A stretch of 64,000 nt of DNA, from NCBI GenBank assembly GCA_030432875.1, contig JAUILP010000005.1, positions 1 through 64,000 of the forward strand, given 5' to 3'. The stretch's first letter is position 1; the number at the start of each line of letters is the position of its first letter. The position numbers were made by a program, and so were the translations under genes. Source of the DNA: Oligoflexia bacterium. GTDB lineage: Bacteria; Bdellovibrionota_B; Oligoflexia; Oligoflexales; JAGOVF01. Positions 1 to 64,000 of the stretch are shown piece by piece. The notes beneath the pieces are model-generated. The model was not told where the DNA came from and made no database searches. It was given only the letters and a program-made list of their open reading frames with translations.

Positions 1-186
1 ACCCGAACTATTTGAGTTCTGGGGCAGAGGCAGCTTTGTCTTCTTAATCCAGCTATGAAGGGTGCTGGGAGAAAGACCTAAATCTCTTGCCGCTTGGCTG
101 ATACTTAGACCTTGCTCGATGACTAATCTGATAGTCTCTTCCTTAAAGCTCTCATCATACTTCTTAAATTTGCGTTTTTCAGACAT
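1..186 (-). CDS. IS3-family transposase OrfA, N-terminal part (cut by window edge)
   Basis: Sixty-two codons read from the ATG at 184-186 to the window edge without a stop. The product has the layout of an IS3-type OrfA DNA-binding subunit: a basic start, a helix-turn-helix with an 'ISQAARDLGLSPSTLHSWIKK' type core at about residues 29-49, then a Pro/Ser-rich stretch. A good ribosome site (AGGAAGG) lies about 7 bases before the ATG. In complete elements OrfA is followed by OrfB, the DDE integrase, joined by programmed frameshifting; that part would lie outside the window. Whether the element is intact cannot be judged here. Confidence 0.8.
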   Translation of the reverse strand, partial: MSEKRKFKKYDESFKEETIRLVIEQGLSISQAARDLGLSPSTLHSWIKKTKLPLPQNSNSSG

Positions 187-587
187 TGATAGTTTCCTTC
201 CTGTTTTTAGGGACACATTACCCATTTTACTTTTTTAATTCTACTCATTCGTATTATCTGTGTCCGAAAATAGGAGGAAGGTTAAAGAGCCACTAAACTT
301 TTTTTCAAAATTTCAGACTCCCTCTAAATAATTCTTAGGTGAATGATAATTTTTCGTATATCTACCCTAGCGATTTTTATGCCATATTATTTTTGCTGTT
401 TTTTAATAAATATCAGTAGGTTAAATTTTATCAAAGGACTGTGAAGTGCTTATATTTTTTACAATATGTATTTTTTGCGGTTTTCTCGCATTTTTAGAGC
501 TGGGGATTTTTTTGTCGGTGCATTACCCATCGATGGCTATAGTCTTAATGACGGTTAAAAAACAGCTGCTTTAGAATCAAAATACTA
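187..587. other. IS end and intergenic region
   Basis: About 400 bases without a gene. The part nearest the transposase (187-290) should hold the terminal inverted repeat of the insertion sequence: GTGTCC-type motifs occur at about 209-215 and 262-267, but the outer boundary cannot be fixed without the other end. The rest is AT-rich. A short hairpin (TGCG/CGCA) followed by T's near 475-500 could act as a weak plus-strand terminator. No convincing terminator was found for the opp operon that ends at 588. Confidence 0.4.
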
Positions 588-1505
588 CTAATGCCCTAAT
601 TTAGGATCTAAGGCATCCCTAAGGGCGTCACCGATCACATTAAGAGAATAAATCAACAGAAACATAGCCAGTGCCACAGTTGCTAAAGGCCACCAGTGAC
701 CATTGACGAGCTCGCTGGGTGCATCCCCGATCATGGTTCCCCAAGAAGCTCCGTTGGTGATACCAACTCCGAGAAAAGTCAAAATAACCTCACTTTTAAT
801 CGCATTGAGAACCATCAAAGAGGCCGTAATAATAGCAAGGTGCATGACATTGGGTAAAATTTGGGAAAATATGATGTTAAAAGTTGAGGCTCCCAGCAGT
901 TGACTCGCCATGACATATTCTTTATTTTTTTGTTTAAGGACTTCGCCACGCACAAGGCGGCATAAACCAATCCAATTGAGAGAGCCCATGGCAATACATA
1001 CCGAAGCTAAGCCTTTGCCCAAAAGAAAAGAAATAGCAATGACTAGCAAAATATAAGGAACCGAAACCAAAGTAGAATATAACCAGACGATAAAGGCATC
1101 GATTTTTCCCCCAAAATAACCAGCAAGTGCTCCTAGGGTAACGCCGACAGGTACGGCAATCGCAGTCACAAATAATCCTATAACGATGGCTGTTTTTGCT
1201 CCGACCATAACCTTGTAAAGAACTGACCGGCCAAAGAGGTCTGTGCCAAAGATCTGGGCGATACTCAAAAAACTCGGCATTTCATAGCTCTTGCCAATAC
1301 GCTTCTGAAAGTCGGGCAAAAAATCAAGAAAACCCAAAATGGCGATCGCGATAAAGATGCCAACGATAATAAAGCAAATAACCACCTGGGGACTGCTTAG
1401 TAAAGATCGCAGAGCTCGTGCCGTCATTGTTTCTCCGGGAAACAGACGGTATATGAGCGAAGCTTCTTGAATTTGATTAGATGTTGGAATAGTTACTTCA
1501 GTCAT
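588..1505 (-). CDS. oppC: Oligopeptide ABC transporter permease OppC
   Basis: Inner-membrane permease subunit of a peptide importer; with OppB it forms the channel. The 305-residue product has an N-terminal transmembrane helix (about residues 37-60), a periplasmic loop, then five more hydrophobic segments of the BPD_transp_1 fold. An EAA-type cytoplasmic loop that contacts the ATPases is visible at about 185-215 (GEVLKQKNKEYVMASQLLGA). Length and order match OppC/DppC. It is the last gene of the minus-strand set oppD-oppF-oppA-oppB-oppC and starts 13 bases after oppB ends. Substrate specificity (oligopeptide, dipeptide or murein peptide) cannot be told from the permease. Confidence 0.9.
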   Translation of the reverse strand: MTEVTIPTSNQIQEASLIYRLFPGETMTARALRSLLSSPQVVICFIIVGIFIAIAILGFLDFLPDFQKRIGKSYEMPSFLSIAQIFGTDLFGRSVLYKVMVGAKTAIVIGLFVTAIAVPVGVTLGALAGYFGGKIDAFIVWLYSTLVSVPYILLVIAISFLLGKGLASVCIAMGSLNWIGLCRLVRGEVLKQKNKEYVMASQLLGASTFNIIFSQILPNVMHLAIITASLMVLNAIKSEVILTFLGVGITNGASWGTMIGDAPSELVNGHWWPLATVALAMFLLIYSLNVIGDALRDALDPKLGH

Positions 1506-1518
1506 AAAAAAACCTTAT

Positions 1519-2451
1519 TTACGATAGCTTAACTCGGGGATCGACGAACGAATACAGGACATCCGTTAAAAGATTGAAAAATGAATACATGATGGCGATA
1601 ATCATCGTCATTCCTTTAAGCACAGGAAAATCACCCTCATTGATGGCCGTGATAATCATGGCACCAATACCAGGGATAGAGAAAAAACGCTCCATAAGGA
1701 AAGCACCGAGTATAAGAAATGGAATAGCAACAACCGTATTCGTAATAATCGGGATGAGCGCATTTTTAAGGACATGTTTAAATAGCACACGCGCCTCACC
1801 CGCCCCTTTGGCGCGAGCTGTCCGGACATAATCTGCAGATGTTTCTTCCAAAAAAAGCGTGCGAAATATGCGTGTGTTAGGTCCAAGCGCGACTATCACT
1901 ATGATAAGCCATGGCAAAAATAAATAAGTTATAGATTCAAGTCCCGGTTCATAGCCCATAATCGGAAACAGATCCAGTTCATAAGCGAGGACATATTGTA
2001 GCGAAATAATATAGACCAAATACGATATGCTCATAGACATAATAATAATGAAGCGAGCCATGTGATCAATAAAACTATCACGATAGTAAGCCAAAATTAG
2101 AGCGATGCTAATAGAAATAAAAATCCCGAACACGAACGGGGGTGCGGTAAGGCTGAGGGAGACGAAAGCCCCTTCCATAAACATGTCCGAGAGCTTCTGT
2201 CCGGTAGAAAAAGAAACGCCATAATCAAAAGTCACAATTTGTTTTAAAAAATCGATAAATTGTAGGTAAATCGGTTTATCTAAGCCCCAGAGATGCTGCA
2301 AATTGGCGATGGCATCAGGACTCGCATGTTGCCCTAACGCGACGCGAACTGGGTCATCACCAAAAAAAGTAAAGAGACAAAATATTAGTAACGCCACCCC
2401 AAGAATAATTGGGATCATATAGAGGAGTCGTCTAATTATGTACGCGATCAT
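1519..2451 (-). CDS. oppB: Oligopeptide ABC transporter permease OppB
   Basis: First permease subunit of the peptide importer, 310 residues, usual length. The N-terminus (MIAYIIRRLLYMIPIILGV) is the typical OppB/DppB first helix, and an EAA loop is seen at about 197-230 (EETSADYVRTARAKGAGEAR). The start codon lies inside the last codons of oppA (20-base overlap), so translation of the two genes is probably coupled. It pairs with OppC and is energised by OppD/OppF encoded upstream. Confidence 0.9.
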   Translation of the reverse strand: MIAYIIRRLLYMIPIILGVALLIFCLFTFFGDDPVRVALGQHASPDAIANLQHLWGLDKPIYLQFIDFLKQIVTFDYGVSFSTGQKLSDMFMEGAFVSLSLTAPPFVFGIFISISIALILAYYRDSFIDHMARFIIIMSMSISYLVYIISLQYVLAYELDLFPIMGYEPGLESITYLFLPWLIIVIVALGPNTRIFRTLFLEETSADYVRTARAKGAGEARVLFKHVLKNALIPIITNTVVAIPFLILGAFLMERFFSIPGIGAMIITAINEGDFPVLKGMTMIIAIMYSFFNLLTDVLYSFVDPRVKLS

Positions 2452-4270
2452 CCAGCGCCTCCAGTTTTTGTTTTACGTCAATATCCATATATTTGAAGGG
2501 AACATCCATCATCATATTGCGGTTAAAGTTTTTTACCCACTTTTGTTGTAGGCCCACAGCGATTGGATTATACAAAAGTATGATGGGAACTTCTTCATCG
2601 ATGATTTCAGCCATTCTCTTAAAACTGGCATAACGCTCAGGTGAATTTTGCATATAGCGAATTTTTTCGTAAAGGCTATTATATTCGGCGTTATCAAAAT
2701 TGGAGTTGTTAGGCCCAGGAGCAGCATTAGGTCCATATAAGAGCTGATAGAAATTTTCAGCATCGGGATAGTCAGCGCGCCAGGCCCCTTCTGCAATTTC
2801 ATATTTAGATGAATCCATCGTTTTAAGATATGCGGCAAAAGTTTGCAAATTAGATTTAACCTTAATACCCACATCCGATAAATTAGCGCGAAGAAGTTCA
2901 AAATTACGCCTAGAATCAGCGGTGGTGCCGCGGTATTCAATCGTAAATTCTGGTAAGCCTTTTCCGTCGGGAAAACCTGCTTTGATTAATAGCTTTTTGG
3001 CCCCTTCCGGATCATAAGTGAGCGGAGTATGACTAATATCGTGCTCATTTCCCGCAATGGTTAAGGGGACTATTGTTCCTAACTTTTCAGCTCGCCCATT
3101 AAATAATAGATCGATCGTAAGGTCGCGATCAATAGCCTTTGCGATGGCTTTACGGACCAATGTGTGTTTCCCAAGGAAAGGATCTTTTAAATTGATGGCA
3201 AGATAGCTCATGCTTAGGGCAGGTTCGGCATAAAGGGAATAACTTTTGCTATAGCGTTCCTTAAGCGTAAAAGTTCCGTCACTATTTTTGGTTGCCATTT
3301 TGGTAAAATTATCACGATCAACGGCAACCCAGTCTATTTCACCGCGGCGAAACTTAAGCATGCGGGGCTGCGCTTCGGGAATACTATGAATATATATCAG
3401 GTCGAGTAGGGGAAGTTTTTGTCCAGCATTTTTTAGAAGTCCCTGCGATTCAAATTCCTTATCAGCAACTGTAGGGTAGGTGTCAAAAAAGTTTGGATTT
3501 TTGCGCAGAATTATCGTTTGCCCTTTGCCAAAACTTTGCAAAATAAAAGGGCCTGTGCCAACGGGTTTCCACGCAAAATCATCGCCATATTTTTCGACAG
3601 CTTCGCGTGGCACAACAGAAAGCGGCGAAGCGGCGAAGGCATAAAGAAAGAGTAGGTTTGGACTGGTAAGAGTGAGAGAAATAGAATACCTATCAATTTT
3701 TTTAACGCCCGTAATGTCTAAGGAGTCGTAGTTTATGGTTTGTCCGCTCAGTTTTTCTGTTTGCGCACGGTACTCGTCCATTCCCAGCACCATGCCCTTT
3801 AGTAAAAAATAGCTTTGCGCATTGACATTGGCATCAGCAAAGCGTTTTAGCATATAAATCATGTCATCACTATTGACTTCGCGGCCTTTGCCATCTTTAA
3901 AACAAGCGTCATCAGTGAAATAGATGCCTTTTCGCAAAGTCAGAGTGTATTCTGTGAGCTCGGCGTTGGTCGCTACGGGCATTTTTTCTAGCATATAAGG
4001 TTTAAGCGTGTAGGGACGTACCAAGTATTCGTATTCTAATAGAGTGTCATAAACTTGCTGAATGATATTGCCTGATGCGGCATCAAATTGGCGCATGGGA
4101 TCCAAGGATTTTGGGTCGCTGGTCCGGTAATAGGTGAAGACTTTTTTTCCTTCGCGAAGTCCAACAAGCTCTGCACTTGTTTTTTTTCCCCAGGGGCATC
4201 CGGAAAGAAACAGGCTAAGAGGAATAAAGAGCAGCATGAGACGGGATTTTTTTACAAATAATTTGTCCAT
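2432..4270 (-). CDS. oppA: Oligopeptide-binding lipoprotein OppA (SBP family 5)
   Basis: Periplasmic solute-binding protein that captures peptides and hands them to OppBC. It has 612 residues, somewhat longer than E. coli OppA (about 540). The N-terminus is a lipoprotein signal ending in the lipobox LSGC at about residues 22-25, so it is membrane-anchored rather than free. Family 5 features include the early 'DPKSLDPMRQFDAASGNIIQQVYDTL' region, the 'PVGTGPF' turn near residue 236 and the 'AIAKAIDRD' helix near 380. It sits between the ATPase and permease genes, 6 bases after oppF, an unusual but known placement. Confidence 0.9.
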   Translation of the reverse strand: MDKLFVKKSRLMLLFIPLSLFLSGCPWGKKTSAELVGLREGKKVFTYYRTSDPKSLDPMRQFDAASGNIIQQVYDTLLEYEYLVRPYTLKPYMLEKMPVATNAELTEYTLTLRKGIYFTDDACFKDGKGREVNSDDMIYMLKRFADANVNAQSYFLLKGMVLGMDEYRAQTEKLSGQTINYDSLDITGVKKIDRYSISLTLTSPNLLFLYAFAASPLSVVPREAVEKYGDDFAWKPVGTGPFILQSFGKGQTIILRKNPNFFDTYPTVADKEFESQGLLKNAGQKLPLLDLIYIHSIPEAQPRMLKFRRGEIDWVAVDRDNFTKMATKNSDGTFTLKERYSKSYSLYAEPALSMSYLAINLKDPFLGKHTLVRKAIAKAIDRDLTIDLLFNGRAEKLGTIVPLTIAGNEHDISHTPLTYDPEGAKKLLIKAGFPDGKGLPEFTIEYRGTTADSRRNFELLRANLSDVGIKVKSNLQTFAAYLKTMDSSKYEIAEGAWRADYPDAENFYQLLYGPNAAPGPNNSNFDNAEYNSLYEKIRYMQNSPERYASFKRMAEIIDEEVPIILLYNPIAVGLQQKWVKNFNRNMMMDVPFKYMDIDVKQKLEALDDRVHN

Positions 4271-4276
4271 TTTGTG

Positions 4277-5275
4277 TTAGGCCCCCTTTGTTTCCGTGAG
4301 GGATTTATAATTAAAACAGGCTATTTTACCTGCAGCCTCACCACTAATATCCTCTAGGGGTGGTTTTTCTTTGTGGCATGTTTGTGTCGCATAAAGACAG
4401 CGCGTTGAAAATGCACAGCCAGCAGGGGGACGCTTAGGACTCGGAACGTCGCCCTCAAGAACCTGCAAGTTCCCTCTTTTATGTGGGTTCGGCGCTGGAA
4501 TAGATTTTAATAGGGCTTGGGTATAGGGATGCAGAGGAGCATCAAAAAGATCAGAACTTTTTCTAAGTTCTACGATGTTGCCTAGATACATAACAGCTAT
4601 CCGGTCTGCGATATATTTAACAACGGCCAAATCGTGAGCGATAAAAATATAAGTAAGCCCGAGCTCTTTTTTTAAATCATTTAATAAGTTTAGAATTTGA
4701 GACTGAATGGAAACATCTAAAGCAGAAACGGGCTCATCGGCAATAACCACTTTAGGACGCAAAGCCAAGGCTCGCGCTATACCAATACGCTGGCGCTGTC
4801 CTCCGCTAAATTCATGCGGAAAACGGTTAATATTGTCCGCAGGTAACCCCACCAGTTTCATGAGGTCGATAACAGATTTTTTAATATCTGCTTTGGTCGA
4901 AACCATCCGGTGGAGCTTAAGAGGCTCAGCTAAAATACTCTCAACAGTCTTTCGAGGATTTAAGGAGCCATAGGGGTCCTGAAAAATCATCTGAATCTGT
5001 CTGCGCGCCACCTTTAAATCTTCGCCCTCAAGTCGAGAAATTTCTTTTCCATTGAGATAAACATCTCCTGCAGAAGGACGATTGAGGCGGACAATGGCTT
5101 TTGCTAAGGTCGATTTACCACAACCTGACTCTCCCACAACACCGAGTGTTTCGCCTTCTTCAACCTTTAAATTGATTTTATTTAGGGCAAAAACATATCC
5201 TTTTACGCGGCGCAAAATGCCACCAAGAATGGGGAAATGCTGATCTAAGTTTTTTACTTCTAATATGGTCGCCAT
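4277..5275 (-). CDS. oppF: Oligopeptide ABC transporter ATPase OppF
   Basis: One of two nucleotide-binding subunits driving peptide import. Walker A GESGCGKST is at residues 48-56, the ABC signature SGGQR at 157-161, Walker B VVIADE at 176-181 and the switch His in 'FIAHDLAVV' at about 212. The C-terminal oligopeptide extension carries the family's cysteine cluster (GCAFSTRCLYATQTC), which binds an Fe-S cluster in studied homologues. The early sequence 'LKRVKGYVFALN'-like region is typical of OppF/DppF rather than OppD. It follows oppD by 85 bases. Confidence 0.9.
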   Translation of the reverse strand: MATILEVKNLDQHFPILGGILRRVKGYVFALNKINLKVEEGETLGVVGESGCGKSTLAKAIVRLNRPSAGDVYLNGKEISRLEGEDLKVARRQIQMIFQDPYGSLNPRKTVESILAEPLKLHRMVSTKADIKKSVIDLMKLVGLPADNINRFPHEFSGGQRQRIGIARALALRPKVVIADEPVSALDVSIQSQILNLLNDLKKELGLTYIFIAHDLAVVKYIADRIAVMYLGNIVELRKSSDLFDAPLHPYTQALLKSIPAPNPHKRGNLQVLEGDVPSPKRPPAGCAFSTRCLYATQTCHKEKPPLEDISGEAAGKIACFNYKSLTETKGA

Positions 5276-5360
5276 AGGCTAAATTACCTTCTACAAATCA
5301 TTAAGGGTCTTTTCCCTTGTTAGCTCACATCTACAAAAAGAGAGTCAAAAAATACACTTT

Positions 5361-6338
5361 CTATACATCGACAAAATGACAAGCGGCTTCATGTTTGCCA
5401 CTGAAAGGCTCAGGAGCTTTTGGCCGCGTGAAACAGGCATTTTGCCCCTTCGGGCAACGGTCATAAAACATACAGCCTGCATGACGATTATATATACTGG
5501 GAACGATGCCTTTTATGGTGGCGAGTTTGCCACCTTTGGGAGTATCAATTTTAGGTATTGAGGTTAACAGACCCTGAGTATAAGGGTGTTTAGGATGATC
5601 GAAGATATCGTATACGCCGCCCTCTTCTATGATTCTCCCAGCATACATGATGGCAACGCTATCAGCCATTTCTGCAACTAAGCCCAAATCATGAGTAATA
5701 AAAATAACGGCGGTTCCCATTTCTTTTTGCAAATCACCAATGAGTTTTAGAATTTGCGCCTGAATTGTGACGTCTAAGGCCGTCGTCGGCTCATCTGCAA
5801 TTAAAAGATCAGGCTGACAAGCAAGAGCGATAGCTATTAAAACACGCTGACGCATTCCCCCAGAAAGCTGAAAAGGGTACTCATTAATGCGCGAGCCCGG
5901 ATCAGGGATTTTTACTTTGTCGAGCATTTCCACAGCTAAATCTAGTGATTTTCGTCTGCTGAAGCCCTTGTGGATGCGGTAAGCCTCGGCAACCTGATCG
6001 CCAATAGTATAAACAGGATTTAAAGCGGTCATAGGTTCCTGAAAAATCATGGCAATACGGTTGCCGCGTATTTTTCTCAGATCATTTTTGTGGTAATTTA
6101 GAAGATTGTCACCCCTAAAAAAAATCTCTCCTTTCTCAACAGTTGCGGCGTTTTCAGGCAGAAGACCTAAAACAGATAAAGCGGTGATACTTTTGCCACA
6201 CCCTGACTCGCCGACAAGGGCAAGGGTCTTGCCGCTATCAAGCCCTAAATTAATTTCTTCAAGGGCGATGAATTTGCCGCGATTACTTTTAAAAGATAGG
6301 GTGAAGTTGTTTATTTTGAGTAGATGTTTATTGGTCAT
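5361..6338 (-). CDS. oppD: Oligopeptide ABC transporter ATPase OppD
   Basis: First gene of the opp operon and partner ATPase of OppF. Walker A GESGCGKS at residues 43-50, signature LSGGMRQR at 158-165, Walker B LLIADEP at 178-184. The C-terminal cysteine cluster (HAGCMFYDRCPKGQNAC) is present. Upstream, on the minus strand, a good -10-like TATACT lies at 6350-6355 with no strong -35, very close to the ATG, and no clear ribosome site is seen. The message could be almost leaderless, or the true promoter lies further upstream; the sequence does not decide this. Confidence 0.9.
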   Translation of the reverse strand: MTNKHLLKINNFTLSFKSNRGKFIALEEINLGLDSGKTLALVGESGCGKSITALSVLGLLPENAATVEKGEIFFRGDNLLNYHKNDLRKIRGNRIAMIFQEPMTALNPVYTIGDQVAEAYRIHKGFSRRKSLDLAVEMLDKVKIPDPGSRINEYPFQLSGGMRQRVLIAIALACQPDLLIADEPTTALDVTIQAQILKLIGDLQKEMGTAVIFITHDLGLVAEMADSVAIMYAGRIIEEGGVYDIFDHPKHPYTQGLLTSIPKIDTPKGGKLATIKGIVPSIYNRHAGCMFYDRCPKGQNACFTRPKAPEPFSGKHEAACHFVDV

Positions 6339-6486
6339 AGTCTATTTTTAGTATAAATTATTAATTGAAAAACAAACCACATCCTAGTGGAAAAAACTAA
6401 GGCATGCAAGCTAAGTGTCGGTTAGGCAGCGCTGATTTGGTGAGTTTCGAGAGAAGCTATAAGCGGCAAAGACTCATTAAACATCA

Positions 6487-6520
6487 TTAAAAAAAATCCC
6501 CATGGTACAGATGAGGATTT
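6487..6520 (-). terminator. Rho-independent terminator after the small lipoprotein gene
   Basis: On the minus strand a 10-bp stem AAATCCTCAT / ATGGGGATTT (one G-T pair) with a 7-base loop is followed directly by a run of T's. It lies 35 bases after the stop of the 6555-6896 gene and before the opp operon, so it separates the two units. Confidence 0.75.
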
Positions 6521-6554
6521 AAATCTATTTTTTTCAACCCATTTTTTTAGTAGG

Positions 6555-6896
6555 TCACTTTTTACTATTGAGTTTTTGCGTATCGTCAGGAAAGCTTGAA
6601 TTAAAAGAGAAGCTTCCGACAGCCGTACTTTTATCCCAATAAAATTTGAGTTCCTTTATATAGCTTTTGCCAAAAAGCTTGTATTTATAATAGCCATAGG
6701 TCCAGGTGGGATTCCCACTAGAACTGCCGACAGCATGGGGATCTCCTAAGATTTTTAGGACCTCATTTTGCGTCGTGACTCCCTCTTTGATCCAACTGAC
6801 ATCCGAAGGAAAAGGGCGTCCGTTGGTGACACATGAAGTGCTAAATACAACAGAAAAAATTAATAAAACACTAAATCGGTAAATAAAACGTGGCAT
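6555..6896 (-). CDS. Small BamE/SmpA-like lipoprotein
   Basis: 113-residue exported protein. The signal peptide ends in a weak lipobox (FSTSC at about residues 18-22). The mature part has the look of the BamE/SmpA-OmlA fold: a short helix region 'VSWIKEGVTTQNEVLKILGDPHAVGSSSGNPTWTYGYYKYK', that is, 'I..G.T..EV...LGDP' followed by a W-Y-G-Y strand. Proteins of this fold assist outer-membrane assembly (BamE) or are general small lipoproteins. It is a single gene with its own terminator, divergent from the exported protein at 7214. Assignment to BamE itself is not claimed; only the fold resemblance is. Confidence 0.6.
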   Translation of the reverse strand: MPRFIYRFSVLLIFSVVFSTSCVTNGRPFPSDVSWIKEGVTTQNEVLKILGDPHAVGSSSGNPTWTYGYYKYKLFGKSYIKELKFYWDKSTAVGSFSFNSSFPDDTQKLNSKK

Positions 6897-7213
6897 AGCT
6901 CAATCCTAATGTAAGAGGCTGATTTCAGTGGGTCTTTAATCGCTTAAGGAAACTATTATAGATGAATATGATCCAAAAAAGAAATACTTTTATCAGCAGG
7001 AAATTTTTTTGGAGTCTTTTTTATCAAGGTCAGAGGTGTCAAAATACGACAACCTGAGAGCTTGACAGACGCTATACCCTCAAATAGACTCATGGGTAAA
7101 TCAATAAAAAGGTCAGAAGTTTATACCGTGGCGAAGAGTCACTTAGTCAATCTGTTTTTGAGTGTGCAAGAAGACTATTCGAGATAATTTGCGGATAAAA
7201 CTGAAAGTTTAAA
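6897..7213. other. Divergent intergenic region
   Basis: About 317 bases between divergent genes. It contains one good sigma-70-like promoter reading right (listed separately). On the other strand no clear promoter for the small lipoprotein gene was picked out. No gene is seen. Confidence 0.4.
7062..7090 (+). promoter_or_regulatory. Sigma-70-type promoter upstream of the 7214 gene
   Basis: A perfect -35 TTGACA at 7062-7067, a 17-base spacer, and the -10 TAGACT at 7085-7090. It would give a leader of about 115 bases before the start at 7214. Confidence 0.5.
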
Positions 7214-7900
7214 ATGAGTAAAACGGTTGATGACTTCTTAAAAAATGGGATTAAAAAAATTATGTTAGTTAGCTATTTCAAATTTACGTTTCTTTTTTTT
7301 CTGATTGGTTTTTTGGGGGGAATAGGCTCAAGCTTCGCACTTTATGCAAAACCCGAGACTTTTACCATCGGCGGAGGAACCATAGAAATATCAAATCATT
7401 TGGACCCTGAAGTGGAATTCCTTGGTCTCTCGTTTGAGGTTATCTGTCAGTCTCGTAAGATCTCTCTTGCGGGTACTCTCGATGTGATGAAAATCGTGCA
7501 GAGTGCTCCTTGCCGAGATTTTGAGGTCAAAGGCCCAGGATTAAGCATGCGTTCAGAAATCCATGCAGAAGGCAGTATGCTCGATATAGATGCCGAGCAT
7601 TTTCAGTACCCTCCGATGTTAATTGTTTATGACAAACGTTTTTTGGGTTCATATATCCTTTGTTTAGCCATCAACGCTCATTTTTATGATGTCTTAAATG
7701 ATCGAGACTCTGTTAAAAGACTCCCCACCTATTGCAATCATTCTAAACTTCCCGCGTGGTGGGATGGTAGCCGAGGGGTCACCGCAGCGGATGCAACTTT
7801 TAAAACCTTAGAATCCGATATGCGGCAAAATTATTTTGAGTTTACCTCTGTTATTCGCGATGGCATCATTATCAAAATCAGAAAAATGCCAAAGGTTTGA
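7214..7900 (+). CDS. Exported protein of unknown function
   Basis: 228 residues. A long polar/basic N-terminus is followed by a hydrophobic segment at about residues 24-45 (FKFTFLFFLIGFLGGIGSSFALYA), ending in a plausible signal-peptidase site (ALYA). An alternative start at the ATG at 7262 would give a more ordinary signal peptide; no clear ribosome site decides between them. The mature region has three to four cysteines (ICQS, APCRDF, ILCLA, YCNHS) that could pair in the periplasm. No family was recognised. It stands alone, with a promoter upstream and no partner gene nearby. Confidence 0.65.
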   Translation: MSKTVDDFLKNGIKKIMLVSYFKFTFLFFLIGFLGGIGSSFALYAKPETFTIGGGTIEISNHLDPEVEFLGLSFEVICQSRKISLAGTLDVMKIVQSAPCRDFEVKGPGLSMRSEIHAEGSMLDIDAEHFQYPPMLIVYDKRFLGSYILCLAINAHFYDVLNDRDSVKRLPTYCNHSKLPAWWDGSRGVTAADATFKTLESDMRQNYFEFTSVIRDGIIIKIRKMPKV

Positions 7901-8256
7901 GCCTTATACAATAAAGCTTCTCACCAAATTTGCTGGTAAAGGTTTTGCCATATGTTGCTGCCATGTTTATAAATTTTAGTAATTTCTCCTCAAAAATTCA
8001 TGCCATTGCCCCATGGCAAGCCCAAAAGATGGTGCACAAATACTTACCCCCCCTAAGGCTAAATCAGCACTGTTTCTCATAAGTATTCATTTTATAAATT
8101 TTTAAAATACTTGTAAAATTTGGCGATCTTTGGCGCGAAAACAAACAGCAATGCCCCCAAAAAATATAGAAATTTTCTTCCATTCCGAAAAAAAAAGACA
8201 ATGCTCAAAAAAGAGATACTAGATCAAGTTATCTCAATTACACATGGGGAAAAGAG
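7901..8256. other. Intergenic region without a recognised gene
   Basis: About 356 AT-rich bases before the regulator gene. A short palindrome (TTGCC-CCAT-GGCAA, about 8007-8020) and a C-run near 8047 are the only structures noticed. An open frame that starts at 8120 runs into the regulator in another frame and shows no family resemblance, so it is not called as a gene. Confidence 0.35.
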
Positions 8257-9288
8257 ATGGGTAACAAAGATTATATTTCCCTTGAACCGGGACAGGTTCT
8301 TTTTAAGGAAGGTACCTGGGGCGGGGTACTTTATCAAATTGTCGAAGGTCAGGTTGAAATTTTTAAACAAGATAAATATGGCAAGGATGTCGTTTTAAAT
8401 ACGATGACACCAGGTGAAATAATTGGTCTTACATCATTTTTAACAAGTTCTTCCCGCTTAGCCTCAGTTAGGGCCAAGACGGATCTTAAGCTGAAAATTA
8501 TTGATAGTCAAAAACTTGAATTACTGAGAGCTTCAACTCCCAAATGGATGACCACTATTTTTAAGGACATGCTTCTGAGAATTGAACAAATGAACGGACA
8601 GTATATCGATTATTTATCGAAAACAGGTTCAAGTGGTTTACCAACACGCAATGAATTTATGCTCGCCGCTACCCAGATTAGCAGCTCTGGGCGATTTATT
8701 AAGGAGAACCTTAAAGAGGAGGTGCATGGTATGTTGTGCATTTCTAGAACTAAGCTTACTTCCCTAATAAAACGTATTTACTTTCTTAATGAATCGGTAA
8801 TTGCAACTTTATTACAGGTCTTTATTGATGCGGAACTTTTAAAGGAATATAAAACGGACTCTTCTTCTGAGAATTGCTATATATCCTGCGATGAATTGCA
8901 AAGTTTAAAGAAATTATCTTTTATACTTCAGCGCGTCGTAAATAATAGGTCTAAATTGGTCACTTTTCAGACTTTGGCTAAATTGATGCAAAAATTCACT
9001 AAGCGCCTCGGTGCTCGCGGTGGTAACAATTATAAAGCCTTTAAAAAGAAATCGATTTCCTTAAAAGTCTTAACCGAAGAATTTAGCGGGGATATAAAAG
9101 GGGATGTTATCAAAGAAATTGTTGAGAATCTTTCTTCTTACGGTATCTTGCGCATGGTTCGTATCAAAGAAACAGAATATATTGAATACGGCGAGACTGA
9201 TCTACTGAATTTTTCACGTTATTATTTCGTGTTTATGCAACTCATCAAACTTGATGCTGATGACAGTAGTGTGCAGCAAGTGGCTTAA
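8257..9288 (+). CDS. Cyclic-nucleotide-binding-domain protein with unusual C-terminus
   Basis: 343 residues. Residues 5-110 are a Crp/Fnr-type beta-roll: 'LEPGQVLFKEGTWGGVLYQIVEGQVEIFKQD' then 'MTPGEIIGLTSFLTSSSRLASVRAKTDLKLKIID'. The phosphate-binding 'GE(L)A..' cassette of true cAMP receptors is replaced by 'GEIIGLTSFLTSSSRLASV', so ligand type is uncertain. The remaining 230 residues are mostly helical and basic and show no standard HTH_CRP recognition helix that I can point to; 'MLCISRTKLTSLIKRIY' and the region near 200-330 (two winged-helix-like segments) are candidates for DNA or protein contact. Start chosen at ATG 8257 with a purine-rich GGGGAAAAGAG just upstream. Regulator or sensor role is inference. 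Confidence 0.7.
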   Translation: MGNKDYISLEPGQVLFKEGTWGGVLYQIVEGQVEIFKQDKYGKDVVLNTMTPGEIIGLTSFLTSSSRLASVRAKTDLKLKIIDSQKLELLRASTPKWMTTIFKDMLLRIEQMNGQYIDYLSKTGSSGLPTRNEFMLAATQISSSGRFIKENLKEEVHGMLCISRTKLTSLIKRIYFLNESVIATLLQVFIDAELLKEYKTDSSSENCYISCDELQSLKKLSFILQRVVNNRSKLVTFQTLAKLMQKFTKRLGARGGNNYKAFKKKSISLKVLTEEFSGDIKGDVIKEIVENLSSYGILRMVRIKETEYIEYGETDLLNFSRYYFVFMQLIKLDADDSSVQQVA

Positions 9289-9300
9289 AAAAAAAGTTTT

Positions 9301-9364
9301 TAACAGCATTCATGCCTCGTGCTCTAATCTCACATGAGTCACCTGATCGCTGTTTTTTTTGTGG
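9301..9364 (+). terminator. Possible terminator after the cNMP-domain gene
   Basis: AACAGC ... GCTGTT can pair around an inner CATG-containing stem, and the right arm runs into eight T's. It lies just after the stop at 9288. The loop is long, so support is moderate. Confidence 0.45.
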
Positions 9365-9709
9365 TTATTTTACTTTGGTATCTACTCCTTAAGTCTTGTT
9401 TATCTCAATGATTATAATTAATTTTTTATAATTTTTTTTGAGTGTGTCAATCACCCACAACAGGTTCAGGAAATAATTTTAGCCAACTTCGTTATGCATA
9501 GGGCCAAATCAGTTATAATAAGTTTAAGCCAATATTTATTGTTGGGCCGTTTTGATTTTGTGGTTACTTTTTTAAAAGAGGTGTTTTTCTGGTCAAGGTA
9601 TTGACTTAAACAAACCTCAAGCTAAGTAAAACGCCAAACTTAAACATTTTGTGATGCGATTAGGCAAATTAAACAAAGTAATCAAGAAAATTGGGGTAAG
9701 GTAAAATAA
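9365..9709. other. Intergenic region
   Basis: AT-rich sequence between the regulator gene and the tRNA. I see no gene, repeat or convincing promoter in it. It would hold the 3' trailer of the minus-strand tRNA transcript. Confidence 0.35.
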
Positions 9710-9786
9710 TGGAGCGGGAAAAGGGACTCGAACCCTCGACCTTCTGCATGGCAAGCAGACGCTCTAGCCAACTGAGCTACTCCCGC
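9710..9786 (-). tRNA. tRNA-Gly (anticodon GCC)
   Basis: The complement folds as a full cloverleaf: acceptor GCGGGAG pairs with TTCCCGC, the D arm is GCTC/GAGC, the anticodon stem TCTGC/GCAGA encloses loop TTGCCAT (anticodon GCC), and the T arm is GAGGG-TTCGAGT-CCCTT. The discriminator is T, as in bacterial tRNA-Gly, and CCA is encoded. It reads GGC/GGT codons. Confidence 0.95.
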
Positions 9787-9805
9787 TAAAGAGCATAGGG
9801 GGTAT

Positions 9806-9833
9806 TTTTTAATAGAACCTGTCATACTGTCAA
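9806..9833 (-). promoter_or_regulatory. Probable promoter of tRNA-Gly
   Basis: On the minus strand a perfect -35 TTGACA (9828-9833) is followed after 16 bases by the -10-like TAAAAA (9806-9811), about 20 bases before the tRNA 5' end. The -10 match is weak but the placement is right. Confidence 0.4.
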
Positions 9834-9840
9834 GGAAATT

Positions 9841-10440
9841 GTGATGGAACTGAAAAATATATTTAACATTTTCAAATTTAAACCTAAAAACACCCCCTTT
9901 TTGCCCTCAAAAGGTGACGGTTTCAAGACTTCGTCGCTTAATACACCCAAATCTTGGCATCGAGAACAGCAGAGGTTAATGAAGTCTCGTCCTCTTGATT
10001 TGGAGCAAAGCTATGCCTTATGTGAAGATGTGGCAAAAATTTTGGAAGCCTTTCAGTATGTAAGCACCATTATCATCGCATTGTGCCAAAAAAAATCAGA
10101 GCAGGGCGATGACGAGTATTTTTTTGAGAGGGGAAAAACTAGTAATGATAGGAGTTACTTATTCATTCAACCGTTTAATAGCCCTGGCTGGCTTTTCGAA
10201 CAAGGACCCGCGGGATGGACTTTATCCTATGCACGAAAGATATCTCAGCAGGATCTGTTTGTGCGGCAGGGAGAGGTGATCGATATTGCCACAGTTTATG
10301 TTTCTTCAGTTGATCGGGCACAGATACGCGTAAGTTCTCCGTACCTTTATGGAAGCTCGCTTTATACTTTAGATTATTATGCAGAAAATATTATGCGAAG
10401 GTTGAGAGAAAAAAGTTTTTTATTAGAGAAAAATTCTTGA
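9841..10440 (+). CDS. Hypothetical cytoplasmic protein
   Basis: 199 residues, GTG start at 9841 immediately followed by an ATG. No signal peptide or membrane helix. It has a basic Pro/Lys/Ser-rich N-terminus (about 1-45), a helical part (LDLEQSYALCEDVAKILEAFQYVSTIIIALCQ) and a beta-rich middle with 'LFIQPFNSPGWLFEQGPAGWTLSYARKI', then a basic C-terminal helix. I do not recognise the family. It stands alone between the divergent tRNA gene and the beta-barrel cluster. Confidence 0.55.
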   Translation: MMELKNIFNIFKFKPKNTPFLPSKGDGFKTSSLNTPKSWHREQQRLMKSRPLDLEQSYALCEDVAKILEAFQYVSTIIIALCQKKSEQGDDEYFFERGKTSNDRSYLFIQPFNSPGWLFEQGPAGWTLSYARKISQQDLFVRQGEVIDIATVYVSSVDRAQIRVSSPYLYGSSLYTLDYYAENIMRRLREKSFLLEKNS

Positions 10441-10695
10441 TGAGATCTAGTGAGTAGTATTGATCGATGGCGTCTAATTCTGTTTCGTGCCAGCCACCTG
10501 TTCCGAGCATAGCAAGGGATCTCCTAAGATCAGATAATTAGCATGGAGATCCTTCAGGGTTTTACCCTTCAGGACATCTTTGGCACTTTCGCATCTAAGA
10601 CTAGTTATTTTTTGTTTAGAGATTTTGGTCAAGTGATTAATGAGTTTCTATTCTGTCGTTGTGAGTCCGGTGGTCTAATTTTAGGTTGAGTCTTT

Positions 10696-11361
10696 ATGAG
10701 GAAACTCTGCAGGAGATATTTTATTAAGTTAGGTAAATTTGTTGTGCTGTATTGCCGTTGTATTTGTTTGTTATTTTTTTTTATGGGGAGTCAACCTCTG
10801 AGCGCCGGGGTGCTATTTTCGCCAGGTCTTGAGGTGACTAGCTATTCGTTTGCTCCTCTTCACGAAGAAAACACTCCCAACTATTATGCTCTCGGACCGG
10901 CAGTTACCCTCGGTTATTCGCTAAATCAGATGATTGATTTTGGGTTTTTTGCAAATTATTTACCTGGCGCTGTAAAAAAAATTGGTGTCGGCGATGAGGA
11001 CGCTTTTATCTACAATTTGGGAGTAGAACTCGGCGGCACTTTTATAAACCAAAATGTCAAATTTAAACTCAAAGGAAGCGAGCAGCGTTACCGGGGACTT
11101 AACACCGCAATTGAAAATCATGTGGAAGGATTTTGGCGCGGACGCGCCTATGGTTTTGCCACATTGGGCGTCATTCCCATCAACAGAGAATTTTTTATGG
11201 AAATTGGTTTAGAGGTTATGCGCAGTTCATTAACACAAGATTCATTAGATCCTAATAAAGAAAAAAGAGCACTTACATATTTTAGTGCTATAATAGGCTT
11301 TACATTTAATGATTTCAAACCTTCATTTATTGAGACGCGTTTATTTAAAGGCATTATATAA
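10696..11361 (+). CDS. Predicted outer-membrane beta-barrel protein
   Basis: 221 residues with a long signal sequence: a basic N-terminus, then a hydrophobic stretch at about residues 13-32 and a likely cleavage after PLSAG. The mature protein alternates hydrophobic and polar residues with Gly/aromatic-rich strands (AVTLGYSLNQMIDFGFFANYL, GRAYGFATLGVIPI, FFMEIGLEVMRSS, LTYFSAIIGFTF), as in an eight-strand OmpA/OmpW-like barrel. It lies 15 bases before exbB and is probably in the same operon, which suggests an outer-membrane partner for the ExbB/ExbD motor or simple co-expression. Function unknown. Confidence 0.6.
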   Translation: MRKLCRRYFIKLGKFVVLYCRCICLLFFFMGSQPLSAGVLFSPGLEVTSYSFAPLHEENTPNYYALGPAVTLGYSLNQMIDFGFFANYLPGAVKKIGVGDEDAFIYNLGVELGGTFINQNVKFKLKGSEQRYRGLNTAIENHVEGFWRGRAYGFATLGVIPINREFFMEIGLEVMRSSLTQDSLDPNKEKRALTYFSAIIGFTFNDFKPSFIETRLFKGII

Positions 11362-11376
11362 AGGGGAAGAGGGAAA

Positions 11377-12021
11377 ATGGAAGACAAATTTAATCTTGTT
11401 GAAGAACTTTTAAAAATCACTTTATTTGGGACAGAATGGGTGCTCTGGCTTTTGATTCTGCTCAGTGTGCTTTCTCTCTTTGTTGTGATTGAGCGCTTTA
11501 TATTTTTTATGAGAATTAGACTTAATTTTACCATTTTTAGCCATGATTATATCGAATATTTGATTGCCGGAAAAACAGAAGAAGCAGAAAAACTATGCCG
11601 GGATCACCTGTCCTTCGAAAGTGAAATGGCTCTACAAGGCTTTAAGAACAAGGCTAAAGGGATACAGGCTATGGAGGAATCTATGGCAGCCTATTTGGTT
11701 GGCTCTCGGCAAAAACTTGACAAAGGTTTGGTAATTCTTGGAACATTAGGGAACAATGCTCCTTTTATTGGACTTTTTGGTACGGTACTAGGCATTATCC
11801 AGGCATTCCATGATTTGGCACAAAATCCCGATGGGGGAACTTCAGTGGTTATGTCGGGGATAAGTGAAGCTCTTATCGCTACAGCCGTTGGTCTTCTCGT
11901 CGCTATCCCTGCTGTTATTTTTTATAACGCCTTTCAGCGTAAAGTTAAACAGCACATGTCTAATGCTCAAGCGCTACTGAAACTTACAGTAACTCATTTT
12001 GCTCAAACCAAAGAGGGATAG
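11377..12021 (+). CDS. exbB: ExbB/TolQ/MotA-type proton channel subunit
   Basis: 214-residue inner-membrane protein that with ExbD uses proton-motive force to drive outer-membrane processes. An N-terminal helix at about 22-45 is followed by a cytoplasmic stretch and two C-terminal helices. The family core 'LGTLGNNAPFIGLFGTVLGIIQAF' lies at about 120-143 and 'GISEALIATAVGLLVAIPAVIFYNAF' at about 160-185. Strong purine-rich ribosome site (GGGGAAGAGGG) upstream. It is followed after 36 bases by exbD. A TolQ or other energiser role cannot be excluded because neither tonB nor tolA/tolB is nearby. Confidence 0.85.
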   Translation: MEDKFNLVEELLKITLFGTEWVLWLLILLSVLSLFVVIERFIFFMRIRLNFTIFSHDYIEYLIAGKTEEAEKLCRDHLSFESEMALQGFKNKAKGIQAMEESMAAYLVGSRQKLDKGLVILGTLGNNAPFIGLFGTVLGIIQAFHDLAQNPDGGTSVVMSGISEALIATAVGLLVAIPAVIFYNAFQRKVKQHMSNAQALLKLTVTHFAQTKEG

Positions 12022-12057
12022 TCTTCCTCAAATATCCACAAATAAAGGTGCACCCCC

Positions 12058-12480
12058 ATGTCAGGTATACTTTCAGAAGAACATGAAGAAGAAATAACAG
12101 GTATAAATGTGACGCCTCTCGTGGATGTTATGTTAGTCCTTTTAGTAATTTTCATGGTTACCACAAGCTATATCGTTAAAAATGCTATCGATCTCAAGCT
12201 TCCCAAAGCAGCCTCTGGGATTGAAAAAGAAGTTAATACGATGGAAATTATTATAGATAAGGAGCAGCGCCTCTATTTTAATAGCCAATCCATCGTTTTT
12301 GAGGATCTTCCCGCCATTATTGCGGCAGAAAAACAAAAGGCAACAGGGGAAAATATTACGGTTCTCATTAGCGCTGACGAGGCTACCCTACACGGGGCGG
12401 TCGTTCGCCTTATTGATATTGTTCGGTCGCAGGGGATCACGGATTTTGCAATAAATGTTGAAGCGAGTCAGCAAAAGTAA
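12058..12480 (+). CDS. exbD: ExbD/TolR-type biopolymer transport protein
   Basis: 140 residues. A short cytoplasmic start is followed by one transmembrane helix (about 22-42) preceded by the diagnostic 'INVTPLVDVMLVLLVIFMV', in which the Asp of 'LVDVML' is the proton-carrying residue. The periplasmic domain ends in the usual 'GAVVRLIDIVRSQGITDFAINVE' fold. It pairs with the ExbB upstream. No TonB-like protein follows, so the working partner of this motor is encoded elsewhere or is unusual. Confidence 0.88.
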   Translation: MSGILSEEHEEEITGINVTPLVDVMLVLLVIFMVTTSYIVKNAIDLKLPKAASGIEKEVNTMEIIIDKEQRLYFNSQSIVFEDLPAIIAAEKQKATGENITVLISADEATLHGAVVRLIDIVRSQGITDFAINVEASQQK

Positions 12481-12681
12481 TAAGTTAATTTATGTCACCT
12501 AGTTTATTTTTTGGGGTTAATGGACTCAAAGGGTTTGGTTTTTTGAACAGTGTATCTCGCTTAAGCTTAATGGAATGGTTATTATTCGTGGGTTTCTCTG
12601 CTCAAAAATCCCAAGTTAACGGCAAAAAATAAATTATGATACACCTTGCCAAAGGCTAATTTTGCCTGCTTTAAGGGTTTT

Positions 12682-14139
12682 ATGGACGTAAATGTAGATG
12701 CTCCTATTTCAATTGCTGATTGCTTCCAATACCTTGATGAAAAAATATTTTCTACAATTCCCTTAGCCCAAGATACAAAACCCAAAAGCTGGCCTGGAAA
12801 AGTGGGCATTGAACTTGAAATGCTCGCAATTAAAGAAACTCAAATAGGTAATACTGCAACAAAGCCCGAAATTCTTCCCTTATTTTCATTTGCAAACGTC
12901 GATGCTGCTAGCACTATGGGGATTTGCGAAAAGATAGCTTCAGAACAAGATTGGCGTCCTATCTTTTTTTCGTCAGAGGCGCATGAGACAGCAAATACTA
13001 TAGAAAAAATAGAAATTAACCCGATTGAAGCGATTACGTTTGAGCCAGGGGGGCAGCTTGAGTTTTCAACTAAGCCCTTCGACTGTTTACTTGGCGCGTC
13101 AAAACACCTAGAGCAGCTGCAAAAAATATTGAGAGAGGGTTTTGCTAAATATAATGCTGGTTTTTTGCAGATAGGCTTAAATCCTTGGTATGAACCAGAT
13201 GAAATCGGTCTGCAGATGAAAAAGCGACGATATATAGCGATGGACCAGTTTTTTGCCAAAGACGGGGTATCTGGGTCACAAATGATGCGGCAAACTATGT
13301 CTATTCAAGTCTGTCTTGATTATGGTGATCGACAGCAGCAGTTGGCGCGCAGGTATATCGCCGCTAACCATTTGGCTCCTATTGCCGCGGCTATGTTCGC
13401 TTATTCGCCCATCGTATCTGGAAAGGTATCCCCATATAAATCAGCAAGAATCGCGGTTTGGAAAAATTTAGACCCGACGCGTACGGGGTTTCCCATTCCT
13501 AGTGGTTCTCGATCTAAAATTTTTGACCGTGCACAGATTATAGATGCTTATCTTAATTTCGCTCTGGCTGCTCGCGTAATATACGTGGCTAAAAAAAATT
13601 ATGCTGTGCCCAACAATATGAGTTTTGCCGCTTGGATGGCCCACGGGTACCAAGGCGTCTACCCAAGCTTAACTGATTTTGTCAATCACCTGAGTCTTCT
13701 TTTCCCCGAAGTTCGTCCCAAGGGTTTTTTAGAAATTCGCTCAACTGACTGTTTGCCGCAGATTTGGCAAGATATTCCCGCTAGTTTTTATCTTGGCCTC
13801 ATCTATGATGAAGAGAACTTAAGTTGGCTGCTCGATTATTTCGGGGAGACAAGTAAAACGCAGTTGCATGATATGTGGCAGCGTGCTGCTTATGGTTTAA
13901 GGGATAAAGACCTCAAGGACCATGCTGTAGTACTTATAAAACGTGCCATTGAAGGGTTGCAGCGATTACCGGCGTGTTTTTTTTCAGATACTTATTTAAA
14001 AAAGTTTGCCTTATTTGCTGAGCATTTTACGGGCAGAGGTTTGACGCCAGCTGATGATTTGCTTGCTGAGTTAAAAAATTATGGGCAGGTGGATTTGGCG
14101 TTATTTAAAAAAGTAGAGAAATATTGGCGAGATTTATAG
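12682..14139 (+). CDS. Glutamate-cysteine ligase (GCS2/plant-type-like)
   Basis: First enzyme of glutathione synthesis: ATP-dependent joining of L-glutamate gamma-carboxyl to cysteine. About 485 residues from the ATG at 12682, which has AAGGG just upstream; an in-frame TTG at 12646 would add 12 residues but has no good ribosome site. Family signs are 'KVGIELEML' (the substrate/Mg strand), 'FEPGGQLEFSTKP' (a hallmark of the plant/alpha-proteobacterial GCL group), 'LQIGLNPWY', 'RRYIAMDQFF' and 'MMRQTMSIQVCLDYG'. The gene for glutathione synthetase is not in the window. It is followed after 37 bases by the glutamate dehydrogenase gene, so two glutamate-using enzymes may be co-expressed. Confidence 0.85.
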   Translation: MDVNVDAPISIADCFQYLDEKIFSTIPLAQDTKPKSWPGKVGIELEMLAIKETQIGNTATKPEILPLFSFANVDAASTMGICEKIASEQDWRPIFFSSEAHETANTIEKIEINPIEAITFEPGGQLEFSTKPFDCLLGASKHLEQLQKILREGFAKYNAGFLQIGLNPWYEPDEIGLQMKKRRYIAMDQFFAKDGVSGSQMMRQTMSIQVCLDYGDRQQQLARRYIAANHLAPIAAAMFAYSPIVSGKVSPYKSARIAVWKNLDPTRTGFPIPSGSRSKIFDRAQIIDAYLNFALAARVIYVAKKNYAVPNNMSFAAWMAHGYQGVYPSLTDFVNHLSLLFPEVRPKGFLEIRSTDCLPQIWQDIPASFYLGLIYDEENLSWLLDYFGETSKTQLHDMWQRAAYGLRDKDLKDHAVVLIKRAIEGLQRLPACFFSDTYLKKFALFAEHFTGRGLTPADDLLAELKNYGQVDLALFKKVEKYWRDL

Positions 14140-14176
14140 AATCTTGAAACTTTGAAATCTTATTAAGGAGTTTTTT

Positions 14177-17100
14177 GTGGTATTTAAACTAAGCTCTGAT
14201 GAGCAAAAAGAAATCTCGGATGAACTTCCTGATGAAATGGAAACAGATAATTATAGTGATGAAGTCACAGATAAACCTGCCCTAGAGTTGGAGCGCTATA
14301 TAGAAGAAGTTGCCGATACGGTGCGCATAGGACTTGATCAAAGCATTGCAATATTGACGCCATGGTTTTTTAATAACATGCCGAGAGTTTATTATGCGAC
14401 AACGCCAAAAACGGAAAAAATAAGGCACCTTTCAGCGATTATTACCGGGCACGTATTTGAAACAAAACAAACTGTTGAGCTGTGGGATAGGGACAGAGTA
14501 AAGGTAACCTATATTGGCCCAGGTGGTGACCAAAATATACTTTTAGAAATGGCCGCTAAGGTTAAAGCCCAGCAGCTCAAAATGGGGGCGATTTATTTTT
14601 CAAAGGACAAGCTGCTTTTCCTGGCAACTTTTTTTTGCAGCAGTCACATTAAGCTGGATTCCAATAATGTCCGTATCATGGAGAAAATCAACAAATCACG
14701 AGAACTTCTGCTACTTCGCTATCCCCAGTTTGCAGATTCTATCAACGATTTTTTAGCAAATCTTGACAATGATTTTGTCACTTATGCTACGACAGCGCGC
14801 ATAGAGCGTACTTATACTATGCTTAGTGATATGGCTTCTCATGAGGGCACCCACACATTTGTCGAGCAAATTGAGGATTCTAATTATGCACGATTAACTC
14901 TAGGCATCAAAAATATGGAGCCTGGTGCCGTACTGGAGCAGGTACTTTATCTAAAAAGCCGCTATAATTTTACCATCGTTCGCGCCTTTTTAACTCAGTT
15001 TTCCCACGGTCAGAGTGACCCCATTTCAGTTTTTATTTTTATCATAAAAAATCTTTCAGGTGAAAAGATCAATACTAACGATATTTCCATGATTAAGCTA
15101 AATAAAGCTCTGAGAACCTTGAGTTGGGTTGACATGGATGACCTTAATGTTTTGAGTAACGAGCCTTATAAAGCTTCCATAAATGGCTGCAATTTTTTAC
15201 GCAGTTTAGGTATTTGGGTGCAGGTCCTACGCGGCAAGGAAAATCCCTATTATTATTCAGAATATAAAATTAGATCGACTTTTATTGATGAGTGGGAGCT
15301 CTCGTTTCAATTATTAGATTTATTTCGTATTAAATTTGATCCCCTAAAACAAGAAGAAAGAAAAAGCGGCGCTTATAATAGGCTCAAAGAGGTAATTCTT
15401 GCTAAAGCAAATGCCATGGTTGATGAGGTTCAGCGCAATATCTTTGTAGAATGCCTTAATTTTATCGACCATGTGGTGAAGACAAATTATTTTTCCCCAA
15501 CCAAAACAGGGCTCGCTTTTAGAATTGATCCTGCCGTGCTAGACACTAATTTTTATACGCAAAAACCTTTTGGTATTTTCTTTATTGTCGGTAGAGATTA
15601 CCGTTTTTTCCATGTGCGCTGGAAAGATATTTCGCGCGGGGGGCTTAGGGTTATTCTTCCTCGTTCCAAATCAGATTACGAGTTTGCCTTAGCGGGACTC
15701 TTTGATGAGGTTTACGGCCTGAGTCTTGCGCAGCAGCTTAAAAATAAAGACATCCCAGAAGGTGGTTCCAAATGTGTTATCTTAATTAAACCCAATGGCA
15801 AGCGGGATCAATGTGTTCGCGCTTCCGTAAATGCGCTCCTTGACCTACTGGTCCCCGATGATGAATATCATGAAAGCAAGGGTATTCAGCGGGTGAGCTA
15901 TTATCATCAAGATGAAATAATTTATCTCGGTCCAGATGAGAATGTCACCAACGAACTCATAAGCTGGATCCCTGAGCAGGCGATGCGGAGGGGGTATCCC
16001 TATGCCAGAGCATTTATGTCTTCAAAGCCCAATGACGGCATCAATCACAAAGAGTATGGTGTTACTTCAGAGGGGGTCTATGTCTATCTTATAAATATGT
16101 TAAAGCATCTTGGCATCAATCCACATAAGGATTCATTCTCCATAAAAATGACAGGTGGCCCAGATGGTGATGTTGGTGGAAACCTCCTGAAAATTTTATA
16201 TAGAGAACTAAAAGAAACCCCACGAATTCTCACTATCTCGGATGGTTTTGGTGCGGCTTATGATCCAGCAGGTCTTAACTGGCCTGAGCTGCTGCGTCTG
16301 TTTGAAGAGGGCAAATCAATTAGTGAATTTAACCCCGCTCTTCTTTCTTCCAAAAAGGCATTTGTTATTCCTGCAGATTCGCCGGAACATATCAATATTC
16401 GCAATACCATTTTTGGTAAAGTTCACGGCGATATCTTTATTCCTGCTGGGGGACGGCCTTTCACCGTTAATGCCAAAAATTGGAAACTCTTTATCGATGA
16501 AGAAGGCAAACCAACGGCTAAAGGCATTGTTGAAGGGGCGAATATTTTCTTTACCCCTGATGCTAGAGAAAATTTGCAAAATCATGGAATTTTAATGCTG
16601 AAAGACTCTAGTGCCAATAAAACAGGGGTAATATGTTCTTCTTATGAAATCATTTCTTCTCTTACCATGGATAAGGAAGAGTTTTTGTCCCTTAAAGAAC
16701 AATATGTCAATGAAGTGATCGATATACTTCGCCATAAAGCTGATCAGGAAGCGAATTTGTTATTTGCGGAATATTCTCATCAAGCAGGACGGCGCAATCT
16801 AGTGACCCTGTCTACCGATATTTCACTAGAAATCAATGAGATTACCGATTTACTGCTGGCAAATATCACAGCAAATGCGGACACCCTTTTGAAGGATAAG
16901 GTATTTACTGATATTATTTATGACCATTGCCCGCCGGTTTTGCGCTCGCGTTTTAAAGACCGCATATTAACAAAGTTACCTGTTCCCCATCAAATAGCTC
17001 TTATATCTGCAAGCATTGCTTCGCAGATTGTTTATACAGAAGGTCTGGGGTGGACGCGACAGATCCCTGAGGTTGAGCGTTTTGCGGCGATTGTAACTTA

Positions 17101-17254
17101 TTTGCGCCAAAATAAACTTACCCGTGACCTCATAAATGAAGTGGAAAATTCGCAGCTTGAGCATAAGGAGCTTATTGAAACAATCTTGACACGGAGCGCA
17201 GCGCGAGCCTTGACGCTCATGAGTTTGGAACAGCAAAAAGCTAATGGAACCTAA
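14177..17254 (+). CDS. Large NAD-type glutamate dehydrogenase
   Basis: Catalyses oxidative deamination of glutamate to 2-oxoglutarate. 1025 residues, shorter than the 1600-residue L_180 class (GdhB/Gdh2 of pseudomonads) and close to the ~115-kDa class. The GTG start has AAGGAG 6 bases before it. The catalytic half starts around residue 470: 'VRWKDISRGGLRVI' (with the substrate-binding Lys/Arg), 'EGGSKCVILIKP' and the Rossmann region 'SIKMTGGPDGDVGGNLLK', then 'VEGANIFFTPDAR' and 'DSSANKTGVICSSYEI'. The N-terminal ~450 residues include ACT-like regulatory segments. Likely a catabolic enzyme allowing growth on amino acids. Confidence 0.88.
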   Translation: MVFKLSSDEQKEISDELPDEMETDNYSDEVTDKPALELERYIEEVADTVRIGLDQSIAILTPWFFNNMPRVYYATTPKTEKIRHLSAIITGHVFETKQTVELWDRDRVKVTYIGPGGDQNILLEMAAKVKAQQLKMGAIYFSKDKLLFLATFFCSSHIKLDSNNVRIMEKINKSRELLLLRYPQFADSINDFLANLDNDFVTYATTARIERTYTMLSDMASHEGTHTFVEQIEDSNYARLTLGIKNMEPGAVLEQVLYLKSRYNFTIVRAFLTQFSHGQSDPISVFIFIIKNLSGEKINTNDISMIKLNKALRTLSWVDMDDLNVLSNEPYKASINGCNFLRSLGIWVQVLRGKENPYYYSEYKIRSTFIDEWELSFQLLDLFRIKFDPLKQEERKSGAYNRLKEVILAKANAMVDEVQRNIFVECLNFIDHVVKTNYFSPTKTGLAFRIDPAVLDTNFYTQKPFGIFFIVGRDYRFFHVRWKDISRGGLRVILPRSKSDYEFALAGLFDEVYGLSLAQQLKNKDIPEGGSKCVILIKPNGKRDQCVRASVNALLDLLVPDDEYHESKGIQRVSYYHQDEIIYLGPDENVTNELISWIPEQAMRRGYPYARAFMSSKPNDGINHKEYGVTSEGVYVYLINMLKHLGINPHKDSFSIKMTGGPDGDVGGNLLKILYRELKETPRILTISDGFGAAYDPAGLNWPELLRLFEEGKSISEFNPALLSSKKAFVIPADSPEHINIRNTIFGKVHGDIFIPAGGRPFTVNAKNWKLFIDEEGKPTAKGIVEGANIFFTPDARENLQNHGILMLKDSSANKTGVICSSYEIISSLTMDKEEFLSLKEQYVNEVIDILRHKADQEANLLFAEYSHQAGRRNLVTLSTDISLEINEITDLLLANITANADTLLKDKVFTDIIYDHCPPVLRSRFKDRILTKLPVPHQIALISASIASQIVYTEGLGWTRQIPEVERFAAIVTYLRQNKLTRDLINEVENSQLEHKELIETILTRSAARALTLMSLEQQKANGT

Positions 17255-17277
17255 AGTTAAAGAGTGTTCGTGATATG

Positions 17278-17312
17278 TCGTGGGCTAAAAACGGAAAAGA
17301 CAAAGCCCACGA
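17278..17312 (+). other. Strong hairpin after the glutamate dehydrogenase gene
   Basis: A 9-bp perfect stem TCGTGGGCT / AGCCCACGA with a 17-base A-rich loop, 24 bases after the stop at 17254. It has no following T-run, so it is more likely an RNA-stabilising or Rho-dependent 3' structure than a classical terminator. Confidence 0.6.
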
Positions 17313-17384
17313 TAGCTTTACGCCGAGGCTAAGCATCCTTTCGTGATAGTCAAGTATTTCATGTATAAAAATAGGAGATTTTAA

Positions 17385-17732
17385 ATGGCTCAGTTTATGT
17401 TGTTACTCAAAGGAAGCTTCGACCAATATCAGCAAAAAAATGCTGAGGAAAAAAAAGAAATAATGGACAAATATGCAAAATTTGTCGGTGATCTTCATAA
17501 AGAAAAGAGACTTGTCCACGGAGATCCTGCGGCTCAAGGGCAATGGATTATAAGTCCAAGTAGCCAAAAAAATGAAATACGAAAAATAAGTGATGATGAT
17601 AGGGAAAATATAACTGGGTATTTTATTATTGAAGCAGATTCTATGGATCAAGCCCTTTCCATCGTGCGCCAGTGTCCCGCTTCAAGTCATGGCGATTACA
17701 TGCAAGTGCTGCAATTAGGGTACGAGAGCTGA
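17385..17732 (+). CDS. YciI-like (DGPF-domain) small protein
   Basis: 115 residues with the ferredoxin-like YciI/DGPF fold: 'AQFMLLLKGSFDQYQQKNAEEKKEIMDKYAKFVGDL' is the first strand and helix, a His-containing 'LVHGDPAAQG' turn follows, and 'ITGYFIIEADSMDQALSIVRQCPA' is the second helix with the typical 'GYFI(I/V)..S...A......CP'. The family contains small enzymes and RNA-polymerase-sigma-linked proteins of mostly unknown function. A good ribosome site (AGGAG) precedes the ATG. Independent gene between the GDH unit and a convergent exported protein. Confidence 0.7.
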   Translation: MAQFMLLLKGSFDQYQQKNAEEKKEIMDKYAKFVGDLHKEKRLVHGDPAAQGQWIISPSSQKNEIRKISDDDRENITGYFIIEADSMDQALSIVRQCPASSHGDYMQVLQLGYES

Positions 17733-17768
17733 AAAATTGAATTAATGAATAATTTTTGTGCCGTATAT

Positions 17769-18428
17769 TTATTGAGATTGAGCCCTGCTGAGGCGCAAAA
17801 ATTTTCGGCAAATCGGGGTTAAAAAGCCCCGATCATCAAGTTTTTCAAATGTTTTTAATTCCGCTTCTATAAGCAAGCAACTTTCGTCATGTTTAGGGCA
17901 AGTATACTGAAATGCCACAGACTTATTGTATGCGAGACTCCCTGATTTAATCTTTTTTTCTTTAATAAAGAGAGCGGGGGCTAATAGATTTTCAAAAGTT
18001 GTGATTTTTTTTTGCGCTTTTTCTGCGGCTGAAAATTTTTCATTCTCAAGAATTGCTATGTTTTTTAGTTCAACCTCGATGGCAGTGAGACCGCTTTGTT
18101 GTAAGTTAGCCTGTAAATCTCCTTTCGCGTTATAGGCATTTTCAGGAATAGTCGTCGTTGTTATCTGCTTTTTGATCCGACCTCTTTTCGCCTCTAAAAT
18201 TGCTTTATGTTTTTTTAAAACAAGGCTCTCATCATGCGGCAGTTTTTTTTGATCAAGCAAGCTTAAATAAAATCCTGAGAGTTCGCGTTGGCAATTTCCA
18301 CGCAAGTTTTCTGCGGCTCTATAACTGATGGGGTCTTCGCTAAAAGAAGAAGCATAAAGCTCATTAATACCAGAATAGGAGTTTAACAGCAGTGTACACA
18401 AAAAAGTAAGAAGTAGGCGACTCGGCAT
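17769..18428 (-). CDS. Exported protein of unknown function
   Basis: Start taken at the ATG at 18428 (MPSRLLLTFLCTLLLN), which gives a clean signal peptide; an earlier in-frame ATG at 18473 would add 15 residues. The mature part is Lys/Glu-rich and helical with coiled-coil character (about residues 60-150), and carries four cysteines. Near the C-terminus the coding sequence contains a strong GC hairpin (17812-17832, ATCGGGG/CCCCGAT on either strand). No family was recognised. It is convergent with the YciI-like gene. Confidence 0.6.
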   Translation of the reverse strand: MPSRLLLTFLCTLLLNSYSGINELYASSFSEDPISYRAAENLRGNCQRELSGFYLSLLDQKKLPHDESLVLKKHKAILEAKRGRIKKQITTTTIPENAYNAKGDLQANLQQSGLTAIEVELKNIAILENEKFSAAEKAQKKITTFENLLAPALFIKEKKIKSGSLAYNKSVAFQYTCPKHDESCLLIEAELKTFEKLDDRGFLTPICRKFLRLSRAQSQ

Positions 18429-18580
18429 ATTATTTACCCAGTTTTTAGCTAATAGGCACATGATTAGTTGCAAGAAACGCTTGGGATTTGCTCTTATATT
18501 GAGTAGTATACTATAAGTAACGAGATGAGTGTTTCACTATCTCTTTAATAAATTGTCCCCAAGCAAAATCGAGGTCGCTT

Positions 18581-20467
18581 ATGGAAAATCGCAAGAATTT
18601 TTTTACGGATAACGAAGAAATAGACTTTTACCTTTCTAAAAAAATAGACTTAGGAAAAATCTTTGCTTGGTTATCAGATGCAGAAAAAGAAGCCGTTGAT
18701 GCAAAGAGTCCCGAGGAATATAAAGCAGCTTGGTTCCAAGTCTTAAATACCTTGGGGGAAATCACCGGATCAGAAATTGCTCCCAATGGACGAAAAGTTG
18801 ATGAAGAGCATCTTGGCTTAACCCCCGAAGGCGATTTTATTGTCCCCCCCACGCTCGCGGAAAACCTCAAAGTTATCAAAGATTTTGGTGTGGGTGCGCT
18901 GGGCACAAGTGCTGAATGGGGCGGCCTAGGAGCACCATTTGCTGTGGAAGTCGCGGCCAGCGAAATGCTCAACAGAGCATGCCCTTCTACGGCTTTAAAT
19001 GTTTGTTGGTATAGTTCAACAGCACATATTGTTGATTTATTTGGGACTGATCGCGAGCGCCAAATGGTTATTCCTGGAGCTCTTGCAAGTGAACTTTCGG
19101 GTTCGATGGCCTTGACCGAGGCTGATGCTGGGAGTGACGTTGCTGCTTTTAGAACCTATGGTGAGGAGCAAGCTGATGGTACGTGGAAGTTATTTGGTTC
19201 TAAGCGTTTTATTACCAATGCCTGCGGTGACTACAGTTTGGTTTTAGGAAAAAATTCTAAAAATGCCCCAGGACTAGAAAATTTAAACCTGTATCTGTGT
19301 TTTCGTAAAGAAAATGGAAAAGTAAATTATGAGGTTGGAAGGTTAGAAGAAAAATTAGGACTCAAAGGTTCTCCAACCTGTGAAATGACTTTTGATGGTT
19401 CTAAGGCCTATCTACTCGGCAAAGATGGTGAAGGTTTTAGGTATATGCTTCAGCTCATGAACGATGCACGAATTGCAGTGGCAATACAGGCTATCGGTAT
19501 AATGGAGGCTTCTTTGCGTTTGGCGAAGGAATATGCTGCAGAAAGAAAAACCTGGGGGAAACCCATCGCGCATCACGAGATGATAGCAGAAAAAATCCTT
19601 GATATGGAGGTAGAGCTTGCCGGTCTTCGCAGTATCTCTTATCAATCAGCATATTACCGTTCCTTGATCAGTGCGGGTGAAAAATATCTAAAAAACCAGC
19701 AAGTGAGTGAGGAAAAACGTGAAGAAATAGAAAAAGAACTTGGTGTTTATAAAAAGAGACTGCGCCGATGGACTCCGCTTATCAAGTGGTGGGGGGGAGA
19801 AAAATCACAAGAACATGCACGTACTGGCCTGATGATTCATGGTGGTTATGGTTTTACCAAAGAATACCGTGCTGAGTTCTGGTACCGTGAAAGTGCCGTA
19901 CTCGCCATATACGAGGGCACAAGCCAAATTCAGTCGCTTATGGCCCTTAAGGATACTGTTAAAGAAGTTATCAGGAATCCCCAAAAGTTTATTGAAAATG
20001 TTTTAGGGTTAAAAATGAAATCATTAGCGGAGACCGATAGCCGCCGTAAACTTTTACTCAATATTCGCCAGTTGTATCAAAGCTCAATTTTGTCTCTCAT
20101 GCTAAAAATGCTAAAATCCAATATGGCCGCCTCATTTTCTACAAATAAGACAGCCGATATTCGCAAGCTCATCAAAGTCATGAGTAAGGATATCAAGCGT
20201 TTTGACAATATGAGGCTTGCTTTTTTACATGCTGAGAAGTTGTGTGAAATTAAATCATGGACCTGTATCGCTGAATCGCTTTATTTTGATATGCAAACGG
20301 ATGCGTCGCGAGCATGGATTTTTGATCGCTTCGCTTATAAAGCGATAGCCCGCATACAGTGCTTAAAGAGCATGATCGAAACTGACGAACCTGTAATTAA
20401 TGCGCGTTTAGACTCCTATGAAAAGGCGGTTCCACCTACGGCAAAAGCATCAAGCGATCATGCTTAA
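18581..20467 (+). CDS. Acyl-CoA dehydrogenase with C-terminal extension
   Basis: FAD enzyme that introduces the alpha-beta double bond in acyl-CoA. 628 residues, against about 380-390 for short/medium-chain enzymes, so it belongs to the longer ACAD class with an extra C-terminal helical domain (about residues 460-600). Seen motifs: 'SMALTEADAGSDVAAFRT' (FAD/substrate), 'GSKRFITNACGDYSLV', 'RKTWGKPIAHHEMIAEKI', and the C-terminal 'GYGFTKEYRAEFWYRES' and 'IYEGTSQIQ', where the Glu is the usual catalytic base. Which chain length it prefers is not clear. It is a single gene and lies 10 kb from the MCC operon, so it should not be called isovaleryl-CoA dehydrogenase on context. Confidence 0.85.
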   Translation: MENRKNFFTDNEEIDFYLSKKIDLGKIFAWLSDAEKEAVDAKSPEEYKAAWFQVLNTLGEITGSEIAPNGRKVDEEHLGLTPEGDFIVPPTLAENLKVIKDFGVGALGTSAEWGGLGAPFAVEVAASEMLNRACPSTALNVCWYSSTAHIVDLFGTDRERQMVIPGALASELSGSMALTEADAGSDVAAFRTYGEEQADGTWKLFGSKRFITNACGDYSLVLGKNSKNAPGLENLNLYLCFRKENGKVNYEVGRLEEKLGLKGSPTCEMTFDGSKAYLLGKDGEGFRYMLQLMNDARIAVAIQAIGIMEASLRLAKEYAAERKTWGKPIAHHEMIAEKILDMEVELAGLRSISYQSAYYRSLISAGEKYLKNQQVSEEKREEIEKELGVYKKRLRRWTPLIKWWGGEKSQEHARTGLMIHGGYGFTKEYRAEFWYRESAVLAIYEGTSQIQSLMALKDTVKEVIRNPQKFIENVLGLKMKSLAETDSRRKLLLNIRQLYQSSILSLMLKMLKSNMAASFSTNKTADIRKLIKVMSKDIKRFDNMRLAFLHAEKLCEIKSWTCIAESLYFDMQTDASRAWIFDRFAYKAIARIQCLKSMIETDEPVINARLDSYEKAVPPTAKASSDHA

Positions 20468-20569
20468 GGTTAGAACTAACCAAGCATTATTTGCCTAACG
20501 CGAAAAGATAAGTGCGGGGTACTCATTTTTTATAATGACCGTTGATCACAGGGTTAATATGGTAGGATA

Positions 20570-21910
20570 ATGCGGTATATTTTTAAATTTATCCAGGGAC
20601 GACAGCAATGCGTCCCTTTTCATTTTGTTTTCTCCTGTGTACAAAAGGTTTTATGCACCTTTATCTTAACCCTAAGTTTTAGCTGTCGTGCCACAATGCC
20701 CGAGGTGACTGAAGCTTCAGACTCCCCAGAGCGGCAAGGTTCTTTTTCTAACATTGCAGGCGCGTCAGAGGTGGATGGCTTTTTAGATACCGTGATAAAA
20801 TCAGGCGGCGTCTCTCACTTTAAAAAAATTAGGGAAATTGAAGTTGATATTGAAGGTTTGGTAAGAACAAATCTCTCTCCCTGCTCAGAATTAAAATCAG
20901 CAACAAACATTAATAAAAAATCCTCCGGAGGAAGTTCTCCTTGTGTAGATGGCAGGCTCACGCTGACAGGATTTGCGCGGGATAAAAAATACTTATATTT
21001 TTCGGTTAAAGATTCACGTGAACGTCCCTTTATGGTCATCAGTGACGAAAAAGGGGTTGGGCTATGTAGCGCTGCGATCGCAACAAATTTATTTCGCAAC
21101 CAACGCGCCTATGTTGCGGCTTTAAGTCCTATTCCTAGTGGTGGCGTCATGATTCTTATCAATTCTGAAAGCGACTGGTCGCGCCGATTTGAAAATAGTT
21201 TTCAGCTAGTCAGCTCTAGGTTGTCATCCGTGCCTAAATGTTTAACTGGTAATAGTTGTCCCTGTGAGATTCAAGATTTTGCGGATTTAAATACACGCCA
21301 AATTCAGTCGGCAGGCTCCAATAATGTATCGACAGATGTAATTTCTCGCGACTCTCAAGCAGGACTGACGAGTCTTAGAGAGAGCCATGATTTATTTTCA
21401 AGTATGTTCATTTATCCTTTAAGTTATACCATAAATTTTACCAGCTTTGGGCGCGAATTGACTGAGGCCACCGAACAAATGGGGCTTTTGTTGTTAAATC
21501 AAATTGGCGAAAATTCCTGGCACTGTGATTTTCATGGACAGCACTGTGGTAAAGTTACTAAAGTTGGTGAGAAAAATAGCATTATTCAGTCGCGCCAGTG
21601 CTGGGGAAGTTATCATTATGCCCTTTGCTCTGCAGCCAAAAAAAATTATAAAACGGAGAAGTCATTAGAGCAGCTTTTGCTCTTCTCTCATTCTCCGGGA
21701 GAGCAGGGACGACTGAGTAAAATTGACATGGTGATAGATATTTCTCCTTTCATAAAAAAAACCTCAAAAAATTGGTTTTTTGGACCTCACCAGGACGGGA
21801 TAACTTTTGTATACCCCAAGGACAATATTGGTCTTTGTGTCAATGATCGCTGCTGGCATCAGTCTCTGTTGGTGTCCACATGGGGAAAGCTACCTTCGAG
21901 TGAGAACTAA
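20570..21910 (+). CDS. Cysteine-rich predicted lipoprotein
   Basis: 446 residues. The N-terminus is long before a hydrophobic segment that ends in the lipobox-like LSFSC (about residues 35-39), so the real start may be the ATG-less downstream part or the signal is atypical. The mature protein has many cysteines: 'SPCSELK', 'SSPCVDG', 'CLTGNSCPCEI', 'WHCDFHGQHCG', 'SRQCWGSYHYALCSA', 'LCVNDRCWH', suggesting a disulfide-stabilised exported protein. No domain was recognised. It is alone between the acyl-CoA dehydrogenase and PilZ genes. Confidence 0.6.
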   Translation: MRYIFKFIQGRQQCVPFHFVFSCVQKVLCTFILTLSFSCRATMPEVTEASDSPERQGSFSNIAGASEVDGFLDTVIKSGGVSHFKKIREIEVDIEGLVRTNLSPCSELKSATNINKKSSGGSSPCVDGRLTLTGFARDKKYLYFSVKDSRERPFMVISDEKGVGLCSAAIATNLFRNQRAYVAALSPIPSGGVMILINSESDWSRRFENSFQLVSSRLSSVPKCLTGNSCPCEIQDFADLNTRQIQSAGSNNVSTDVISRDSQAGLTSLRESHDLFSSMFIYPLSYTINFTSFGRELTEATEQMGLLLLNQIGENSWHCDFHGQHCGKVTKVGEKNSIIQSRQCWGSYHYALCSAAKKNYKTEKSLEQLLLFSHSPGEQGRLSKIDMVIDISPFIKKTSKNWFFGPHQDGITFVYPKDNIGLCVNDRCWHQSLLVSTWGKLPSSEN

Positions 21911-22150
21911 ACCAGAAACTTTGGTTATTTTGCCTAATAATGTGCGCAACTAATACATAATATAGATCATAAAAAATGGAAACTTTTTGATTTGATCTCA
22001 AAATGAAAATTTTGTCGCGAATAATTATAGTCGATAACCCGCTAAATAATTGAACTAATATGGGTCTTCCTTGATTTTTACCACGTTCTAGTCGCTAGGG
22101 TTAGCATATGCCCGTGTGATAAAATTAAAAAATGCAACAGGAGATGCTTT

Positions 22151-22498
22151 ATGACGCAAAGCAATGTACAGGCTTTGAAACCATCAGAAAGACGGCGTAG
22201 CAACCGTATAGCTGTACGCACCAAAGTTCAGCCAGGAATAATGATGGCGAAGGCGACCAATAAGAAACTTCAGTGGTATGCCTTCAACGTTTCTAAAATT
22301 GGCATTGGGATTAGCGTTGTTGGCGATATGGTCAGCGATTTGGAGCTGCGCTTTGAACTTGGTGGTAAAAAATATGACATGGAACTTCGTTGGGGTGTCC
22401 TTGATGTCAAGCGTCAGGAATATCGTTATGGTCTAGAATGTATCAATGAAGATTGTGATTTGACCGAACTATTTCGCGAATATCGATTTATTAGATAA
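22151..22498 (+). CDS. PilZ-domain protein
   Basis: 115-residue single-domain PilZ protein, likely a cyclic-di-GMP receptor. The N-terminal 'SERRRSNRIAV' matches the RxxxR binding element and 'NVSKIGIGISV' matches the (D/N)xSxxG element, in the usual spacing (about residues 12-20 and 46-56). AGGAGA lies 7 bases before the ATG. Single-domain PilZ proteins usually act by binding partner proteins of motility, secretion or surface attachment systems; no partner is encoded nearby. Confidence 0.8.
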   Translation: MTQSNVQALKPSERRRSNRIAVRTKVQPGIMMAKATNKKLQWYAFNVSKIGIGISVVGDMVSDLELRFELGGKKYDMELRWGVLDVKRQEYRYGLECINEDCDLTELFREYRFIR

Positions 22499-22528
22499 AC
22501 AATCCCCTATAAGGGCTCCCCGCTTATT

Positions 22529-22819
22529 GTGTTTGCATCTAGCGTGTATCTTTTATGGTTTTTTTTGATCTTCTTCTGAGTAGTCTCTCTGGTCTTCCCT
22601 GCAAACTTCATCCACGGTAGTATTGGCTCATTTATTAATACGTCACAGCAGTGTGCTGTCCTTGAATTTTTTGCCGAACCCATTCCTCCAGAAGATTGTA
22701 GCGGCAAGTCCCTAAATTTATTGTTACCGACCTGTCCCACTGGTTTTACTACGGTAATTACCGCAACAGAAATGATGTTCCGGTCGACGCGAAATTATCG
22801 GATTTGTGTTAAGTGTTAG
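22529..22819 (+). pseudogene. Small secreted-protein ORF interrupted by one in-frame TGA
   Basis: Reading from the GTG at 22529, the frame gives 16 hydrophobic codons, then a TGA at 22577-22579, then 79 further codons to a TAG at 22817. The parts together look like one protein: a signal peptide (VFASSVYLLWFFLIFF [stop] VVSLVFPANF) and a mature domain with five cysteines (QQCAVLEFF, PPEDCSGKS, LPTCPTGFT, YRICVKC). Other genes here end in TGA, so the code is standard. Either the gene is broken by one mutation or the assembly has one wrong base; translational recoding is a remote alternative. No good ATG restarts the second part. Confidence 0.45.
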
Positions 22820-22837
22820 CTTAAAAAATCTAACGAA

Positions 22838-22906
22838 GCAGCATCCTCGTTTCAGGCCAGAGGAATCCGCTGCCGTTTTAGGTGAAAGCCATCACTTCGG
22901 TGACCT
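22838..22906 (+). ncRNA. Tandem hairpins upstream of the thermonuclease-like gene
   Basis: Two stable folds lie next to each other: GCAGC ... GCTGC (22838-22873) closing an inner CCTC/GAGG stem, and AGG ... CCT (22880-22906) closing TCAC-TTCG-GTGA, a UUCG tetraloop hairpin. No T-run follows. They could be a leader element of the gene at 23026 or 3' structure of the upstream ORF. I could not match it to a known riboswitch class; called from base pairing only. Confidence 0.3.
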
Positions 22907-23046
22907 CTTACTATCAAAAAATATGTCATCATAATAAAAATTGGCGTGAAATCATGAATACGAATGTCATTTGACATTTTTCCTTTATATAGGAATACTT
23001 ACCTCCAAGTTTTCACAAAATTGAAATGGAGGTTAAGCTTAAGTCA

Positions 23047-23547
23047 ATGCAAAAATTTTTAGTTCCTAGGTTATGCGGAATATGTCTTGCCGCTGTTATA
23101 GCTCTGCTAATTTATTTTATTTTTGAAAATTATGAAAATATGCCACAGGAAGTAAGGTCGAGTGAATGTAGCCACGAGCCTGATCGTTTCCGCTGTGTTT
23201 CCTTCCTGAGCAATTATGATGCTGATACGATTACCGTGAATATTCCTGGAACGCACCCGCTCATAGGAAAAAAAATTTCCGTTCGTGTTTTAGGCATAGA
23301 TGCCCCGGAAATTCGCGGCAAAGAAGCATGTGAGAAGAAAAAAGCTTTCATAGCTCGTGATTTCGTGGCAAAAGTCCTTAGCAGCGCAAATAAGTTAGAA
23401 ATTCATCATCTCCAGCGAGATAAATATTTCAGAATTCTGGGTGATGTTATGGTTGATGATAAAAACTTAAAGGATATGTTGCTTGCCGAGGGCCTGGCAA
23501 AACCTTATGACGGAGGAAGCAAAAAAAATATTCATTGGTGTCCCTAA
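23047..23547 (+). CDS. Thermonuclease-like (SNase) secreted or anchored nuclease
   Basis: Start taken at the ATG at 23047, which follows GGAGGTTAAG by about 13 bases and gives a clean hydrophobic N-terminal segment (about residues 5-27); an in-frame ATG at 23026 adds 7 residues. The rest is one staphylococcal-nuclease domain: 'YDADTITV' (Ca-binding Asp), 'RVLGIDAPEIRG' (catalytic Arg, Asp and Glu region, equivalent to R35/D40/E43) and 'QRDKYFRILGDVMV' (equivalent of R87). All catalytic positions look present. Predicted periplasmic or membrane-tethered phosphodiesterase acting on DNA/RNA, useful for nucleotide scavenging. Confidence 0.8.
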   Translation: MQKFLVPRLCGICLAAVIALLIYFIFENYENMPQEVRSSECSHEPDRFRCVSFLSNYDADTITVNIPGTHPLIGKKISVRVLGIDAPEIRGKEACEKKKAFIARDFVAKVLSSANKLEIHHLQRDKYFRILGDVMVDDKNLKDMLLAEGLAKPYDGGSKKNIHWCP

Positions 23548-23713
23548 AAGCCGTAGAGTTCAGACTAATGGATAGGCGTTCGCAAAAATTTTGGACACAA
23601 TTTTTTTCTTTAAAAGACAAGACAAGAGACGCGTTTAAGAAATGGCTGTTTGCTTATCAGATAAGATTTTCCCCACCCATATTGGGATAGATAACAACCT
23701 TCATACTTTAACA

Positions 23714-24388
23714 TTATAACAAATCAGGGCGGAATTTTTTAGTGACCCGCACACTCTGCTGCTCATGCCACTGAGCAATTTTTTCATGGTTTCCTGAAAG
23801 CAAAACCTTGGGGACAGGGATCCCTCGAAAATTTTCGGGACGGGTATAAGCAGGGGGCTCAATCAACCCATTTAAAGATTGTTGTAAGGAATCAAGTTGG
23901 GAGCTTAATTGGTTGCCTAATGCCCCGTCTAAGTGGCGGCATAAAGCATCAGCTATGGTAAGTGCGGCCAATTCGCCGCCAGAAATGACAAAATTTCCTA
24001 ATGAGAGTTCTTCATCAACCATGATGTCAAGGAAGCGCTCATCTACGCCACCAAAACGCCCACATACAAAGGCTAGGGGGCAGGGAAGATTGAGTAGGCG
24101 TGGGACATCATCCTGACAAAAAACTTTGCCGCGCACTGAGGGGTAAATCACATAATGCTGTGGCGATAGGCTTTCAATGCAGCGCGCGAGCGGCTCGGCA
24201 CTCATAATCATGCCATCACCACCGCCGTAGGGTCTCCCATCAATACTGCCATGACTATCCGAAGCATAAATTCGTGGGTTTATCGTATCGATAGCTAATG
24301 ATTTATTAAAGGTGGCCGCTTTAAAAGCGCCAAATTTTTGGTACGCGGTGATGAGATCCGGATGTATTGTAATAAATGTAAACTTCAT
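23714..24388 (-). CDS. trmD: tRNA (guanine37-N1)-methyltransferase TrmD
   Basis: SPOUT methyltransferase that methylates G37 next to the anticodon and prevents +1 frameshifts. From the ATG at 24388 it has 224 residues (MKFTFITIHPDL); an earlier in-frame ATG at 24415 would overlap rimM. The family core is visible: 'DSHGSIDGRPYGGGDGMIMSAEPL', 'LAFVCGRFGGVDERFLD' and the knot segment 'ELSLGNFVISGGELAALTIADALCR'. It follows rimM by 11 bases, the conserved order. rplS, which usually comes next, is absent. Confidence 0.92.
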   Translation of the reverse strand: MKFTFITIHPDLITAYQKFGAFKAATFNKSLAIDTINPRIYASDSHGSIDGRPYGGGDGMIMSAEPLARCIESLSPQHYVIYPSVRGKVFCQDDVPRLLNLPCPLAFVCGRFGGVDERFLDIMVDEELSLGNFVISGGELAALTIADALCRHLDGALGNQLSSQLDSLQQSLNGLIEPPAYTRPENFRGIPVPKVLLSGNHEKIAQWHEQQSVRVTKKFRPDLL

Positions 24389-24399
24389 CAACGTTACTT

Positions 24400-24930
24400 T
24401 CAACAAGGATACCAAAACTCATCAATATCTTCTAACTTCAGGTTCATCGTAAGAAATTCATCGGTTGACTCAAAATTCATGGAAAAATAATCTTTAATAA
24501 AGGGAAGATCGAGAAGCCTGCCGTCAGAATTTTTTATAACGACAATATCACTCGCTCCAAAATTACTAATTTCGATGACCTCACCAAGTGGGACGCCCTG
24601 GCAATCAATTATTTTTTTCCCTTTTATATCGGACCAAAGGTACTCAGTCTTTTCGTCAATCGTGAGTTCATCACGGGGCAGCCAAATATTTAGGCCATTA
24701 AGTGGTGTCAAAGAATCACGCGTTTGATGCCCGTTCAGAGATAAGATAAGCTTATTCGTTTGCTCCCGCTGGCGCCGAACCTGATAGGTGATAGCGGTAC
24801 TTGGCGAGGCGCCGATAAGGATTTTATCGAGCTTAAAAGGGCAAGAACCGTCTCTTTGGGCGACGATAAATTCACCCTTTAGGCCGACCGGCTTGCCTAT
24901 GATCCCTAGCTTTATTAAGGTACTGCGCAT
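24400..24930 (-). CDS. rimM: Ribosome maturation factor RimM
   Basis: 176 residues. It helps fold the 3' domain of 16S rRNA around protein S19 during 30S assembly. The N-terminal barrel has 'KLGIIGKPVGLKGEFIV' (about residues 7-23), and the C-terminal PRC-barrel has 'LIKGKKIIDCQGVPLGEVIEISNFGASDIVVIK' style sequence (from about 105). Next to trmD, as in most bacteria. A terminator lies between it and rpsP upstream, so part of its expression may come from its own start. Confidence 0.9.
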   Translation of the reverse strand: MRSTLIKLGIIGKPVGLKGEFIVAQRDGSCPFKLDKILIGASPSTAITYQVRRQREQTNKLILSLNGHQTRDSLTPLNGLNIWLPRDELTIDEKTEYLWSDIKGKKIIDCQGVPLGEVIEISNFGASDIVVIKNSDGRLLDLPFIKDYFSMNFESTDEFLTMNLKLEDIDEFWYPC

Positions 24931-24957
24931 AATAGTGTCTTTATTTGGGGAGAGTGA

Positions 24958-25008
24958 AAAAAATAAAAAAACCGGGGACGCTCAAAGTGGCGACAAAACC
25001 CAGTTTTA
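24958..25008 (-). terminator. Rho-independent terminator between rpsP and rimM
   Basis: On the minus strand AAACTGGG (24999-25006) pairs with CCCGGTTT (24969-24976; one G-T pair), and the right arm runs on into a T-rich tract. It lies about 120 bases after the rpsP stop and 30 bases before the rimM start. It probably limits read-through so that S16 is made in excess over RimM and TrmD. Confidence 0.7.
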
Positions 25009-25125
25009 TATTTCTTCTCTAAACTCGTTACCGACCTGCCACCCCTGATTTGAGCCGCAAAAGGTCAAACACCAAAGCACAATTTTTCGCATAAAAGGCC
25101 AGCTTTTTAGACGAATGAAAATGTT

Positions 25126-25404
25126 TTAGGCTTTAACGACATGGGTGTGATCACGCTCAAAAGGACCCATTTTTTTTGCTTTGCAAAGTTTTTCAATAGT
25201 GCCACTTAAAACAGCACCTTTACCATACCAATAACGAATACGATCTTCTTTAAGCTCTATGAGTGAAGGGTCATTACTCGGATCATAATAACCAACTTTT
25301 TCAATAAATTTTCCATCACGAGCGTTTCGCTTATCGGTCACGACAACATGATAGAATGGTTTATGGGTTTTCCCTTTTCGCGCTAAACGGATCTGCACTG
25401 ACAT
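25126..25404 (-). CDS. rpsP: 30S ribosomal protein S16
   Basis: 92 residues, usual length for S16. Starts 'SVQIRLARKGKTHKPFYHVVVTDKRNARDGKFIEKVGYYDPS', the conserved S16 sequence, and ends in a short basic tail. First gene of the rpsP-rimM-trmD group. The KH-domain gene that often lies between rpsP and rimM is missing: the 195-base gap holds a terminator but no reading frame. Confidence 0.95.
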   Translation of the reverse strand: MSVQIRLARKGKTHKPFYHVVVTDKRNARDGKFIEKVGYYDPSNDPSLIELKEDRIRYWYGKGAVLSGTIEKLCKAKKMGPFERDHTHVVKA

Positions 25405-25454
25405 GTAAAGTCCTCACTTAATTAAAAACAACCACCTGCACAATTTAAAGCTCA

Positions 25455-25483
25455 CTTATATGCAAGTTTCGCGGGAATTGCAA
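25455..25483 (-). promoter_or_regulatory. Promoter of rpsP
   Basis: On the minus strand TTGCAA (25478-25483), a 17-base spacer and TATAAG (25455-25460) form a good sigma-70-like promoter about 50 bases upstream of the S16 start. Confidence 0.55.
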
Positions 25484-25514
25484 CCGAAATTTGACAATTA
25501 AATCATTAAAATAA

Positions 25515-25544
25515 TTGTCAGTCGCCCTTAAGCTCAGTTATACT
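25515..25544 (+). promoter_or_regulatory. Promoter of the metallo-hydrolase gene
   Basis: TTGTCA (25515-25520), an 18-base spacer and a good -10 TATACT (25539-25544), some 30 bases before the TTG start at 25575. It is divergent from the rpsP promoter. Confidence 0.55.
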
Positions 25545-25574
25545 TGATTAATATATTTGATAAAAGGAGTCAGC

Positions 25575-26549
25575 TTGCTGGTTAAATTTTGGGGGACGCG
25601 AGGCTCTCTCCCAGTATCCATGAATAATATGAGCTTTAAGGCGCGGCTGAAAGAAATGATTTTAGCCGCAAAAAGCAAGGGAATACATGATATTATGGAG
25701 TTTGAGCAGGGCCTGGATGCCCTGCAGGGGACTCTGGGGCCTTTTTCCTATGGCGGCAATACCATGTGCACCGAGATTGTCACGGGTAAGGGGGCGTTTT
25801 TTGTCGATATTGGCAGTGGCATTAGGGAAGCGGGTACCCTTGCCTTAAAGAGTGGCAGGCATGAATTTCATATTTTCTTGACCCATATGCACTGGGATCA
25901 TATTTGCGGGTTACCGTTTTTTATTCCGCTATATGCAGAAGGGCAAAAAATTACTATTTATCATGTTCATCGCAATACTCCGGATGCTGTGAAAATACAG
26001 TTTAATGGCGTTAATTTCCCCCTAAAATGGGATCGACTCGGTGCCGAAATAAATTTCAAACGCCTTGATCTTTACCGGCCTATAACGGTTAATGATACAA
26101 GTATTACGGCCTTTGCCTTAGATCACCCTGGGGGGTCATTTGGTTACCGCTTTGATGATTCCGGTAAGTCTGCAGCTGTCGGGGTTGACGGTGAGTATCA
26201 GCGTATCAGCAGGGAGGCTCTGGGCCCTGATCTTAAATATTTTCAAAATCTTGATCTTCTAGTTTTTGATTCGCAGTATGAACTGGATGAGTTAGCCTCT
26301 CGCTATGATTGGGGACACAGCACCCCAAGCCTGGGTGTTGAGCTAGCTCTGCGGGAAGGAATTCGGAAAATTGTTCTTGCGCACCATGACCCGTGGTCAA
26401 GTGAAGAAAAACTTATGCGTATGGGTTCTGCAGCGGTTAATTTTGCGAAAAAAAAACTCCCTCAGTACCAGAAAGAATGGAGCAAAAGAGGGCAGCCTGA
26501 AGGATCTGAGATTATTTTGGCTTATGATGGCTTAGAAGTAACCCTGTGA
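25575..26549 (+). CDS. Metallo-beta-lactamase-fold hydrolase
   Basis: Start taken at the TTG at 25575 because AAAGGAG lies 5 bases before it; product about 324 residues. It opens with 'VKFWGTRGSLPVS', typical of the MBL subgroup related to phosphodiesterase/RNase Z-like enzymes (PhnP and cyclic-nucleotide phosphodiesterase relatives). The metal site motif HMHWDH is present at about residues 104-109, followed by 'FALDHPGGSFGYRF', 'DLLVFDSQYELDE' and 'LAHHDPWSSEE', which supply the remaining His/Asp ligands. Substrate not known. It has a good own promoter. Confidence 0.78.
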   Translation: MLVKFWGTRGSLPVSMNNMSFKARLKEMILAAKSKGIHDIMEFEQGLDALQGTLGPFSYGGNTMCTEIVTGKGAFFVDIGSGIREAGTLALKSGRHEFHIFLTHMHWDHICGLPFFIPLYAEGQKITIYHVHRNTPDAVKIQFNGVNFPLKWDRLGAEINFKRLDLYRPITVNDTSITAFALDHPGGSFGYRFDDSGKSAAVGVDGEYQRISREALGPDLKYFQNLDLLVFDSQYELDELASRYDWGHSTPSLGVELALREGIRKIVLAHHDPWSSEEKLMRMGSAAVNFAKKKLPQYQKEWSKRGQPEGSEIILAYDGLEVTL

Positions 26550-26593
26550 TCTAGTGTTTTGTACGTAAACTTTTGCTGAGTAGGCAGACAAAG

Positions 26594-27967
26594 ATGATTA
26601 AATGGTTTAAAAATACGGCGTTTTTCTTAATTTTCTGCATGTTATCTGAATTTGCTTTGGCCACTATTACCATCAGTGCGACCGGGTCTTTGGCGCGAAA
26701 TACAGATGCTTTGCAAGAGGTTGAGTTTCTCATAAAGATTACTGGTGGAAAGTTGGCCTTTTCCAGTGCAGAAGATCTTAATGAGCGTCTAGGTATCGCA
26801 CTTGGCAGTGGAACCAAAACACTTGCCCATATAGAAAATTATGTCGGGGATGAATATGAGGTAAACTACTGGACGGAAGTTTCTCTTGTGGACAATGGTA
26901 TTGATAACACAACAAATACCCTAACAACACAATATAAAGTTATCTTAAGAGCGAACAGTACCTATCAAATTAGTGATCTTGTCAGTAGTAACGAACTTGC
27001 TTACAAAGTTTATTACTATGAGTGGGGTGAAGACGGTACCCTCAATAAGAGCACTCCAGCTGCTAAGGATGAGGGTCTAAAGCTCGTGCGCTTGGCTGAA
27101 GTTCCAAGTTCGAGTCCTGAGATTCAAAGTGTTGCCGCTAGTCATCAGCAACTGACTGTGACGTGGGCGACCCCAGCAACAATTGTATATAGCAGTGGCA
27201 GTAGCTATGAAACCCCTTCCGTTAACGTCATAGTAATTTCAACTCCCGAAACAGAGGTGAGCCTGGTTAGCGCTGCGTATACCTTTAATCCTGGAAGCCC
27301 ATACGAAGATACTGCGCTTGCCAGTGACTTGTCCTGTTCGTTTGTTCCAGATTTTAGTGGTGAGGAGGACACCTGTTCCATAGAATGCCCAGAAAACACC
27401 TATTTGCTCATGAGTAAACTGAAGGGTATTGCGCAGGCGAGTTTATCTAAATCGGCAGGGTTGGGAAGTTCTAGTTTGAGTTTGGACAATTTGGAAAATG
27501 GTACAAAATATGCGGTAATTGCCTACTATGCTAACGATGGTGTAGGATTCTCTCGCTGTTTTTTTGCGACTCCAGTGCGAAATTTTACGATGACCGAGGC
27601 ATCAGGAGAGGATGAAGCTAAAAAGAGCGACATTTCCTGTTTTATTGCGACCGCTGCTTATGGGAGTCCCTGGACCCAGGAATTAGTCCTTTTGCGCTGG
27701 TTTAGGGATCAGTATCTCCTGAGTTTCTCGCTAGGGAAGAAATTTGTGCATTTGTATTATGCCTATAGCCCAAAACTAGCTGGGATAATTGCTGATTCAC
27801 CTGTTTTAAGAAGTTTAACACGTGGCGTGCTAACCCCACTCGTCTATTATATTGCCGCGCTAAAAAAGATGCCTTTTTTGACACTTTTTTTAAGTTTTTT
27901 AGCCTGTTTAGGGACCGTGGCAGTTTTCATGGGGGGGAGGCAAAAATTTTTAGCAAAATCCCGGTAA
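26594..27967 (+). CDS. CFI-box-CTERM surface/exported protein
   Basis: About 457 residues from the ATG at 26594. A signal peptide (KNTAFFLIFCMLSEFALA) is followed by beta-rich, Ser/Thr-rich domains resembling fibronectin-type modules (about 60-310) with 'PEIQSVAASHQQLTVTWATP' as a clear strand pattern. The last ~108 residues are the CFI-box-CTERM domain: 'CFIATAAYGSPWTQELVLLRWFRDQYLL', 'GKKFVHLYYAYSPKLAGIIA', then a C-terminal transmembrane helix and a short basic tail. This is a putative sorting/anchoring module found in predatory and other delta-type bacteria. Role at the surface is inferred. Confidence 0.75.
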   Translation: MIKWFKNTAFFLIFCMLSEFALATITISATGSLARNTDALQEVEFLIKITGGKLAFSSAEDLNERLGIALGSGTKTLAHIENYVGDEYEVNYWTEVSLVDNGIDNTTNTLTTQYKVILRANSTYQISDLVSSNELAYKVYYYEWGEDGTLNKSTPAAKDEGLKLVRLAEVPSSSPEIQSVAASHQQLTVTWATPATIVYSSGSSYETPSVNVIVISTPETEVSLVSAAYTFNPGSPYEDTALASDLSCSFVPDFSGEEDTCSIECPENTYLLMSKLKGIAQASLSKSAGLGSSSLSLDNLENGTKYAVIAYYANDGVGFSRCFFATPVRNFTMTEASGEDEAKKSDISCFIATAAYGSPWTQELVLLRWFRDQYLLSFSLGKKFVHLYYAYSPKLAGIIADSPVLRSLTRGVLTPLVYYIAALKKMPFLTLFLSFLACLGTVAVFMGGRQKFLAKSR

Positions 27968-27972
27968 TCACT

Positions 27973-28314
27973 ACGACTCCGGTAAATTGACGATAACTGC
28001 GTTGCTCGTCCCGGAAAAATGCTCATTTACGGGAATGTAAACTCCGCTTTTTCCGCTCCGACGCGCCTTGTTCTCCCCAATTTACCGGAGTCGTCGATCC
28101 AGGTAACAGCGTTGCTCGTCCCGGAAAAATGCTCATTTACGGGAATGTAAACTCCGCTTTTTCCGCTCCGACGCGCCTTGTTCTCCCCAATTTACCGGAG
28201 TCGTCGATCCAGGTAACAGCGTTGCTCGTCCCGGAAAAATGCTCATTTACGGGAATGTAAACTCCGCTTTTTCCGCTCCGACGCACCTTGTTCTCCCCAA
28301 TTTACCGGAGTCGT
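27973..28314. repeat. Tandem array of three 110-nt palindromic repeats bounded by 17-bp inverted repeats
   Basis: Three units at 28001-28095, 28111-28205 and 28221-28315 are identical except one G-to-A in the third, and are separated by two identical 15-base linkers, giving a 110-base period. Each unit folds as a long hairpin: GCGTTG/CGACGC outside, CGGAAAAA/TTTTTCCG inside, TTTAC/GTAAA at the tip. The whole array starts with ACGACTCCGGTAAATTG (27973-27989), the exact reverse complement of CAATTTACCGGAGTCGT that closes each unit (28078-28094, 28188-28204, 28298-28314). It looks like a small non-autonomous palindromic element that has amplified in place. Confidence 0.85.
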
Positions 28315-28453
28315 CCCTACCCGCAATATTATAGGTAATCAATTTTGCCCTAGCGACTAACTTATCCCTCGCCATGTGTCTTCTGCCTTGATATCCTACA
28401 AATTCAAAAATCGGTTTATCTATAATGTGCTATGCAAAGGATCACGAGAGAAT
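28315..28453. other. Region between repeat array and exonuclease gene
   Basis: No independent feature. An in-frame GTG at 28376 could extend the exonuclease by 26 residues, but these look non-conserved in style (MSSALISYKFKNRF). Confidence 0.35.
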
Positions 28454-29140
28454 ATGGAAAATCTGCTTCCTTACACCATGTTTCAAAAGGTTCTCTTTCC
28501 CGAAAAAATAGCCAGCGACAATAACGAATCTCCTAAGTTTTTTTTACAAAGAAAAAAAATTTTGAATGTCTCTCCTGAGGCATCTGTTTGGAACTATCCT
28601 TTAGTAATTTTTGACTTTGAAACAACGGGTTTAAGTGCAACACACGACAAGATTATTGAAATGGGAGCGATTCGCTTTGAAAATTTCAAAGAAGTGCGTC
28701 ATATAAGCACTCTTATTGACCCTGAAATGGCATTAAAACCAGAAATCACCAGAATTACAGGGATAACAAACGAAGATTTGAAGGGGCAGCCGAATATAAA
28801 TACGGTACTTCCTGAATTTTTAAACTTTATTGACGGAGCTATATTAGTTGCTCATAATGCTGAGTTTGATATGGGGTTTTTACGAAAATGCTGTCTTGAA
28901 ATCGGTCTTATTTTGGACTGGCCCGTGCTGTGTACTCTAAAAATGGCGCGAACTCTCCTGACTGATTTAGAGTCAAAAAGCTTAGACCGTTTAGCCCAAC
29001 ACTATCAACTCACATTTGAAGCGCGCCACCGTTCTATTGGTGACGTCCGGGTAACAGCGCAAGTTTTGGAAAAAATGCTTGCTGATAAAGGCTCTAAAAT
29101 CTCTTCTTGGCGTGATGTCACACCATTTAGAGTCATCTAA
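28454..29140 (+). CDS. DEDDh 3'-5' exonuclease (DnaQ-like)
   Basis: About 228 residues from the ATG at 28454, preceded by GAGAG. The exonuclease domain starts near residue 45: Exo I 'VIFDFETTGLS' (Asp, Glu), Exo II 'LVAHNAEFDMGFL' (Asp) and Exo III 'HRSIGDVRVTAQV' (His, Asp), so all five catalytic residues are seen. It resembles the epsilon proofreading subunit and PolC-type exonucleases. Unusually it is the first gene of an operon with MCC subunits: only 12 bases separate it from the next start. Function (proofreading, RNase T-like or repair) is not fixed by sequence. Confidence 0.8.
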   Translation: MENLLPYTMFQKVLFPEKIASDNNESPKFFLQRKKILNVSPEASVWNYPLVIFDFETTGLSATHDKIIEMGAIRFENFKEVRHISTLIDPEMALKPEITRITGITNEDLKGQPNINTVLPEFLNFIDGAILVAHNAEFDMGFLRKCCLEIGLILDWPVLCTLKMARTLLTDLESKSLDRLAQHYQLTFEARHRSIGDVRVTAQVLEKMLADKGSKISSWRDVTPFRVI

Positions 29141-29152
29141 GAAAGGCTACCG

Positions 29153-30760
29153 ATGCTTATTGAAACTAAAATTTCACCACATACGACTGAATTCAAGGAA
29201 AATGAGGCCCATCAGCGTAAGCTGTGTGAAGAGCTTCAGGAGCGTTTAGAAAAAAGCGCTCAGGGTGGCGGCGCAAAATATGTGGAGGCTCTTAAGCGCA
29301 GGGGCAAAATATCAGCAAGGCAGCGCATAGCTTTGCTCCAGGACAAAAATTCCCAATTTCTAGAACTTTCAGGCTTAGCAGGCCATGGTTTGTACGATGG
29401 TGATGATGTTCCCGGAGGGGGAATCGTTACTGGGGTTGGCCAAGTTTCAGGTCACCTTTGTATGATCATTGCTAATGACCCAACGGTAAAAGGCGGTAGC
29501 TATTATCCTATTACAGTGAAAAAACACCTCAGGGCGCAACAAATAGCCGAACAAAACCATTTGCCTTGCATCTATTTAGTGGATTCAGGCGGGGCGTTTT
29601 TGCGGGAGCAAGCCGATGTGTTTCCTGACCGCATGAATTTTGGTCGTATTTTTTATAACCAAGCCCGTATGAGTAGCCTAAGCATCCCACAAATATCATC
29701 GGTACACGGATTTTGTACGGCAGGAGGGGCTTATATCCCTGCCATGTCTGACCAATCGATTATTGTCAAAAACACGGGGACGATATTTTTGGCGGGGCCG
29801 CCACTCGTAAAGGCAGCAACAGGAGAAGACGTCAGCGCCGAAGATCTTGGGGGCGGAGAAGTCCATACGGCCATCAGTGGTGTGGCAGATCATTTGGCCG
29901 AGGACGATGAGCATGCCATCGCCCTAATTAGAAAAATCGTGAGCCACCTCAACAAACCGCAGGCACCCCATATCAATCTTAGGGCGCCTATAGATCCCGT
30001 TTATGATGCTCAGGAGCTTCTGGGTATTATTCCCAAAGATAAAAATAAATTTTATGATGTCAGGGAAATTATCGCCCGGATTGTCGATGGATCTGAGCTC
30101 TTTGAGTTTAAGAAAAAGTATGGCACCACGCTGGTGACGGGATTTAGTCACATTCAGGGAATTCCCGTTGGTATCATAGCCAATAACGGCGTGCTTTTTT
30201 CTGAAAGCGCCATAAAGGCAACTCATTTTATCGAAGTCTGTTGTCAGGAAAATATTCCTCTTCTCTTTATGCAAAACGTCACTGGATTTATGGTCGGAAA
30301 GGATTATGAGCACGGTGGCATTGCCAAGCATGGTGCGAAGATGGTTCATGCCGTTGCCAATGCTAAGGTACCCAAATTAACTCTGATTTTTGGAAGCAGT
30401 TATGGTGCGGGCAACTACGGCATGTGCGGTAGAGCCTACGATCCTCATTTCTTGTTTTCTTGGCCGAGTTCTCGCATAGCAGTAATGGGGGGAGATCAGG
30501 CCGCTAACGTACTGGTTACGGTCAAAAAACAGCAGCTTGAGGGGGCTGGTCAGTCTCTGAGCCCTGAGGAAGAGCAAATCATGAAAGCGCCGGTTTTGGC
30601 AAAATATGAAAAAGAAAGTTCTCCGTATTATGCGACGGCCCGTCTTTGGGATGATGGAATTATCGACCCACGGCAAACCCGCAGCGCTCTCGCTCAGGCT
30701 CTTGCCGCAACACTTCATCACCCCTGGGAAGAGACTCGTTTTGGTATTTTTAGGATGTAA
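29153..30760 (+). CDS. liuB: Methylcrotonyl-CoA carboxylase beta subunit (carboxyltransferase)
   Basis: 535 residues, normal for the biotin-dependent carboxyltransferase that transfers CO2 from biotin to 3-methylcrotonyl-CoA in leucine breakdown. Seen are '[22 protein letters not shown]' (acyl-CoA site start), '[18 protein letters not shown]', '[19 protein letters not shown]', and in the second half '[23 protein letters not shown]' and '[18 protein letters not shown]', the oxyanion-forming Gly pairs. The '[11 protein letters not shown]' and '[26 protein letters not shown]' segments are of MCC rather than propionyl-CoA type. A geranyl-CoA carboxylase role is possible given the AtuA neighbour. 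Confidence 0.88.
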
Positions 30761-30817
30761 TTATTTTAAAGAAAAAATAAGGCAACCTTTACTCAATACA
30801 CATAAAGGAAAAACATA

Positions 30818-32641
30818 GTGGGAAAAGAAAAAATAAGAATTGGCAATGCAGGTGGTTACTGGGGCGATGATCCAGAAGCTCTTTATCGGCAAGTCACAAG
30901 TGGCCAGCTTGACTATATAAGTATCGATTTTCTCGCAGAAGTCACCATGTCAATTTTGCAAGGTCAGCGAAAAATGGACCCAAACTTAGGGTATGCCAAA
31001 GATTTTTTAGGCATGCTCAAAGGTGTTTTGCCGCAGCTTTTAGCTAAAAAAATAAAAATTATTACCAATGCGGGGGGAATTAATCCCATAGCCTGCGCAA
31101 GAGCCATTACAAAAATAGCTGAGGAGCTTGAGTTAAAGCCCAAAGTCGCCGTGGTTATGGGGGACGATATCCTTGGTGATCTCGATGACCTAATTGAAAA
31201 AGGCTGCTCATTTGCCAATATGGAAACAGGTGCTGCTTTTAGTCCCGTGAGAAAAAATATAGAGGCAGCCAATGTTTATTTAGGCGCTCTGCCGGTAGTT
31301 CACGCCTTAAAAAGTGATCCTGATATCATCGTGACAGGAAGGGTTACCGATACCGGTATTACCCTAGCCGCGATGATTCATGAATTTTCTTGGTCCTTTA
31401 AAGATTATGATAAACTAGCTGCGGGTATTGTTGCCGGGCATATCCTAGAATGCGGAGCCCAAGCAACAGGTGGCAACTTTAGCGATTGGCATAAAGTCCC
31501 TAGCTTTAAAGATATGGGGTATCCTATCGCCGAAGTTTATTCTAGTGGTACCTTTGTAATCACCAAGCATGAAAAATTAGGGGGACTGGTATCGCCTGAT
31601 ACGATTCGCGAACAACTTTTTTATGAGATGGGTGATCCCAAAGCTTATATTACGCCAGATGTAGTTGCCGATTTTTCTACTATCATCCTTAAAGACTTGG
31701 GAGCTAACCGCGTTGAAGTAAGTGGGATTAAAGGGTATGAATCCACCCCATTTTATAAAGTCTCTATGGCCTATCGTGATGGCTATAAATCGACAGGGAT
31801 GATTGTGATTTCCGGACCAAATGCACGTAAAAAAGCTGAGAAATTTGCTGAAATTTTTTGGCAAAAGTGTGGCACTGATTTTTTGGAAACCTCTACGGAA
31901 TACTTTGGCTGGAACGCCTGCCACCGTACTTTGACGGGCCATGATGATGGCAATGAAATTATCCTGAGACTCGGTGCTAATGACACGAACAAAGACAAAC
32001 TCAGAAAATTTGGTAAAACGATCCCGTCACTCATCCTCAGCGGCCCTCCCGGTGTTACGGTTGCAGGTGGGGTTCCTAAAATTCATGATATTGTGAGCTA
32101 CTGGCCTGCTTTAATGCCAAAACCGTTGGTTACGCCCAAATTTGGGCTTTTTGAAGCCGATACAGTCAATCTCATTGAAGTGACAGAACAGGTCGCAGGT
32201 GACTTTACTGCGCAAACGGACACCTTGACCCAAGTCGCTGAAAAAAGCACGATCGATATTACGCAGGCTGTAAAGGAACCTCAATGTGGTAAAGATGAGG
32301 TTTTGGTCGATCTTTATACTCTATGTTTAGGGCGCAGTGGCGATAAAGGTGATACTTGCAATATTGGCTTGATTGCTCGAAGTAAAGAAATATTTGAATT
32401 TCTTGATACGCGGGTGACGAGCCAGGCGGTAAAAAATTGGTTTCAAGAACTTTGCAGCGCCAAAGTCATTCGTTATAAACTTGATAACCTCCAGGGTTAT
32501 AATTTCTTGCTCGAAGGAGCTCTAGGCGGCGGCGGAACACATTCTTTACGCATTGATCCTCAAGGAAAAACATTTGCGCAGGCTCTTCTAAAACAAAAGA
32601 TTGTGGTTCCCAAAAATTTGCTTGCCACCATTAAGCCTTAG
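30818..32641 (+). CDS. AtuA/DUF1446-family protein of acyclic terpene or leucine use
   Basis: 607 residues; GTG start with AAAGGAAAAAC upstream. Starts 'KIRIGNAGGYWGDDPEALYRQV', the highly typical opening of AtuA/DUF1446 proteins, and continues with 'DYISIDFLAEVTMSILQGQR' and 'IITNAGGINPIACARAI'. The C-terminal 110 residues form a separate short domain ('LCLGRSGDKGDTCNIGLIARSKEIFEFL'), as in many members. The exact reaction is not known; the gene is regularly part of acyclic terpene (atu) and leucine/isovalerate (liu) clusters, as here between the MCC beta and enoyl-CoA hydratase genes. Confidence 0.85.
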   Translation: MGKEKIRIGNAGGYWGDDPEALYRQVTSGQLDYISIDFLAEVTMSILQGQRKMDPNLGYAKDFLGMLKGVLPQLLAKKIKIITNAGGINPIACARAITKIAEELELKPKVAVVMGDDILGDLDDLIEKGCSFANMETGAAFSPVRKNIEAANVYLGALPVVHALKSDPDIIVTGRVTDTGITLAAMIHEFSWSFKDYDKLAAGIVAGHILECGAQATGGNFSDWHKVPSFKDMGYPIAEVYSSGTFVITKHEKLGGLVSPDTIREQLFYEMGDPKAYITPDVVADFSTIILKDLGANRVEVSGIKGYESTPFYKVSMAYRDGYKSTGMIVISGPNARKKAEKFAEIFWQKCGTDFLETSTEYFGWNACHRTLTGHDDGNEIILRLGANDTNKDKLRKFGKTIPSLILSGPPGVTVAGGVPKIHDIVSYWPALMPKPLVTPKFGLFEADTVNLIEVTEQVAGDFTAQTDTLTQVAEKSTIDITQAVKEPQCGKDEVLVDLYTLCLGRSGDKGDTCNIGLIARSKEIFEFLDTRVTSQAVKNWFQELCSAKVIRYKLDNLQGYNFLLEGALGGGGTHSLRIDPQGKTFAQALLKQKIVVPKNLLATIKP

Positions 32642-32652
32642 GAATCATTTCT

Positions 32653-33495
32653 ATGCACAACTATAATGTCACAGAACTCACCAAAATAAATTTAGAGGCC
32701 AAAGAAGAATCCTTACTGGGAATTCTTGCCATTAATCGTCCGAGTATGGCTAATGCCTTTAACAGTGAAGTCGTCGAAGAACTCATTAGCCAGCTCGATA
32801 ACGTCAAAGCAGATGGTCGTTTTCGCGCACTTGTGATAACGGGACGCGGTAAGCATTTTAGTGCGGGAGCCGATCTTGCTTGGATGCAAAAGGCGAGTGA
32901 TCTCACCTATGATGACAACATTGCCGATGCTACCAAACTGAGTGGGCTGATGGAAACCCTGTGTCATTTGCCCATCCCCACTATTGCGGTGGTAAAAGGG
33001 TCTGTTTTTGGTGGCGGGTTAGGGTTGGTCGCTGCGTGTGACTTTGCGCTCTGCGATAGCAAAGCAAAATTTTGTTTAAGTGAGGTGAAGCTAGGGATTT
33101 TGCCTGCGATTATTTTGCCCTATGTGGCGCGAAAAATCACTTTCGGGCAACTCCGCCGCCTGAGTCTTGGTGCTCGCTTATTTACGGCGGAGGAGGCGCG
33201 AGGTTTTGGCTTGGTAGAACGCATGACTAGCGGGGCTGATGAACTTCGCATCGCCTTACTTGATGAACTAAATCTCATTCTAAAGGCTAGCCCTGAAGCT
33301 CAGCGGCGGCTTAAAAGACTGATTGCTTATATTTATGACCACAGTCTAAAACAATCACCAGAAACTGCAAAGGCAATAGCTGAGGCTCGTGTATCTCCGT
33401 CAGGGCAGCTTGGCTTAAGAGCATTTTTAAATAAAACAGATCCCTCCTGGATTTCTCAGGTACGAAGTGAGGATTTAGAAACTTATGAATTTTAA
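32653..33495 (+). CDS. liuC: Enoyl-CoA hydratase/isomerase, probably methylglutaconyl-CoA hydratase
   Basis: 280 residues with the crotonase fold: 'ALVITGRGKHFSAGADLAWMQKA' (oxyanion-hole strand, about 58-80) and 'VKGSVFGGGLGLVAACDFALCDSKAKFCLSEVKLGILPA' (about 113-150), carrying the expected Glu positions. It is expected to hydrate 3-methylglutaconyl-CoA to HMG-CoA, the step after methylcrotonyl-CoA carboxylase. The last codons overlap the start of the MCC alpha gene (11 bases), so translation is coupled. HMG-CoA lyase, which would finish the pathway, is not found nearby. Confidence 0.8.
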   Translation: MHNYNVTELTKINLEAKEESLLGILAINRPSMANAFNSEVVEELISQLDNVKADGRFRALVITGRGKHFSAGADLAWMQKASDLTYDDNIADATKLSGLMETLCHLPIPTIAVVKGSVFGGGLGLVAACDFALCDSKAKFCLSEVKLGILPAIILPYVARKITFGQLRRLSLGARLFTAEEARGFGLVERMTSGADELRIALLDELNLILKASPEAQRRLKRLIAYIYDHSLKQSPETAKAIAEARVSPSGQLGLRAFLNKTDPSWISQVRSEDLETYEF

Positions 33496-35494
33496 ACAGG
33501 TAAAACGACTTTTCATTGCCAATCGCGGGGAAATTCTGCGTCGCATCGCCCTTTCGGCACAAAAATTGGGGATTGAGACGGCAGCCCTTTTTCAGGGATC
33601 AGAAATTCCCAGTTATTTGCAAGGTGGTCTCGTCAATTATTTTCGTTTGAGTTCTAGTGAAGATGTCAAAGATTATCTAAGTATTGAAAAAATGATTGCC
33701 ACGGCAAAAGAATTGGGTTGCGACGCTGTTCACCCCGGTTTTGGCTTTTTGTCAGAAAATGCGGAATTTGCCGCGGCTGTCATAAAAGCAGGTCTCATTT
33801 GGGTGGGACCTCCTCCCGCAGCTATTGTAAAAATGGCGAGCAAAGCCACCGCGAGTGAAATCGCTGATGAACTAAAAATCCCGCGGGTTCAAAGTTTTAA
33901 AAATATCACAGCGGCAAATATCGATGTGATGATGGCAGAAGTTTTGGCTTTCGGCGAAGGCTGTGGTTATCCGCTGCTTATTAAGGCAGCCTATGGCGGC
34001 GGAGGGAAGGGTATGCGCGTCGTCCAAAATCAGGAATCTTTGCGGGAAGCTTTAATCCGAGGAGCATCAGAAGCAAAAAATTCGTTTGGTAATGATCTCC
34101 TGGTCGTCGAAAAGTACTTACCTTCTACAAGACATATTGAAGTACAAATTCTTGCCGATTCTCAGGGGCAAGTCGCGGTTATTGGCGACCGGGATTGCTC
34201 TATTCAGCGCCGCCATCAAAAAATCATTGAAGAGGCTCCGGCGCCAGGCTTAAAAATTGAGACGCGCAAAGCCTTACACCATGCCGCAAAGCGCTTAGCC
34301 GAGTCTGTGGGTTATCAGTCTGCGGGCACGGTTGAATTTATGCTTGCGGAAAATAATGGAGAACAAAAATTTTATTTTTTAGAAATGAACACCCGCTTAC
34401 AGGTTGAACATCCGGTAAGCGAGGAGGTTTTTGGTATAGACCTGGTAGCTGCGCAGCTTAATATTGCCATGGGGCAACCGTTACCTGACTATCAGCGCAG
34501 TCTGATGCCGCGGGGGCATAGCATTGAAGTGCGTCTCTATGCAGAAGATCCCGAAAATAATTTTTTTCCCAGTCCTGGTTTGGTTTACTATTTTGATCCC
34601 ATGCAAGGTCCTGGCGTTCGGTGGGAATTAGGGATAAGTTCTGGTGAGGAGATCACAGGGAGTTTTGACCCGATGTTTGCCAAACTCGTGGTTTGGGATG
34701 AAGACCGAAATTTGGCGATTGATCGCCTTTGTCAAGCCCTAAAACAGACCATATTCTTTGGGCCGAAAAACAATCTAAGCTTTCTTGAGCAGGTCCTTCG
34801 TGATTCTGATTTTAAGGCACTCAAATTTAATACGCATTTTTTGCAAGATAAGATTGCGGTTTACTGCGAAAACATCACCACTCTTCGCCACTCTCTTGAA
34901 GATGATATAGCAGTTATTTTAGCTCATCCGCCGCAAAAAAGTTCTGGAGAGAAAGTCCAGCTAGGCGCGGGAGAACTCAGCCAGTACATTTATGGGAACG
35001 GGGATCCTTTGGGAGGGATTAATAAGTCTGCAGCGGGAGATAATAGGGCAGCACAGACCTTTCATTATAACTTGAGGAACCAAATCTATTTTTCACAGAG
35101 TAAGGGCTCGGTAACTAAGGGCTTTAGAAAATTAGATCAGGATAAATTTGCGCCTTTTTGCTATGCTGAATATAATAACGCTCAGGAATTTAAAAAATTT
35201 ATCCATTTTGAAGGACAAGTTTTTACTGTTGTTGAGGCTAAGGAGTTAGGGCTAACGGACTCGGGAAGTTCAGAGCTAAGGTCTCATGATATAGAGTCAC
35301 CTGTGCCAGGAAAAATCATTATGGTGGCCTGTCATGAGGGAAAAGAAATCGCAAAAGGTGAGCGGTTATTTGTTTTAGAGTCCATGAAAATGGAATATGA
35401 AATAAGCGCTTCTATAACGGGTACTCTGACCAAAATCCTTGTTAAAGAAGGGGAAAGTGTTGTCGCTAACCAAACATTGGCCCATTGGGATTAG
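33485..35494 (+). CDS. liuD: Methylcrotonyl-CoA carboxylase alpha subunit (biotin carboxylase + BCCP)
   Basis: 669 residues, the normal size for a fused biotin carboxylase and biotin carrier. The N-terminal biotin-carboxylase starts 'RLFIANRGEILRRIALSAQ', the ATP-grasp loop is 'KAAYGGGGKGMRVV' (about 169-182), and 'YFLEMNTRLQVEHPVSEEVFG' is the bicarbonate/biotin site (about 298-318). The C-terminal carrier has the biotinylation motif ESMKMEYE with Lys at about 635. It needs biotin and pairs with the MCC beta gene three genes upstream. Last gene of the operon; the next gene starts 71 bases on. Confidence 0.9.
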   Translation: MNFKQVKRLFIANRGEILRRIALSAQKLGIETAALFQGSEIPSYLQGGLVNYFRLSSSEDVKDYLSIEKMIATAKELGCDAVHPGFGFLSENAEFAAAVIKAGLIWVGPPPAAIVKMASKATASEIADELKIPRVQSFKNITAANIDVMMAEVLAFGEGCGYPLLIKAAYGGGGKGMRVVQNQESLREALIRGASEAKNSFGNDLLVVEKYLPSTRHIEVQILADSQGQVAVIGDRDCSIQRRHQKIIEEAPAPGLKIETRKALHHAAKRLAESVGYQSAGTVEFMLAENNGEQKFYFLEMNTRLQVEHPVSEEVFGIDLVAAQLNIAMGQPLPDYQRSLMPRGHSIEVRLYAEDPENNFFPSPGLVYYFDPMQGPGVRWELGISSGEEITGSFDPMFAKLVVWDEDRNLAIDRLCQALKQTIFFGPKNNLSFLEQVLRDSDFKALKFNTHFLQDKIAVYCENITTLRHSLEDDIAVILAHPPQKSSGEKVQLGAGELSQYIYGNGDPLGGINKSAAGDNRAAQTFHYNLRNQIYFSQSKGSVTKGFRKLDQDKFAPFCYAEYNNAQEFKKFIHFEGQVFTVVEAKELGLTDSGSSELRSHDIESPVPGKIIMVACHEGKEIAKGERLFVLESMKMEYEISASITGTLTKILVKEGESVVANQTLAHWD

Positions 35495-35565
35495 CCTTTT
35501 TTCGCGTGTGGGGGTGGCAAAATCTTATCAAAATTTTTTTGCAATAAAATAGCCAAGGAGTCTGC

Positions 35566-36522
35566 GTGAAGGTTGAAAAATTTTTTCGTGATGGTGGTTT
35601 AAAAATACTAGCAGTTGCTCAGCTAAATCCTTGCGAGTGCGGCATTATTTTTTACCTCCTCAATTGTTCGGTTTCGGGTTTGGATGAAATTGTTACAACA
35701 GATAGCGAGCTTGCTTCTCTTATGGGCTATAGTGAAAAGGATTTGCGCGATGCGGTCGTTAGCCTTTTTGAAAAACAACTCCTAAAAGTCAGTCGCCACG
35801 CCCAGGCAACCGCTCAGCAAACCAATCCTTCACTGCGGCTGGGTTTAGAATATAATATCCACAAATGGCAGATTAAAACCATGCAGAAGCAGGATCTAAC
35901 CTCTAGCGACGCCCTTGTTTTTCCCTTTCGTCGCAGGGGCAACGTCAATTTACAGATGGTTGAAGGGGATCAAAATAAATATACCCCTCTTTATACGAAC
36001 CGAGAACCCTGGCAGCTCATACTTGAAAAATTTATTAAAAACCGTGAATTAGATCAACACGAGATGGAAGAAGCAGAAGAAGCCGCAAAAGTTTTAGCCG
36101 ATACTCATCCTCTTGATCAGGTGCTTTACTGTCTGAAACATTTTGGCGGGCGTATACCCAATTTGAGTTTGCTGGCGAGTTCCTGGCAGCATTATCTCGA
36201 AATACTTGAAAACGAAGTACAAAATATTGATATTGGGGAAGCCCGTAAAAAGCATGTTGAGCTTGATGAAGAGCTGAAACAAAAGGCCTTGGCTCAGTTA
36301 GAGAGTGCCGCCAATGCGCCGCTTCTTAATGACGAAGAAAAAACTGTGCTTAATATTATTATCAAGCACCGACATCCTAGGCGCCAGTTATACTGGGCTC
36401 TTCAGGCCAAAGAACGCTATCCCAATTTAGCTGCTTTTTTTCAGGAAAATATGAGTCTTATGTTATCAGTTACGAGCTCAGGCCAGGTTATAAAGAGGCC
36501 TTACGGAGATACTTCGTCTTAG
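35566..36522 (+). CDS. Winged-helix-like protein of unknown function
   Basis: 318 residues; GTG start with AAGGAG 6 bases upstream. The first ~75 residues read like a winged helix ('LNPCECGIIFYLLNCSVSGLDEIVTTDSELASLMGYSEKDLRDAVVSLFEKQLLKV'), the helix-turn-helix lying at about 42-72. The C-terminal part is helical and charged with 'EAARKVLADTHPLDQVLYCLKHFGG'-like repeats of about 100 residues (150-210 and 250-300), reminiscent of replication-associated domains such as the C-terminus of DnaD-like or primosome proteins, but I do not claim homology. No membrane segment. Function unknown. Confidence 0.6.
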   Translation: MKVEKFFRDGGLKILAVAQLNPCECGIIFYLLNCSVSGLDEIVTTDSELASLMGYSEKDLRDAVVSLFEKQLLKVSRHAQATAQQTNPSLRLGLEYNIHKWQIKTMQKQDLTSSDALVFPFRRRGNVNLQMVEGDQNKYTPLYTNREPWQLILEKFIKNRELDQHEMEEAEEAAKVLADTHPLDQVLYCLKHFGGRIPNLSLLASSWQHYLEILENEVQNIDIGEARKKHVELDEELKQKALAQLESAANAPLLNDEEKTVLNIIIKHRHPRRQLYWALQAKERYPNLAAFFQENMSLMLSVTSSGQVIKRPYGDTSS

Positions 36523-36862
36523 CGTGAACTCATTTGCGCCTAACCTCAGTAGTGTACTGAGAGAAGGGTAATTAGTCACAAAGAGTATACTTAGTCTACC
36601 TACTGGGGCGAACTTACCCACAGAGGTCTGGGGATAAACGCTAACTTAATCCTCTGTAGATGCTGCCTGACACCATAAGAACCGTTTTGCCTTATTTTTA
36701 GGCAAAGCTTCCATTTTAAAAAAAATTTAACCCAGATAAGTACAAGATTATGGGGGCCATATCTCAGCATTTAAAATTAGACAAATTTTTGACCACTCTA
36801 CGCCCTTAAATTTACAGGTTATCAAGTCTATTAAGGAGCTATTTTTAGCCCAATTTCCTTAT
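36523..36862. other. Intergenic region with coding-like extension of the next gene
   Basis: About 240 bases are non-coding. From 36761 onward the frame of the following gene stays open and reads like protein (AFKIRQIFDHSTPLNLQVIKSIKELFLAQFPY), typical of a GNAT N-terminus, but contains no ATG, GTG or TTG in frame. An ATG at 36750 directly before a run of five G's is out of frame by one base. See findings. Confidence 0.45.
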
Positions 36863-38497
36863 ATGACATCAAGCTTTTTTGATGAAGTCATTGAAAAAGT
36901 ATCCTTCAATACCAGCGTTACCCATAAGTACTATCTCTTTGTCGCAGAAAAACGCGGTCATGTTCAGGGCGCGGCTATTGTATCCCAGTTTTTAAAGGAA
37001 AATTTTTTCTTTATTGATTACATTGCTTCAAACAAAGGAAATCCTAGTAGAGGAATTGGTGCTGCCCTGTATGCCAGGATTAAAGAACAGTCACTCCTTA
37101 ACAAGTGCCTTGGGATTTTTTTGGAATGTGAATCCATAGAGAGAAGGTTTTGTGCCAGCGATGATGAGCAAAAACAAAATAAAATTCGGCTAAATTTTTA
37201 TCACCGATTTGGCGCTGTGCAATTAAAACATACCTTGTACGAAAAAGAGCGAGCCGATAAATCATCTTTTCATTTACTCTATGATAAAAACATTGGGAAA
37301 AAATTAGATAATGAGGCAATTGCAACCATAGTTACGGCAATTTTAAAAAGTCATACTGAAAAAAAATGTACAAAAATTTATATTGAGGAAGTTGTCGCCT
37401 CCCTCTCAAAAGGTAGCTTTGAGGAGTTAGTTCCGTCACAAGCCAGAAATCAGCCAAATTTACTTTTTCATCCCAGCAGTGTACCTGATGATCAAAAAAT
37501 TCCCCTAACCTTTAACCCTCAGCATATAATTCATCACGTTAAGGAAAAGGGCTATGTTGAATCGCCTATTAGAATCGATTCCATTCTTGGAGAGCTAAAA
37601 AAAGTTGGTTTTTTTGATTTTATTGAGTCGAAAAAATATCCTGATTCGCTCATAACAGAAGTTCATGATACTGAGTATATTAAGTTTTTAAAAAAAATAT
37701 GTGAATTCGCAGGAAAAAAAACCATTTATCCTGATGTGTTCCCCATTCGCAATCGAGCGCGACTGCCTAATAGTATTGAAGCTCAGGTTGGGTATTACTG
37801 CATAGACACTTTTTCTCCCTTAAATCATAATGCTTACTTGGCTTCCAGGGCAGCAGTAGATTGCGCTTTGACGGCAGCGTCACGACTTCTTGATGGTGAA
37901 AACATCTCTTACGCTCTTGTGCGACCACCAGGTCATCACGCCGAAAAAAAATTTTTTGGTGGGTTTTGTTATCTCAATTCTACTGCTATTGCGGCAAATT
38001 ATTTAAGTAAAAATGGGCGCGTTGCTATTCTTGATATTGATTTTCATCATGGTAATGGCCAGCAAAATATTTTTTATGATAGAGATGATGTTCTAACCAT
38101 TTCCATTCATGGGCACCCTGAGCATGCTTACCCTCATTTTACTGGATTTGAGGATGAAAAAGGCATTAATCGCGGACTTGGTTTTAATATTAATTATCCC
38201 CTAGGCATCACTATTGACGGACCAACATATTTAAATACCCTTAAGATAGCCTTAGAAGATATTAAAAAATTCGATCCCGTTTTTTGCATAATAGCCCTAG
38301 GTTTAGATACCGCAAAAGGCGACCCGACAGGCTCTTGGAAATTGTTATCAAAGGATTTTGAAGAAAATGGAAAACTGATTGGTGCTCTTAAGTTGCCCAC
38401 CTTATTAGTGCAAGAAGGGGGATATAAAACTCAGGTGTTGGGCGTTAATGCTAAACATTTTTTTCAGGGACTCATGAAAGGCTATTACAAATCTTAA
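36863..38497 (+). CDS. GNAT acetyltransferase fused to acetylpolyamine amidohydrolase/HDAC-family deacetylase
   Basis: 544 residues in two domains. Residues 1-130 are GNAT-like: 'YLFVAEKRGHVQGAAIVSQF', 'FFIDYIASNKGNPSRGIGAALYARIKE' (RGIGAA pyrophosphate loop at about 63-68) and 'LNFYHRFGAVQL'. Residues 220-544 are an arginase/deacetylase-fold enzyme: 'RPPGHHAEK' (354-362, active-site His pair), 'DIDFHHGNG' (391-399, zinc Asp/His), 'GLDTAKGDPTGS' (second Asp) and 'QEGGY' (catalytic-Tyr equivalent). That set is intact and most like acetylpolyamine amidohydrolase. The annotated ATG cuts into the GNAT fold, so the true start is uncertain. One protein holding both activities is unusual. Confidence 0.82.
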   Translation: MTSSFFDEVIEKVSFNTSVTHKYYLFVAEKRGHVQGAAIVSQFLKENFFFIDYIASNKGNPSRGIGAALYARIKEQSLLNKCLGIFLECESIERRFCASDDEQKQNKIRLNFYHRFGAVQLKHTLYEKERADKSSFHLLYDKNIGKKLDNEAIATIVTAILKSHTEKKCTKIYIEEVVASLSKGSFEELVPSQARNQPNLLFHPSSVPDDQKIPLTFNPQHIIHHVKEKGYVESPIRIDSILGELKKVGFFDFIESKKYPDSLITEVHDTEYIKFLKKICEFAGKKTIYPDVFPIRNRARLPNSIEAQVGYYCIDTFSPLNHNAYLASRAAVDCALTAASRLLDGENISYALVRPPGHHAEKKFFGGFCYLNSTAIAANYLSKNGRVAILDIDFHHGNGQQNIFYDRDDVLTISIHGHPEHAYPHFTGFEDEKGINRGLGFNINYPLGITIDGPTYLNTLKIALEDIKKFDPVFCIIALGLDTAKGDPTGSWKLLSKDFEENGKLIGALKLPTLLVQEGGYKTQVLGVNAKHFFQGLMKGYYKS

Positions 38498-38509
38498 CAT
38501 GGCCCCGTA

Positions 38510-38553
38510 AGCTGAAAACGCCCCCTACCAGAAAAATCAAGACGTTTTCAGCT
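38510..38553 (+). terminator. Hairpin after the GNAT-deacetylase gene
   Basis: An 11-bp perfect stem AGCTGAAAACG / CGTTTTCAGCT with a 22-base loop, 13 bases after the stop. Only three T's follow, so a terminator function is likely but not textbook. Confidence 0.45.
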
Positions 38554-38622
38554 ATTTGCAATGGTGTTTTGGTAAATAAAATAAACTAAGTTGCCAATTT
38601 CTCGATCAAATAACCGGGCCTG

Positions 38623-38652
38623 TTGCCTATATCAAATACCTGATATAGGCAA
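38623..38652. repeat. Perfect 12-bp inverted repeat
   Basis: TTGCCTATATCA and TGATATAGGCAA flank a 6-base loop (AATACC). It sits between two convergent genes and 12 bases before the stop of the minus-strand one. No T-run. It could be a bidirectional 3' structure or a protein-binding palindrome. Confidence 0.5.
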
Positions 38653-38663
38653 TCATCTTAGCA

Positions 38664-39452
38664 TCAATAAACGGTGATTTTTGGCTTTTGCGTAACACCG
38701 GGTGTTTTTTCTACATAAATAACGATGTTGCGAAAGGGATGGGGATCAGGGGAATTATCCCACGACATCACCATTTCAGAGTGCCCAGGGCAAGAAGTCC
38801 CGGAGCTCAGAACAGTCGATCCGCTATCATTGCGGGTTATGATGCGGCTATCACTTTCAATCAGCTCTCCCTCTTGATAAAAGGAAAAATCTAGCGGATA
38901 GGTATTATAGGCATTAAGCACACACTCACCAGTATCAACTGTGTTAGAAACAGAGATCTTGGCTGTAAATGCCGTCCCAAGTGAATCATAGATACGGTAA
39001 AACCAAAAATCTTTCGTATCATTAGTGGTGACCTTTATCGAATCAAATTCAAATTGGACGGAGTCACTAGGCGTTGCACTATAGCTATTAATCAGCAAAG
39101 TTTTGCGCGTGGTTTTGGAACTTGTAGGTTCGGGGTTCACTTTTATGACTGAACCTGCGACGATGTTTTTTGGGGAAGTGCAGTCATCATTTCCCCTTGG
39201 ATCATCATGAATTTCAACATAAAAGAGCTCATCATTTAAAACACTTTGACGGTAATATTTATCGATGCGGCAGCCAAAGACCTCGTGTTGATCTATCACT
39301 ACATGAAAAGGATCTAAACCGCTGCTTTCAAATGCCACTTGACTCATGGAAGCGGTATAGGGCCCAAGAATTTGATGAAGCCCAGCGCCAAAACTCGGAG
39401 CTGAAAGTCCAAGAGTGAAAATCGCCAATGAAATTATTTTTGTGTTAAACAT
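38664..39452 (-). CDS. Exported protein of unknown function
   Basis: 262 residues with a clear signal peptide (FNTKIISLAIFTLGLSAPSFGAG). The mature part is beta-rich with several cysteines (EVFGCRIDKYY, GNDDCTSPK, TGECVLNAY, GTSCPGHSEM), pointing to a disulfide-bonded periplasmic or secreted protein. No domain was recognised. It is divergent from the DarP-like gene at 39633, with 180 bases between them. Confidence 0.65.
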   Translation of the reverse strand: MFNTKIISLAIFTLGLSAPSFGAGLHQILGPYTASMSQVAFESSGLDPFHVVIDQHEVFGCRIDKYYRQSVLNDELFYVEIHDDPRGNDDCTSPKNIVAGSVIKVNPEPTSSKTTRKTLLINSYSATPSDSVQFEFDSIKVTTNDTKDFWFYRIYDSLGTAFTAKISVSNTVDTGECVLNAYNTYPLDFSFYQEGELIESDSRIITRNDSGSTVLSSGTSCPGHSEMVMSWDNSPDPHPFRNIVIYVEKTPGVTQKPKITVY

Positions 39453-39632
39453 GGCTTAAAAGACCTCCCAATGAAATAGAATATTTTCCTACTTGTATCT
39501 AATTGCTGGCCATTACACAATGCCAATGTGCATTGTCTATTTCTTTTCTTATAAAGAATCTATATCCTCGAGGATTAACTTTACCCATAAAAAATAGAAA
39601 TATAGTGGGATGCCCAAAGCTAAGGTCTTGCA

Positions 39633-39950
39633 ATGAGTAAAAAAAAACAAAAATTTCGCGGTGGAACTGAGGTTGCCGAGGATGCCCCGACCTCTCGTCC
39701 CAATAAATCTGAGATGAAACGGGAAAACGAGAAAATTCGGCAGCTTGGGGAGCAGCTTGCGACATTAACCCCTAAACAGCGAAAAAAATTAACTTTAGAC
39801 CCAGAACTAGAGGCTGCGCTCATTTTTTCTCAGCAACTGGGCGATAAGTCCGAAGCTCATAGACGCCAAATCCAGTTTATCAGTAAATTACTTAGGGAAC
39901 TCGATTTCGATGATTTGCGGCTTCAGCTAGAAAATCTGCACAGAAATTGA
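39633..39950 (+). CDS. darP: Short DarP (YjgA, DUF615) ribosome-biogenesis protein
   Basis: 105 residues. It matches the core of DarP/YjgA, which joins late 50S assembly: 'NKSEMKRENEKIRQLGEQLATLTPKQRKKLTLDPELEAALIFSQQL' then 'SEAHRRQIQFISKLLRELDFDDLRLQLENLH'. E. coli DarP has about 183 residues; here the protein ends right after the first helical domain, so the second half is missing. A natural short form is more likely than truncation, because the stop is clean and 3' sequence shows no remnant. It is convergent with rlmN, another 50S-modifying gene. Confidence 0.78.
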   Translation: MSKKKQKFRGGTEVAEDAPTSRPNKSEMKRENEKIRQLGEQLATLTPKQRKKLTLDPELEAALIFSQQLGDKSEAHRRQIQFISKLLRELDFDDLRLQLENLHRN

Positions 39951-39980
39951 CTGACACTGGTTTTTTTTGCTTTGCAGCGA

Positions 39981-41093
39981 CTAGGTATCATTCTTTTCGT
40001 TGCCTAGGGTGACCACGTTTTTGCGCCACGGTTTTTTTTCAAGCTCTCCGGCTACTTTAGCCGCAAGTTGCCCACACCCACCAGAAATTTCAAGGCCTCG
40101 CGAATAGCGCACTGGTGCAGGAAACCCGCGTTTTGAAAGATGCTGCTGAAATGCAGAAATATCATTTTCATTAGGTTTCTCATAGGGCAAACCTGGATGA
40201 GGGTTAAAGGGGATCAGGTTAACTTTGGCTTTAAGGCCATGGAGAAATTTGACTAACTCCTTTGCTTCTTTGATCCCCGAATTTTTGTCCTTAATAAGAA
40301 TATATTCTATGGTGATAATGTTTCCTGATTGCTGCTGATAATGTAAGAGAGCGTCTTTAAGCTGTGCTAAGGGATAACGGTTGTTGATGGGCATAAGCTC
40401 GGAGCGTAAATCATCTCGCGTGGCATGCAACGATAGCGCCAGGGAGGCTTTAGTTACCTGGGGAAGGTCACGTATTTGTGGTACTAGCCCCGATGTCGAT
40501 AGCGTCACATTGCGGGCTGATAAACCAAAGCCATCAGGGTTACACAATGTATTTGCTGCAGTGATAACAGCATCAAAATTATCGAAAGGTTCTCCCATCC
40601 CCATAAAAACTACGTGGCTTAAACGGCGGCCCCCTTCAAGGGTGAGAATCTGCTGGGCAAGCACATACTGACTAAGGATTTCTTCGCGCGATAGGGATCG
40701 AAAAAATCCTAGTTTCCCCGTTTGGCAAAAGGAACAGGCGAGTTTACATCCGACCTGCGATGAGACACATAAGCTCACCCTTTTGGGGTAGCGAAGTATA
40801 ACCGATTCAATCACCTGACCTTTTAGAGTGCGAAGCAGTAGCTTTGTACTACCATCCTGGCTATCCTGGCGCTCGACTATCTTAGGTAGTTCCCACAAAA
40901 AACTATCCTGTAACTTTTCCTTGAGAGTCTTGCTGATATTGCTCATGCCGTGAGGCGATGTTACGTGAAATTTGAAGATCCAGTCAGATATTTGCTGGGC
41001 ACGAAATTTGGGCTCCTGCTGCTCTTCTAGCCAACGTGAAATATCGGTAGGTAATAGAGAGAGAAAATGCTTTTTAACCGGGAGTTCATTCAT
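39981..41093 (-). CDS. rlmN: Dual-specificity 23S rRNA/tRNA A-C2 methyltransferase RlmN
   Basis: 370 residues. Radical-SAM enzyme that methylates C2 of A2503 in 23S rRNA and A37 in some tRNAs. The Fe-S cluster motif CKLACSFC is at residues 116-123, preceded by the N-terminal helical domain and followed by 'HVVFMGMGEPFDNFD' (the GEP SAM-binding element) and 'LALSLHATRDDLRSELMPINNRYPL'. The methyl-carrying cysteine is in 'GLEISGGCGQLA' near residue 345. Standard length; start at the ATG at 41093. Confidence 0.93.
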   Translation of the reverse strand: MNELPVKKHFLSLLPTDISRWLEEQQEPKFRAQQISDWIFKFHVTSPHGMSNISKTLKEKLQDSFLWELPKIVERQDSQDGSTKLLLRTLKGQVIESVILRYPKRVSLCVSSQVGCKLACSFCQTGKLGFFRSLSREEILSQYVLAQQILTLEGGRRLSHVVFMGMGEPFDNFDAVITAANTLCNPDGFGLSARNVTLSTSGLVPQIRDLPQVTKASLALSLHATRDDLRSELMPINNRYPLAQLKDALLHYQQQSGNIITIEYILIKDKNSGIKEAKELVKFLHGLKAKVNLIPFNPHPGLPYEKPNENDISAFQQHLSKRGFPAPVRYSRGLEISGGCGQLAAKVAGELEKKPWRKNVVTLGNEKNDT

Positions 41094-41298
41094 ATAAACC
41101 TAAATAGAGGAACAATAGTAATTAAACTATGACTTCGACGTCTTAGCATAAATTGGGGCCATACGTCTACTAATACTGCTCCCTTAAATATGAGAGAACA
41201 AGGGCCTTGGTGCGGGAACGGGAGTGTTTACATATTGGTAACCGGGCCTTTTTCCTGGGAGCGTAAAACTTGGTTAGCCTCAATTTCATGGAGTGGAG

Positions 41299-42531
41299 CT
41301 AAAATACCCATTCTAAGGGGGGGAGCCATAGCGGTATGTTTTGCTGATTTGGGGAATTTTTGTCGAGGTCTTCGAGCTGATAAACCATGGCAAATATAAT
41401 GAAATCCCACCAAGCGTGAATAAATACAGACTCGCCAAGGGACCACTGGTTTTCTTGGCTCAAATAGCCCAAATAAAGTCCTAAGGCAAGCTGGGGCAGG
41501 GGTCTTGGGTTACTGCCTAAATGAGCGAGCGCAAAAGTGCTGGCCGATATGCCATTGGCAGCTAAATCACTGCACGTATATTCGCGGGCAACGGGCATTA
41601 AATACCCGCGAAATAGCGCTTCTTCATGCGTCCCTGCTGTTAACGAAAATGACGAAGCGAAAAAGAAGTCATCCATTCCTAAGGTGCGACGCTGAAATTC
41701 ACCCGAGGTGATGCTGAGTATACTGAGACCGGTGAGCACGCCTAAAGGGATAAAAGTTGTGGATCTAAGCAGGTATTTAAACTGAAATGGCGCGAGAAGG
41801 ATGTCCTGGGGTTTTTCTTCGTTGATTTGAGGCAAAAAGGAATATTCCCCTAAAGAGCGGCGACTTTCCACAGCTGTACGAAACGCGTGAAAGGCGCTAA
41901 AACTTCCCGCTGCCATCGAAATTTGCGAACCGAGGAGAGCTTTTCTTAAGTTATTATCTCTTGACGCCAGAAGATTTTCATCCTCGTCTTGATGTCCGGG
42001 TTCTTCGCTACGCAAATCTTTTTCTTTGTTATATTTTTCACTAAAGTAACCTGAAAAAGCGCTACTTACGATCGTGGTACCCGTATAAATACTCGCGTAA
42101 TTATGCTGTCCCTCCCACCACTGGTCAAAGCCTGGGAGAATAAAGCTTATCAGTGGCGAAGCAAAGACCCCCCTCGGTTTTTGTAGGTCTTTAAGCGGAG
42201 TATAAAAGCTTGGTGGGTTTAGCTCTTTGGGTGTCTGGGGAGACTGTGCTTCAACATTCGTTGGTGGTCCATCAGGAAATTCTTGGTTTTCCTCAACGGT
42301 AGGGGGAGTTGCAGGTGCTGCGTTTTGAGAGGGTATTGGCTCCGGCTCCATATTCGTAAGGTGTTCTGCTGCCAAATCTACCTGTGCAAGTCCGAAACTG
42401 GCGTAACTTAAAACTAGGAAAAACCCGCTAAAAATAGCTAGTGACCCCAACCATTTTAGGCGTGAGAATCCTTTGGGGTCAGCTAACCAGGGAAAAAAGT
42501 GATAAAAAAAATTACGAGAAGTAAATATCAA
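41299..42531 (-). CDS. CPBP-family intramembrane glutamic protease, large variant
   Basis: 410 residues, longer than the ~250-residue norm. After an N-terminal transmembrane helix (27-47) comes a Pro/Glu-rich linker of about 60 residues, then more hydrophobic segments. The CPBP motifs are near the C-terminus: 'GTHEEALFRGYLMP' (EExxxR), 'STFALAHLGS' (FxxxH) and 'VFIHAWWDFII' (HxxxD). CPBP enzymes cleave or process membrane peptides; related CAAX processors act on prenylated or bacteriocin-type peptides. The target is unknown. Alone on the minus strand between rlmN and the divergent serS. Confidence 0.75.
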   Translation of the reverse strand: MIFTSRNFFYHFFPWLADPKGFSRLKWLGSLAIFSGFFLVLSYASFGLAQVDLAAEHLTNMEPEPIPSQNAAPATPPTVEENQEFPDGPPTNVEAQSPQTPKELNPPSFYTPLKDLQKPRGVFASPLISFILPGFDQWWEGQHNYASIYTGTTIVSSAFSGYFSEKYNKEKDLRSEEPGHQDEDENLLASRDNNLRKALLGSQISMAAGSFSAFHAFRTAVESRRSLGEYSFLPQINEEKPQDILLAPFQFKYLLRSTTFIPLGVLTGLSILSITSGEFQRRTLGMDDFFFASSFSLTAGTHEEALFRGYLMPVAREYTCSDLAANGISASTFALAHLGSNPRPLPQLALGLYLGYLSQENQWSLGESVFIHAWWDFIIFAMVYQLEDLDKNSPNQQNIPLWLPPLEWVF

Positions 42532-42952
42532 TGCGTTCTCACCTTATTAAAGAGCAATCAAAGGGTTTAGCTACAGTTTACTTGAAATGATGGGGTCAAG
42601 AAACTTTTTTTAATCAGGTTAGGGCCTTTCTAGGATCACCTTAAAGGGAATGATTATAAGAAGTGTGACCATATTAAAAGGCTCTAGGCTCCTCTTTCAG
42701 TCTGCGGGGCAAAAAAAAATTGCATTCAGGTATAAAACCGTCATAATTTGGGATTGTGGAGCGGGAGGCTTGCTCAAAAATTCGCCGCAGAATTTTGCTT
42801 AGCAATGACTTAAGCTTCTGGGGAGAAAGTATGAATATATTAAGAAATCCTGGTTTTCCCTAAGATTTTTGTGCTGGCCCGTTAAACTTTTTTTATAAGC
42901 CGACCGTGCAAATATAGTTGTGATAAAGATTTACCTATAAAAGGATGCAATA
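42532..42952. other. Intergenic region upstream of serS
   Basis: About 420 bases. A plausible promoter for serS is TTGCAT (42719-42724) with a following TAATTT; GC-rich pairs at about 42760-42790 may form a leader hairpin. No T-box elements (specifier loop, T-box sequence) are seen. No gene. Confidence 0.35.
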
Positions 42953-44218
42953 ATGCTCGACATTAAATTTGTAAGAGAAAACCCTGAAGCTGTAAAAAAA
43001 GGCGCTAGAGATAAGCATTTTAAAGCCCCTGTTGATGAAGCGTTGGCACTTGATGCCCTCATTCGTGATCTTAGGATTAAAGTTGAGGTAATGCAGGCTC
43101 AGCGTAACAGTCTATCAAAAGAAATTGCTAAAGCTCGGCCTGCAGAAAGAGCCACAATGATAGGCCAGGTCAATACAATTAAGATAGAACTCCCCGCCTT
43201 AGAAATGGAGCTATCGTTAAAAGAGCGAGAACTTAATGACCTAATGCTGATGCTGCCAGCTCCCGCCCGCAAAGATGTTCCGGTAGGCGCAACCGACGCA
43301 GATAACGTAGAAATTAAAACGTGGGGGAAACTGCCAAATTTTGCCTTTGAACCCAAAAGTCACGTCGATATTGCGATGAAGATGGGGGGCCTTGATTTAA
43401 GTAATGGTGTCAAATTAGCGGGGAGCCGCTCATATATTCTTAAGGGTGATGCCGCACGTTTAGAACAAGCGGTGCTTCGTTATACCTATGATTTTCTCGT
43501 CAAAAAAGGTTATAACCCGCACTCCGTTCCCGTACTGGTAAAGGAGGATGCTATGGTCGGTACGGGATATTTCCCCTTAGGCCGGGACCAAGCATACATT
43601 GTCGAAAAAGACGAAATGGCTTTGGTTGGGACAGCTGAGGTCCCCCTTGTGGGCATGTACGCAAACGAGCTACTTTCTTTTAAAGACCTGCCGCTGAGAC
43701 TGATGGCTTTAACCCCTTGCTTTAGAAGGGAAGCCGGGAGTTATGGCAAGGATACTTCGGGTTTATACCGAGTACACCAGTTTTATAAAATAGAGCAGGT
43801 CATCATTGCCCCGCAAGGTGAGGAAGAATCAGAACAGCTGCATAATGAGCTTTTACAAAATGCAGAACAAATTTTGCAAGATTTTGAGATTCCCTACCGT
43901 GTTGTTTATGTTTGTACAGGGGATTTAGGTCAAGGACAGGTACGTAAACATGATATTGAATCATGGATGCCCTCTCGGAACGCGTACGGGGAAACCCATA
44001 GTTGTTCAACATTTCATGATTTTCAGGCACGCCGTTTAAAAATCCGTTATAAAACCGCTACTGGTGAAAATCAGGTTTGTTTCACTTTAAACAATACAGC
44101 CATCGCAACACCGAGAGCTCTGATCAGTTTACTTGAATGCCATCAAACCGCAGATGGTAAGGTTAAAATCCCCTTAAAATTGAGGCCGTATTTGGATGGC
44201 GCAGAATTCGTAGGTTGA
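42953..44218 (+). CDS. serS: Seryl-tRNA synthetase
   Basis: 421 residues, usual for bacterial SerRS. It charges tRNA-Ser and tRNA-Sec. The N-terminal coiled-coil arm reaches from about 25 to 100. Class II motif 2 is 'TPCFRREAGSYGKDTSGLYRVHQFYKIEQV' and motif 3 is 'FTLNNTAIATPRALISLLECHQ'; the serine-binding 'TAEVPLVGMYANELL' strand is present. AAAGGA lies before the ATG. It is followed after 114 bases by the dikinase-like gene. Confidence 0.94.
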   Translation: MLDIKFVRENPEAVKKGARDKHFKAPVDEALALDALIRDLRIKVEVMQAQRNSLSKEIAKARPAERATMIGQVNTIKIELPALEMELSLKERELNDLMLMLPAPARKDVPVGATDADNVEIKTWGKLPNFAFEPKSHVDIAMKMGGLDLSNGVKLAGSRSYILKGDAARLEQAVLRYTYDFLVKKGYNPHSVPVLVKEDAMVGTGYFPLGRDQAYIVEKDEMALVGTAEVPLVGMYANELLSFKDLPLRLMALTPCFRREAGSYGKDTSGLYRVHQFYKIEQVIIAPQGEEESEQLHNELLQNAEQILQDFEIPYRVVYVCTGDLGQGQVRKHDIESWMPSRNAYGETHSCSTFHDFQARRLKIRYKTATGENQVCFTLNNTAIATPRALISLLECHQTADGKVKIPLKLRPYLDGAEFVG

Positions 44219-44332
44219 TAGATATTATTTTAGTTGTGCTGATTTTTAGTGGCTGAGTAAGGTAAAACTGCTATACAGGCATTACCAGCTATATGGCTAT
44301 GAAAGTGAGCTCGCTAATTTGGAGGTCTCTAA

Positions 44333-46738
44333 GTGCATAATTCTAATCCAAATGATGAGGAACAGGTTGGCCCTAAGTTCCTCGTTACACCAAAAGAAAT
44401 TGCGGCAAAGGGTCTTAAGTCTGTTGGCGGTAAGGCCTACAATTTATCTCTGCTTTCCTCCCAGGGTTTTCCCGTACCTGAATTCTTGACCGTCCTCCAT
44501 CCCCCAAAGACTGAATCAGATTGGCAGGAGATTTTTTTATGGTGGGATAACACGGCTAAAGGGAAAAAATTAGCAGTACGAAGTTCTGCACAGGGAGAAG
44601 ATGCCTCCGGTTTTAGCTTTGCTGGACAGATGCAGTCATTTCTCAATATAGATTCGCATGCGAGGTGCCGGGAAGCTGTATCCGCTTGCTTTGACTCCCA
44701 TAATAGGCCCGCGTCTCAGGCATATCAGGAGCATTTTTCTCAGGATGCTCACCATATGAATGTGATACTTCAGGTCATGGTCAATGCCAAATTTTCTGGA
44801 GTCTATTTTACGGTTGATCCCGTCACAGGAGACAAAAAATCAATAATAGAAGTTGTTGCTGGTTTTGGCGAGGCTCTCGTTTCAGGGCAAAAAACACCTT
44901 TCCGCTTTATTGACGGAGTATGGGATCGACAACATCCTGTTGACCCAAATTTTCCTGCGAAAGCTCTCGATGATGTTAGAAAAAATGCTCAGGGAGCAGA
45001 GCTAGCCTTAGGCTATGCTATTGATATGGAGTGGGCTACTGATGAGAACGGTGTTTTTTGGCTTTTACAGGCACGCCCTATCACCACAAATATTGAGCAG
45101 GGGGAAGAAAATTCGCTAGAGCAAGAAAAAATCCTCAAGGAGCTAAAACGCCTACAAGAAAAATACCGAGGCGATGTTATATGGGACGGGCAAACCTTTG
45201 CTGAGTTTATTGGGTTTCCCAGTTATTTTACCTTTAGCATTTGGAAGCAGGCTTTTGCTCCAGAAGGGGCTTTTAATGCCGCACTCAAGGAAACGGGATA
45301 TGCGGGGTTTCATAAAAAGCTTTACGGGCCTAAAGATTCTCTGCTCGAGCGTATTTTTGGGCGTGCCTACATTAATTTAAGCTTATTAAATCCGCTTTTT
45401 TTTGGAGAAATTCCTTTTCGCACGGTGATTGAACCAAGACCAAAACTCAAGTTTGACTATAGGCTTATAACCCTCAAGTCAACGATCATGTCTCCCCTGC
45501 TATGGTTTAATATGTTAAAGCTGTCACTGAAATTTCAGTTTTCGCGTAAAAAATTTTTACGGGATGCTGCGGCAAAATTGCAGGAGTTCAGGGGAACGCT
45601 CCCGCTAAAACCTTGGGATCACGAAGAATATGAAAGCTGGCCTGATGACTATCTATATAAGAAACTCGCGGAAGAGGTGAGTGATTTTGCCAATAAACAT
45701 CTCATTTGGCCTTTTATGGTGATCTTTTATATTGAGTTCACGCTTCAAGAATTGCAACAAATATTGGGCTCAGCTTTTTCCAAAGATGAAGCCAGCAAAC
45801 TCGTCAATAAATGGATGGGTAGAGGCTTAGCCACAGTTACCGCCAAAATGAATGATGACTATCATATAGCGTGTGATCGTTTGGAAAAACGTCATGATTT
45901 TTTTATGCGCTATGGTCACCGAGGCCCTGGAGAAATGGATTTAATCAATCCCCGCTGGGTTGAGCTCGGCGACAAAGCCTTTTATAAATCGCCTGTACAT
46001 GGGAAGTTAGCGCCTGTAGAAAAACCAGCTTTTAATATCCTTGAAGACCTTCAAGGCAAATTAAGCACCTTAAAACAAACCATTGTAAGCCAAAGGTGGC
46101 AGGCGCTTAAAGAAATGCTTGAGCTGAGAGAACAGTGGAAAATGCTTTATATGCGTCCTTATGCCAATATTCGCTGGCTCATTCAGGAGATAGGCAGGCG
46201 TGTGAAACTCGAAGATGATATCTTTTGGTTGCGCTATTCCGAAGTGCTAGCGCTTGCAGAAGATCCTGGCGGCGAAAAATTAGATATTCTTAAAGGTAAA
46301 ATAAGTGATCGCAAACCTAGATTTAAAGCGTTTCGCAAACTCTCTTTTCCTGTCGTTGTTTCTCTAGATCAGCTGACAAAGGCTTTGAACAATACTAATG
46401 CTCACGGTAAAGATGATACCTATGAGGGGCTGGGAATATCTCCTGGTATTGCCTACGGTAAAGTGATTCGGATCAGTGATCCTGCGAACGTTGATTTTGC
46501 GCAATGGCCCTCTAATCCCATAATCGTTGCAGAAGCAACAGATCCGGGATGGACGCCTTTATTTCAAAAGGCAAAGGGCTTTATCGTAGAGCGTGGTGGT
46601 ATGCTGTCGCATTGTGCTATCGTCGCAAGAGAAATGAATTTACCTGCGGTCAGCGGCATTTTAGGGTGTATGCGGAATTTAAAAGATGGAGAAAATATTT
46701 GTGTTGATGGATCAAGTGGTAGGGTCACCATTGTTTGA
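44333..46738 (+). CDS. PEP-synthase-like phosphotransferase without PEP barrel (RPH-type layout)
   Basis: 801 residues; GTG start with TGGAGG upstream. N-terminal ATP-grasp/PPDK domain with 'SVGGKAYNLSLLSSQGFPVPEFLTV' and 'LAVRSSAQGEDASGFSFAGQMQSF' (about 28-105), a helical middle domain containing 'RYGHRGPGEMDLINPRWVE' (about 524-542), and a C-terminal swivelling phosphohistidine domain 'VERGGMLSHCAIVARE' with His at about 760. The PEP/pyruvate TIM barrel of true PEP synthase is absent: the protein ends just after the His domain. This layout is that of rifampicin phosphotransferase and PigC-like enzymes, so the natural target is open. Its 3' end overlaps the next gene. Confidence 0.75.
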   Translation: MHNSNPNDEEQVGPKFLVTPKEIAAKGLKSVGGKAYNLSLLSSQGFPVPEFLTVLHPPKTESDWQEIFLWWDNTAKGKKLAVRSSAQGEDASGFSFAGQMQSFLNIDSHARCREAVSACFDSHNRPASQAYQEHFSQDAHHMNVILQVMVNAKFSGVYFTVDPVTGDKKSIIEVVAGFGEALVSGQKTPFRFIDGVWDRQHPVDPNFPAKALDDVRKNAQGAELALGYAIDMEWATDENGVFWLLQARPITTNIEQGEENSLEQEKILKELKRLQEKYRGDVIWDGQTFAEFIGFPSYFTFSIWKQAFAPEGAFNAALKETGYAGFHKKLYGPKDSLLERIFGRAYINLSLLNPLFFGEIPFRTVIEPRPKLKFDYRLITLKSTIMSPLLWFNMLKLSLKFQFSRKKFLRDAAAKLQEFRGTLPLKPWDHEEYESWPDDYLYKKLAEEVSDFANKHLIWPFMVIFYIEFTLQELQQILGSAFSKDEASKLVNKWMGRGLATVTAKMNDDYHIACDRLEKRHDFFMRYGHRGPGEMDLINPRWVELGDKAFYKSPVHGKLAPVEKPAFNILEDLQGKLSTLKQTIVSQRWQALKEMLELREQWKMLYMRPYANIRWLIQEIGRRVKLEDDIFWLRYSEVLALAEDPGGEKLDILKGKISDRKPRFKAFRKLSFPVVVSLDQLTKALNNTNAHGKDDTYEGLGISPGIAYGKVIRISDPANVDFAQWPSNPIIVAEATDPGWTPLFQKAKGFIVERGGMLSHCAIVAREMNLPAVSGILGCMRNLKDGENICVDGSSGRVTIV

Positions 46739-48182
46739 CCTACATTATGCAGTGGTACCTACTGTCGTTATCCCCTTTGCGATTATTGGGGTCATACTGA
46801 GTTCTATTGTCACGTTTATTGCGGGTTTATTTGGTATAAATTATGAGATAGATGGACCCAAAAAGCTGCTTTTTGCTTTGTTTCGGCCTCGGGTCCTTAT
46901 CATCGCAGCTGTTTTGAACGGCCTTATTTTTGGCACTATTTATGGGTATAAATATGTTTCTACCCTTCCTGCGTTTATTTGGCATATTCAGTTACGCAAT
47001 AAAAATAATTTACCAGCTCCGATTGAAAGAGTATTTCCTAGTACAAATGCTATGACTAATGTCTTTCGTGCCCCAAGCGGAGAGAGAAAATTCGTCATGG
47101 GAGTTAATCTGGTGTGGGAAACAGCTCTGGAGGCTGGGAGTTTCGGGGGGGTCTCGAAAAGCGGCGACCAGCTCTACATTGGGAGCGAAAATGGCAAAAT
47201 CTATGAAGTTGATGCCAATTCTGGGCAAGTTCTTCGGGACTTTTTTGTAGGCACTGATGTGACTCCGGTACCTATAATTTTTAATCAACACATGTATGCA
47301 GGAGAAGGGGTTCATGATACCCATCATGCACGCTTTTATCAATTTGACTTAGTCTCGGGAAAAATGACTGCCTATGCCAAAACTAAAGGTCATACTGAGG
47401 GGAATGGAAGAGTTATTCATCACAAAGATAAAGATTATCTCTTATTCTCCGCTGGGTCTGATGGTCTGTTTGCTGTCGACCCTGCCACCATGAAAGAAAT
47501 ATGGCATGCGCCTTTGGGACATACTGACTCCGAAGTTATGGGTGAGGATGGGGTTGTTTACGTCTCTACAGGAATTGAAAAAGGCGTTGAGGGGAAGGGA
47601 CAAATGGCTTATGCCCTCCAAATCGAAACGGGGAGTATTTTATGGCAACGTGATTTGCCCGCTTCAGGCTGGCATGCTCCGGTAATTGTCGGTGAGCTTG
47701 TTTGCTTCAGCGTGGGTGAAATATATGGCGGCAGACCTTGGGGACAACTCGCCTGTTATCAAAAAGGCGATGGTGCCGTAGATGTCTCCTTTAATCTTGA
47801 TGCGCCGCTAGTTACCTACCCCATTGCCATAGATGAGGACATTATTAGCGCAGATGTTGCTGGGAATGTTTGTAGTCTGTCCCTTAAAAAAAGAGAACGC
47901 AATTGGTGTGTCAGGACACAGGATAAGGGATTTACTTTTGCAACCCCAATTTATGATGGCTTTGGCAGTATAGTTTTTCCCTCTTATGCAGGTGGGTTGA
48001 TGGTTTTTGATGCGCGTTCTGGTGAAAAAACTTTTACCTGGATGCCTGAGAACGGGAAAGGTCTTCCTTGGAAACGGCCAGCTGCTATTATGGCGGTAGA
48101 AGATGGGGCGTGGTATCTCGTTGATATGAAGGGCGGGGCACTCAGAAAATTAGAGCCGGAGTATCTGGTCCTTCCAAATTAA
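46686..48182 (+). CDS. Membrane-anchored PQQ-type beta-propeller protein
   Basis: 498 residues; the first ATG lies inside the last 53 bases of the preceding gene in another frame (a start at the ATG at 46707 is also possible). Two hydrophobic segments (about residues 25-48 and 71-95) anchor it, and the rest is a propeller of seven or eight blades with the PQQ/WD-like 'GKIYEVDANSGQVLRDF', 'DGLFAVDPATMKEIWHA', 'YALQIETGSILWQRDLPA' repeats. No obvious enzyme residues are visible, so a binding or scaffold role in the periplasm is likely. The overlap with the phosphotransferase gene suggests coupled expression. Confidence 0.7.
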   Translation: MEKIFVLMDQVVGSPLFDLHYAVVPTVVIPFAIIGVILSSIVTFIAGLFGINYEIDGPKKLLFALFRPRVLIIAAVLNGLIFGTIYGYKYVSTLPAFIWHIQLRNKNNLPAPIERVFPSTNAMTNVFRAPSGERKFVMGVNLVWETALEAGSFGGVSKSGDQLYIGSENGKIYEVDANSGQVLRDFFVGTDVTPVPIIFNQHMYAGEGVHDTHHARFYQFDLVSGKMTAYAKTKGHTEGNGRVIHHKDKDYLLFSAGSDGLFAVDPATMKEIWHAPLGHTDSEVMGEDGVVYVSTGIEKGVEGKGQMAYALQIETGSILWQRDLPASGWHAPVIVGELVCFSVGEIYGGRPWGQLACYQKGDGAVDVSFNLDAPLVTYPIAIDEDIISADVAGNVCSLSLKKRERNWCVRTQDKGFTFATPIYDGFGSIVFPSYAGGLMVFDARSGEKTFTWMPENGKGLPWKRPAAIMAVEDGAWYLVDMKGGALRKLEPEYLVLPN

Positions 48183-48971
48183 TATGAGGCGCCGCTTCAT
48201 GTTAGGGTCTGGGTTTAAATAAAGAACTTCCATATTGGGACGCATTTTTACTGCATTCTTTTGCCAAATTCCGGGCCCATTGATCCCGATAGAATAATTT
48301 GTCCCAACAGCACCTGGAATACCGACAGATTCTAAACTGAAAGAAGCCCCTGCGGTGATAAATCCGCCGCTATAGCTTTGGGCATCCTTACATCCCAAGC
48401 TTTGGACTTCAAAAATATTGGCTGCCGCGCCAGCATCAGTTACAAAACCAATACCAGGAGCACAGTATATCCCCACCTCATAAAAATCGGTGTTCTCCGG
48501 TTTAAAGATCATCATTTCAATGCTTGCAGCACCTTGCAAAATAAAAGCTAGATTGACGGAAGCTCCAATTCCTTTACCATGTGGGTTTTTAATAAGGTTT
48601 ACTATCGTATTCAGTCCGGGGACTTGGGAAGATACAGATTTAATGATGGGTTCAACAATAATTTTAGCGATAAAATAAATAAGAGAATCATCCTTACTTT
48701 CCGTAGAGTCATCCGGTATTTCTTGCCGAGACTCCTGCTCAATGATATTTGCCGTATTAAAGCACAGGTCTTGAACTGAAGGATTATTTTGCGTTTGCCC
48801 ATCTTCGCCAGCCAATTGATAGCAACGTGATTCTACATTTGCATGCCTATTAAGGGACGACTCATCGGTATTATCCTTTTTATTGATTGGTGCACAGTGA
48901 AGTAGGAGTATACTCAGAAGGGACATGCCCCAATATTTTTTCTTGAGACTATTTTTCATATATTTGCCCAT
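48150..48971 (-). CDS. Predicted lipoprotein of unknown function
   Basis: 273 residues. The signal peptide ends in a clear lipobox LLLHC (about residues 22-26). The mature part is Asn/Ser-rich at first, then Gly-rich and beta-prone (VNLAFILQGAASIEMMIF, SGGFITAGASFSLESVGIPGA, GTNYSIGINGPG), which might form an outer-leaflet barrel or repeat domain. No family was recognised. The 3' end overlaps that of the convergent propeller gene by 33 bases. Confidence 0.6.
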   Translation of the reverse strand: MGKYMKNSLKKKYWGMSLLSILLLHCAPINKKDNTDESSLNRHANVESRCYQLAGEDGQTQNNPSVQDLCFNTANIIEQESRQEIPDDSTESKDDSLIYFIAKIIVEPIIKSVSSQVPGLNTIVNLIKNPHGKGIGASVNLAFILQGAASIEMMIFKPENTDFYEVGIYCAPGIGFVTDAGAAANIFEVQSLGCKDAQSYSGGFITAGASFSLESVGIPGAVGTNYSIGINGPGIWQKNAVKMRPNMEVLYLNPDPNMKRRLILIWKDQILRL

Positions 48972-49428
48972 TGGTTCGCACGATCTAGATCCAAATTAGG
49001 AAATTGTTAACTTTGATAAATACTGCGATTAACAATGAAATCGGAGAAATTTGCGGAAAACATTATTTCTTCTGATTTGGGCAAAATGGGTAGGTTTTAA
49101 TATTTATTAATAATTATAGTCTATTACGCTTAATTTCTGCCCCGTAAAATAATCGGCCACTCCCGCATTATTACCTGGAAGCCTCTACAAGCACAAATTC
49201 ACTATCTCGATGCCATTTTTCTAAGCTCTGAAGCCGGTTTTAAAGCGATCTTCTTCAATAAAAATATGACAAATTATTGACATTTTTGAATTCTTCAGGC
49301 AAGGTTCCCTCTACGTTTTTTTGCAAGAATTATTGGGTTTATTTCAACGAATTTATAACGGAAAAAACTTTTTTAACTTCTTGTTTGTTTTTTTATTTGA
49401 CCATTTGATAACGCTTGAAAGACACAAA
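48972..49428. other. Intergenic region upstream of trigger factor
   Basis: About 450 AT-rich bases. A TTGACA at about 49277 has no good -10 at the right distance, and a TATAAC near 49352 has no clear -35; neither is called. No gene is seen; the in-frame extension of trigger factor (from 49321) looks non-coding. Confidence 0.35.
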
Positions 49429-50709
49429 ATGAAAACTGACATCGAAAATCTCAATACGGTGCAAAGAAAAATTCATGTAACGGTTGATTCTGCTGAAGTG
49501 AATGCGCATTTTGAAAAGGCGTACGCAAAAATCCAAAAAAAAGCCCATATAAAAGGCTTTCGGCCAGGAAAAGCGCCCATTTCTATAATAAAGAAACTCT
49601 ATGGCCACAATGTCAAACCAGAGGTCGGGGAAGCAATTATCAATGATAAACTGCCAGAGGCTATGAAATCTCATGCGCTTAAACCTGTGGCAAATCCTAA
49701 TATTGAAGTCGAAACTTTGCCTGAGCAAAATAGTGAGTTTTTATTTAAAGCGATTGTCGATGTCATGCCCGAAATCGAAATCGGTAACTATACCGGTATT
49801 CCCTTAAATATTGACCGTTTTAATGTCAAAGAGGAGCGGGTAGCGAAGGAGCTACATAATTTACGACGCCGTCGCGGCAAGCCCGAAGCCTTGGAAGTCA
49901 GCGATGCGGTAATCAAAATGAATCGCCTTGCTACCATCGGCCACACAGTATATGAAGGGGAACAGTTGGTCCCGGAACTCAGCACCAAGGGTTTGCAAAT
50001 TCTCATCGGCGAAGATGAAATTCATCCTGAAATCGAATCTGCTTTATTAGGAATGAAGGTTGAAGAGACTAAATCTGTTAATGTCACCCTCCCCGAAAAT
50101 TATGGTGACGTTAAATTAGCTGGTAAGACCCTTCGCTTTGATGTTGTGGTTGAGGATGTTAAAGACTTCATTCTGCCTGAGCTTAACGATGAACTTGCCA
50201 AAGACCTTGGAACCGAAAATGTGGAGGATTTAACCAACAAGGTTAGGGACCAGCTGGTAAATAAAGCCGAAGAAATGCGGCAAAATCGCATTGAGTCTTT
50301 GATTCTTGATTATCTTTATGAAGGCAATCCCTTTGAAGTTCCCCCCTCTATGACCGACCATGTGATTGATAGCATCATTGAAGAAATTTACTGGCAGGAT
50401 GAAAAAGAGAGAAAGGAAGCTCTTAAAAATACCCAGATGAGAAAAGATGTTTTACCTGAGGCAAAACGTCGCGCTCAAAATACGCTGTTACTTTTGAGAG
50501 TCGCAGAAAAAGAAAACCTCAAAGTTGAAGAGGAAGATCTCAATGCTGAGGTTGAACGTATGTTCCCGCATACTAAAGGAAATGAGCAAAAAATTAAAGA
50601 GACCAGAGAAGCCGTGGGTGCCCGCATGCGTGATTCGCTGCTGCTGCGTAAAACCATGCGCTTACTGCAGGAAAAAGCGATAATTACCGAAAATAATGTC
50701 GATTTATAG
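49429..50709 (+). CDS. tig: Trigger factor chaperone
   Basis: 426 residues from the ATG at 49429; the frame stays open upstream but the added sequence is hydrophobic and unlike the family, while the called start gives the canonical 'MKTDIENLNTVQRKIHVTVDSAEVNAHFEKAYAKIQKKAHIKGFRPGKAPISIIKKLYG'. The ribosome-binding signature GFRPGKAP is at about residues 43-50. A middle PPIase (FKBP-like) domain and a C-terminal helical arm domain follow. It binds nascent chains at the ribosome exit. clpP/clpX, its common neighbours, are not adjacent. Confidence 0.92.
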   Translation: MKTDIENLNTVQRKIHVTVDSAEVNAHFEKAYAKIQKKAHIKGFRPGKAPISIIKKLYGHNVKPEVGEAIINDKLPEAMKSHALKPVANPNIEVETLPEQNSEFLFKAIVDVMPEIEIGNYTGIPLNIDRFNVKEERVAKELHNLRRRRGKPEALEVSDAVIKMNRLATIGHTVYEGEQLVPELSTKGLQILIGEDEIHPEIESALLGMKVEETKSVNVTLPENYGDVKLAGKTLRFDVVVEDVKDFILPELNDELAKDLGTENVEDLTNKVRDQLVNKAEEMRQNRIESLILDYLYEGNPFEVPPSMTDHVIDSIIEEIYWQDEKERKEALKNTQMRKDVLPEAKRRAQNTLLLLRVAEKENLKVEEEDLNAEVERMFPHTKGNEQKIKETREAVGARMRDSLLLRKTMRLLQEKAIITENNVDL

Positions 50710-50778
50710 ATCTAAATGCCTCATACTTAGTGTAAACAAAGCTACGATAAAAAAGCTAAGGACTATTTGATTTGGGGT

Positions 50779-51468
50779 ATGTTTATGCGAAAATTGCTGG
50801 CATTAGCTGTTCTTAGTTCTGTCGTCTTTTTATCTCCTCAGGCCTATTCTGATGACCTTAATAAAAATGCTGTTTCGTTTCAAATAAATCACTCTGTTCT
50901 CGTTTATGAATCCACGGTGACTAAAACAACCAATAATGAAACAGCGGAAAAAAATAATGACAGTAGCGAGATTCAAACGTTTCCAACTGATTTGGAAATT
51001 GCTATTGGCGTAAATGACTGGATGCTTTATGCAAGACCTCTGAACAGTGGCTCGACGATTCAAGTGGGACGCACCCTAAATGATAATCTGGAGATTGGCT
51101 TGGCGGCTGGGTATGTCTATAATAAGGCTGAGGATCTGTCAGAAGAAACCACGACAACAGAATATGGCTTTTATGGGGTATACGGCCAGCCTGTGCTAAA
51201 AGACTTGGCGGTGGAATTATCTCTAGGACTCAGCAATGCCTATATCAGAACAGAGACTCACCTTGATGAAAATAATTCGGACACTAAGATTCGTACCCAG
51301 CTAGTATCTGAAATAGCCTGTGATGCCGTTTACACTATTGATGATCATTTTGCTTATGTTGGCGGAGTTTTTTATACCTCAGGACGCTATAAAAGTAATA
51401 CAAATGTCGAAAAATCGGTCATTCAAACATTAGGCGTCAATATCGCGAGTTTTCGCTATATGTTTTAA
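50779..51468 (+). CDS. Predicted outer-membrane beta-barrel protein
   Basis: About 229 residues from the ATG at 50779 (another ATG at 50785). Clear signal peptide (RKLLALAVLSSVVFLSPQAYS) followed by strands with alternating polarity (AVSFQINHSVLVYES, SGSTIQVGRTLNDNLEIGLAAGYVY, TEYGFYGVYGQP, LAVELSLGLSNAYI) and a C-terminal phenylalanine (RYMF), the usual recognition signal for the Bam complex. Small OmpA/OmpW-like barrel of unknown role; convergent with an exported protein on the other strand. Confidence 0.68.
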   Translation: MFMRKLLALAVLSSVVFLSPQAYSDDLNKNAVSFQINHSVLVYESTVTKTTNNETAEKNNDSSEIQTFPTDLEIAIGVNDWMLYARPLNSGSTIQVGRTLNDNLEIGLAAGYVYNKAEDLSEETTTTEYGFYGVYGQPVLKDLAVELSLGLSNAYIRTETHLDENNSDTKIRTQLVSEIACDAVYTIDDHFAYVGGVFYTSGRYKSNTNVEKSVIQTLGVNIASFRYMF

Positions 51469-51488
51469 AAAGAGAACGTAGCCGCGCA

Positions 51489-51905
51489 CTACCCCTTCTC
51501 TGTACCTTTGTACACTTCACGAAAACATTTTGACTTATCCTTAGTGCATAAAAATGCCACGAGCTCAAAGTCAAAGGTGTTTCCTAGAGTTTTTGCTTTT
51601 GCTGCATCGATAAAAAATAGGCCCTTATCTTGATTTAAGGCAGATGTATCTAAGGAGTGCAGTAGAGTCTTCGTCTCAGGTTGGTATAACTTAAGCATCC
51701 ACGGTCCCTCAAAATTGAGGGCATAGCCATCTTTAGGCTGAATGACAAAATTCCAACCCGCATTTTCTTTGGTTTTGTCTTTATCCAAGGCTGAGTCTTC
51801 TCTACTTACTTTAAGTTCCCCGTAAGGCATACTATAATTTGCTGCATAGCTGATTTGAGAAAACCCCAAACAAATCGAAGCTATTGCCTTTATCAATCTC
51901 TTCAT
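51489..51905 (-). CDS. Exported protein of unknown function
   Basis: 138 residues with a signal peptide (KRLIKAIASICLGFSQISYAAN). The mature domain is beta-rich with 'WNFVIQPKDGYALNFEGPWMLKL' and 'LHSLDTSALNQDKGLFFIDAAKAKT', and ends 'LVAFLCTKDKSKCFREVYKG' with two cysteines. No family recognised. Its 3' end lies 20 bases from that of the convergent beta-barrel gene. Confidence 0.6.
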   Translation of the reverse strand: MKRLIKAIASICLGFSQISYAANYSMPYGELKVSREDSALDKDKTKENAGWNFVIQPKDGYALNFEGPWMLKLYQPETKTLLHSLDTSALNQDKGLFFIDAAKAKTLGNTFDFELVAFLCTKDKSKCFREVYKGTEKG

Positions 51906-51933
51906 AGGTCAATCCTCCACACTCTGTGAAATT

Positions 51934-54198
51934 TTAAGAATTTTTTCGAGAAGCCTTAATAACATCGGATACCGCCAGAATCTTTTTAATGACGTCATCA
52001 AGCTGAGCTTTTGATTTGACGGCAATTTCAAAACTCAGGAGACCTTCATTATGAGGTGAAACACTGACCTTCGCACTTTTGATATTAGCTCCTACGGAAG
52101 ATATTGCCGCTGTGACATCAGCCAGAACTCCCGCTCTTTCATGAACAACAATGCTAATGGTGACGACATGGCTCGACGACACATCATTTTCATCTGATAC
52201 CCAATTTACATCTATCTTGCGGTGGGGATCAAGAGCAAATGTACGCGGGCAGTCTTGCCGGTGTACCGAAATCCCTCTGCCTAAAGTAATAAACCCTTGA
52301 ACAGCTTCCCCGGGCAAGGGGCTGCAGCATTTTGCCACGCTGACAAGCATACCCTTTATCCCTGAAACAAGGAGTCCCTTTTGCGAGCTAGACCTTTTAA
52401 CCGTAGTACCTGCTGAATGGCGAGAAATTTTTTCTTCGATGGTTTCGGGCTTATTTTCTATGACCTGAAAAATCAAAGGAAACGCTTTAGTCAGGAGATC
52501 GTGGACGGCAATTTTTCCATAGCCGATGCCCACCAACACGTCATCGAGATTACTTTCTCGGGCTGTCTTCACTAAAATTTCTATTTTGCCATTCTTAATT
52601 AAAGTCTCTAAATCAAGATTTTTGGCATGAAGTTCTGTTTCAAGAATTACCTGCCCCAAATTGCGGCTTTCCTCGCGTTGTTCACTACGAAGATAAGATC
52701 TGATGCGATTTTTGGCCTTAGAAGTCTTAACAAAATTGAGCCAGTCTTTCCCTGGTTTTTGATTTTTTGAAGAAATGATCTCAATGATATCGCCATTTTT
52801 GAGGCCGTGTTTGATTGGTACTAAGCGTCCATTGATTTTTGCCCCGACTGTTTTTAAACCTAACTCCGTATGGACGCCAAAAGCAAAGTCAAGAGCGGTG
52901 GCATTAGCGGGGAGCTGAATGACATCTCCCTTTGGAGTAAAAACAAAAATTTCTTCTTCAAAAAGATCGACCTTAACGGATTCTAAAAACTCATTAGGAT
53001 CTTTTATCTCACTTTGCCATTCCATAAACTGGCGTAACCAGGAAAAGTGATTGAGCGACTGACTTCCATTAAGATCTTTTTTCTCTTTGTAAGCCCAATG
53101 AGCTGCGACACCAAATTCGCAGGTTTCGTGCATAACACTTGTGCGAATTTGAATTTCACAGGGATCACCGCTCGGTCTAATGACCGTTGTGTGCAAAGAC
53201 TGGTACATATTGGCTTTGGGCATGGCAATATAGTCTTTAAAGCGACCAGGCATCGGTTTCCATAATGCATGGACGACACCTAACGCTTCGTAGCAATCTT
53301 TAACGGTGGGGACAATAATACGAAAAGCAAAGAGATCATGAATATCTTCAAAGTCCAAATGGCGTTCTATTATTTTTTTATAAATGGAATAAAAGTGTTT
53401 AGGTCTTCCATAAACTTTAAATTCCTTAAACCCATATTCTTTTAATTCTTTACGAATAATCGAAAGCACCTCGTTTATATAGGCTTCTCGCTCGGCTTTT
53501 TTAGACGCTATTTTTGTTTTAATGAGCTGATAAGTTTCATAATGTAAATGCTTTAAACAAAAGTCTTCTAGCTGGCTTTTGAGGCTATATAGCCCTAAGC
53601 GATTGGCTAGTGGGGCATAAATTTCTAGGGTTTCTGTTGCAATACGGCCTTGCTTGCCATCAGGAAGAGAATCCAAGGTACTCATATTGTGCAGGCGATC
53701 ACAAAGTTTGATAATCACTACGCGCAAATCCTTAGCCATTGCGATTACCATCTTGCGAAAATTTTCGGCAAGTTTTTCCTGGTTGGAGCGAAACTTTATT
53801 TTGCTAATTTTTGTGAGGCCATCAACTAAGGATCCGACCGTATCGCCAAAAAACTTATTAATATCTTCTATAGGCGTGTTAGTATCTTCCACCACATCAT
53901 GGAGGATTGCTGCGATCAGTGAAGCAACATCAACATTTAAATTGAGCAGTAATGAGGCTACAGCAACAGGATGTGTGATATAAGGTTCGCCAGAGCTGCG
54001 AATTTGTCCACGATGTTTTTCTTTAGCAAAAATATAAGCTAGGCGGAGTTTATCCAAATCATCTTGAACATAATTTCCTTCGTAGCTTTTTTTAAAATCC
54101 TCAAGAAACTTTTCAAAATACGCATCCGCATCAGTTGCCGAGTCTAAAGGCTCTGCATGCGGTAAAACAAGATTAGTTGAATTTGGATTTATTGCCAT
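51934..54198 (-). CDS. Bifunctional (p)ppGpp synthetase/hydrolase (Rel/SpoT)
   Basis: 754 residues, full-length RSH protein. The hydrolase HD domain is intact ('AAILHDVVEDT', HD-ED at about 100-105). The synthetase region has 'YGRPKHFYSIYKKI', 'DIHDLFAFRIIV' and 'DPCEIQIRTSVMHETCEFGVAAHWAYK', so both activities are expected. TGS ('EEIFVFTPKGDVIQLPANATALDFAFGVHTELG') and C-terminal ACT domains ('VTISIVVHERAGVLADVTAAISSVGANI') follow. Probably the organism's only long RSH, controlling the stringent response. It lies downstream of gmk on the same strand, but rpoZ is missing from between them. Confidence 0.93.
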   Translation of the reverse strand: MAINPNSTNLVLPHAEPLDSATDADAYFEKFLEDFKKSYEGNYVQDDLDKLRLAYIFAKEKHRGQIRSSGEPYITHPVAVASLLLNLNVDVASLIAAILHDVVEDTNTPIEDINKFFGDTVGSLVDGLTKISKIKFRSNQEKLAENFRKMVIAMAKDLRVVIIKLCDRLHNMSTLDSLPDGKQGRIATETLEIYAPLANRLGLYSLKSQLEDFCLKHLHYETYQLIKTKIASKKAEREAYINEVLSIIRKELKEYGFKEFKVYGRPKHFYSIYKKIIERHLDFEDIHDLFAFRIIVPTVKDCYEALGVVHALWKPMPGRFKDYIAMPKANMYQSLHTTVIRPSGDPCEIQIRTSVMHETCEFGVAAHWAYKEKKDLNGSQSLNHFSWLRQFMEWQSEIKDPNEFLESVKVDLFEEEIFVFTPKGDVIQLPANATALDFAFGVHTELGLKTVGAKINGRLVPIKHGLKNGDIIEIISSKNQKPGKDWLNFVKTSKAKNRIRSYLRSEQREESRNLGQVILETELHAKNLDLETLIKNGKIEILVKTARESNLDDVLVGIGYGKIAVHDLLTKAFPLIFQVIENKPETIEEKISRHSAGTTVKRSSSQKGLLVSGIKGMLVSVAKCCSPLPGEAVQGFITLGRGISVHRQDCPRTFALDPHRKIDVNWVSDENDVSSSHVVTISIVVHERAGVLADVTAAISSVGANIKSAKVSVSPHNEGLLSFEIAVKSKAQLDDVIKKILAVSDVIKASRKNS

Positions 54199-54351
54199 AA
54201 ATATCGTATAGCTACATCTGCCTAAAAAGTTGCTTCCTCACATCACATAATATCGGCTTGTGGGTGAAAAAAACAATCACAATACAAATGATTTTTTTTT
54301 CGCCAAACTAAATCCATTACAACCATCGAATATGATGGGTATACTTTATCC

Positions 54352-55104
54352 TTATCCGGTTTCTTTTTTATCGCGCTGAATATTTTCAGGCAAATCACCT
54401 AAATCCCAAGAACTAAGTTCAAATTCTTTTATCAAACCTTCACAATGCCTAATGCCATTTTGTTTTGAAATTCCAGCGAATTGGCCATGATGAATAATCG
54501 CTTCGAGCTGGACATAGGCCTGTTCCAAGTCATCGTTGATGATAAAATAGTCATACAAATATGATTTCATAAGCTCCATTTTTGCTGTGCGCAGACGCCT
54601 TTGCTGCGCTTCAATTGAGTCCGTACCCCGCCCGGTAAGTCGCGTCCGTAGGACTTCTAGGGAAGGAGGGACAATAAATATGCTTTTTGTCGCGATTAAT
54701 GTTGATTTTGCTTTTTCCCAGCCTTGTACATCAATTTCAAGAACGACTTTTTTCCCCTCGTGTACGAGTTTTCTCAGTTCACGAAAGCTTGTACCATAGT
54801 AATTGCCAAATACTTGTGCGTATTCTAAAAGCTCACCCTTGTTAATCATGGCTTCAAAGCTTGGAATGTCCAAAAAATAATAGTCGTAAGCTTCTTTTTC
54901 GCCACTGCGCATGGGGCGAGTTGTATGACTTGTAGCCATAACTATGTCGCTATGGTCACGCATAAGTCTTCGATTTAATGTGGTTTTTCCTGTTCCTGAT
55001 GGAGCGGACACCACAAACAAAGACTGGGTGACTTCAAAATCTATCTTGGGAATTGTCTTCATACGGTATGAGTTTCTCTCTTGGGGGGCGAGAAGTTTGT
55101 ACAC
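54352..55104 (-). CDS. gmk: Guanylate kinase
   Basis: 250 residues, about 40 longer than E. coli Gmk because of a ~25-residue N-terminal extension and a longer tail. Phosphorylates GMP to GDP. P-loop 'SAPSGTGKTT' at about 33-42, GMP-binding 'SHTTRPMRSGEKEAYDYYF' and 'LEYAQVFGNYYGTS', and 'KVVLEIDVQGWEKAK'. It precedes the Rel/SpoT gene; linking GMP/GDP supply and (p)ppGpp control is the known common arrangement. Confidence 0.9.
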   Translation of the reverse strand: MYKLLAPQERNSYRMKTIPKIDFEVTQSLFVVSAPSGTGKTTLNRRLMRDHSDIVMATSHTTRPMRSGEKEAYDYYFLDIPSFEAMINKGELLEYAQVFGNYYGTSFRELRKLVHEGKKVVLEIDVQGWEKAKSTLIATKSIFIVPPSLEVLRTRLTGRGTDSIEAQQRRLRTAKMELMKSYLYDYFIINDDLEQAYVQLEAIIHHGQFAGISKQNGIRHCEGLIKEFELSSWDLGDLPENIQRDKKETG

Positions 55105-55469
55105 TTATTTTATTTTATCGTTAAGCCCACCTTTGGTCTAGCACTTACTTATTCTAAAATCTTTTGATGCATCTTAGGGGCTTAATATTCCTATTTTTAA
55201 GGTTATTTGAGAAAAGATTTCTAACTTGCAAAAAATGAATATTTTTACGGTGCGAAATTTTTATTAAGTCATCTATCAAAACATTAGCCCTTGATCACAG
55301 AAGGCGGCGTCCAAATTTTAGGAATGCGGATTTCAATCCATCAAGAATAAAAGTCGCAAAACCACAATATTTTGGAAATTGTTTTTATTTGAACCCCAAT
55401 ATTTGCTAAAGTCATATAAGTTTCAAAAGAGTAGCAATCTTTAGGTATCACAATAGGATAAGTGTTTCT
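55105..55469. other. Intergenic region between gmk and the protease gene
   Basis: About 365 AT-rich bases between divergent genes. It must hold promoters for both, but no pair of -35/-10 boxes with normal spacing stands out. No gene or repeat seen. Confidence 0.3.
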
Positions 55470-57335
55470 ATGATCAAACACCCTAGATTTTTTGTAAATA
55501 CTTTTAATGCCACGCTCCTTGTGCTGGGTTTAATGGGCTGTGGTTCCTACGAAGACATCCCACATACCCAGAGCCAAGGTTATCCAGTAAAAGATGACCT
55601 GAGTGATATTGACCAGGACCCTATTGTTACGATAGAGGATGCTAGGCAGCTTGGGGTAGAGACTGAGGATGTGAGTTATATCGTTGCCTTCAAAGATGAA
55701 AGACCCCTTCAAAGTGCGCCATTCGCATCTTTTTTTAGCGAAGTTTCTTATTATTTTTCAGGGCTTATCAGTCAGGGGCCTGGTAGCGATCCCCGTGTCA
55801 AAGACTTTCGGGTTATATCGGGAATTGATGCGGCGATTCCGGGGCGCAGCTTGATTCCCCCGACATCCCTCGAACGCCCGAGTCACGTCATTCCCCTATT
55901 TTGGGGGCAGGAGTCTCTAGCCATCGCGCAAACAGTGCTGACGCGCGTAAGTTTTTATGGTGAGGCTGAAGCAGAAGAGGTTCTTAAAGAATGGCTGGTC
56001 GCAGGAAAAATCCACTTTGCCGAACCCAATTCCGTTAGTGACCCGGCAAGTTTATTTGGTGAATATATCGATGCGTATGGGGGAAGTGGAGATAGTGGCC
56101 TCTTTTCAAATCTTTGGTGGCTAAAAGAAATCAAACTGTTAGAAGCTTATCAGTATTTAGATAGCCAAGGCATGGGTAGTGATAGTTTAAACAACCCTCC
56201 TGTTATCGCTGTCCTCGATAGTGGTTTAGATTATTTGCATCCGAGTATGGAAGGCCGCGTTTGGAAAAATGAGCGTAATGTGGGGCGTTCGAGCTGTGTT
56301 GGTGATGTTTACGGCTGCAATACAACCGTAACCAAGAAGGGTTCTTTAGGGACGGGTGATGTGCATCCCTATAAAACGTCGAAGCCAGGTCAGCAGTGCC
56401 CACCTGATGCTGATTTAGGAACCTGTAGTCACGGGACACATGTTGCCGGTATTATTGCGGCCAACCCCAATACTAACAGCGGGTTTGCTGGAGTATGTCC
56501 TGTGTGTCTCATCATGGTTCTCAGAGTTGTCAGTGAAAAAACAGGAAAAATTCCTGATGAAGCTTTGCTCAACGCCTATAAGTATGTCTCGCTCTTTAAG
56601 AAAAACAACGAAAACGTTGTGCGCATCATCAATTCATCTTTTGGCAAATTTCAGCGTTCCCGTGCGGTGGGGATGATGATTCGTCTTCTCAAAGAATCAG
56701 GAACTGGGGTCTTAGTTGTGGCTGCAGCGGGTAACGAAGATACCTCAAAACGATCTTATCCGGCAGCCTTTTCAGATGTGGTGGCTGTTTCGGCGATCGA
56801 ATCCAACATAAAGAAGGCAGCTTATTCTAATTTTGGCCCCTGGGTCGATATTGCTTCGCCTGGTGGTCCCATTACCTCCCTAGGTCCTGGTGGGGTCACC
56901 TTTTTGTCCCCAGGAACATCAATGGCCTCGCCGTTTGTCGCAGGCATTGCGGGGCTCGTGCTCGCGATGAATCCGGCAATAAATGCTGTAGATCTCAAAG
57001 ATATTTTGGTAAACTCCGCAGACGGAGAAAGGCTCTATAGCGCTGAAACGGCAAGCGGCTATAATTTAGCCTATTTCCCTAAGCTTAAAGGGCTGTCGCA
57101 GCGTCAGCCTTTGCTCGGTGGCGGTCTTCTGGATGCTGAAAATGCGATTAAAGGCAGCAAGGGTTCAGCAAAACTCGCGAAAAGCTCTGATCGGGTCAAC
57201 AGTGGCTGCGGAGTGATTGCTATGGACAGATCAGGGACACCCGTTGTCGGCTGGTCCTTCTGGGCAATCTTTTTTATGCCGTTATTTTTTGTTTTTCGGG
57301 GAACGATTAAAAAATACACCAAAAATCTTTCTTAA
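55470..57335 (+). CDS. Subtilisin-like (S8) serine protease lipoprotein with C-terminal membrane segment
   Basis: 621 residues. Lipoprotein signal ending in LMGC (about 21-24), a ~220-residue pro/N-terminal part, then the peptidase S8 domain: Asp in 'VIAVLDSGLDYLHP' (250), His in 'CSHGTHVAGIIA' (321), oxyanion Asn in 'AAAGNED' (422) and Ser in 'PGTSMASP' (484). All catalytic residues are present. At the C-terminus a Cys-containing 'SGCGVIAMD' is followed by a transmembrane helix (WSFWAIFFMPLFFVF) and a basic tail, a tripartite layout like rhombosortase- or exosortase-type sorting signals. The next gene starts 33 bases on. Confidence 0.85.
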   Translation: MIKHPRFFVNTFNATLLVLGLMGCGSYEDIPHTQSQGYPVKDDLSDIDQDPIVTIEDARQLGVETEDVSYIVAFKDERPLQSAPFASFFSEVSYYFSGLISQGPGSDPRVKDFRVISGIDAAIPGRSLIPPTSLERPSHVIPLFWGQESLAIAQTVLTRVSFYGEAEAEEVLKEWLVAGKIHFAEPNSVSDPASLFGEYIDAYGGSGDSGLFSNLWWLKEIKLLEAYQYLDSQGMGSDSLNNPPVIAVLDSGLDYLHPSMEGRVWKNERNVGRSSCVGDVYGCNTTVTKKGSLGTGDVHPYKTSKPGQQCPPDADLGTCSHGTHVAGIIAANPNTNSGFAGVCPVCLIMVLRVVSEKTGKIPDEALLNAYKYVSLFKKNNENVVRIINSSFGKFQRSRAVGMMIRLLKESGTGVLVVAAAGNEDTSKRSYPAAFSDVVAVSAIESNIKKAAYSNFGPWVDIASPGGPITSLGPGGVTFLSPGTSMASPFVAGIAGLVLAMNPAINAVDLKDILVNSADGERLYSAETASGYNLAYFPKLKGLSQRQPLLGGGLLDAENAIKGSKGSAKLAKSSDRVNSGCGVIAMDRSGTPVVGWSFWAIFFMPLFFVFRGTIKKYTKNLS

Positions 57336-57368
57336 CCCCATCTCAAATATTTTGGAGGTAAGCTCTTT

Positions 57369-59165
57369 ATGGCCCGTGCTCTTGAACGCGTTCCGGCGCA
57401 TCTGCAAAAATATATCACAACGCAAAATTATGACCAATACACCTCTCGTGATCAAGCTGCCTGGCGCTATATCATGCGGCAGTCCTGCGATTTTTTTAAG
57501 GATAAGGCTGTACCTAATTACTTGGCCGGACTAAAGAGAACCGGCATTTCTCTCACACGAATTCCAAATATTGAAAATATGGACAAAGCTCTCAACGCCA
57601 TGGGGTGGGGTGCTGTCGTCGTGCGCGGATTCATCCCGCCAAGTGCCTTTATGGAACTCCAGGCACTGCGCCTCCTGCCCATTGCCACGGATATGCGAAC
57701 GGTAGAACACCTCGGTTATACACCAGCTCCTGACATTGTGCATGAAGCTGCTGGCCATGCTCCCATCCTAGCCGATGAGCAGTATAGCGACTATCTGACA
57801 AAATATGCCAAACTAGCACATCGGGCGATTTATGCTAAACACGATGTTGATATTTATGAAGCGATCAGAAAGCTTTCGGATCTCAAGGAAAATCCAGATG
57901 CGACAGCGAAGGAAATTGTTGCTGCTGAGGCAGAGCTTTCTAAAGCGACAGCTGCCATTTCTTATGTTTCGGAAGCTGCAAAAATTGCCCGTATGTATTG
58001 GTGGACCGTAGAATATGGCCTTATGGGAAGCCTGACAGATCCTAAAATATACGGGGCGGGACTACTTTCGAGTGTAGCAGAAAGCCAGTATTGTTTGACC
58101 GATGCGGTTAAAAAAATTCCACTTTCTATCGATGTTATTAATTATAGTTATGACATAACCGAGCCTCAACCTCAGCTCTTTGTCGCCCGAGACTTTAATC
58201 ATCTGAGTGAGGTTCTCGGAGAATTAGAACAGTGCCTTAGCTATGCCATTGGCGGTACTTATGCCCTAGACCAGGTGATCAAGGCTGGAACTGTTACGAC
58301 AGTGAAATTTGAAAATGGTTTAAGTATCAGTGGCAATTTAAGCGTGTGTTTGCTGGATTCTGAGAAAAACCCTGAATTCGTCCGCTATACAGGCCCTGTG
58401 CAACTGGGCTGCCAAGACAAACTTTTACCTGGCCAAGGTATTACTCGACATAATGCCGGATTTTCGTCGCCGCTGGGTCGTCTAAAATCCCTTTCAGATC
58501 GGCCCTTTTCTCAAGTGGATGATAAGTCACTCAGAGAGCTTAATATTATTGAAGGAAACCCAATTGAAATGGATTATGTTTCTGGGTTTAAAGTTAAAGG
58601 GCATCTCGCTAAAATAGAGCGAGGCGTGGGCGGTGCGCTCCTCTACATGACTTTGCACAATGCGTCGGTCACGCGTGGAGCTGAGGTTTTTTACGAGCCA
58701 GAGTGGGGAGATTTTGATCTTGCCATAGGGGAACAGGTGGTTTCAGCATTCGGCGGTCCCGTCGATCAGGAAGATTTCTCCGAAGAAGTCAACTTTGGTC
58801 AGGCTTCTACTCAACCGGGGCGAAGCACGCCCTACTCCCTGCGCGATAAGAAAATTATCTCTTATTATGAGCAGATGCGTGACTGGCGTGAGCAGAAAGA
58901 ATTGCCGTCGATTCCTGAGCTTCATAAATTTGTTGAGGAGATACAAAAAACTAAGGCGGATGAATGGCTTCTTTTCTTAGAAATAATCGAACTGTTGGCG
59001 CTGCGTACCGATATAGAGTCTCATCAGTTAGGCGAATCCATTAAAAACCATCTGATGAAATTAGCTCGCACCGATAAAGAAGTCGGAAATCTCATAGCAA
59101 GAGGCATAGAACTCAGCGTTAAAGCTGACCAAGTTTTTACTTCTCAGGGCAATTCTTTTTATTAA
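57369..59165 (+). CDS. Aromatic amino acid hydroxylase (phenylalanine 4-hydroxylase-like), long form
   Basis: 598 residues; GGAGG lies before the ATG. Pterin- and iron-dependent hydroxylation of an aromatic amino acid, most likely Phe to Tyr. Iron ligands are His125 and His130 ('VHEAAGHAPIL') and Glu215 ('WWTVEYGLMG'). The catalytic domain fills the first ~300 residues; the remaining ~290 form an extra domain with no match I recognise ('GPVQLGCQDKLLPGQGI', 'HNASVTRGAEVFYEPEWGDFD'). Simple bacterial enzymes are about 260-300 residues, but similar long forms are known in several phyla. No pterin recycling gene is adjacent. Confidence 0.85.
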   Translation: MARALERVPAHLQKYITTQNYDQYTSRDQAAWRYIMRQSCDFFKDKAVPNYLAGLKRTGISLTRIPNIENMDKALNAMGWGAVVVRGFIPPSAFMELQALRLLPIATDMRTVEHLGYTPAPDIVHEAAGHAPILADEQYSDYLTKYAKLAHRAIYAKHDVDIYEAIRKLSDLKENPDATAKEIVAAEAELSKATAAISYVSEAAKIARMYWWTVEYGLMGSLTDPKIYGAGLLSSVAESQYCLTDAVKKIPLSIDVINYSYDITEPQPQLFVARDFNHLSEVLGELEQCLSYAIGGTYALDQVIKAGTVTTVKFENGLSISGNLSVCLLDSEKNPEFVRYTGPVQLGCQDKLLPGQGITRHNAGFSSPLGRLKSLSDRPFSQVDDKSLRELNIIEGNPIEMDYVSGFKVKGHLAKIERGVGGALLYMTLHNASVTRGAEVFYEPEWGDFDLAIGEQVVSAFGGPVDQEDFSEEVNFGQASTQPGRSTPYSLRDKKIISYYEQMRDWREQKELPSIPELHKFVEEIQKTKADEWLLFLEIIELLALRTDIESHQLGESIKNHLMKLARTDKEVGNLIARGIELSVKADQVFTSQGNSFY

Positions 59166-59211
59166 TGCAAAGTATATCCCCTAATTTTTTAAATTTTTCG
59201 AGAGGAAATCC

Positions 59212-59724
59212 ATGAACTATCAAGTTGTACTTCAGCAAATGATCAAAATGTTACAAAATTTGTCTGGTTTTTTAGATAAAGGCGCGGAGTTTGCTAACGC
59301 AAAAAAATTTGATGTGAGTGTTCTTTTAACGTCAAGATTGGCGCCCGATCAATTCCCGCTCATGCGCCAAATTCAAATTGCCTGTGATGTAGCCAAATTT
59401 GCTACAGCACGCCTGAGTAACCAGGAAAATGAAGCGCCACGTCATCCCGACACGGAGGCGTCTCTTGCAGATATCAAAACGCGCATAGAAAGCACTATTG
59501 GGTATTTGAAAACGTGTCAGCAAAATGACTTTGGCGGTGCTAAAGAACTAAAGATTTCTAAACCACGATGGGAAGGCAAGTATTTAACAGGAGAAGAATT
59601 CCTAGTGCAATATGTCCTCCCTAATTTTTATTTTCATATTACAACTGCTTATGCGATTATCCGGCATAACGGAGTTGATCTCGGTAAAAAAGACTACTTA
59701 GGTGATTTGCCTTATAAAAACTAG
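59212..59724 (+). CDS. DUF1993-family protein
   Basis: 170 residues; AGAGGA before the ATG. It shows the DUF1993 helical-bundle pattern: 'MIKMLQNLSGFLDKGAEFA', 'LTSRLAPDQFPLMRQIQIACDVAKFATARLS' and 'PNFYFHITTAYAIIRHNGVDLGKKDYLGDLP', related to DinB-like bundles. In this family two or three His could bind metal, but the function is unknown. It follows the hydroxylase by 46 bases and may be its transcript partner. Confidence 0.75.
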   Translation: MNYQVVLQQMIKMLQNLSGFLDKGAEFANAKKFDVSVLLTSRLAPDQFPLMRQIQIACDVAKFATARLSNQENEAPRHPDTEASLADIKTRIESTIGYLKTCQQNDFGGAKELKISKPRWEGKYLTGEEFLVQYVLPNFYFHITTAYAIIRHNGVDLGKKDYLGDLPYKN

Positions 59725-59747
59725 ATTTGCGTGCCATTTTAAGCTTT

Positions 59748-59772
59748 AAAGCCCCTAAAGTCCTAGGGGTTT
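59748..59772 (+). terminator. Hairpin after the DUF1993 gene
   Basis: AAAGCCCCTA pairs with TAGGGGTTT (one G-T pair, small bulge) around a 6-base loop, 23 bases after the stop. Preceded on the left by AAATTAA-type A/T and followed by TTATA; may work in both directions. Confidence 0.5.
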
Positions 59773-59995
59773 ATACCTGTGTCTGTGATTTTCTTTATGA
59801 GTCACCGTGACTTGCCCAAAAAACCGCAGCGTTATCCCCCCTCATTCAATTGAATACATCAGAATACGCTTTCTTTGCCTCAGCTATTGGTCATTGACCT
59901 CATAATTCCGATATAAAGATATTGGGTTCGCACGGTAATAAGAAAATAAACTGATTAGCAGAAGATAAAACAGTCTACACTAACCAACAGAGGGA

Positions 59996-60934
59996 ATGAA
60001 AATGAACAAGGTAAAACTCATCACGGCACTAACATTGTTCTCAGGCTTGCTTGCTTGCGGCATCACGGAAAAAAAATTAGAGGATAAAAGAACATCGGAA
60101 GCTTCTGGAGATGATCAGGCCATAAAGGAAAAGCAGGTCCTGTTATCATCATATCTTCAGGATGTTGAAGTAACCGGAAGTACCTCAAATTTTTCAGGTG
60201 AATGCTCGGTAGAACCCAGCCCAATAGAGCCCTCCGAGGGGCAGGGTTGCGCCTGCACGCGTGAAATCTTTGCTAGCGGGATACAAAATGATTGCTATTG
60301 TACAGGATCGTCTGGCGCCGGAGCAGGCGACAATGATCAAATCGAGGTTGGCAGTGAAAATATTGAGGGTTCCGAAACAACCATCATTTCATATGAAGGG
60401 GATGCAGTTGATTTGCCTGTAGCTATAAATACAATTGGTAGCGAAGATGCACGTTGTGCGGACGATGTGGTTGTCTTTGAAAGCCCCGAGAGCGGAGAAA
60501 ATATAGCAGGGGGAGACGAAATTTTTCGCTGTGCTAAGCCCATAACTGTGGTACCAAAGCAGGTGGTAAAGCCGACTAAAAAACACAGATTTCCTATGCC
60601 AGAGCCGATCACCTGTGGGGTATTTGATCACAAAGACCTAGCACTATGCGGTTTAGATTCAGGTGATTTCAAGATTAGGGATTTGACCAATAAAGAGTTT
60701 AAAAAATATAAGGAGCTGTGCTTATATTTAAGCTGTGATCTCATTCCCGATATTTATGCTTCAACCAAAGTTTATAGTGAAGCCCAAAATGATACGGCAG
60801 TTTCCATCAAACATAAAAAAATATCAGCATCCTGGCAGTGCTATCAATTTAATCCCTTTGACGAAGTTAATGATGGAGAGCGCCCTGCGCCTATACTTGT
60901 GTCTGCAGATGAAGGTGCGATTTACAGTCAGTAA
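59996..60934 (+). CDS. Cysteine-rich predicted lipoprotein
   Basis: 312 residues. Lipobox LLAC at about residues 18-21. The mature protein is acidic and Ser/Glu-rich first, then contains 'GECSVEPSP', 'GQGCACTREIF', 'NDCYCTGSSG', 'ARCADDVV', 'FRCAKP', 'ITCGVFD', 'LALCGLDSG' and 'LCLYLSCDLI', i.e. at least ten cysteines spread over the chain. No domain recognised. Two ATGs at the start are two codons apart. Convergent with the maf gene. Confidence 0.65.
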   Translation: MKMNKVKLITALTLFSGLLACGITEKKLEDKRTSEASGDDQAIKEKQVLLSSYLQDVEVTGSTSNFSGECSVEPSPIEPSEGQGCACTREIFASGIQNDCYCTGSSGAGAGDNDQIEVGSENIEGSETTIISYEGDAVDLPVAINTIGSEDARCADDVVVFESPESGENIAGGDEIFRCAKPITVVPKQVVKPTKKHRFPMPEPITCGVFDHKDLALCGLDSGDFKIRDLTNKEFKKYKELCLYLSCDLIPDIYASTKVYSEAQNDTAVSIKHKKISASWQCYQFNPFDEVNDGERPAPILVSADEGAIYSQ

Positions 60935-60999
60935 TATAAATGCGCAGCAAAGGCATGGCCAGTATATCGGTAGCGGTATGCTGGCATTTGTGATTCGGA

Positions 61000-61644
61000 C
61001 TAAATTTTTTCAAATAAATCTAGGTTTATCTGCCAAGGCCCCTGAGCATTGCTTAAGATATTTATCCCCATGATTCTAAAGAATGTGAGAAGGGTAAATA
61101 CAGGCAATCCTATAACGGCTGTTTCATCTCCTACAATTTCGTTAAAGAGATAGCGGCCTCTGCCTTCAAATTTATAAGAGCCGACTGAGCCTTGCCATTC
61201 TCCCAGGGATAAATAGTCAGCAATTTCAGTATCAGTAAGGTCATTCATGGTGAGCGTTACCATGCTCGTCAAATCTTTCGTGAAGGTCACTCCAGTCGTA
61301 CGGTCAAAAAGGCACAATACAAGACCGTTGTGGAGGTGGTGTGTTTTCCCACTGAGCTGCGAGAGAACGCGCGACGCATCTTCTAAAGAGTGGCATTTAT
61401 CCTGAGAAGTTCCTCCTATGTCACAGACTTGATCGGCACCAATGATGAGACTTCCAGGAAATCGCTGGCTCAAGCTCTTTGCTTTCGCTTCTGCTCGAAG
61501 GTAAGCAAGCACCGGGGGAAGAGGGTGCGTTACTAATTTTTCATCGATATCAGGAGGTATGGCACTAAATTTTAAACCTGTGTTTTCTAACAGCTGTTTT
61601 CGGTACGGGGAACTAGAACCAAGAATAATTTTGCTTATTTGCAT
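61000..61644 (-). CDS. Maf-family nucleotide pyrophosphatase, YceF type
   Basis: 214 residues. Maf house-cleaning enzymes hydrolyse modified or canonical nucleoside triphosphates. Starts 'KIILGSSSPYRKQLLENTGLKFSAIPPDIDE' (the SxSxxR nucleotide site) and has the catalytic 'IIGADQVCD' (about 68-76), 'SLEDASRVLSQLSGKTHHLHNGL' and 'VGSYKFEGRGRYLFNEIVGDETAVIGLP'. The DQVC form and lack of the (Tyr/Lys) tail motif of YhdE point to the m7GTP pyrophosphatase (YceF) group. Confidence 0.85.
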   Translation of the reverse strand: MQISKIILGSSSPYRKQLLENTGLKFSAIPPDIDEKLVTHPLPPVLAYLRAEAKAKSLSQRFPGSLIIGADQVCDIGGTSQDKCHSLEDASRVLSQLSGKTHHLHNGLVLCLFDRTTGVTFTKDLTSMVTLTMNDLTDTEIADYLSLGEWQGSVGSYKFEGRGRYLFNEIVGDETAVIGLPVFTLLTFFRIMGINILSNAQGPWQINLDLFEKI

Positions 61645-62040
61645 ATTTCTGTTTCCTTCAAAATGGAGAGCTAATGGTGCCCATAGGCTTAGTATGAACC
61701 CAAAGTGATCCTTGAGGTATACTATGTCGCTCCTAGAGGGTTCGCTATTAAAAATTAATTCGTCCGTCCCATAGGACTAAACCCAGATTAAGTTTGAGAA
61801 GATTGGTTAAGCTGCGAATAATCAGCATAATATCAATATATAACAATAGCTTATAAACCCTGTGGTTTACGGGTAATGGGTGCCAAACTGTAAAAAACCA
61901 TATCTCGGAGCCGGGGAGGCTAACATAGAAATTAATCAACTGAGCGAATTTGTATGTTCCAAAAAATCAATTGGAGATTGTAAAAAACTTAGCTAAAATC
62001 TGCGATATTTTAATCCTATAGGTAAAAGGAAAAATTTTTA
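61645..62040. other. Divergent intergenic region
   Basis: About 396 bases with a good rightward promoter (listed). A minus-strand open frame inside it (to about 61939) is AT-driven and has no ribosome site or family likeness. Otherwise nothing seen. Confidence 0.3.
61971..61999 (+). promoter_or_regulatory. Promoter of the SEC-C gene
   Basis: TTGGAG (61971-61976), a 17-base spacer and TAAAAT (61994-61999), giving a leader of about 35 bases before the ATG at 62041, which has AAAAGGA upstream. Confidence 0.4.
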
Positions 62041-63864
62041 ATGCCCGGAAGAAATGATCCATGCCCATGCGGGTCCGGTAAAAAATTTAAGAAGTGTTGT
62101 CTTAAGTCAGTTGTTGAATTTGATTTATATGATAGCTGGAGGGAGGTTGAAGGAGGCCTCATTCCTAAACTCCTCCGCTTTGCGAGAGAAAATTTTGGGG
62201 AAGAAGATTTGCGAGAAGTGGCCTGGAGCGCCTGGATAAACAAGCCTTCTATTTTTGAATTTGAGGAGGAAGTTGAGTCACAAATTTACCTACCGTGGTA
62301 TCTTTTCACTGCCCAAAGACCAGTAAAACAAGGTGGAAAATTAGAAAATCCAGCAAAAGCAATGCAACTTGATCGAAAAGCTTCCTATTTATCTGGCGAT
62401 GAGAAAAAGTTGTTAGAGGCAACAAACCTTTCTCCCTTCACTTTTTATACGGTGAAAAGTATAGAAAAAGGACATAGTTTTGTCGCTTACGATTTATTGC
62501 GGCAAGAAGATTTTGATATTAGGGAAAAGCAGGCAACACAGATTCTTAATACTGGATATCTATTATTTGGTAGGCATGTATCCATAAATGGAATTTCGTT
62601 TATGATGGGCATGTCTCCCCATGTATTTGAAGATGAGAAATTCATTGAGGTTATGAAACTTCGGAGAGAACTGTTAAAGTTTCATGGTGTGGATCATCTC
62701 AGGCTCAGTGAGCTGAATGGTTCTCAGGATCGCATTATATCCTTGTACCTAGAGATCCGCGATCAAGTTATAAATTCACCTCCAGGTAGATTAACCAATA
62801 CTGATGGTGATGATTTTTTGCCACAAAAACTACACTTTCAGTCAAAGGAAGATATCAGTACCGTATTTTATAAGCTTTTTGATTTGGCTACCGGTGCTAA
62901 CAAACGAAGATTACTCGAAGGCCTAGAGGTAGATGCTCAGGGAAAAATTGTCCGAGCATGCCTTCCCTGGCTAAGGAGAGGCAATGCCAAATACAAGACA
63001 TGGCATAACACGGTATTAGGAAATATTGAAATTATGCCCAGAAAAATAGTCATAGAAGTTAATTCAAATAATAGAGCTGAGTGTATTCGCCAAGAAGTAG
63101 AGCGTAGACTTGGTGAGACAATAAGCTATCAAACAAAGCTCATTGAGCCCGTTGATCATATTCTTAAAGAAAAAAATTTTAAAAAAAATCTCGCACTCGA
63201 TACTCAGCTTAGAAATATCAATATCGATAATGAGTCCAAACGGAAGCTTGAGAAAAGGAATATGGACATGCATTGGCGAGAATGGCTCGTCTCTCCTCTT
63301 GAATGTCTTGAATTTAGAACTCCGGAAGAGGCAGTTAAAGATGATGAGGGGCGTGAGTTGCTTGAAGCTCTCTTGGTGTCTATGGAAGTAAAGTCGCGGC
63401 ATGATCCTAGCGCCCAGGGCCCTGATATTTCTTCTCTTCGTGAGTCGCTTGGGCTGAGCCGCCAGAAAAAGGCATCTTCAGTTGAACCCCACGATGTAAA
63501 ATGTGGTCGTGCTGTATCCGAAGTTTTTCTAGAGTACATTGAACCGATCCTCGAGGAACTAGGTGATGATATAGGTGATATGAAATCGCGAGAAATCAAT
63601 GAATTTTTAAAACTTCCGGTGCTGACCTGGAACTTTTCCACAAAAGTTTCGGGAAAAACTAATGATGATTCTTTTATAAAGAGAGAATATCAAAATTTAT
63701 TGGCACATTTTTCAGAGGATGAGAAAGAATACTTGAATTTCCTCATAGAAAGGAAAAAATATGGTTTTTCTCAATATAAATATCTCATTAGAGATGTGAA
63801 ATTTAGAAAACAGCGAGATGGTCAAATTATTTGTAAGGCTGAGGCAATAATGGAAGTTGTATGA
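62041..63864 (+). CDS. SEC-C zinc-motif protein of unknown function
   Basis: 607 residues. Residues 6-20 are a SEC-C zinc motif (DPCPCGSGKKFKKCC: C-x-C-x8-C-C), here at the N-terminus rather than as the usual C-terminal tail. The rest is charged and helical with 'EEEVESQIYLPWYLFTAQRPVKQ', 'NTGYLLFGRHVSINGISFMMG' and 'LGNIEIMPRKIVIEVNSNNRAECIRQEVERRLG', and ends in a basic region. I recognise no catalytic domain. SEC-C modules bind zinc and often protein partners (SecA, Dps-type), so this could be an adaptor. A likely promoter lies just upstream. Confidence 0.72.
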   Translation: MPGRNDPCPCGSGKKFKKCCLKSVVEFDLYDSWREVEGGLIPKLLRFARENFGEEDLREVAWSAWINKPSIFEFEEEVESQIYLPWYLFTAQRPVKQGGKLENPAKAMQLDRKASYLSGDEKKLLEATNLSPFTFYTVKSIEKGHSFVAYDLLRQEDFDIREKQATQILNTGYLLFGRHVSINGISFMMGMSPHVFEDEKFIEVMKLRRELLKFHGVDHLRLSELNGSQDRIISLYLEIRDQVINSPPGRLTNTDGDDFLPQKLHFQSKEDISTVFYKLFDLATGANKRRLLEGLEVDAQGKIVRACLPWLRRGNAKYKTWHNTVLGNIEIMPRKIVIEVNSNNRAECIRQEVERRLGETISYQTKLIEPVDHILKEKNFKKNLALDTQLRNINIDNESKRKLEKRNMDMHWREWLVSPLECLEFRTPEEAVKDDEGRELLEALLVSMEVKSRHDPSAQGPDISSLRESLGLSRQKKASSVEPHDVKCGRAVSEVFLEYIEPILEELGDDIGDMKSREINEFLKLPVLTWNFSTKVSGKTNDDSFIKREYQNLLAHFSEDEKEYLNFLIERKKYGFSQYKYLIRDVKFRKQRDGQIICKAEAIMEVV

Positions 63865-64000
63865 TTTATATTTGATTGCTAATTTTAGGCGCAGTTTTTA
63901 TGTTATATATTTTTGGATGTTCTGGCATTATCTCCGTTCGGTTAGTCAGCAAGGTATTTTTTTTGACCCCAGTGGAGATGTTGTGAATTTTAATGATGGT
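63857..64000 (+). CDS. Possible partial gene running off the window end
   Basis: A frame opens at a TTG (63857) overlapping the SEC-C stop and stays open to the window end (48 codons). The reading includes a hydrophobic aromatic stretch (FYVIYFWMFWHYL) and then 'GIFFDPSGDVVNFND', which look protein-like. A start at the ATG at 63917 is also possible. No ribosome site is clear and no family can be named from so short a piece. Confidence 0.2.
   Translation, partial: MYDLYLIANFRRSFYVIYFWMFWHYLRSVSQQGIFFDPSGDVVNFNDG

Follow-up and report, generated by a model that had tools for sequence, protein, structure and literature searches.

A GCN5-like acetyltransferase (GNAT) domain and an acetylpolyamine amidohydrolase (APAH)/HDAC-type deacetylase domain are joined in one polypeptide encoded in the window, the 64,000-nucleotide stretch of Oligoflexia bacterium DNA analyzed here. 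This GNAT-HDAC fusion is real rather than an assembly artefact, because the same join is found in 45 further full-length homologues, 39-47% identical, from Desulfobacterota, Chloroflexota, Planctomycetota, Bacteroidota, and Proteobacteria. Within this family, the window copy is an outlier. The explanation that we prefer, with moderate confidence, is that the two-domain enzyme of the family would set or recycle an acetyl group on a small amine of a partner pathway, the GNAT domain of the window copy having changed or being in the course of drifting.

A frame check recovered the originally predicted single open reading frame at 36863-38497 (plus strand; 544 aa); the frame holds, but its start does not, the coding region reaching to approximately 36767. 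The open frame spans 36740-38494 (585 codons), with the stop codon at 38495-38497, and tblastn matches of the relatives extend to residues 7-11 of the extended window frame (Table 1). ATG 36863 is an internal methionine: a start there would remove β1 and α1 of the GNAT domain, and no Shine-Dalgarno sequence was found near it. At position 36767, where 46 of 47 relatives have ATG, GTG, or TTG (ATA in the remaining one), the window has GCA, and it contains no in-frame ATG, GTG, or TTG upstream of 36863. An out-of-frame ATG near 36753 is followed by GGGGG, and one extra base would bring it in frame; the start of the window copy could thus reflect a near-cognate start codon, a real mutation, or a one-base assembly error at this run.

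Table 1. Features of the GNAT-HDAC fusion gene in the window
Feature	Position	Strand	Basis
Full GNAT-linker-HDAC homology region, 576 aa	36767..38494	+	tblastn of relatives, alignments, start position of relatives
Coding stretch 5' of the predicted ATG, AFKIRQIFDHSTPLNLQVIKSIKELFLAQFPY, GNAT β1-α1	36767..36862	+	aligns to M-FRIRRIYDD...QFP of 45 relatives
GNAT domain, residues 1-176	36767..37294	+	AF2 models; Foldseek to GCN5/PCAF; Pfam in relatives
Acetyl-CoA loop G96-I-G-A-A-L-Y102	37052..37072	+	G96 and G98 invariant, 46 sequences
GNAT Glu120, end of β5	37124..37126	+	invariant, 46 sequences
GNAT Tyr145 (FY motif, usual general-acid position)	37199..37201	+	invariant, 46 sequences
Family-specific linker, residues 177-243	37295..37495	+	alignment; AF2 helices 182-211, disordered 220-237
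HDAC/acetylpolyamine amidohydrolase-like domain, residues 244-576	37496..38494	+	Pfam PF00850; PDB matches; Foldseek to APAH structures
Catalytic His390-His391 (RPPGHHA)	37934..37939	+	invariant, 46/46
Zinc ligands Asp425, His427 (DFH)	38039..38047	+	invariant, 46/46
Zinc ligand Asp514	38306..38308	+	invariant, 46/46
Catalytic Tyr553 (EGGY)	38423..38425	+	invariant, 46/46

Taken alone, the window ORF matched the Pfam GNAT model with an E value of 0.011, below the cut-off (0.0013 with the upstream extension), so that recognition of the domain depended on the relatives and on a structure model. Several fusion homologues, namely L028, L030 (1.1e-5), L034, L035, and L036 (3.3e-9), exceed the Pfam GNAT gathering cut-off. 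An AF2 model covering residues 1-208 (pLDDT 88) has the GNAT topology, and a Foldseek search with this N-terminal model returned GCN5/PCAF as the best match (E=2e-9). The predicted GNAT domain is therefore present but longer than the approximately 130 residues assigned to it, comprising about 176 residues followed by a linker of about 67. In the family alignment, G96, G98, E120, R141, F144, and Y145 are identical in all 46 sequences, the acidic β4 residue is invariant or nearly so in the same set, and the Q/R position of the motif A loop (Q/R-x-x-G-x-G/A) is usually taken by Thr in the family, the window copy having Pro there. The family shares the fold, the G-x-G of the acetyl-CoA loop, and the motif-B tyrosine with GCN5-related N-acetyltransferases (GCN5/PCAF; Pfam PF00583), but differs from GCN5/PCAF in its helical extension, the Thr or Pro in motif A, and the fused deacetylase.

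The C-terminal part proved to be the complete deacetylase domain that had been predicted, with a match to Pfam Hist_deacetyl (PF00850) over the window ORF (E=5.9e-70) and every zinc and catalytic residue in place. Its best solved relatives by sequence are the acetylpolyamine amidohydrolases 6phr, 9gkz, and 3q9b, and Foldseek likewise retrieved APAHs. Members of this HDAC-fold branch are annotated in databases only as 'histone deacetylase family protein'. An AF2 model of the full chain, built with 46 sequences, reached a pLDDT of 82 and a pTM of 0.60, at which the mutual placement of the two domains is unreliable.

A scan of GTDB contigs based on aligned HDAC parts detected at least 10 full-length fusions. 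With an N-terminal profile, 36 full-length fusion loci and one contig-end fragment were found in 395 genomes of Desulfobacterota, where the strong full-length matches all occupy reading frames of 577 aa or more, i.e., are fused; the same profile yielded 2 fusions in 350 genomes of Chloroflexota and about 9 in 343 genomes of Planctomycetota. The window copy is the sole fusion among 58 genomes of its phylum, the other 57 containing none, and viral contigs contained no fusion, the phage records encoding stand-alone HDACs or fragments only. When compared with 80 stand-alone APAHs, the HDAC domains of the fusions are set apart by a branch with SH-aLRT support of 99. This single clade points to an evolutionary scenario, read from the sequences, in which the fusion arose once and then spread widely and patchily among phyla. 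Plasmid-borne candidates from Azospirillum, Shinella, and others were rejected, the BLAST alignments having extended spuriously into separate upstream genes. In Chloroflexota, a weak stand-alone GNAT match (L195) shares the helical C-terminal extension seen in the fusion, and in one metagenome-assembled genome (L037, around 6260-6293) a frameshift within the HDAC domain splits the fusion gene.

The divergence of the window copy is unevenly distributed along the chain. Its median identity to the family is 30% in the GNAT domain, 22% in the linker, and 56% in the HDAC domain, vs. family medians of 56%, 45%, and 63%, respectively. Of the conserved residues, it keeps 126/135 in the HDAC domain, 29/43 in the GNAT domain, and 6/13 in the linker, the retention in the latter two regions being the lowest among all members; the family linker motif DDPVRLR is absent from the window, which has KGSFEEL there. 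Judging from this pattern, the HDAC domain of the window copy is under constraint and its deacetylase is probably active, and its GNAT domain has changed specificity or is drifting. It is conceivable, albeit doubtful, that the window gene alone is a relic that has lost its start codon and whose GNAT domain is decaying, with expression either beginning at ATG 36863 or absent altogether. The GCA at the start position, with no upstream in-frame start codon, would fit such decay, as would the loss of 14/43 conserved GNAT and 7/13 linker residues and the missing ATP-grasp partners (see below), but the 585 codons are free of stops, most conserved HDAC residues and the GNAT core residues are kept, and the start could be explained by a near-cognate codon or by a single-base error at the GGGGG run.

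Local HMM scans of the loci of the relatives identified a recurrent gene set in which the fusion is accompanied by a KamA radical SAM aminomutase, two D-Ala-D-Ala ligase (Ddl)-like ATP-grasp proteins, and a small GNAT. Both ATP-grasp genes adjoin the fusion in 20/46 loci and KamA does so in 18/46. Among 22 other fusion genomes checked, all without an adjoining ligase pair, 21 encode the first ATP-grasp (ligase A) elsewhere, usually in a KamA-ATP-grasp-GNAT cluster, compared with 8/20 fusion-less controls from the same phylum (Fisher p=1.3e-4, kinship ignored). The tie between fusion and ligases is strong but not obligate, given that three fusion genomes (those of the window, G065, and G139) lack the pair and that the ligase occurs in those eight controls. 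No neighbors are shared by the solo fusion loci beyond local synteny among close relatives. In one locus (L191), the small GNAT is joined to an ATP-grasp protein. The cluster KamA sequences pass the KamA subfamily model TIGR00238, score 465.8 and 481.8 bits against the curated NCBIfam lysine 2,3-aminomutase model, below its cut-off of 525.4, and keep the positions of Asp293 and Asp330 of lysine 2,3-aminomutase 2a5h, which we take to be the lysine side-chain contacts. The product of the cluster, we infer, would be a β-lysine-type amide, and the fusion occurs nearly always in bacteria with genes for a small molecule that is probably β-lysine-based. The N-epsilon-acetyl-β-lysine pathway of AblA/AblB, cited in PMC3543383 and PMC9337991, similarly combines a KamA-type aminomutase with a GNAT; in the cluster of the relatives, these are joined by a pair of ATP-grasp ligases and by the GNAT-HDAC fusion.

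Variation in the organization of these loci was observed as well. In L032, L163, L164, L166, and L168, the small GNAT, elsewhere a separate gene, is joined to the C terminus of the fusion, producing GNAT-HDAC-GNAT proteins, and in L187 a KamA-type gene lies on either side of the fusion. Genomes without the fusion also carry KamA/ATP-grasp/GNAT clusters (L201-L205, with L203 consisting of the ATP-grasp pair alone). No riboswitches were detected near the fusion or the cluster; the only hits were, in L165, a group II intron and, in the window, an sR5 match below threshold.

We propose that the family members are obligate two-domain enzymes in which the conserved linker connects a GCN5-like acetyltransferase with an APAH/HDAC-fold deacetylase. 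The partner pathway would comprise the KamA-type aminomutase, predicted to convert lysine into β-lysine, two ATP-grasp amide ligases, and the second GNAT, and both domains of the fusion would act on the same small metabolite of this pathway, a diamine or an amino acid. Their likeliest role would lie in setting or recycling the N-acetylation of the product or a precursor, for instance, by protection during synthesis and subsequent deprotection, or by on/off switching of an acetylated solute. This proposal builds on the observed fusion, residue conservation, single clade, and gene association; the substrate, both activities, and the direction of control are what we infer. Both the GNAT and the HDAC activity are probably real in the family, because the HDAC domains form one clade and the catalytic residues of both domains are invariant. 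The original prediction of opposed activities in one chain is upheld, at the level of sequence, for the family, the GNAT core and HDAC residues being identical in 46/46 members. The conserved association with KamA, ATP-grasp, and GNAT genes suggests a small-molecule acetyl cycle rather than a protein-lysine switch and hints at a metabolite, possibly a compatible solute, and at a substrate for this branch of HDAC-fold enzymes. More speculatively, the genes might constitute an undescribed, widespread system in which KamA and the two ATP-grasp ligases make a β-lysine amide and a single GNAT-HDAC protein writes and erases its N-acetyl group, with the linker coupling the two sites. Acetyltransferases and classical deacetylases are usually separate, opposing proteins; a conserved fusion of apparently single origin, present in several phyla, would provide a test of how a futile cycle is avoided. 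In the open-access literature searched, we found no description of the GNAT-HDAC fusion or of the KamA/ATP-grasp/GNAT cluster, although ATP-grasp amidoligase neighborhoods were reportedly covered by Iyer et al. in 2009, possibly a prior description. The sections of a bacterial deacylase survey considered here (PMC11532494) mention GNAT only in general terms.

An alternative that we regard as unlikely is a single-chain protein-lysine acetylation switch, a fused counterpart of AcuA/AcuC, in which a target protein would be acetylated by the GNAT domain and deacetylated again by the HDAC domain. Consistent with such a switch, the GNAT model is nearest to GCN5/PCAF, the window gene lies downstream of an acyl-CoA catabolism operon (29153-35494), and PsApaH, an enzyme of the APAH clade, deacetylates a lysine peptide too (PMC11532494). 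However, the conserved neighbors of the relatives are small-molecule enzymes, with no target protein among them, the acyl-CoA neighbors are not conserved, and the HDAC domain has its closest relatives among the polyamine deacetylases rather than in AcuC, which the same survey assigns to cluster 2 of the deacylases. In Bacillus subtilis, AcuA and AcuC, a GNAT and a classical deacetylase, exert opposed activities as predicted for the family, but they are encoded by separate genes and act on AcsA, whereas the family proteins are fused and their HDAC domain is APAH-like.

Less probable still is an acetylpolyamine cycle, i.e., acetylation and deacetylation of putrescine or spermidine-like amines: although APAHs are the best PDB matches, no polyamine gene recurs among the neighbors, and most of the polyamine determinants described for APAHs are replaced. 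The position of Glu117 of MrAPAH, which forms a salt bridge with the polyamine (PMC5454378), is occupied by Phe349 in 46/46 family sequences; the PIS motif, described as the gatekeeper of APAHs in PMC11532494, is replaced by P-T-G in the window, with T521 present in 44/45 relatives; and the N-terminal L1 β-hairpin, a dimer element in cluster 4 APAHs, is 7 residues shorter in the window than in the stand-alone enzymes. Glu117 is no strict criterion for APAHs, given that others, such as 9gkz, also lack it. Overall, the family shares the arginase-deacetylase fold and the zinc and catalytic residues with the cluster 4 APAHs (M. ramosa 3q9b, Marinobacter 6phr, and PsApaH 9gkz), but has not retained E117, the PIS motif, or the full-length L1 hairpin, possesses the N-terminal GNAT domain and linker, and forms a separate clade. 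Among the substrates originally envisaged, polyamines are thus weakened by the replaced determinants, and small amines are favored by the KamA/ATP-grasp/GNAT neighborhood. The original suggestion that the GNAT domain serves the deacetylase as an acyl-CoA sensor, here taken as non-catalytic, is similarly improbable for the family, in which the loop glycines, Glu120, Tyr145, and the acidic β4 residue vary hardly or not at all, despite the altered motif A position. Such a role may apply to the window copy, with its strong, rapid divergence of the GNAT domain and linker.

Several other genes of the window and its genome were also noted. The upstream operon (plus strand) consists of four genes, liu/atu-like by translation, for a carboxyltransferase, an AtuA/DUF1446-like protein of 607 aa, an enoyl-CoA hydratase, and a biotin carboxylase; it was rejected as the functional context of the window gene, not being conserved beside the relatives. 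The genome contains no ATP-grasp ligase pair. Just beyond the window end (G000 C86:64073-65140; L108, L120) lies a gene for a KamA radical SAM protein, which is 40% identical to the cluster KamA, lacks Asp293, and belongs to another subgroup. A second APAH-like deacetylase, stand-alone and outside the fusion clade, is encoded at G000 C180:2336-3265 (L002, L121). Finally, a 598-aa protein encoded at 57369-59165 (plus strand) of the window resembles an aromatic amino acid hydroxylase that is considerably extended at its C terminus.
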